A stretch of DNA of 22,828 nt from a virus, in IMG/VR virus record IMGVR_UViG_3300044568_000450, positions 1 through 22,828 of that record; one strand, 5' to 3'. Of the stretch, positions 1 to 22,828 are shown piece by piece. How positions within the stretch are numbered: the stretch's first letter is position 1; every line of letters begins with the position of its first letter. The notes beneath the pieces were generated by a model. It was not told the origin of the DNA. It saw nothing but the letters and a program-made list of their open reading frames with translations, and searched no databases. Made by a program: the position numbers and the translations under genes.

Positions 1-1
1 A

Positions 2-829
2 GCTGCAGACGTACTAGTGCTTGCTGGGGATATCTGTGTGGCTCGTGATATTGAACTTATGACTGCTAACTTGCACAGCCAACGAGTACGTGCTGAACGT
101 TATCTTGCGTTCTTTGCGCAGGTCTGCAAAGAGTTTCCTAAGGTTGTTTATGTAATGGGCAACCACGAACACTATCACGGTGACTTTGCCTACACATATG
201 GTATTCTTAAACGGGCTACTGCACACCTAACTAACTTTTACCTGTTAGAAAAAGAAACATTAGTCGTAGATGATATTACTATCATTGGTGCTACTGTTTG
301 GACTGACATGAACGACAACGATCCTACTACCTTACATGCTATGCCTAGTATGATGAATGACTTCCATGGTGTAGACAATAGCCTACGTATGATTAGCCGT
401 ACTGTACCATTGTATGATGATGGCGAGTATAATGTTGATCGTAAGATTACTGGCTACAAGCAGAAAGAAACACCTAGTAAGTTTAGCCCAGAAGATGCTG
501 TGGTAGATCATAATCTGGCTCTAAACTATATTAATCATGTAACAGCTGAAAAGGCCAATGACAAGTTTGTTGTAGTGTCACATCACTGCCCAAGTTTGAA
601 GAGTGTGCATGATAAGTATCGAGGTGACACAGTTATGAACGGTGGCTTTTACAGCGACCTAGATGACTTTATTGCGTATCGTCCACAGATTCGTTTGTGG
701 ATGCACGGTCATACTCATGAGGACTTTGATTATACCATTGGTACCACTCGTGTGGTATGTAACCCACGTGGTTATGTAGGTCATGAAAATCGTGCTGGTT
801 ACTTTCAATTAAAGTACATTGACCTATGA
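2..829 (+). CDS. Calcineurin-like metallophosphoesterase, 5' end cut by the window
   Basis: Probable metal-dependent phosphoesterase acting on a phosphodiester or phosphomonoester of unknown identity. The reading frame is open to the left edge: bases 2-31 read AADVLVLAGD, the family's first metal-binding block (GD), so the GTG at 17 is internal and the true start lies outside the window. Further family motifs follow in order: GNHEHY (GNHE block), VVSHHCPS (metal-binding His) and MHGHTHEDFDY (GHTH block). All the usual metal ligands except those lost upstream are visible, so the enzyme looks intact. The TGA stop overlaps the next ATG as ATGA, so the downstream small gene is translationally coupled. 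Substrate unknown; cytoplasmic, with no signal peptide in the visible part. Confidence 0.88.
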   Translation, partial: AADVLVLAGDICVARDIELMTANLHSQRVRAERYLAFFAQVCKEFPKVVYVMGNHEHYHGDFAYTYGILKRATAHLTNFYLLEKETLVVDDITIIGATVWTDMNDNDPTTLHAMPSMMNDFHGVDNSLRMISRTVPLYDDGEYNVDRKITGYKQKETPSKFSPEDAVVDHNLALNYINHVTAEKANDKFVVVSHHCPSLKSVHDKYRGDTVMNGGFYSDLDDFIAYRPQIRLWMHGHTHEDFDYTIGTTRVVCNPRGYVGHENRAGYFQLKYIDL

Positions 830-1080
830 AGGCCATAATACTTGATCGAGACTATTGGCATAAGAAGTTATGGCCTCAGCTCATTGCAGACAACGGTGAA
901 GCAGTGCGTATATCCTGGGTGTGTAAAAAGCGCCTAGGATTTACTGTACGTGAGCATCGTGCGCCTATCAGCGATGACGGACATTTCTGGGATTATCAAT
1001 ACCAGATACATCTAGACTTCTACGATGAATCCATGCGCACATTCTTTTTGTTGAAGTATATGAATAATGGTTTAGAATGA
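826..1080 (+). CDS. Small phage protein with C-terminal FLLKY motif (tandem family, copy 1)
   Basis: An 84-residue protein of unknown function. The start overlaps the phosphoesterase stop as ATGA and its own stop overlaps the next start the same way, so the three small genes and the phosphoesterase form one coupled operon. The C-terminus, LDFYDESMRTFFLLKYM, resembles the ends of the next two proteins (MMFLLRWA and AFLLRWS). The three therefore look like divergent paralogues sharing a short beta-strand then helix ending in F-L-L-[RK]-[WY]. No catalytic motif, signal peptide or membrane segment is visible. That the gene is real is supported by the overlaps and shared motif; its role is unknown. 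Confidence 0.72.
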   Translation: MKAIILDRDYWHKKLWPQLIADNGEAVRISWVCKKRLGFTVREHRAPISDDGHFWDYQYQIHLDFYDESMRTFFLLKYMNNGLE

Positions 1081-1286
1081 GTCATACAGCCAAAGTGCCA
1101 TATTTTTCTGTACATCGAGCCGCTGGTGAACTAGCACCACAGCACAAAGGTGGGCAGATTTGGCACAATGAGTTTGAAAAACATTTCGACTGTAAGTTTA
1201 TAGTTGAACCTTCATATGGTAACGCTTATACATTAGAGTTCGCTACAGAACAAGATGCTATGATGTTTTTATTGAGGTGGGCGTGA
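1077..1286 (+). CDS. Small phage protein with C-terminal FLLRW motif (tandem family, copy 2)
   Basis: A 69-residue protein of unknown function, overlapping the previous gene by ATGA. Its C-terminus reads LEFATEQDAMMFLLRWA, the clearest version of the motif shared by this trio: a hydrophobic strand, an E-x-D-A turn, then FLLRW at the extreme end. The N-terminal half (AKVPYFSVHRAAGELAP) has no recognisable domain. The position of the motif at the very C-terminus in all three copies suggests a conserved structural or binding element rather than a catalytic site, which is an inference. Confidence 0.7.
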   Translation: MSHTAKVPYFSVHRAAGELAPQHKGGQIWHNEFEKHFDCKFIVEPSYGNAYTLEFATEQDAMMFLLRWA

Positions 1287-1519
1287 GTATACTAGATGGA
1301 GCCAACGGGCGTAAATTTATTGTAAGTGGTCCGTTTGATCACGAGATGCCTTACTTCTATGTTGTCATAGCCGACATCACATACTGGCTGAAAAATGAGC
1401 CGGCAATATATGCTTGGATGGATGATAATCTACCTCGTGGGCGTATGCATCAAGAAGGTATGACCATAGCCTTGGAACAGGAAACAGATGTTACTGCATT
1501 TTTACTACGTTGGAGTTAG
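1283..1519 (+). CDS. Small phage protein with C-terminal FLLRW motif (tandem family, copy 3)
   Basis: About 78 residues, function unknown. Two in-frame GTG codons (1277 and 1283) could start it. I chose 1283 because it forms a GTGA overlap with the previous stop and has a GAGG Shine-Dalgarno at 1274-1277 with 5-base spacing. The end, LEQETDVTAFLLRWS, matches the trio's C-terminal motif. The stop overlaps the stop of the convergent minus-strand gene by four bases, leaving no room for a terminator between the two transcription units. Confidence 0.68.
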   Translation: MSILDGANGRKFIVSGPFDHEMPYFYVVIADITYWLKNEPAIYAWMDDNLPRGRMHQEGMTIALEQETDVTAFLLRWS

Positions 1520-1755
1520 TGCAAGGTTGCATTAGCTGGACGAGTTTCATCAACTTTCTTAACTAAAAAGTTAATAATTTCTTCTACGTTTATATCAACT
1601 TCATCTTGATCTTGCATTTCTTCTGGAAAACTAATACCTTTAAGATGTCCTGTTGATGTTATAACAAAAACAAAATCTTCCGGCTGGATATCTTCAAGAA
1701 CATCATACTCGTCTGTTTCTAGATTGTTTAGTACTTCTTCTGTAAGTTTTGGCAT
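1516..1755 (-). CDS. Small acidic hypothetical protein
   Basis: A 79-residue, acidic protein of unknown function (many D and E; central strand FVFVITSTGHLKGISF; helical C-terminus VEEIINFLVKKVDE). The ATG at 1755 is preferred over the one at 1761 because AGGGAG at 1764-1769 then sits about 7 bases upstream, against 1 base for the earlier ATG. The start lies inside the 3' end of the upstream peptidase-like gene (overlap of just over 50 bases), so it is probably translationally coupled to it. It ends convergently against the plus-strand genes. Confidence 0.6.
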   Translation of the reverse strand: MPKLTEEVLNNLETDEYDVLEDIQPEDFVFVITSTGHLKGISFPEEMQDQDEVDINVEEIINFLVKKVDETRPANATLH

Positions 1756-2392
1756 GTTCATTCTCCCTAAGATTGATTAAATTTTTCACTATCTTTTTCA
1801 TTAGACGTTTGACCACAGGATGATGCTGGCCAAATGCAGTGTGATACCCTAGCAAATCTAAACTTTTGACAGGTTCATTAGTATTTAACTGTTCCATAAT
1901 GTAGAATCTTGCGGCAATGTTTGCAGCATAGGCATCTATTTCGTCTGGACTACCTAAATATTCTTGATCTGCACGTATTTTAATATCTTTGTGCTTACTG
2001 GTATATCCTCTATTCAACATGTGTCTACGACTACGATACTGATGTTGGTGTTGATATTCATGCACCAATGCCTCAACCATTTCAATAGTAAATCTATCTG
2101 CAAAATCACCTGTGATTAGCATAGGCATGTGCTTAGGATGATTTACAATTAATCTGATTATAAACTGTTTCTTTTTGTTTTCATCGAGGTCTGGATCGTA
2201 CTCTGCGCCAATAGTAAAATCGCCCAAATCTAATAGTATGTCGTTGAAATGTACTTTAATTCTGATAGGGTGATAACGATTTAAATGTGCAGCCAATCTA
2301 CGTGCAAACTGTCGTGGGCTGATTTCTGTGTTGATTAATGTAGCTATCCAATCACTAATATATTGATATTCTAGTGTTGGATTAGCGTACAT
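1703..2392 (-). CDS. Putative zinc metallopeptidase-like protein (HExxH)
   Basis: A 229-residue protein with the zincin motif H111-E112-Y-Q-H115 (HEYQHQHQY), followed about 35 residues later by DEIDAYA at 150-156, whose Glu could be the third zinc ligand and which resembles an E-x-D-A-Y-A motif of gluzincin-like proteins. It is therefore probably a metal-dependent peptidase or a catalytic relic of one. The C-terminal 20 residues are very basic (YRRSTKQSRNRRV). There is no signal peptide, so it would act in the cytoplasm or in the virion. AGGA sits 5 bases before the ATG. It follows the large putative structural gene with a 2-base gap, suggesting a structural-protein operon and possibly a processing role, which is an inference. 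Confidence 0.66.
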   Translation of the reverse strand: MYANPTLEYQYISDWIATLINTEISPRQFARRLAAHLNRYHPIRIKVHFNDILLDLGDFTIGAEYDPDLDENKKKQFIIRLIVNHPKHMPMLITGDFADRFTIEMVEALVHEYQHQHQYRSRRHMLNRGYTSKHKDIKIRADQEYLGSPDEIDAYAANIAARFYIMEQLNTNEPVKSLDLLGYHTAFGQHHPVVKRLMKKIVKNLINLRENEHAKTYRRSTKQSRNRRV

Positions 2393-2394
2393 TT

Positions 2395-4668
2395 TTATCC
2401 TAGTGCTTTTGGGCTCTTGCCACTTGTTTGGGAATCAAACTCAGCTTTTATCTGTGGCAATATTTCTAGAACATCTGCTGAAATACCCGGATCTGATGTA
2501 AGAGATCTTTCTTTTGCTGTAGCATATAGTGTGTCGTAGTCGCCGGAATACATAACAGCATATGGCCCGTATCCCGATAATGTTGTGTAATCTCCATTCT
2601 CTAATCTCCAGAGTACATCTACTGCAGAACTTGCTACAGCCGACACTGTTACAAATGTGCCTGCACCAGGGCCAGTTTTGCGGAGAAATTGTCTAGAAAT
2701 TGTAATTGGATATTCAACTGTTGACTCTTGACCTACTGGTGGTGGTGGTGTAGTAGTAATTGGAGGTATACCGTTCTTAGCTAGCAGTTTATTATTCATA
2801 CCTTCTGCTAGGCTAGCTTTAATTGCCTCGCCTTCTGCTGTGGCAGTACTGGCTAAGTTATGTAATACATCAGCTACACCACTGCCACTACTATCTGCGC
2901 CAAATTTGTGTAGATTTTTAGCAAAACTCATAGCAGAGCCCAACACATTGGGCGCAGGACTTGTTAAATCCACACCGGTGTTTTCTACAAGACTTACAGC
3001 GCCTGCAAGAGATGAGGTTAATGCTGAAATAGCCGCACTAGCATTAGTACCTACTGTTTGAAGGAAACTTGTGATGCTAGGTCCGCCTGCTAAGTGCTGA
3101 GTAAAATCACTCATACTAGGCAATCCCATTGGTCCTGTTCCGGTGCCAGTTAATGTATCGATAGTGCTTTGATTATCGGTCACTAAACTGTTTAATGTAG
3201 GAAACTCTGCAGAATGTAGAGGTGTTTGGATTGATTGAATTTGGCTAAACAACGAACCAGCGGCACCTGCATCTGCAACCGTGCCGGCACCCATATCAGT
3301 TAAGTGTGTAGTTAATCCACTAATACCACTAGCAAGCCCAGCAGTGCCTTCTGGATCTAATTTTGTGGGATCACCCAAATCTTTAAGACTTTGTATTCCA
3401 CCGGCACCCATTGGCAGGTTTTGCCCGGGTGATAAATCTGCTCCCATAGCAGTACTAGGAACACTAAAGCCTGTATTAAATGATGCAGTTGACGCGGCAG
3501 CAGCTGTTGTTGAAGAACTACCGTCGGGGTTAGGTCCAGCATTGGCAACCAGCATGGCTCTAATACCTGCTATTTTTCCGTTCAACTCGCGTACTGCGGC
3601 GTTAGCATCAGCCATAGCGGCCTCGACGTCATTGTTTCTAAAATTAACTAAGGCTAATTTATATTCATCATCAGGCAAAGGTCTAATTTCTTTTAATGAG
3701 ATCTCATTGGCTTCTTTAAATGCGTTATTAAAATCTACGTTAGTAAATGATATAGGCCAGTTAGCTTTTAATACGTTGTAATCGTCCCAGGTTGATACAC
3801 TGTTTGTGTCCGGAAACCATTGGTTATTAATTTCATCAACTACTGCATTTAATCTATCAATAATGTTTTGTAATTTAGCCATGATGGCATCAGTAGTACT
3901 GTCACCCGATGTATCACTTGCGGCGATCTCCGGAGCAACGTCAAATTGGTCAGCCACTACACTCATGGCGCCAGGATCAGTAATTCCGTTCATCACTTCA
4001 TCAATTTTTTCTTTGTAAATAGGATTGTCTAGATCGTCCAATGGTACACCAGCCGCGGCCAATCTTCTTTTAACACCTGTAATGCCAGCTAGTTTGTTAT
4101 CCAATAAGGATTTAACCATACCTACACTACTGCCAAAGTCCTTAACATCACCACCATTATACATTGTGCCAGTTGAGGTCATTGCGGCGCCAGCTGCTGC
4201 AAGACTGCCAAAAACGTTTGTCATGCCGCGATCTGCAGCACTGCCCATATCTGTAATGCCAGCACCGAAGTCACTGTAGCTAGTATTGGCCATAAAATCA
4301 CTGGCTTTACGTAGTTCTTTAGCGTCTTTAATATGTCCATCTATCTGATTTAAGAAACTACCAAATGCCGCATGATTGGGAGTACCACCAAATCCCATAC
4401 TGCTATGAAAACTATTCATGCTAGATAGTGCAGCCGCAGCTGCTCCTTGGTTGGGATCTAAAATATTACCAGCAATACTACTCAAAGTTGCCATAGCATT
4501 AGCCACAGGTGCCGCTAATGTAAGTGCTGTACCATTTTTAATCCCTATCATCGCAGTAAACGTAGCAGGGGTTAAGGAGGCAGCGGCCTGTCCTAAAGTG
4601 TTCTTTTGGTTTTCGGATATTACTGAGCCAGCTTGGCTAGTAACTAAGCTATAGTCTTTTTCAGACAT
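2395..4668 (-). CDS. Large Ala/Gly/Ser/Thr-rich putative virion structural protein
   Basis: A 757-residue protein I do not recognise as a named T4 product. The N-terminal 250 residues and the region 390-650 are low in complexity and rich in Ala, Gly, Ser and Thr (for example AAAAALSSMNSFHSS and LTSSLAGAVS). Between them, about 270-370, lies a helical, more charged segment (DAIMAKLQNIIDRLNAVVDEINNQW and after). After a proline stretch (TTTPPPPVG, about 642-650) a compact C-terminal domain of about 100 residues begins (YPITISRQFLRKTGPGAG). No catalytic motif, signal peptide or clear transmembrane helix. Size, composition and position in a late-gene-rich region suggest a tail or virion component. 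AGGA lies 8 bases before the ATG. Confidence 0.6.
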   Translation of the reverse strand: MSEKDYSLVTSQAGSVISENQKNTLGQAAASLTPATFTAMIGIKNGTALTLAAPVANAMATLSSIAGNILDPNQGAAAAALSSMNSFHSSMGFGGTPNHAAFGSFLNQIDGHIKDAKELRKASDFMANTSYSDFGAGITDMGSAADRGMTNVFGSLAAAGAAMTSTGTMYNGGDVKDFGSSVGMVKSLLDNKLAGITGVKRRLAAAGVPLDDLDNPIYKEKIDEVMNGITDPGAMSVVADQFDVAPEIAASDTSGDSTTDAIMAKLQNIIDRLNAVVDEINNQWFPDTNSVSTWDDYNVLKANWPISFTNVDFNNAFKEANEISLKEIRPLPDDEYKLALVNFRNNDVEAAMADANAAVRELNGKIAGIRAMLVANAGPNPDGSSSTTAAAASTASFNTGFSVPSTAMGADLSPGQNLPMGAGGIQSLKDLGDPTKLDPEGTAGLASGISGLTTHLTDMGAGTVADAGAAGSLFSQIQSIQTPLHSAEFPTLNSLVTDNQSTIDTLTGTGTGPMGLPSMSDFTQHLAGGPSITSFLQTVGTNASAAISALTSSLAGAVSLVENTGVDLTSPAPNVLGSAMSFAKNLHKFGADSSGSGVADVLHNLASTATAEGEAIKASLAEGMNNKLLAKNGIPPITTTPPPPVGQESTVEYPITISRQFLRKTGPGAGTFVTVSAVASSAVDVLWRLENGDYTTLSGYGPYAVMYSGDYDTLYATAKERSLTSDPGISADVLEILPQIKAEFDSQTSGKSPKALG

Positions 4669-4677
4669 TAATTATTC

Positions 4678-4989
4678 CTAGGTAATAATACCACCAGCTG
4701 TAGCAGGCGCAATACCTGTTGTAGTTTGGATATAGTGGTTCTCTACATTTTTAACTGTAGGTGCATGTATCATTACATGGCCTTTGTCAAGAGTTATACT
4801 CTTATTTAAGTCACTTGTGAATAGACTTTGTAGCAGGCCTAATCCCTGCTGACTTGGCATTACTGTACATGGTTTACTTACTATAAAACCATTGGCATTT
4901 TCTTCAATAATTTTAGCAACAATTTCGTCGCCGTTAACTAATTTAAAACTTACCACTGTATCTTTTGCGTAACCTTGTTTCTCAAGCAT
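4678..4989 (-). CDS. Small beta-rich phage protein, possibly Sm-like
   Basis: A 103-residue protein. The N-terminal part, VSFKLVNGDEIVAKIIEEN followed by GFIVSKPCTVM, is a run of beta strands with an NGDEI turn that resembles the strand 1-2 pattern of Sm/LSm folds (loss-of-identity level; no search possible). The C-terminal part is rich in Thr, Ala and Gly. It overlaps the upstream glutaredoxin gene by 8 bases and so belongs to the nrdA-nrdB-glutaredoxin operon. Function unknown; an RNA-binding role would be speculative. Confidence 0.6.
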   Translation of the reverse strand: MLEKQGYAKDTVVSFKLVNGDEIVAKIIEENANGFIVSKPCTVMPSQQGLGLLQSLFTSDLNKSITLDKGHVMIHAPTVKNVENHYIQTTTGIAPATAGGIIT

Positions 4990-5239
4990 TTGTTGCTCCT
5001 AAGCGTTGTTGAATTTGTTCAGCAGTTAATTTTGCTAAACCTTGATATCCACCTTCTACTAACAAACGACCATTGTTGTAGATCTGTGGGGCTGTGCGGT
5101 GACCTTCATTGATCAACCATTCACGTGCTTCTGGGTCTTCATCGATTTTAATTTCTTCGTATGCAAACCCATTAGTCTTTAAGTAGTGTTTTGCTTTATC
5201 GCAAAACGGACAATTATTTTTACTATATACTGTTAACAT
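4982..5239 (-). CDS. Glutaredoxin
   Basis: An 85-residue thiol-disulfide oxidoreductase with the dithiol active site C10-P-F-C13, the cis-proline block TAPQIY and the glutathione-contact glycines EGGYQGL near the C-terminus. Length is normal for a classical glutaredoxin. It lies directly downstream of nrdB (10-base gap), so its likely job is to re-reduce the C-terminal cysteine pair of NrdA after each turnover, using host glutathione. The dithiol CPFC centre suits this role better than Fe-S cluster carriage, which is typical of monothiol CGFS glutaredoxins. Confidence 0.93.
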   Translation of the reverse strand: MLTVYSKNNCPFCDKAKHYLKTNGFAYEEIKIDEDPEAREWLINEGHRTAPQIYNNGRLLVEGGYQGLAKLTAEQIQQRLGATNA

Positions 5240-5249
5240 TTATTCTCTC

Positions 5250-6350
5250 TTATAATTCTGGTAGTTCATCGTAGTTGATGCTGTCACCCATAACACCAAT
5301 TACGTAGTTTGTACTTTCATTTTCTTGCAGGGCTGTTTGTTTCTTACTTGTATCTGTATGTTTATTAAACCAAGGAATGGGTGTGGTCTTTGGCGCTGGG
5401 CTTTGATACTTAATACCTATTTGTTTTAAGGCATCTACGGCTGTATAATCAACAAAATCCTTTAAAATATTAGCGTTTAATCCAATAACCGGACCCATTT
5501 TGAACAGATATTCGGCCCAATCTTTTTCTTCTTTGATAACGGCCAAGTACATTTGATATACTTCGGCTTCGCATTCTGCTTTAACTTCAGCAAAACGCGG
5601 ATCCTCTTTAACCACTTGATTGATCAAGAACGCTGTCCACTCCTTGTGTAGTAACTCATCTTGTAGGATCAAGCTGATAATGTTACCATTACCAATAAAG
5701 ATTTTGTTCTCTACCATAGCCAAACTTGTAGCAAATGATACCATAAAGCGGAATGCCTCTAGGCCATAACTAGCATGTAGAGCTAGCCAAATAGCTTTGA
5801 TGTGATCACGTTCGTCGATCTTCTCACCCATCTCTTTACGACAGTTTATTTGATGTAATGCATCATAATAATTACCAATGTTACTAGCCATGCTGACAAT
5901 CTCCTGTGTATCATGGATAGTGTTGAATACGTCTTTAGGCACGTTGTAGATGTTACGGATAATATGACTATAGCTCTTACTGTGAATGTTAGTTTCGAAG
6001 AAACTCCAATTACTGATAAGTGCTTCTAATTCTGGAATACTCACAACAGGACCAAACACTTGATTAGGTGCGCGACCTTGAAGGCTATCTAATGCTGTTT
6101 GACGCAACAGGTTGCTGGTAAAGATATGTTTAACAGCATCGCTGGCATCTTTGAAGTCTTGACTGTCTTTAGTTAAACTGACTTCTTCAGGTTGCCAAAA
6201 GAAGCCACGTGCCGTTTGTTCAAAGTTGGCAACTTTGTTATATTTGACTTCTTCAAAGCGTTGGATAGTCACAGGACCCGCTGGGTCAAGGAACATCTTA
6301 CGATGTAGATAGTCTGTTTTGGTACTTAAATTGTATTGTTCTTTTGACAT
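5250..6350 (-). CDS. nrdB: Ribonucleotide reductase class Ia, small (radical-generating) subunit
   Basis: A 366-residue diiron-tyrosyl radical subunit. Ligands seen by alignment to memory of E. coli NrdB: D88 (ALDSLQGR), E119, H123, E198 (YGLEAFRF), E232 and H235 (DELLH); the radical tyrosine is Y127 (SKSYSHII). The C-terminal tail GVMGDSINYDELPEL is the NrdA-docking peptide. Oddity: the first Glu-His ligand pair is spaced ETNIH (E-x-x-x-H) where E. coli and T4 have ETIH (E-x-x-H), a one-residue insertion that is real at the DNA level in this sequence. The start codon overlaps the nrdA stop by one base, giving TAATG, so synthesis of the two subunits is coupled. Confidence 0.96.
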   Translation of the reverse strand: MSKEQYNLSTKTDYLHRKMFLDPAGPVTIQRFEEVKYNKVANFEQTARGFFWQPEEVSLTKDSQDFKDASDAVKHIFTSNLLRQTALDSLQGRAPNQVFGPVVSIPELEALISNWSFFETNIHSKSYSHIIRNIYNVPKDVFNTIHDTQEIVSMASNIGNYYDALHQINCRKEMGEKIDERDHIKAIWLALHASYGLEAFRFMVSFATSLAMVENKIFIGNGNIISLILQDELLHKEWTAFLINQVVKEDPRFAEVKAECEAEVYQMYLAVIKEEKDWAEYLFKMGPVIGLNANILKDFVDYTAVDALKQIGIKYQSPAPKTTPIPWFNKHTDTSKKQTALQENESTNYVIGVMGDSINYDELPEL

Positions 6351-8674
6351 TATAATTTACAGCTTTCGCAGTCCTCTTCTATATATTCTTCTACTTGCCC
6401 TGTTTGCGGCGGTATGTCCTCTGCTACTGCTTTACTACCTTGTTTGTTAATTAAACTATAGTAGAAGGTCTTAATTCCCCACGCATGTGCTTGCATTAAG
6501 TTTTTAGCAATTAGTGTAGTGGGCACTTTACGATCTGCCCAGTGTGCTGGATTGTAGAATGTATTAGTACTAATTGATTGATCAACATAGGCCGCAATAA
6601 CAGCCGCAGTTTTCAAATATCCATCGCAGTCCTTTTGTTCCCACATCAATTGATAACGATTTTTAAGTTTGTTATACTCCGGAACAACTTGAATAAAGCT
6701 ACCGGCTTTTGATTCTTTAACACTAATTAAACTCATCGGCATTTCAATTCCGTTAGTGCTGTTAATAACAACACTTGAGCTTTCAACAGGTGCTACTGCC
6801 ATTAAGGTAGCATTACGTACACCATATGATCTCATGTCACTGCGTAGTTGTTCCCAATCTAGTTCACGTGTTGGAGTAAAGTCAGCAAGTTTGTTAACTT
6901 CTTTAGCACGATGTTCCCAGGGGAATGTACCTTGGCCATAACGTGTATGTTCACTGTGCAGACAAGCACCACGTTCTTTAGCCAATTCAACTGTGGCTTC
7001 AGTTAGGTAGAATGCCTGATGTTCCATCCAGCTTTTAACTTCTTGCAGGGCATCTGCTTCACCGTAGCGTAGGTTCTTTTTAGCATGCCAGTAGGCTAAG
7101 TTAGTAATGCCAATACCCAAAGGTTGGATTTCATCGTTACTTAGTTTACTCTGTATGCTTAGGAAATCTTGGTAATCAAGTATATTACATAGACTACGCT
7201 GTAGGATACGACAAGCGCGGCGCATGTCCTCAGGATTACGGAACGCACCCCAGTTAATGGAGCCAAGAGTACATAGCGCAATACGCCCATCAGCATCATC
7301 AAGACGCTTAAAAGGCTTAGTAGGTAATAAGATTTCACAGCATAGGTTACTCTGATAAATTGTATGATACTCAGGGTCAAATGGACCTTGTTTCATAACG
7401 TTGTCAATAAACACCAAATAGATACGTCCTGTATCTGTACGTTCTTTTAAGATACCTGATTTAAATACTTCTTCAGCCGACATTACTTTCTTACGTAGAT
7501 CTTTACGTTTTTCGTATTTTACATAAAGTTCTTCAAAACGTTCTGTATTTTTGTAGAATGCTTCGTATAGGTCAGGTACTTCGTTAGGGTCAAAGAATGT
7601 AATCATTTCTTTGTTCTTAAATCTGCGCCAGAACATAGCATTAAGCACAACACCATAGTCCATATGACGTACACGTGTTTCATCTGTACCTTGATTGTTC
7701 TTAAGCACAATAAGGTCATCAAACTGATGATGCCAGATAGGGTAAAACACAGTAGCTGATGCGTTACGTATGCCGCCTTGCGAACAGCTACGTAAATCAC
7801 CAAACCACTTCTTAAGGAAAGGAATCATACCCGTGTGCATGATTTCACCGCCACGAATAGGACTACCCAATGGACGCAGGCGGCCAATTTCTAAACCGAT
7901 GCCAGCACGCTTGCTTGCATATTTGGCCATCATTTCTCCGCTAGCAAATATACTATCCAAGTCGTCATCACTGCGAATAAGCACGCAAGAACTGAATTGT
8001 TTCGTTGGAGTGCCGAGTCCAGCAAGCACAGGAGTGGCAAGAGTAAACAAACCATCACTAGACGCATTGTAATATTCCTTGATATATTTTAAACGCTGGC
8101 CTGGCAATTCGTTATGGAATACAGTGGCTGCCGCTACCATATAACGTATTTGTGGCGTTTCATAAATTTCTTTAGTAGCACGATTTCGTACTAGATACTT
8201 TTCAATTAGTTGTTCAATAGCCGCATAGCTATATTCTTCATCTTTAGCGTGATCAAGTATGTCATTCATCTTGTCCCACTCTTCTTCAGTGTACCATTGT
8301 AGAAGTTCTGGAGTATAGAGGCCAACTCCGATGTTCTTCTTAACAATTTCTAGTAAGTGCGGAACTTGATAATCGCCGTAGACGTCTTTACGTAACATAC
8401 TTAGGCGTTGTTTGCCTGCTACATATTGATAATTTACATGCCCAACATCTGGGTCGTGTTCGATATCAATTAAGTCTACAATGGCACGTAGGGTTAATTC
8501 GTCAATTTCTCTGGTGCTAATTCCATCGTAGAAGTGTGGTTGTGCTTTGATCTCAATCATACTCTGACTTACATCAGCTATACCTGCACAAACTTTACTT
8601 ACTTGGGCTTGCCATTTACTAACGTCTAATGGAACGATGGCTCCGCTACGTTTTTTAACTTGAATATTGCTCAC
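6350..8674 (-). CDS. nrdA: Ribonucleotide reductase class Ia, large (catalytic) subunit
   Basis: A 774-residue protein that reduces ribonucleoside diphosphates to deoxyribonucleotides. An N-terminal ATP-cone region (about 3-95, starting VKKRSGAIVPLD) suggests allosteric activity control. Catalytic residues: C230 (FSSCVLI) and C468 (ALCTLGSIN) as the redox pair, N443-x-C445-x-E447 (SNLCCEI) as the radical site, Y738-Y739 (KTFYYS) for radical transfer, and the C-terminal cysteines C769 and C772 (CESCKL) for re-reduction. No intron, split or homing insertion is present. It starts with GTG, preceded by a strong AAGAGG Shine-Dalgarno with 7-base spacing. First gene of nrdA-nrdB-glutaredoxin. Confidence 0.97.
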   Translation of the reverse strand: MSNIQVKKRSGAIVPLDVSKWQAQVSKVCAGIADVSQSMIEIKAQPHFYDGISTREIDELTLRAIVDLIDIEHDPDVGHVNYQYVAGKQRLSMLRKDVYGDYQVPHLLEIVKKNIGVGLYTPELLQWYTEEEWDKMNDILDHAKDEEYSYAAIEQLIEKYLVRNRATKEIYETPQIRYMVAAATVFHNELPGQRLKYIKEYYNASSDGLFTLATPVLAGLGTPTKQFSSCVLIRSDDDLDSIFASGEMMAKYASKRAGIGLEIGRLRPLGSPIRGGEIMHTGMIPFLKKWFGDLRSCSQGGIRNASATVFYPIWHHQFDDLIVLKNNQGTDETRVRHMDYGVVLNAMFWRRFKNKEMITFFDPNEVPDLYEAFYKNTERFEELYVKYEKRKDLRKKVMSAEEVFKSGILKERTDTGRIYLVFIDNVMKQGPFDPEYHTIYQSNLCCEILLPTKPFKRLDDADGRIALCTLGSINWGAFRNPEDMRRACRILQRSLCNILDYQDFLSIQSKLSNDEIQPLGIGITNLAYWHAKKNLRYGEADALQEVKSWMEHQAFYLTEATVELAKERGACLHSEHTRYGQGTFPWEHRAKEVNKLADFTPTRELDWEQLRSDMRSYGVRNATLMAVAPVESSSVVINSTNGIEMPMSLISVKESKAGSFIQVVPEYNKLKNRYQLMWEQKDCDGYLKTAAVIAAYVDQSISTNTFYNPAHWADRKVPTTLIAKNLMQAHAWGIKTFYYSLINKQGSKAVAEDIPPQTGQVEEYIEEDCESCKL

Positions 8675-8690
8675 TTGATCGCCTCTTATT

Positions 8691-9152
8691 TTAATACTTG
8701 TCTAATTGCAAATCTTTACTCGAATATTGATACAACAAATCTAACTTACGTTCTTCAATCTGTTTTGTATTTACTATCTCAAAGGGGTAGTAATTAAGAA
8801 TATATTTCCCACTGTCGATCCACACTAAATTGTGTCTACTCTTCTCTTTATAGTCATAATACATGCGAAACTCTATAGGAGTTGCTTTATGACTAGTGAA
8901 GTATATAGTATACATTATTCCTAGTGCTTTAGCAACGTCACAATAGTAGTTTTCGGCTAATAAAGTCCATGGATCGGGCCAATTAGTTGGGTTATTTGGG
9001 TCTAAGTAATAGGTAACAAATGGAGCACTGCTCCACATGGTATTTAATTCAGCGATAGCTTTAGACAATGGAAGATCGCTTAACGTGTGGCGAAAATCTT
9101 TCCACTGCGCCAATCTATCATTAACTCGCAGATTCCAAAAATTTGTCCACAT
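8691..9152 (-). CDS. Hypothetical phage protein, aromatic-rich
   Basis: A 153-residue protein of unknown function, unusually rich in Trp and Tyr (MWTNFWNLRV, PNNPTNWPDPWTLL, NYYCDVA, FRMYYDY, LNYYPF). The NPTNWPDPW segment looks like a conserved core. Predicted mixed alpha/beta with no signal peptide or membrane span. The ATG immediately follows the stop of the tail-fibre-type gene (TAA-T-ATG) and has no visible Shine-Dalgarno, so translation is probably coupled. It separates that gene from nrdA, 16 bases downstream. Confidence 0.65.
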   Translation of the reverse strand: MWTNFWNLRVNDRLAQWKDFRHTLSDLPLSKAIAELNTMWSSAPFVTYYLDPNNPTNWPDPWTLLAENYYCDVAKALGIMYTIYFTSHKATPIEFRMYYDYKEKSRHNLVWIDSGKYILNYYPFEIVNTKQIEERKLDLLYQYSSKDLQLDKY

Positions 9153-9153
9153 A

Positions 9154-9756
9154 TTAAACTACTGTTCTAAGATCTGTATAAGTGTATGTAAGGTTGGCAC
9201 TATTGCCAGTGCTGGTTGTTGTATAACCTAATATCGCAGTATTAGTCACAGTGTTACCTGTAAAGTATAAGGTAACGCCTGTAGTTGATGTTTCTGTGTA
9301 ATTATCTTCAAAGGCTACAGTAGACCCTGCATAGTTTGTAACACTAATAGTACCAACTCTGTTTGTAGTGCTTCGTGTAATGTTATAATTAATAATTTGA
9401 CTAGTTAGAGAGTCTATACTAACATTGCCAATATTAACAATACTGGATTGATTGTCAGTCAAGGTTACTGTGGTTGGTTCTAGATTACCTACAATAGATG
9501 AGATGTTAGATATAAAAGCGTTAAGGTTAGCAATATTAGCATTAACAGCAGCAATCTCAACATTGATCAACCCTGCACTGTATTCAGTTAAGATTTCCGT
9601 CACACCGGTGATAGGTGCCCCTTCTGCTAAGGTTCCTTTACCAATGAATAGTCGTTGACTGTCAACACACCAGCCAAACTCACCAGTGTCTAATGCTGGC
9701 AGGTCTGTTTGCAGACCACTTCGTACTTGTATTTTGCTAACGGTAATAACAGCCAT
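9154..9756 (-). CDS. Phage tail fibre or fibre-associated protein with Mtd-like N-terminus
   Basis: A 200-residue late structural protein. The N-terminus, VSKIQVRSGLQTDLPALDTGEFGWCVDSQRLFIGKG, follows the pattern IQ-R-G-...-P-L-x-x-GE-G-x-x-x-D-x-x-x-L-x-I-G-x-G found at the start of many phage fibre proteins (major tropism determinant N-terminal type). A short Asn/Ile-rich helical stretch (AAVNANIANLNAFISNISS, about 68-86) may trimerise, followed by a Thr/Asn-rich beta C-terminus. A late-promoter box (ATAAATA) lies 25 bases upstream and an AGG-type Shine-Dalgarno lies between. Receptor binding or adaptor role is inferred. Confidence 0.75.
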   Translation of the reverse strand: MAVITVSKIQVRSGLQTDLPALDTGEFGWCVDSQRLFIGKGTLAEGAPITGVTEILTEYSAGLINVEIAAVNANIANLNAFISNISSIVGNLEPTTVTLTDNQSSIVNIGNVSIDSLTSQIINYNITRSTTNRVGTISVTNYAGSTVAFEDNYTETSTTGVTLYFTGNTVTNTAILGYTTTSTGNSANLTYTYTDLRTVV

Positions 9757-9780
9757 ATTCCTAACCTTCTCTTATTCTTA

Positions 9781-9787
9781 TATTTAT
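9781..9787 (-). promoter_or_regulatory. T4-type late promoter box for the fibre gene
   Basis: ATAAATA on the minus strand, ending 24 bases before the ATG of the fibre-type gene. It matches seven of the eight bases of the T4 late consensus TATAAATA. It overlaps the end of the nuclease gene, so it would start a separate late transcript. Confidence 0.6.
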
Positions 9788-10482
9788 GCTAGTCGGTAAT
9801 ACTGCTCAACTCTTGCTAACCAACGTTCAGTCCATAAATCCCAATCGCTACCTTCAACAGTCCATGTCTGATATTGCACCTGCTCGTTAGGTTTAGGTGC
9901 CACTGCCATTAGAATAACACCCTGGCGAATGTCTGTTCCGTGTGTTTCGTTATGTGCTAGTCCATATGCCGCTAACTGGAGAAAATAGTCTTCAATCCAC
10001 TCCAATTTCTTAGGTTTATTGGTCTGTTTGTAGTCTAAAATGGCAGGTTTTTGCTTGTAAATACCACATGCATCAGTAGTACCAGCATACAGCCCACTAA
10101 CATATAAAGGAACCTCAATTCCCCAAATTTCATCAGCATGTACTAGACCGTTTTCAATAACAGCTTGGGCCATACGATGTGCTTGTTGACTGTAAGGATT
10201 AGATCCAGGGTCGTTAAGTACACGGTTATTCTGCACATAGTCCTCTAAGAACTTGTGCATACGTGTACCTCGACCGGCAGCTTCTGTGGTAATTTCAGTA
10301 GCACGTTGTTCACCAACTGACTTGCGCCAATTAGCCAGTGCTTCACGCTTTTCCTGTGGCTTAGTACGGTCTAGAATAGTAGTAACGCTTGGAACCTTAC
10401 TACCGTCGGGTAAACAGTAGTGACGTTTGCCATCTACTGTTTCTCTGTTTATGGGTGTGTAATCGTATTTTTTTATCAGCAT
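9784..10482 (-). CDS. RecB/Cas4-like PD-(D/E)XK nuclease
   Basis: A 232-residue putative DNA exonuclease. In order it shows RGTRMHKFLE (G-x-x-x-H block, H76), the strand WGIEVPL, AGTTDA (D137), AILDYKQT (D150-Y-K152, the catalytic D-x-K) and YFLQLAAY (the Q-x-x-x-Y helix), which is the full motif order of RecB-family nucleases. Metal-dependent DNA end processing in phage replication or recombination is the likely role. I chose the ATG at 10482 rather than the TTG at 10500, since MLIKKYDYTPINR makes a natural family-type N-terminus; the Shine-Dalgarno is weak for either. It follows erpA closely. Confidence 0.82.
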   Translation of the reverse strand: MLIKKYDYTPINRETVDGKRHYCLPDGSKVPSVTTILDRTKPQEKREALANWRKSVGEQRATEITTEAAGRGTRMHKFLEDYVQNNRVLNDPGSNPYSQQAHRMAQAVIENGLVHADEIWGIEVPLYVSGLYAGTTDACGIYKQKPAILDYKQTNKPKKLEWIEDYFLQLAAYGLAHNETHGTDIRQGVILMAVAPKPNEQVQYQTWTVEGSDWDLWTERWLARVEQYYRLA

Positions 10483-10513
10483 CTTACTAGTATATAGCAA
10501 GATCTTCTAAAGG

Positions 10514-10840
10514 TCAAACACTAAATGATGATCCGCACCCACAGCTTGTTTGAGCATTAGGATTTTTAATACTGAAGTTACTACCTGCTAGAGATTCAAC
10601 ATAGTCAATCTCAGCGCCTTGTAGATATTGACTACTCATACTGTCTACTAGCACTGCTATATCTTCAACTACAATTTCAAAGTCATCGTCATTTTTTTGT
10701 TCATCTATAGTAAACCCGTAGCTGAATCCACTACAGCCCCCACCTTGGACAAATACACGCAAGCGACTAGTGCTAGGTTCGTCACTCATAATTTCTTTGA
10801 TCTTTTTAACTGCGTTTGGTTGTAAATTAATTAGTTCCAT
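10514..10840 (-). CDS. erpA: A-type iron-sulfur carrier, ErpA-like
   Basis: A 108-residue A-type Fe-S carrier, very close to E. coli Erp[14 protein letters not shown] with C36 and [16 protein letters not shown] with C100 and C102 at the C-terminus. These three cysteines bind the cluster in the family. In bacteria ErpA receives clusters from the IscU scaffold (often through IscA) and passes [4Fe-4S] clusters to target enzymes. AGGA lies about 9 bases before the ATG. A sigma70-type promoter lies in the 59-base gap after iscA, so it can be transcribed apart from iscU-iscA. Cytoplasmic. Residue similarity rules out a generic HesB relative. Confidence 0.94.
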
Positions 10841-10852
10841 TTTGTTTTTTCC

Positions 10853-10866
10853 TATAGTATGCTATA
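10853..10866. repeat. Inverted repeat near the erpA transcription start
   Basis: TATAGTATGCTATA: arms TATAG and CTATA around TATG. It lies just downstream of the erpA -10 box, between the expected start of transcription and the Shine-Dalgarno, where an operator would sit. It shares AGCATACTA with the primase promoter region (22231-22239, same strand sense). No known regulator can be assigned. Confidence 0.35.
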
Positions 10867-10874
10867 ATTATTTT

Positions 10875-10903
10875 AGTATACATGTTTTACCTAGCAACGT
10901 CAA
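10875..10903 (-). promoter_or_regulatory. Sigma70-type promoter for erpA
   Basis: On the minus strand, -35 TTGACG (10898-10903) and -10 TATACT (10875-10880) are separated by exactly 17 bases; each matches five of six consensus bases. Transcription would start near 10868, leaving a leader of about 28 bases with an AGGA site. The -35 box overlaps the end of iscA. Confidence 0.6.
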
Positions 10904-11220
10904 ACATTAAATGATTCGCCGCAACCACAACTATCTTTAACATTTGGATTAATAAATTCAAATCCTTCGTTTAATCCCTTTTTAGTGTAGTCTATCTCTG
11001 TACCATCTATATAAACAAGACTTTTTGGATCTACTACAACTTTTGCACCATTGGACTCAAATATCAGATCATGTTCATCAGTTTGATCAACAAATTCCAT
11101 CACATAAGCAAATCCTGTGCATCCACTGGTTTTTACTCCTATGCGTATACCTATACCTTGGCCACGATTGGCTAAGTATGCTGTTACTTTATTTGCTGCT
11201 TGTTCAGTTAATGTTATCAT
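10900..11220 (-). CDS. iscA: A-type iron-sulfur carrier, IscA
   Basis: A 106-residue Fe-S/iron carrier, very close to E. coli IscA over its full length: [16 protein letters not shown] with C34, [15 protein letters not shown], and [10 protein letters not shown] with C98 and C100. It should accept clusters from IscU and hand them on, with ErpA, to apo-enzymes. The start overlaps the 3' end of iscU by 17 bases, so the two are translationally coupled, as expected of an isc-type gene order. All three ligand cysteines are intact, so the protein should be functional. Confidence 0.95.
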
Positions 11221-11590
11221 GTTTATTTCTATAGTCTGCTATTGCTGATTTAATTGCGTCTTCTGCTAACACTGAGCAATGTATCTTTACTGGAGGTAGG
11301 GCAAGTTCTTCGGCAATTGCCGAGTTCTTAATTTCTTGAGCTTGATCGAGCGTGCGACCTTTGAGCATTTCTGTTACTAAACTACTTGAGGCAATGGCGC
11401 TACCACAACCGTAGGTTTTAAATTTAGCATCTGTTATAATTCCGCCATGAACTTCAATTTGTAATTTCATAACATCTCCACAGGCAGGAGCACCCACCAT
11501 ACCAGTACCTACATCTGGACTATTTTTGTCCAATGTGCCTACGTTGCGTGGGTTTTCGTAGTGGTCTAGTACTTTGTCTGAATATGCCAT
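11204..11590 (-). CDS. iscU: Iron-sulfur cluster scaffold protein IscU
   Basis: A 128-residue scaffold on which [2Fe-2S] and [4Fe-4S] clusters are built from sulfur supplied by a cysteine desulfurase. It is very similar to E. coli IscU throughout: C37 and D39 ([10 protein letters not shown]), C62 ([12 protein letters not shown]), LPPVK at 98-102 followed by H104 and C105. LPPVK is the HscA chaperone recognition motif, so the phage protein probably works with host HscA/HscB and IscS, which are not encoded here. The start MAYSDKV is at 11590: GGAG lies 6 bases upstream and MAYS is the family N-terminus; an ATG four codons earlier contains that Shine-Dalgarno and is rejected. Confidence 0.96.
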
Positions 11591-11614
11591 ATCAATCTCC
11601 AATAGTTGACTATA

Positions 11615-11643
11615 ATACTACACTATTTATTATTAGTTGTCAA
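11615..11643 (-). promoter_or_regulatory. Sigma70-type promoter for iscU, with a late box inside the spacer
   Basis: On the minus strand a perfect -35 TTGACA (11638-11643) is followed after 17 bases by TAGTAT (11615-11620). The spacer contains ATAAATA (11624-11630), a T4-type late box. Arms GTTGAC (11605-11610) and GTCAAC (11639-11644) form an inverted repeat around the promoter. This would let iscU-iscA be made both early and late. The -10 match is moderate (four of six). Confidence 0.55.
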
Positions 11644-12474
11644 CCACTCGGGAGAATGTCTTGCCTGATTTAGATCATCTTCTTTTATTTCTTTAATTTC
11701 AAATATAGGTTTAGACATTTCTCTATATTCACCCAATGCTGTATGCCATTTAAGATTTTCTGGACAAAATTCACATTGTGGGATATGCTGATCTTTAGTT
11801 GCTACAAATTGCTGTAACTCTTCCTCGGAGCAATCTGCTGTTAATGGTTTAAAACTGTATAATAATTTACGTTGTCTATCATCCATCCGCAAATCAAATT
11901 GCTGATCAAAATCAGGAAGACCGCTCATAGCAGGACATTTATACAATTTTCCGTTATACATTGTGTGATCGTGTTTCATATCACATACATCAAACGCTCG
12001 TTTAGGATTGCTTTGATGCAACACCCAATGGTCGTCTTCCTTTATTACTGTATTTTGATGAAAAATATATGCTTCAAATGGTCCAGCAAGATTTTTCCAT
12101 TTTTCTTTTAGTTCGTCTGCAGTCGCAGGATCGTGAAGACTGAGCCCAATTCCTACAGAATATTTTCGCCAATATTCCAATGGATCAAATTTTTGATAAG
12201 TTCCATTTGTTTGTATCATAATAACGGCATTGGGCCATAATCTACGTAAGTTAGCGCACCATTTTTCTAAGTCTGGGTTAAGTGTAGGTTCACCACCTAT
12301 AATAGTAATACGTGGTAGCTCTAATCTTTTTGACCATGCTTCGTATTCATCTGCATAGTCGTCCCAGTATTGATGTCCTTTAAAGTTTAAGTCGTTGAAA
12401 CGGTTGCAACCTCTGCAGGAGAGATTACAAACATTTGTGATATAAAATTCTACTACAGGGAAAAGTTTGATCAT
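11623..12474 (-). CDS. Radical SAM protein with SPASM/twitch-type C-terminus (next to iscU)
   Basis: A 283-residue radical SAM enzyme. C16-x3-C20-x2-C23 (CNLSCRGC) binds the SAM-coordinating [4Fe-4S] cluster, and GGEPTLNP (60-67) is the SAM-binding glycine motif; IQTNGT at 87-92 follows as in the barrel fold. The C-terminal part has C164, C180, C234 and C237 (VCDMKH, YKCPAM, CEFC), a pattern expected for an auxiliary [4Fe-4S] cluster of SPASM/twitch proteins. Such enzymes usually modify peptides or proteins, but no substrate is evident. It lies directly upstream of iscU on the same strand, a logical neighbour since it needs two clusters. The start follows a perfect inverted repeat and no Shine-Dalgarno is seen. 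Confidence 0.9.
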   Translation of the reverse strand: MIKLFPVVEFYITNVCNLSCRGCNRFNDLNFKGHQYWDDYADEYEAWSKRLELPRITIIGGEPTLNPDLEKWCANLRRLWPNAVIMIQTNGTYQKFDPLEYWRKYSVGIGLSLHDPATADELKEKWKNLAGPFEAYIFHQNTVIKEDDHWVLHQSNPKRAFDVCDMKHDHTMYNGKLYKCPAMSGLPDFDQQFDLRMDDRQRKLLYSFKPLTADCSEEELQQFVATKDQHIPQCEFCPENLKWHTALGEYREMSKPIFEIKEIKEDDLNQARHSPEWLTTNNK

Positions 12475-12491
12475 CTAGTATTTAATACTAG
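12475..12491. repeat. Perfect inverted repeat before the radical SAM gene
   Basis: CTAGTATTTAATACTAG: 7-base arms CTAGTAT and ATACTAG with a 3-base centre. It directly abuts the start codon of the radical SAM gene (12474) and contains the stop codon of the previous gene. On the minus strand it reads TAAATACTAG just before ATG, like several other starts in this window. Operator, weak terminator or promoter are all possible. Confidence 0.5.
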
Positions 12492-12874
12492 AATATACTC
12501 GCGTCGCGTTTTTTACCAGCACGTTTAGCCATATCACTAACAGTGTCAACTGGAGCTTGAGTAGGGTCACCTTCTTCGGGTGGAATGGTTGTAGTTTCTT
12601 CGCTACCAAGTTCACTATCTGGGCGAAGTTCTACAGTATCTTTATTATAACTTTTAATTAGGTTTTTAACAGCAGGATTTTTTTCGCTGGCCGCTACAAG
12701 TGCATCATAGTCAAATGTCTTATCAGTGTTCAACACCATGTTGATAAGACTTTGTGTACTAATTTTAGCAGATTTATCTTGGTCTTTGTAGCGTTGGCGA
12801 ATTAACTCCAGAGCTGTTGTTAAGTTAGCTTCTGGAGTGTTTACAGGACTATGTACTAATTCGTTAATTTTCAC
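12488..12874 (-). CDS. Hypothetical phage protein with MKINEL N-terminus
   Basis: A 128-residue protein of unknown function. The N-terminal two-thirds is helical and charged (LTTALELIRQRYKDQDKSAKI, ISTQSLINMVLNTDK), followed by an acidic Pro/Thr-rich linker (SEETTTIPPEEGDPTQAPVD) and a short basic end. It starts with GTG, two bases after the stop of the previous gene and without a visible Shine-Dalgarno, so translation is probably coupled. The opening MKINEL resembles those of four other proteins in this window (MKLSEM, MKIVEL, MKIRDI, MQLYEI). Confidence 0.65.
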   Translation of the reverse strand: MKINELVHSPVNTPEANLTTALELIRQRYKDQDKSAKISTQSLINMVLNTDKTFDYDALVAASEKNPAVKNLIKSYNKDTVELRPDSELGSEETTTIPPEEGDPTQAPVDTVSDMAKRAGKKRDASIF

Positions 12875-12876
12875 AG

Positions 12877-13551
12877 TTAGCGTAGTTCGCGACCAAGTTC
12901 TTCGCCGCCTGCGGCAGCATCAGTAGCAGCAAAGCCGTCCGACTCTTCTGCATCTAAATCGCTAGGAGGAAGTTCTGCGCCTAAGTCAGCACCTAGATCA
13001 GGAGCACCACCTAAATCCATTGGCTGTGGGGCTTGACCAGTTAAGATACCAACGCCACTGTCAACACCTTCACGTGCTTGTTGTAGGTTAGTCATTAGTG
13101 TGTCCAATGAAGCCCCAACAGCTTGTTTAAATTGTTCAGCTTGTTCGTTACCAATTTGATCACGGATGCTGTCAAGTAATTGTGGAAGTTGTTCATTTTG
13201 CATTTTACCAACTTTCTCAATGGTGTCTTGAATGCTGTCAACCATGTCTTTAGCAGCTAATAACACTTCTGCGTTACCAACTTCACCTTCATTAATTTGA
13301 CGGCGATTTTGGTCTAGCCAGGCTGAAAGACCTTCACGCACAGTTAATAATTCCATATAACGTGGATTACGTTCTGCTGTATGAATGTTTGCTGAATGAC
13401 GAATTTTGTTTAAGTTAGCGTCAATTGTTTCACTTAAACGTTCTGCCTTAGCGACAGTTAATCGGTCAAAGTTAATAGAAAAACCAAAACGGCTTTCCAT
13501 AAGTTTGTTAATCTTTTTAGGCGATGTTTGTGCCATTTCTGATAGTTTCAT
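12877..13551 (-). CDS. Conserved T4-like phage protein, possible prohead-core or structural component
   Basis: A 224-residue protein. Residues about 8-100 (SPKKINKLMESRFGFSINFD to LSAWLDQNRRQINEGEVG) and the long helical middle (AAKDMVDSIQDTIEKVGKM) resemble a protein I remember as conserved in marine T4-like phages, usually without assigned function. The last 60 residues are a Gly/Ala/Pro/Asp-rich acidic tail (LGGAPDLGADLGAELPPSDL). An elongated helical body with an acidic tail would suit a prohead-core or scaffold-associated protein, which is inference. AGGA lies 8 bases before the ATG. No catalytic motif is visible. Confidence 0.68.
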   Translation of the reverse strand: MKLSEMAQTSPKKINKLMESRFGFSINFDRLTVAKAERLSETIDANLNKIRHSANIHTAERNPRYMELLTVREGLSAWLDQNRRQINEGEVGNAEVLLAAKDMVDSIQDTIEKVGKMQNEQLPQLLDSIRDQIGNEQAEQFKQAVGASLDTLMTNLQQAREGVDSGVGILTGQAPQPMDLGGAPDLGADLGAELPPSDLDAEESDGFAATDAAAGGEELGRELR

Positions 13552-13567
13552 TGGTGTTATGTCCTAA

Positions 13568-14065
13568 TTACAGTTTTATATATTTAGCCAGATCTAAATT
13601 TTTCTTGATTTCTTTCTTGGCCTGGGCTATGCGATCCATAGTTTCTTGGTAGCGAGTGCTGTAAAACTCCTCACCCCAAATATCACCATTCTTTTGTGCT
13701 TGTTTATAGCGAATACGATACAATGTAGCATCAAATTCTAAGCGATTTAGCTGACTATCTGCCTCTTTTATATTATGTGCTAGTTTGTATTGTTGTTTGT
13801 GTAGAGCTATGCAATAGAATATAGCATCTTTGCGATTAAAGAAATCAAATAGTTGCGAGTTACCTTCCATAACACGCCAACACTGCTCATCTATCTTTAA
13901 TACACGATAACGGCCTACTAAGACGTCCGTGCCAATTTGATAACATACTGGCATCTCGCTAGATGCAGTTGTAATTTTTTCTAGTTCTTGCTGGGTAAAA
14001 CGTTTGATTTTTTCTACGTCAAACGATTCGTTAGCGGATGCGTTTTTTGTAGTAGATTTTGCCAT
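13568..14065 (-). CDS. Hypothetical conserved phage protein
   Basis: About 165 residues, function unknown. The central part CYQIGTDVLVGRYRVLKIDEQCWRVMEGN is beta-rich, and the C-terminal half (KQQYKLAHNIKEADSQLNRLEFDATLYRIRYKQ onward) is a long charged helix probably forming a coiled coil. I prefer the ATG at 14065 (MAKSTTKN) over the one at 14089; neither has a clear Shine-Dalgarno. The start lies inside the previous small gene, overlapping by about 35 bases, so translation is probably coupled. No signal peptide or membrane span. Confidence 0.65.
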   Translation of the reverse strand: MAKSTTKNASANESFDVEKIKRFTQQELEKITTASSEMPVCYQIGTDVLVGRYRVLKIDEQCWRVMEGNSQLFDFFNRKDAIFYCIALHKQQYKLAHNIKEADSQLNRLEFDATLYRIRYKQAQKNGDIWGEEFYSTRYQETMDRIAQAKKEIKKNLDLAKYIKL

Positions 14066-14240
14066 CGTGATTTGTGCGTAGTAGAACATCTTTAACTGTT
14101 AATTGATTAGCCAGCACCTGCTCACGTTCTGTTAAGTGACCTTTGGCAATGGGGGTATCACCAACGAATCGTTCAAGCACTTCTGCTTCTTCGTTAGTAA
14201 TTGGTAATTGTATGTTGTTGATGAGTTCTACTATCTTCAT
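14031..14240 (-). CDS. Small conserved phage protein with MKIVEL N-terminus
   Basis: A 69-residue basic protein, function unknown. The pattern LPITNEEAEVLERF, then HLTEREQVLANQLTVKDVLLRTN and GKIYYKKRIR, suggests two helices followed by a short strand, like a small winged or helical DNA-binding or structural domain (inference only). A late-type box, ATAAATA, lies only 6 bases before the ATG, so a transcript starting there would have almost no leader. Its 3' end overlaps the next gene. Confidence 0.62.
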   Translation of the reverse strand: MKIVELINNIQLPITNEEAEVLERFVGDTPIAKGHLTEREQVLANQLTVKDVLLRTNHDGKIYYKKRIR

Positions 14241-14259
14241 ATCAAGTATTTATTACTTG
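14241..14259 (-). promoter_or_regulatory. Late box in a hairpin before the MKIVEL gene
   Basis: TCAAGTA-TTTAT-TACTTGA (14242-14260 region) is a perfect inverted repeat with 7-base arms. Its centre carries ATAAATA on the minus strand (14247-14253). The predicted start of transcription is at or next to the ATG at 14240. It could be a late promoter, a weak terminator for the gene before it, or both. Confidence 0.45.
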
Positions 14260-14510
14260 AAAAGACCGTGGCCAATATAACCAAGGATTGCTGATAAGAG
14301 GACACCAAGAATAGTAATAGTCCAACCCATAACGGTTTTACTACGATCTTCCATTCGTCCTTCAAGACTGTCTCTGATACTTACTAGATGGAGTTCTAGT
14401 TTGTCCATACGATCATCTAAATTTTGTAGTTTAGTTTCCAAGTTAGCGTACCTCACGGCACAAATTTCAACGTGGGCTTCTAGATTCTTCTTCTCAATTT
14501 CAGTAGACAT
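14253..14510 (-). CDS. Small membrane-anchored coiled-coil protein
   Basis: An 85-residue protein. Residues about 8-58 (NLEAHVEICAVRYANLETKLQNLDDRM and after) have a heptad pattern and should form a coiled coil. Residues about 62-82 (GWTITILGVLLSAILGYIGHG) form a single C-terminal membrane helix. This layout resembles XhlA-type haemolysin or other small phage membrane accessory proteins, sometimes linked to lysis, but that is inference. The 5' leader is unusual: a late box, a 5' hairpin, a tandem repeat and a hairpin holding the Shine-Dalgarno (AGGAAG). Confidence 0.72.
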   Translation of the reverse strand: MSTEIEKKNLEAHVEICAVRYANLETKLQNLDDRMDKLELHLVSIRDSLEGRMEDRSKTVMGWTITILGVLLSAILGYIGHGLFK

Positions 14511-14600
14511 ACGTCGCTTCCTGTAATAAGCGATGCCTTGATAATGTGCCCTAATCGGTTGCCTGTTATGTGCCTTAATAAATGATGTTTAGCATCAACT
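14511..14600 (-). promoter_or_regulatory. Structured 5' leader of the membrane-protein gene
   Basis: About 87 bases between the late box and the ATG at 14510. A hairpin TGATG-CTAAA-CATCA (14583-14597) sits at the predicted first base. Two imperfect copies of a 20-base unit follow (14560-14577 and 14534-14553). A hairpin with 6-base arms TCGCTT and AAGCGA (14514-14533) encloses most of the AGGAAG Shine-Dalgarno 3 bases before the ATG. This could gate translation. No known riboswitch class is recognised. Confidence 0.45.
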
Positions 14601-14602
14601 AG

Positions 14603-14609
14603 TATTTAT
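14603..14609 (-). promoter_or_regulatory. T4-type late promoter box for the membrane-protein gene
   Basis: ATAAATA followed by CTAG on the minus strand, inside an inverted repeat CTAGTAT...ATACTAG (14600-14622). It lies 93 bases before the ATG at 14510. Confidence 0.55.
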
Positions 14610-14612
14610 GGT

Positions 14613-15035
14613 TTATACTAGAGTTTTAAAGTATATGTTATTCCACGGGCCTTTAGGGTAAAACAATGCAAGTTCTGGCTTGGCTGTTTCACTTAGGCCT
14701 AGGATGATGGGAGTAATTTTAAAGTCGTATTTGGCTAGGCCAAATCGATCAGGTCCTGCTTGATAGATGTCTGCATAGTCTACTGCAAATTTAAAAGTCC
14801 AAATGCGGTGATATCCATTGTAGTTAATACCAAAGTTATATCCCTTTTGTACATGGTCTGAAAAGTTATCAGTTTCTAATATAGTAGGTTGTGTACGCAG
14901 ACCTATGAGTTGTTGTACAGTTTCCCAATTGCGTTGTTGGTTTCGTTCAAACTCTTTATTAGTCGTGTGATTGGTTACTCCTGTTGGAGTGATGTCAATT
15001 AACGTAAAACCTTGATATAGATATTGATTGGCCAC
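14613..15035 (-). CDS. Conserved hypothetical phage protein, probably late/structural
   Basis: A 140-residue protein, function unknown. The N-terminal part NQYLYQGFTLIDITPTGVTNH is beta-rich, then NQQRNWETVQQLIGLRTQP forms a helix, and aromatic-rich strands follow (GYNFGINYNGYHRIWTFKFAVD, LALFYPKGPW). It starts with GTG; there is no other Met in the protein and no Shine-Dalgarno. A perfect T4 late box, TATAAATA, lies 5 bases before the GTG, so the mRNA would be nearly leaderless unless the transcript starts elsewhere. It is separated from the upstream unit by a strong terminator. Confidence 0.68.
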   Translation of the reverse strand: MANQYLYQGFTLIDITPTGVTNHTTNKEFERNQQRNWETVQQLIGLRTQPTILETDNFSDHVQKGYNFGINYNGYHRIWTFKFAVDYADIYQAGPDRFGLAKYDFKITPIILGLSETAKPELALFYPKGPWNNIYFKTLV

Positions 15036-15039
15036 TAGG

Positions 15040-15047
15040 TATTTATA
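15040..15047 (-). promoter_or_regulatory. Perfect T4 late promoter box TATAAATA
   Basis: TATAAATA on the minus strand, an eight-of-eight match to the T4 late consensus, just after the terminator at 15055-15081 and 5 bases before the GTG start at 15035. It would start transcription almost exactly at that start codon. Confidence 0.65.
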
Positions 15048-15054
15048 GCCAATA

Positions 15055-15081
15055 AAAAAGCCCTTATAAAAAGGGCTTTTT
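15055..15081 (-). terminator. Strong rho-independent terminator
   Basis: AAAAAGCCCTT (15055-15065) and AAGGGCTTTTT (15071-15081) form a perfect 11-base stem with the loop ATAAA. The A-run becomes a U-run on the minus-strand transcript. It lies 25 bases after the stop of the 15106-15483 gene and should end that unit. It could also act in the other direction. Confidence 0.88.
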
Positions 15082-15105
15082 CTATTCAGTAACTAATTGT
15101 TTAGA

Positions 15106-15483
15106 TTAGTATGTGAAAGCTGCTACAGTAGCGCCTGAAACACCTGAACCGTTAACTGCTGTGTTGCAGTATGCTTGTAAAGATGTCATACCAGTTGCTG
15201 GGCTTGGAGCTGCACCAGAAATTGCTACGTGGAATAGGTTACCTGATAGTGGTGTACCTAATAGTTCGATAGAACCAATTTGCTCAATTGCTAAAACTAG
15301 TTTTTCATAGTCTGAACCAACTGCTAAGTAGTTTACAGCACCTGCTGCAACACCTGAAGTTGACCACATGCCTGCCGAAGTAACTGTGTAGTGCGTAAGG
15401 GTACGGCCTGTAATCTGTGCATTACCTGGTGAGCTACCATCTGCTGGACGAGCGCCACCGTTTGTACGTGTAATTGTTGCCAT
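15106..15483 (-). CDS. Probable abundant late structural protein, own transcription unit
   Basis: A 125-residue protein low in charge and rich in Gly, Ala, Ser and Thr (MATITRTNGGARPADGSSPG; HYTVTSAGMWSTSGVAAGAV), with strands such as LVLAIEQIGSIELLG. It looks like a beta-rich virion component, but no named family is recognised. Its expression signals are the strongest in the window: a late box at 15527-15533, a GNRA-capped 5' hairpin, AGGAGA 7 bases before the ATG, and a perfect terminator just after the stop. This monocistronic layout suggests a protein made in large amounts, such as a head decoration or tail-associated subunit. Confidence 0.72.
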   Translation of the reverse strand: MATITRTNGGARPADGSSPGNAQITGRTLTHYTVTSAGMWSTSGVAAGAVNYLAVGSDYEKLVLAIEQIGSIELLGTPLSGNLFHVAISGAAPSPATGMTSLQAYCNTAVNGSGVSGATVAAFTY

Positions 15484-15506
15484 TTTTAAATCTCCTAAAT
15501 TGTTTT

Positions 15507-15520
15507 TACGCTTTCGCGCA
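15507..15520 (-). promoter_or_regulatory. GNRA-capped hairpin at the 5' end of a late mRNA
   Basis: On the minus-strand RNA, UGCGC-GAAA-GCGUA: five pairs including one G-U, closed by a GAAA tetraloop. It sits where the transcript from the late box at 15527-15533 should begin, upstream of the AGGAGA site. A 5'-terminal hairpin like this may protect the mRNA from decay. Confidence 0.5.
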
Positions 15521-15526
15521 TACTTT

Positions 15527-15533
15527 TATTTAT
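15527..15533 (-). promoter_or_regulatory. T4-type late promoter box
   Basis: ATAAATA (in GCATAAATAAAAG) on the minus strand, 44 bases before the ATG at 15483. Same GCATAAATA context as the fibre-gene promoter at 9781. Confidence 0.6.
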
Positions 15534-16762
15534 GCTTTGGCTAAAAAATTCGTTCTACTAAAGGTCAAACGATCAACTAATTTAATAGCGCCGCCATCGT
15601 GTCCTATAGCCACAAAGCCTTCTGGGCTAGTAACCTTATAGCCATCGTTAGTCTTTTGGAATGTACCAATACCTTCTACTTGCTGTAGTTTGTTTAGGAG
15701 CATGTGTTTTAATTCAATGATACGTTTGTAAGTAGCTAATACGCCTATTAGGTTATTGCTGTTATCTGCTATCCATTGCTCTTTAGCTTTGATTTTAGCC
15801 ACGCGATTTTGTGCCACTCTAGAGTTAAGATCATCACCTACACCCTTCATCATTTCTTGTTCATAGTGATCAATGAAATCTTGTAGGAATTTAGTAGGAT
15901 TACCAATTTGGCTACCTGCACGTATTTGTTTGTTTACAAACGGTTTAATCATACGATTAAACTCTTTATCCTGTAAGACAATGTCAAATCGTTGTTGCCC
16001 AATCTTTTCCATTGTAGCCGCAGTTGCCGCAAGATACTTTTCTATATTAGCATTTTCTTGTGGTGTTAAACTAGCAATACCTGTATAGTCTTTGTATGTA
16101 GCATCATCAAACCATACATCTTTAGTCTGTGTAAAGCCAGTGACATTAGCACCAAACTGTGCTGTCATTGAGTCAATTGAGTCACCTACATAGGTAGTAT
16201 GGAATATAATACCTATTTGTGCTTGAGCAATGCGTTGTCCTAAATTGCTGTTAACTGGAACAGCATAGGTAATTGTGTTAGGGGTAAACACATAACAATC
16301 TTCATCGTTTACGTTTACAATAGAAAGTTTACCAGGAGTAAACATCAAATCACCCTGAACTACTCCACCAATACCTAGTTTACTTAGATATTTTAATGCG
16401 GCTTCTAACATGTCTGCTAGTTCGGGTTGATCACCGTACCATCCCTGTATGTCTTTAGTACTTTTACAGCGTTTAGGTGTACCTTTGGCAAATACACTTT
16501 TAGTACCTACAAAGAAACGACCATCTTCGGGATCAACACCGCAGATAATAGCCGGACTGCCGTCCCACTTGACTGTTAGTTGTGTTGTAGTACCTGTACC
16601 CTCTGCTAACATATGACGTAGGCTATCGATATAGTTTAAGGCTTCTTGTGCTCCTACCCAGCCCTTGTTAAATAACAAGTCTTCTAAATGCTCAAGATGA
16701 GTGTTCTTACTTTCTGTGAGTAGCCACTGCGGAGTTTGTTTTTTAATTTCGTATAGTTGCAT
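15530..16762 (-). CDS. Nucleotidyltransferase/ligase-like phage protein (KWDG motif)
   Basis: A 410-residue protein, widespread in T4-like aquatic phages as I recall it, usually without a function. It shows the ordered motifs of covalent nucleotidyltransferases (ATP-dependent DNA/RNA ligases and capping enzymes): TVKWDGSPAI with K65-x-D-G (motif I), GVVQGDLMFT (136-139, like motif III D/Q-G-E/D), GIIFHTTY at 184-191 (like motif IIIa), SPEGFVAI with E381-G (motif IV) and AIKLVDR (K394, motif V). About 190 residues separate the motif IIIa-like and IV-like segments, longer than usual, suggesting an inserted helical domain (about 215-360). The N-terminus MQLYEIKKQT matches the MKxxEL-type openings. 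A catalytic role in nucleic-acid ligation or adenylylation is inferred. Confidence 0.7.
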   Translation of the reverse strand: MQLYEIKKQTPQWLLTESKNTHLEHLEDLLFNKGWVGAQEALNYIDSLRHMLAEGTGTTTQLTVKWDGSPAIICGVDPEDGRFFVGTKSVFAKGTPKRCKSTKDIQGWYGDQPELADMLEAALKYLSKLGIGGVVQGDLMFTPGKLSIVNVNDEDCYVFTPNTITYAVPVNSNLGQRIAQAQIGIIFHTTYVGDSIDSMTAQFGANVTGFTQTKDVWFDDATYKDYTGIASLTPQENANIEKYLAATAATMEKIGQQRFDIVLQDKEFNRMIKPFVNKQIRAGSQIGNPTKFLQDFIDHYEQEMMKGVGDDLNSRVAQNRVAKIKAKEQWIADNSNNLIGVLATYKRIIELKHMLLNKLQQVEGIGTFQKTNDGYKVTSPEGFVAIGHDGGAIKLVDRLTFSRTNFLAKA

Positions 16763-16767
16763 TATGC

Positions 16768-17556
16768 TCAGGCTTGTTGTTGTTTTAATAGTGCTTCGAG
16801 TTGCGGGACATCAGAATCTACCACAAACCCATCCATCCCTTCCTCATCCGGTGTAGTCCACTCGCCGTCGCTCCATTTATCAGCACGCACACCCGATGGG
16901 GTAGTTACACTAGCAATCTTAGTAGAATCAGTTGTTGTTATTTTGTCTTTCGTCTGCGTGGGGGTTGGTTTAAGTCTTGCTAGATCGATATTATCTCGTT
17001 GAGCAGCTTTGTCTAATAGTTGCTGTGTATTAACATCTGCTAGAGGAGACGGCTTAGTGCTGCCTGGAGTGTATCTTACCCATTTATCTTGGGCATCTAA
17101 AGTAAACATATTACTTTTGCCAAATTGGTAAACCAGTGGAGAGCTACTTTGCAATTTAATTTGAGCAAGTAGCGGTTCTTGTTGAGCAGACGTGGTTTGT
17201 TGTTGTGTTTGTTGGCCAGTTGCTGCTTTCTGATAATCTGCTGGGCCTTTTCTAGTAGACATAAAATTTAATTGTTTTTGTAGTTCTTTAGGAGCAGGTA
17301 CTGCCTTGCCTGTTGCTGGATTTACTAGTCCCCATTGGCCGCCTAGCCATTGGTATTCGTTACCTTTGTAAAGTACATTGCCAGGTTTACTAGCACCTTT
17401 TTGACCTTTCTTTGCGGCATTTGCCTGTCTAAATGATTTAGATAGGTCATCAACTGCACCAGGTGCTACAACATCGGCTATCCCTTGTGCCATTCCTTTA
17501 CCTATTGCACCTACGTTTTTCCAAAAGCCCTCAACAACTATGTCTCTAATCTTCAT
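16768..17556 (-). CDS. Hypothetical phage protein, Gln/Thr-rich, possible virion-internal
   Basis: A 262-residue, low-complexity protein of unknown function. The N-terminus MKIRDIVVEGFWKNVG is amphipathic and belongs to the MKxxEL-type group; IVVE followed by G would fit a T4 prohead-protease type cut (hydrophobic-x-x-E). Residues about 60-80 (VLYKGNEYQWLGGQWGLVNPATG) form a small Trp/Gly-rich repeat-like unit echoed at about 150-165 (NMFTLDAQDKWVRYTPGS). Between them lies a Q/T-rich linker (TGQQTQQQTTSAQQ). It overlaps the previous gene by 11 bases. Confidence 0.6.
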   Translation of the reverse strand: MKIRDIVVEGFWKNVGAIGKGMAQGIADVVAPGAVDDLSKSFRQANAAKKGQKGASKPGNVLYKGNEYQWLGGQWGLVNPATGKAVPAPKELQKQLNFMSTRKGPADYQKAATGQQTQQQTTSAQQEPLLAQIKLQSSSPLVYQFGKSNMFTLDAQDKWVRYTPGSTKPSPLADVNTQQLLDKAAQRDNIDLARLKPTPTQTKDKITTTDSTKIASVTTPSGVRADKWSDGEWTTPDEEGMDGFVVDSDVPQLEALLKQQQA

Positions 17557-17794
17557 CTTTTAATTTCCTAATGCCTCGAGTAAATTTATTAGGGTCTTGA
17601 CCTTTGATAGCGTTGAGAAGGCGACGCTCTAATTCGCCTGCTGTTTCAGCTTCGTAGTTTTCACGAATATACTTGATTAGATTAATAGCCCCATTGATAA
17701 TGTTGTTGGCGCGACTTTCGAGAAGGTTATCCTTGTCTTTATGGGTGAGTAACTCGTCTAATTCGGTGAGTATGCTGCGGGTGCGTTTCTGCAA
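17546..17794 (-). CDS. Small conserved helical phage protein (TTG start)
   Basis: An 82-residue, all-helical charged protein (SILTELDELL, RANNIINGAINLIKYIRENY, GELERRLLNAIKGQDPNKFTRGIRKL), of a type I remember as conserved in T4-like aquatic phages, with unknown function. It starts with TTG, supported by GGAG 7 bases upstream and a late box (ATAAATA, 17814-17820) 20 bases upstream. No Met is available as an alternative start. It overlaps the next gene by 11 bases and is the first gene of the minus-strand run that continues to 12488. Confidence 0.68.
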   Translation of the reverse strand: MQKRTRSILTELDELLTHKDKDNLLESRANNIINGAINLIKYIRENYEAETAGELERRLLNAIKGQDPNKFTRGIRKLKDED

Positions 17795-17813
17795 GGTCTT
17801 GCTCCATTTGTAT

Positions 17814-17820
17814 TATTTAT
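17814..17820 (-). promoter_or_regulatory. T4-type late promoter box
   Basis: ATAAATA on the minus strand, 20 bases before the TTG start at 17794 with a GGAG site in between. It lies in the divergent gap between the minus-strand operon and the plus-strand radical SAM gene. Confidence 0.55.
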
Positions 17821-17825
17821 GTGTA

Positions 17826-17861
17826 ATTAAATTTAATTTATTTCTTTAAGTATAGTATAAA
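17826..17861 (+). promoter_or_regulatory. Possible promoter of the plus-strand radical SAM gene
   Basis: The AT-rich divergent gap holds a 12-base palindrome, ATTAAATTTAAT (17826-17837), and -10-like boxes TATAGT (17851-17856) and TATAAA (17856-17861), 17-22 bases before the ATG. No convincing -35 box or Shine-Dalgarno is seen, so this is a weak call. Confidence 0.3.
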
Positions 17862-17877
17862 GATAAGTAAAATTACA

Positions 17878-18849
17878 ATGAATAAATCTTTCTGTGTAAT
17901 GCCATTTTATGGTGCCGAATATACTCCAGCTGGATTAACCCCATGTTGTTTACTTCCAAAAAATACTAACATAGTACAATTACGGGAAGATATCCTCAAT
18001 GATACGAGACCCATTGCATGTCAAAAATGTTGGGCATTAGAAGACCAAGGAATAATTAGTGATCGGCAAATAAAAAACTCTGCATTTGATTTTTATAGCA
18101 ACAAAGACATACAATTCATTGAAGAAGACTGCCGCAATGGTAAATTTAGTCCTCAAATTGTTAAATTTTATACCTCAAATTTATGCAATGGCACTTGTGT
18201 TACTTGCGGAGCCGGAGCAAGTACCGCATGGGCAACTCTTAATAAAGAAAAAACTTTTGAAATAATTGATCAACATCTATTAGATTCAATAGCATTAATT
18301 GATGTAATAATAATAACCTTTGTTGGTGGTGAACCGTTGCACGAAAAAAAGAATTTTGAATTGTTAAAAAAATTAATAGAAATCGGTAATACTACTTGTT
18401 TTATATCAATGACTACAAACGGATCAGTTGAGTTATCTACAAAACAACTTGATATATTAAAACAATTTAAAAATATAAACTTATGTTTAAGTATTGACGG
18501 CGTTGATACAGTGTTTGAATATTTAAGATATCCGCTCAAATGGTCGACCTTAATAGATAATATAGAATTATATCGATCGATGAATATTGACTTATCAGTT
18601 AGTTACACTATCAGTAATTTAAATACATTATATTATGATGAAACTATAGCATGGTTTAACAAAATGAAATTACCTTATAATCATAATATAGTAAGTTCCC
18701 CTGTTTATTTTTCTCCCACAGTACTGCCAGATGGAGTTGACAATCATTTATTGGATGTTTGTCGAGCTGAAATTCTAAAACAAGATAATCTTAAGAATAT
18801 TAATATCCAAGATTATCTGCCAGAATTCTATAAATTGATATTTAAATAA
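17878..18849 (+). CDS. Radical SAM protein with N-terminal SPASM/twitch-type cysteines
   Basis: A 323-residue radical SAM enzyme in an unusual order. The cysteines of a probable auxiliary cluster come first (C6 in FCVMPF, C23-C24 in TPCCLLPK, C48 and C51 in CQKC), then the core motif C103-x3-C107-x2-C110 (CNGTCVTC), GGEPL (150-154), TTNGS and LSIDGV. The core therefore follows the auxiliary module. CVMPF followed by G-x-x-P-CC is typical of SPASM-like segments. Substrate unknown; a peptide or protein is likely for the family. It is the only plus-strand gene between 1519 and the window end, flanked by divergent and convergent neighbours, and is clearly more AT-rich than they are, which fits a recently acquired accessory gene. 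Confidence 0.88.
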   Translation: MNKSFCVMPFYGAEYTPAGLTPCCLLPKNTNIVQLREDILNDTRPIACQKCWALEDQGIISDRQIKNSAFDFYSNKDIQFIEEDCRNGKFSPQIVKFYTSNLCNGTCVTCGAGASTAWATLNKEKTFEIIDQHLLDSIALIDVIIITFVGGEPLHEKKNFELLKKLIEIGNTTCFISMTTNGSVELSTKQLDILKQFKNINLCLSIDGVDTVFEYLRYPLKWSTLIDNIELYRSMNIDLSVSYTISNLNTLYYDETIAWFNKMKLPYNHNIVSSPVYFSPTVLPDGVDNHLLDVCRAEILKQDNLKNINIQDYLPEFYKLIFK

Positions 18850-18857
18850 AATATAAA

Positions 18858-20246
18858 TCATTTTGTGTTCTTCAAGCCGGCAAGCATATTTTTGAGTTTA
18901 CTGCTATCTACACTAGCATTAATTTTAGGACTATCTACAGCGTCTTTATTTACTGTACTACCAGCTTTGATCTGTCCTAAGATATTATTTGCTGTTGATT
19001 TAAATTCCCCGTCATCGCTTACGCCACTGTCGGTAATACGCATTGTGTCAATATCGTAATCCAAATCAATCTTTTGACCTACCCCAGTTGAACTACGTGA
19101 CTTCATACATTGAATTTGATAGCGACCGCGCTCTTTCATAGCACGACTTGTAAAGATACCAAACACGTTATCTGCTGTGTTGATCTTACTTAGACCACCT
19201 GCAATATGGCTATGGTCAAATTCAATTTCTTCTACTGCTCCACGGTTTAACTGTGACGCTGTTACAAATAATACATTAAGTTCTTTGGCTAGATTACGCA
19301 ATTCTTCTGATACATACTTGTCTTTAACAAACAAATCATTTGGGCTAACTTTGGCACTCACTGGCATAACCAAGTCCAAATAGTCTACCATGACAAAGTC
19401 TACTTTCTTACCTGTTTGAATTTGATATTCTTTTAGGTATGCTCTAATATCGTTAACGTTTGACTGTGCCGGAAAACCTTTGATCTGATAGTTACCTGCT
19501 TTCTTACTTACTAAGCGTACCTTCATTGTAGTTGTGTCGATGTCTTTGCGGATATCTTTTGTGCCCATACCTGTAAGCATAGCATCTGTACGTAGAGCAC
19601 AAAGCTCCTCACTCAACTCTAAACTTACATATACACCACTAAGTCCAGCTTGTAACCAACTAAGTGCAATGTTCATCATAACCAGTGATTTACCAGAACC
19701 TGAGCCACCAGCAAAGATATTAAGTTCGCCGCGACTAAATCCACCATATAATAGTTTATCAAGTTGTTGCCAACCTGTACTTACCTGTCCGCCACTGTTA
19801 TAATACTTTTCGATACGTGCTTTGGGATCACTAAAATAATCAGTACCCATGTCTTTAGTAAGACTAATTTGTACAGCATCTTTGATTAATTTTTCTACAG
19901 GATTATAGTCACCCTTCTCAAGCATGTCTGCGGCTTTGAGAATAGCACGTTCAAGTTCTTGACGTTTAGTAAAACCCTCAAACTCGCCCATAAACCATTC
20001 ATAGTGGCTTTCTGTTAAATCTGGTACATGTTTAAGTGTTGTGCCCGTAACTGCTTGAACCTGCTCAATAGTAGGCATAGCACGATGTTTATCTGTATGC
20101 TCTTTGATGAAACGTGCCACATCACGTAGGCTACGGTCAAAGTTTTCTGGATTGTAAATGTTCTGCACACGCACATAACTTTGTGCATCCTGCAACATCA
20201 TTTCAATAAAAAGTTTTTGTAAATCTGGTGAATAGTCTTTGCTCAT
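18858..20246 (-). CDS. gp41: Replicative DNA helicase, DnaB family (T4 gp41-like)
   Basis: A 462-residue ring helicase that unwinds the fork ahead of the leading-strand polymerase and stimulates primase. Seen: an N-terminal helical domain (1-150), Walker A FAGGSGSGKSLV (K186), SLELSEE (catalytic Glu around 210), Walker B FVMVDYLD (284-291) and the TASQLNRG motif near 327. The ATG at 20246 is chosen over the TTG at 20258 because it forms an ATGA overlap with the upstream radical SAM stop and has GGA 6 bases upstream. It is separated from its usual partner, the primase, by the radical SAM gene at 20243-21202. Confidence 0.94.
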   Translation of the reverse strand: MSKDYSPDLQKLFIEMMLQDAQSYVRVQNIYNPENFDRSLRDVARFIKEHTDKHRAMPTIEQVQAVTGTTLKHVPDLTESHYEWFMGEFEGFTKRQELERAILKAADMLEKGDYNPVEKLIKDAVQISLTKDMGTDYFSDPKARIEKYYNSGGQVSTGWQQLDKLLYGGFSRGELNIFAGGSGSGKSLVMMNIALSWLQAGLSGVYVSLELSEELCALRTDAMLTGMGTKDIRKDIDTTTMKVRLVSKKAGNYQIKGFPAQSNVNDIRAYLKEYQIQTGKKVDFVMVDYLDLVMPVSAKVSPNDLFVKDKYVSEELRNLAKELNVLFVTASQLNRGAVEEIEFDHSHIAGGLSKINTADNVFGIFTSRAMKERGRYQIQCMKSRSSTGVGQKIDLDYDIDTMRITDSGVSDDGEFKSTANNILGQIKAGSTVNKDAVDSPKINASVDSSKLKNMLAGLKNTK

Positions 20247-21202
20247 ATTTTTCCGCAATTAAAAGTACAAAAATCTGGCTTGTTAATTTCTATATTATTA
20301 TAATATTGATCTAGTGTAGATTTAGTAGCTAGCATCTGAGATATTGTAGTTTTACTTATATCGTATGTTTCTCTATTCTTATAAAATTCATTTTTATAAT
20401 AAAATCTATAATCTCCGGCCCAGCAACATGGCATGTAAATACCGTCAGCTGAGATGAAGTGCATATTATTAGTACTCTTACATACTGGATTAATTTTATC
20501 TGGTATTTTATGCTGTTTCCACAAAATAATAGTAGAATCTCTACCCCCTACATGACTGCTATTATATAACAATCCGTCTTTGGCATTTTCTATTTTAGCA
20601 TACTTTATGGGCTTAAGCCAATCATTATCTTCCCATCGGTCACTATTATTTAGAACAAAATCATCCATTCCTAACTTTTGACTAATAATTCTAGCTTCAT
20701 CAACGGTATCTTCATTGTAGCTGAATACAATATATTTCCAGACAACCTGTGCCCGACTACTAACCATAACTTCTATGCCTGTTTGGATACTAGTCCAGTC
20801 GGCATTGATTCGATATGTAGTAAAATTGCCAGGAGTTCCGTCGATTGAAAAATTAACAATGTCATTTTGGTCTAATAGTTTAGCCAGTTCTTGCCACCAT
20901 ACTTTTGATTTATAACTACCATTTGTATGTATGGATATTTTACACTTTTTATTTTTAAAGTACGCAATAAGCTCAAACAAATTTGGATAATATATAGGAT
21001 CTCCATAGTTGCCATTTAATCCTATCGACATTCCAGTTAGGTCAATATCTAAAAACTGTTTTAGATGATCTAGGTTAAGATTTTGATTGTCCCAATTTTT
21101 AGGCTTAAACTGTTCAACAAAATTTGTACGTGGACATCTCGGACATTTAAGAGTACACATATTTGTGGGTTCGATATGAAACCCTTTTATTTTATTAAGC
21201 AT
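20243..21202 (-). CDS. Radical SAM protein with C-terminal SPASM-like cysteines, between primase and helicase
   Basis: A 319-residue radical SAM enzyme with C16-x3-C20-x2-C23 (CTLKCPRC). The usual GGEP is replaced by NGNYGDP (63-69), still a glycine-containing loop after strand 2; IHTNGS and FSIDGT follow as in the barrel. The C-terminal part carries C241 (PVCKST), C259-C260 (MPCCWAGDY), C312 and C316 (CTFNC), a SPASM-like auxiliary cluster set. It overlaps the primase stop by 8 bases and the helicase start by 4 (ATGA), so it is translated as part of the replication operon. It is more AT-rich than both neighbours, suggesting an insertion. Substrate unknown. Confidence 0.88.
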   Translation of the reverse strand: MLNKIKGFHIEPTNMCTLKCPRCPRTNFVEQFKPKNWDNQNLNLDHLKQFLDIDLTGMSIGLNGNYGDPIYYPNLFELIAYFKNKKCKISIHTNGSYKSKVWWQELAKLLDQNDIVNFSIDGTPGNFTTYRINADWTSIQTGIEVMVSSRAQVVWKYIVFSYNEDTVDEARIISQKLGMDDFVLNNSDRWEDNDWLKPIKYAKIENAKDGLLYNSSHVGGRDSTIILWKQHKIPDKINPVCKSTNNMHFISADGIYMPCCWAGDYRFYYKNEFYKNRETYDISKTTISQMLATKSTLDQYYNNIEINKPDFCTFNCGKI

Positions 21203-22220
21203 GTAGGCGTTTTCTCATCAATTCAATTTTCAATCTACTCGTTTCTTTACTATCTAAGATGCTCTTAAGCACGAATAGTTTACCATATTTAACCACAGCT
21301 TCGTTAATATCTTTACAGGTTTCTTGCCATACAGGAAAGCTAGCTGACCAACCATACTCCATTGCATTTTGCAATAGTCGAGCACCTGCTTTATCTCTAT
21401 CTGCTACTACGATAACTTCTTTACCCAAACTTTCAATAATTTCAGCTTGCGTTTCACTACACTCATTGCTCATGATAGCAACACCATCTACTGACATCGC
21501 ATCAAATGGTCCTTCACATACGATAACAAACTTACTATCACGCAGTTGATTGTTAGTATTAAACACAAAGTTAGGCTCATAGTGACTGTAATACTTGGGT
21601 TTAACTCCGTCTACAAATGCACGACTAGTGTAGCCAATAATGTTACCTTCCCAAATCATAGGAATGATCACACGTTGATGCAGACTATGTTCAGTACTGT
21701 CAGTCCAAAGAAAATCATACTTACTAGTGTCAATTTTACGTTCTTTAACATAGTCAACTGCTGAGTTTAGTAATGGTGGTATATTTTGTAAATCAGCCAA
21801 GATATAGTGTGTAAGTAGTGCTTGGAAACTAATTGCACCTTCGGGTAGGTTGCGATGTTTAAACTCAATCTTTTCTTCTTCAGCTTTGACAGCTTCCGGT
21901 GCTACTAGTTCACGAATACGGATAGCTTCGATTACCAGACGTTTGATATCGTTTTCATCCGCGCCTAGCCAGCGTAACAGTTTACGAAATTTAAATGTTA
22001 AATGACGACCTGGTTGGAAACTGGCTTTGAAGTTACAATTAAAACAATGATAGCTAACACTGCCATCTTGGTTAGCTGTTAGGCCTGCACGACCACGAGT
22101 ATCTGCCGACTCACCATTATGTGGGCAACATACACCGTTAAAGCTAGTCCATCCACTAGGAGTCGTCTTGCGCTTTGCAGGTAAGATACTTTTAATGAAA
22201 TCAGAGATGATATTCAGCAT
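21195..22220 (-). CDS. gp61: DNA primase (T4 gp61-like, zinc-binding and Toprim)
   Basis: A 341-residue DnaG-type primase that makes RNA primers for lagging-strand synthesis. Zinc-binding module: C32-x-H34 (CCPHNGES) with C59-x2-C62 (YHCFNCNF). RNA polymerase core with Toprim Glu E236 (VIVCEGPFDAM) and D274-R-D276 (VVADRDKAG). Length is close to T4 gp61. The ATG has no Shine-Dalgarno and lies about 7 bases after an extended -10 box, so the mRNA from that promoter would be leaderless. It begins the primase > radical SAM > helicase operon. Confidence 0.93.
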   Translation of the reverse strand: MLNIISDFIKSILPAKRKTTPSGWTSFNGVCCPHNGESADTRGRAGLTANQDGSVSYHCFNCNFKASFQPGRHLTFKFRKLLRWLGADENDIKRLVIEAIRIRELVAPEAVKAEEEKIEFKHRNLPEGAISFQALLTHYILADLQNIPPLLNSAVDYVKERKIDTSKYDFLWTDSTEHSLHQRVIIPMIWEGNIIGYTSRAFVDGVKPKYYSHYEPNFVFNTNNQLRDSKFVIVCEGPFDAMSVDGVAIMSNECSETQAEIIESLGKEVIVVADRDKAGARLLQNAMEYGWSASFPVWQETCKDINEAVVKYGKLFVLKSILDSKETSRLKIELMRKRLHA

Positions 22221-22226
22221 ACTAGT

Positions 22227-22255
22227 ATTTTAGCATACTAACTAAGAAAATGCAA
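22227..22255 (-). promoter_or_regulatory. Sigma70-type extended -10 promoter for the primase operon
   Basis: On the minus strand, -35 TTGCAT (22250-22255), a 17-base spacer, and TGC followed by -10 TAAAAT (22227-22232): an extended -10 arrangement. Transcription should begin at or beside the primase ATG (22220). Host-type signals fit an early replication operon. Confidence 0.58.
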
Positions 22256-22264
22256 GAGTTTTGA

Positions 22265-22606
22265 TTAGAATGAGGTTGTTACAGAACTACGAACCCAAGT
22301 ATTAGCTGCTGTGCAAACGTACATATAGCTGCCACTAACAATTACCTGTCCTTTGATACCTGCTGCTGAACTACTAGCTGGTGCAGATTGAGTTACTAAG
22401 TTTAAACCAGTGAATCCGAGAATATCTGTAACAGTTAATGTAACATTACCAGTACGACCGGCTACACTGGTTACACTATTTGATAGTGCATTTACGTTGT
22501 TTGTAACAATTTGGAAGTTATTATTAATTGTGCTAAAAGCACTGCGTAACGGATCACCATTACCTGAACTAGGGCCTGTACCAATGTTAACGTTAGATAA
22601 AATCAT
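22265..22606 (-). CDS. Tail fibre-like structural protein
   Basis: A 113-residue protein: an N-terminal segment NVNIGTGPSSGNGDPLRSAFSTINNNFQIVTNNVNALSNSV with helical heptads, then SVAGRTGNVTLTVTDILGF, a motif I recognise from repeats in phage tail fibres, and a beta-rich end SGSYMYVCTAANTWVRSSV. It probably forms a small trimeric fibre or fibre-adaptor element. A late box (22627-22633) lies 20 bases before the ATG. Its neighbour upstream ends in a LamG-like domain, so this corner is a tail-protein cluster. Confidence 0.74.
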   Translation of the reverse strand: MILSNVNIGTGPSSGNGDPLRSAFSTINNNFQIVTNNVNALSNSVTSVAGRTGNVTLTVTDILGFTGLNLVTQSAPASSSAAGIKGQVIVSGSYMYVCTAANTWVRSSVTTSF

Positions 22607-22626
22607 ATTTGTTCTCTGTTATTGTG

Positions 22627-22633
22627 TATTTAT
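22627..22633 (-). promoter_or_regulatory. T4-type late promoter box
   Basis: ATAAATA (in CTAATAAATACAC) on the minus strand, 20 bases before the ATG of the fibre-like gene at 22606. Confidence 0.55.
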
Positions 22634-22646
22634 TAGTTTTACTGTA

Positions 22647-22828
22647 TTATATGCTAAACCTTCCACGTAAGGCGTTAAAGTTTTGCGTGATCTCACCAGC
22701 CGACAAGGCACGATCGTAGATCATTGCTGTGGCTATGTTTCCAGTGAAAAATCTACCACCAAGATCATCTTGACCAATTTTTATATCGTCTAGGGTAGTG
22801 CTGGTATGAGACACAGTATTAGTGGCAG
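22647..22828 (-). CDS. C-terminus of a LamG/concanavalin-like phage structural protein, cut by the window
   Basis: The minus strand is open from the right edge to a TAA at 22647-22649; the start lies outside the window. The 59 visible residues include TLDDIKIGQDDLGG, then RFFTGNIATAMIYDRALS and AGEITQNFNALRGRF. The strand G-x-I-A-x-x-x-I-Y-x-R-A-L-S-x-x-E-I-x-x-N-F is the hallmark end of LamG-like jelly-roll domains, common at the tips of phage tail or capsid-fibre proteins where they bind sugars. No start codon is available here, so only the domain end can be described. Confidence 0.82.
   Translation of the reverse strand, partial: ATNTVSHTSTTLDDIKIGQDDLGGRFFTGNIATAMIYDRALSAGEITQNFNALRGRFSI

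Follow-up and report, generated by a model that had tools for sequence, protein, structure and literature searches.

Why should a phage carry genes for iron-sulfur (Fe-S) cluster assembly, and how is one of these genes, iscU, decoded in related phages in which a stop codon interrupts it directly behind the first ligand cysteine and its glycine? Both questions arise from a 22,828-bp virus record, here called the window (the whole stretch of DNA that was analysed). It derives from a T4-like virus of bacteria and carries genes for a DnaB-like helicase, primase, NrdA, NrdB, glutaredoxin, exonuclease and virion proteins. An earlier note on this DNA had described a phage-encoded trio of iscU, iscA and erpA, and had considered that the contig might prove bacterial or chimeric; it is viral. 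The interrupted alleles of relatives matter more than the window's own trio, which is nevertheless the place to begin.

The iron-sulfur gene set of the window

The genes are read on the minus strand in the order rSAM1, iscU, iscA and erpA, so that the trio lies directly downstream of a radical SAM gene, just as the note had placed it, and iscU and iscA overlap by 17 nt. The features, by position and strand in the window, are as follows.

4982..8674, minus: glutaredoxin, nrdB and nrdA, an iron-dependent reductase block downstream (family matches; synteny)
9784..10500, minus: PD-(D/E)XK exonuclease, which closes the cluster in relatives too (phrog_298, 186.6 bits; synteny)
10514..10840, minus: erpA, A-type carrier (NF010147, 148.9 bits; cut-off 117)
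10900..11220, minus: iscA, A-type carrier (TIGR02011, 177 bits; cut-off 150.6)
11204..11602, minus: iscU scaffold, uninterrupted allele, with a TTG start at 11602 or ATG at 11590 (TIGR01999, 218.5 bits; cut-off 192.4)
11288..11293, minus: place of cassette 2 of some relatives, the adjoining Pro and Val codons of LPPVK (from sequence; uninterrupted in the window)
11477..11524, minus: place of cassette 1 of relatives, 48 nt of which the Gly codon that follows the first ligand Cys is the last (uninterrupted in the window)
11623..12474, minus: rSAM1, twitch-type radical SAM protein, directly 5' of iscU (PF04055, 41.6 bits; structure model)
17878..18849, plus: rSAM2, twitch-domain radical SAM protein and possible client (NF033640, 202.1 bits; cut-off 170)
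20243..21202, minus: rSAM3, radical SAM protein and possible client (PF04055, 32.4 bits)

The scaffold and both carriers are full-length and keep their cluster cysteines, a claim of the note borne out by family scores and alignments alike. Window IscU passes the curated IscU model, and its residues 5-129 align with the solved IscU 2l4x; the alignment retains Cys41, Asp43, Cys66 and Cys109 (window numbering) and the LPPVK motif that the note had also pointed out. We take these four residues to be the equivalents of E. coli IscU Cys37, Asp39, Cys63 and Cys106. IscA passes its TIGR02011 model, lies below the cut-off of the stricter NF007049 (164.8 bits against 181) and aligns over its full length with 1s98, including the CGCGESF end; ErpA passes its own model and ends in CGCGSSF. 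The closest match to the structure model of rSAM1, which has a mean pLDDT of 73, is the twitch radical SAM dehydrogenase SpeY (7wzx; E 1.2e-9, TM-score 0.59). Because twitch radical SAM dehydrogenases are its nearest folds, rSAM1 may bind two clusters, and the suggestion that it needs at least two is plausible at that strength. The 49 bacterial loci nearest to window IscU are, to judge by their titles, mostly from Methylophilaceae in a search that favours close matches; for this reason, and because the IscU tree rests on 92 columns, no host is claimed.

The set is not isolated. When the window proteins were compared by tblastn with 80 viral loci fetched with IscU, a conserved block was present in most of them: g13568, g12877, g12488, an optional rSAM1, iscU, the carrier(s), the exonuclease, g9154, g8691, nrdA, nrdB and grx. 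About ten of the 80, L058-L060 and L066-L071 among them, belong to other phages, which have iscU and erpA. An A-type carrier occurs in all 32 records chosen from these loci, and a radical SAM domain in 22, one 50-kb record having nine. In a second count, over 72 viral clusters, proteins of IscU, IscA and ErpA type occur together in 8, so that the trio recurs; this count is limited to clusters with at least 900 nt of upstream and 1200 nt of downstream sequence, at loci fetched with IscU, DUF1289, ErpA and rSAM1 as queries, and the shares are therefore not population frequencies. The radical SAM neighbour recurs as well: among 44 rSAM1 loci, the start of iscU is no more than 150 nt behind rSAM1 in 30 and no more than 800 nt in 8 others, while 4 have no iscU near and 2 were not judged.

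The trio fits well into a class of phage cargo that is already known. Genes for IscU, A-type carriers, radical SAM proteins, glutaredoxin and PaaD were reported from T4-like marine phages by Nishimura et al. in 2017, whose environmental viral genomes share with the window iscU, A-type carriers, radical SAM and glutaredoxin genes (IscU in 6 genomes, a carrier in 14), and who proposed that these genes serve viral Fe-S proteins; their section on these genes does not include the DUF1289 gene order, endonucleases or interruptions described below (PMC5332604). HMO-2011-type phages, a different phage group, share the iscU and erpA cargo (2022), and the passages concerned mention neither the trio nor a radical SAM linkage (PMC9038755). 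With phage iscU, erpA and A-type carriers beside radical SAM genes already in print, to call the set "unusual", as the note did, was too strong.

As to function, we lean towards an Fe-S maturation add-on of the phage that would plug into host machinery, with phage radical SAM enzymes as first clients. From the general properties of these Fe-S families, we infer that the set is expressed and that IscU would take sulfur from host IscS, since a sulfur donor is not in sight in the record; host HscA/HscB would unload IscU, the retained LPPVK suggesting use of host HscA, and IscA and ErpA would hand clusters to clients, foremost the phage's own radical SAM enzymes. This reading draws on the curated scores, the kept ligands, the conserved block, the rSAM1 linkage, the three radical SAM genes of the window and purifying selection on viral iscU (pN/pS 0.17 over 58 codons). 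It is weakened by the 10 of 32 iscU-bearing records, most of them fragments, that lack a radical SAM domain, by the 4 of 44 rSAM1 loci without iscU near, and by the gene content of the record itself: IscS, HscA, HscB and ferredoxin are not among the ORFs of these 22.8 kb, as the note had observed. The record being a fragment, the phage may have them. Of the note's own proposal, the module dependent on the host is still the best reading; "self-contained" does not fit a set with which no sulfur donor is seen.

The set could instead sustain host Fe-S enzymes in the infected cell, which we regard as possible and appreciably less likely. The proteins are of ordinary bacterial type, fit to serve any client, 9 of the 72 clusters hold iscU and erpA only, and erpA stands alone in many viral loci; however, iscU is physically linked to rSAM1 in the majority of rSAM1 loci, and such phages have many radical SAM genes, both in our records and in those of PMC5332604. 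That the phage proteins are decoys tying up host IscS or HscA, and so weakening the host, is very improbable: a scaffold and carriers without a donor would suit a decoy, but it would need neither the conserved full ligand sets nor both carriers.

The interrupted iscU alleles of relatives

While gene order was being checked, relatives were found in which iscU reads GAPACG, meets a stop, and resumes with DVMKLQ in another frame. Two pattern scans for GAPACG plus a stop, together with earlier loci, gave at least 125 matches and at least 80 unique sequences. The stop behind Gly38 was part of the search pattern and nothing behind the stop was; as the scans required a stop and the counts are of the matches listed, they do not give the share of interrupted iscU. 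The uninterrupted controls come from a search in which GAPACG was likewise part of the pattern. Among the matches listed, 64 of the 80 interrupted genes have genes of the window block within 6 kb, and the iscU of the window has no insert at the cassette place and rSAM1 instead of an HNH-like gene as its immediate upstream neighbour; the window thus shows this same locus with an allele that is uninterrupted.

All counts of the break refer to the matches listed. In 79 sequences the stop after Cys37-Gly38 is TGA (39), TAG (27) or TAA (13), while L481, the remaining sequence, has a TAG that overlaps its landing codon. From the stop to the next Gly codon there are 0 nt in 3 sequences, 1 in 37, 2 in 20, 3 in 16 and 4 in 3, and this landing codon (GGN) is followed by Asp39-Val in 79 of the 80. 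Counted with the landing codon, the inserts measure 6-10 nt and leave a frame remainder of 1 in 40, 2 in 20 and 0 in 19; because every reading frame is represented among them, the protein could not be restored by any one frameshift. A hop from GGN to GGN would yield PACG-DV in each of the 79. The features expected of programmed bypassing, namely a stop behind the take-off codon, a like landing codon and coding resumed in whichever frame, are thus found in 79 of 80, and identity of the two codons is not: take-off and landing codons are the same in 31 of 79 and both belong to one Y/R half of the Gly box in 46. With just 31 identical pairs, either a hop can do without strict re-pairing of the T4 type or a further step takes part in it.

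Some simpler causes can be set aside. Chance or assembly error is ruled out by the recurrence of one interrupted sequence in 6 contigs from six samples (L187-L192; fetched twice, and so 12 loci in the count), together with 80 unique versions using all three stops and several gap lengths. Stop reassignment or readthrough as a common cause is ruled out, as is one fixed +1 or -1 frameshift, because 60 of the 79 inserts change frame and all three stops occur. Two loci have a gap without a stop.

Behind the break, 66 different proteins continue to normal length with VKIHCS, at a pN/pS of 0.12 to 0.18. Over the 9 codons behind the junction pN/pS is higher in interrupted than in uninterrupted genes (0.119 against 0.035), and further downstream it is about the same (0.177 and 0.168). 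On a tree of the downstream part of IscU (92 columns; proteins below 80 or above 105 residues or lacking VKIHCS left out) the interrupted label is scattered, with 15 changes against a shuffled mean of 49.7; the tree is poorly resolved, and supported branches force at least 5 of the 15. One interrupted and one uninterrupted gene share an identical downstream protein.

The RNA ahead of the stop carries two signals. In 59 of 62 interrupted sequences there is a GGAG or GAGG motif, 44, 45 or 47 nt separating its end from that of the Gly codon; the same stretch contains the motif in 3 of 73 uninterrupted genes of viruses (in two of them with that spacing) and in 2 of 41 genes of bacteria. The stretch behind the motif folds more stably than synonymous recodings, with a mean z of -2.58 over 51 interrupted genes; the means are -0.85 for 70 uninterrupted viral genes and -0.14 for 40 bacterial iscU genes. 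In 43 distinct interrupted sequences 97.1% of hairpin cells are paired, against 91.4% in shuffles, and the covariation score of 0.236 (shuffled, 0.131) was reached by 0 of 500; one pair is CG in 22, AU in 17, UA in 3 and GC in 1, free of mismatches. Two of five covariation measures are not extreme: pair changes on both sides (4 against 3.1; 93/500) and further pair types (13 against 11.1; 43/500). In 66 uninterrupted sequences, 67.1% of the cells of the same structure are paired and the score is 0.063 against 0.070 shuffled. A covarying stem-loop before the take-off codon, another mark of bypassing, is therefore present in interrupted genes and absent from uninterrupted ones. The hairpin reaches into the take-off codon, so that its refolding behind the ribosome would bring the motif next to the gap.

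Cassette 1 thus consists of the motif, a hairpin whose end lies on the Gly38 codon, the stop and the gap, and we give a probability of about three in four to the following reading, drawn from sequence comparison. The cassette would be a mobile stop-hop element that is bypassed, joining Cys37-Gly38 to Asp39: the ribosome would hop from the take-off GGN over stop and gap to the landing GGN, while the hairpin, refolded behind it, would place the Shine-Dalgarno-like motif beside the gap. It would travel with an upstream HNH-like endonuclease gene, so far found only before iscU, and shield iscU from the enzyme; a second, unrelated cassette between LPP and VK would go with a nuclease-like gene downstream.

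Two other explanations of the interrupted alleles appear unlikely, to a similar degree. In the first, two polypeptides act together as a split IscU, translation of the second having its own start behind the stop. The codon after Asp-Val is one for Met in 64 of 79 sequences among the matches listed, and a Shine-Dalgarno-like motif precedes the break. Yet 15 of the 79 have Leu at that place, 20 of the 79 offer no ATG, GTG or TTG from the last in-frame stop up to the landing codon, and Asp39-Val is kept in 79 of 80 although a start at the Met would leave it untranslated; re-initiation is disfavoured. In the second, the interrupted genes are dead and are spread by an endonuclease that cuts uninterrupted iscU, as might be read from the upstream HNH-like matches, the scattered label on the IscU tree and the two loci with a gap and no stop. 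A dead gene, however, needs neither a constrained downstream protein running to normal length with VKIHCS nor a covarying hairpin, and both count against it.

In bacteria, a looser pattern for the cassette (TGG also allowed) gave 35 matches in 29 of 398 Pseudomonadota genomes, and none of the 10 inspected was iscU. Among deposited phages, tblastn of IscU found 17 records, each in one piece from residue 1-7 and uninterrupted, and a DNA search found 4, each in one piece. No paper on an interrupted or bypassed iscU was found among the matches listed in open-access PMC full text.

The HNH-like gene and a second cassette

Of the 72 unique interrupted loci with 900 nt of upstream sequence, 53 show an HNH-like match, partial in some of them, no farther than 1.2 kb upstream and 19 show none; among uninterrupted loci the count is 0 of 82. 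In 46 the match is an open frame 150 or more codons long, with 53-101 nt between its end and the GAPACG codons. The converse scan, with the HNH-like family alone (best 80 of 129 relatives), gave 75 genes with at least 150 nt behind them, and iscU follows in 75 of 75. These iscU genes, many of them near-copies, have the cassette in 49 cases, a gap without a stop in 2 and no interruption in 24. None of the 24 uninterrupted genes from these best 80 of 129 has the [14 protein letters not shown] context, which is present in 72 of 75 other uninterrupted viral genes, a set in which GAPACG was fixed; the 24 read GL with APSCG, GSPACG, DLM, DLL or DVL, and interrupted genes vary there too. Carriers of the HNH-like gene thus have either the cassette or an altered site, as would be expected if both protect.

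The gene itself is best termed HNH-like, a designation resting on motifs and weak scores. Fifteen aligned proteins have an invariant DH..P, an Asn and zinc-type Cys pairs; 8 of the 15 match PF01844 weakly and under the cut-off (best E 0.009), all 15 match phrog_5104 (unknown function), and a fold search with the HNH-like model gave no useful match.

Cassette 2 is a stop plus three nt between LPP and VKIHC, found in 15 unique sequences by a scan that fixed the three nt. Wherever the upstream sequence is long enough, which is the case in 14 rows (12 of them distinct), there is AGGAGG or GAGGAG and a predicted long hairpin that ends at or near the last Pro codon; paired hairpin differences are seen by eye in L498 and L500. 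The codon behind the stop is CUN, and in L500 it is CCG, like the take-off codon. In 7 of 13 cassette-2 contexts a second frame, presumably of a nuclease-like kind, starts 55-127 nt downstream; its comparison with Pfam gave one sub-threshold DUF559 match. Both cassettes are present in 4 contexts and cassette 2 only in 7, and in L372 the second nuclease-like gene is present and cassette 2 absent.

Known bypass systems, and a DUF1289 neighbour of iscU

Ribosome hopping is very rare in biology. Established natural cases of efficient bypassing are T4 gene 60 and yeast mitochondria, and shorter-distance counterparts have long been presumed to exist (PMC5009743). By analogy, the cassettes are probably stop-hop elements like that of T4 gene 60, as treated in a review (PMC5009743) and in a kinetics paper of 2024 (PMC11194080). 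There, too, one finds a short first ORF, a Gly take-off codon followed by a stop, a Gly landing codon, a stem-loop before take-off, a Shine-Dalgarno-like motif, and a nearby homing endonuclease from which protection has been proposed; the nascent-peptide signal KKYK is key, and the 5' stem-loop refolds behind the ribosome with modest help from the Shine-Dalgarno-like motif. The T4 gap is 50 nt, against 3-7 nt before the landing codon in iscU, and T4 offers one gene against at least 80 unique iscU sequences, whose take-off and landing codons are not always matched (PMC5009743). Synthetic stop-hops and Magnusiomyces mitochondrial bypassing resemble the iscU case in hopping over a stop or short insert between like codons, and imperfectly matched codons occur in Magnusiomyces as in phage iscU (PMC5009743). 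The former are synthetic, however, and the latter is described as independent of mRNA context (PMC5009743), whereas phage iscU is a natural gene with a conserved RNA signal. If the bypass reading is true, phages hold a large natural family of programmed translational bypassing, with dozens of natural versions (gaps, stops, codons and covarying hairpins) that make the rules of hopping directly testable, and homing endonucleases would be shown to drive the evolution of recoding.

Between iscU and the carrier, many relatives encode a protein of 50-61 residues that matches Pfam DUF1289 (8 of 8 tested) and has four invariant cysteines (9 sequences); like the interrupted alleles, it lay outside what the earlier reader could see. 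The protein is present in 22 of the 32 chosen records; the window lacks it and has erpA instead behind iscA. In a scan with DUF1289 only (best 80 of 231 relatives), iscU ends within 60 nt upstream in 70 of the 80 loci, a carrier starts within 60 nt downstream in 60 of those 70, and 7 of the 80 are without iscU. DUF1289 is named in 4 papers of the open-access PMC full text. In one of them the E. coli strain overexpressing ydhL (DUF1289) is among 20 strains that grew at 6 mM H2O2 and among 27 candidates against both H2O2 and HOCl (PMC8228696). We infer that the DUF1289 protein works together with the scaffold, and its recurrence beside iscU gives a clue to the role of a bacterial protein that is conserved yet of unknown function.

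Interruptions of the iscU gene in related phages

The iscU of the window is uninterrupted, whereas in many relatives the gene is broken directly after Cys37-Gly38 (E. coli IscU numbering) by a stop codon and 0-4 nt, an arrangement termed here cassette 1 and found in at least 80 unique viral sequences with a search pattern that included the stop itself. A Shine-Dalgarno-like motif and a covarying hairpin accompany it. A similar motif and a predicted hairpin also occur at cassette 2, where a stop and three nt divide LPP from VKIHC; a nuclease-like gene often lies downstream.

Interrupted iscU loci of relatives
L144, L158, L161, L291, L359, L401 and others (same locus as window 11477-11524): cassette 1
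L158, L323, L349, L421, L493-L503: cassette 2

Variant forms and an in-frame insert

Two relatives have an uninterrupted iscU and yet carry the entire cassette 1 hairpin (L206) or its 5' arm (L162); both look like loss or recombinant forms. In L579 and L580 the cassette 1 gap is present, with TGT behind the Gly codon where the stop is expected. L391 carries an insert at the second ligand that keeps a single open frame (KTYGC, and later ten residues not shown here), which looks intein-like from its end motifs.

L391 oriented locus, ORF 3540-4835: iscU with the intein-like insert

Neighboring genes and carrier exchange

Among 80 viral DUF1289 loci, the best of 231 DUF1289 relatives, iscU lies directly upstream of this small-protein gene in 70. 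Extra genes are inserted between DUF1289 and iscA in L304 and L186.

L018:10371-10547 and corresponding stretches of other loci: DUF1289 protein, flanked by iscU and the A-type carrier
L304:3504-5189: radical SAM protein, sub-threshold B12-binding match, between DUF1289 and iscA
L186:1838-3151: flavin-type oxidoreductase, between DUF1289 and iscA

Most genes of phages L004 and L006 are 97-100% alike to those of the window, but against window 10514-11220 erpA is just 65% alike and iscA 93%; by this comparison, carrier genes have evidently been exchanged. The second radical SAM gene of the window (rSAM2) is likewise replaced in L004. The record of L058, a viral fragment of 50,478 bp, holds nine radical SAM matches alongside iscU and erpA.
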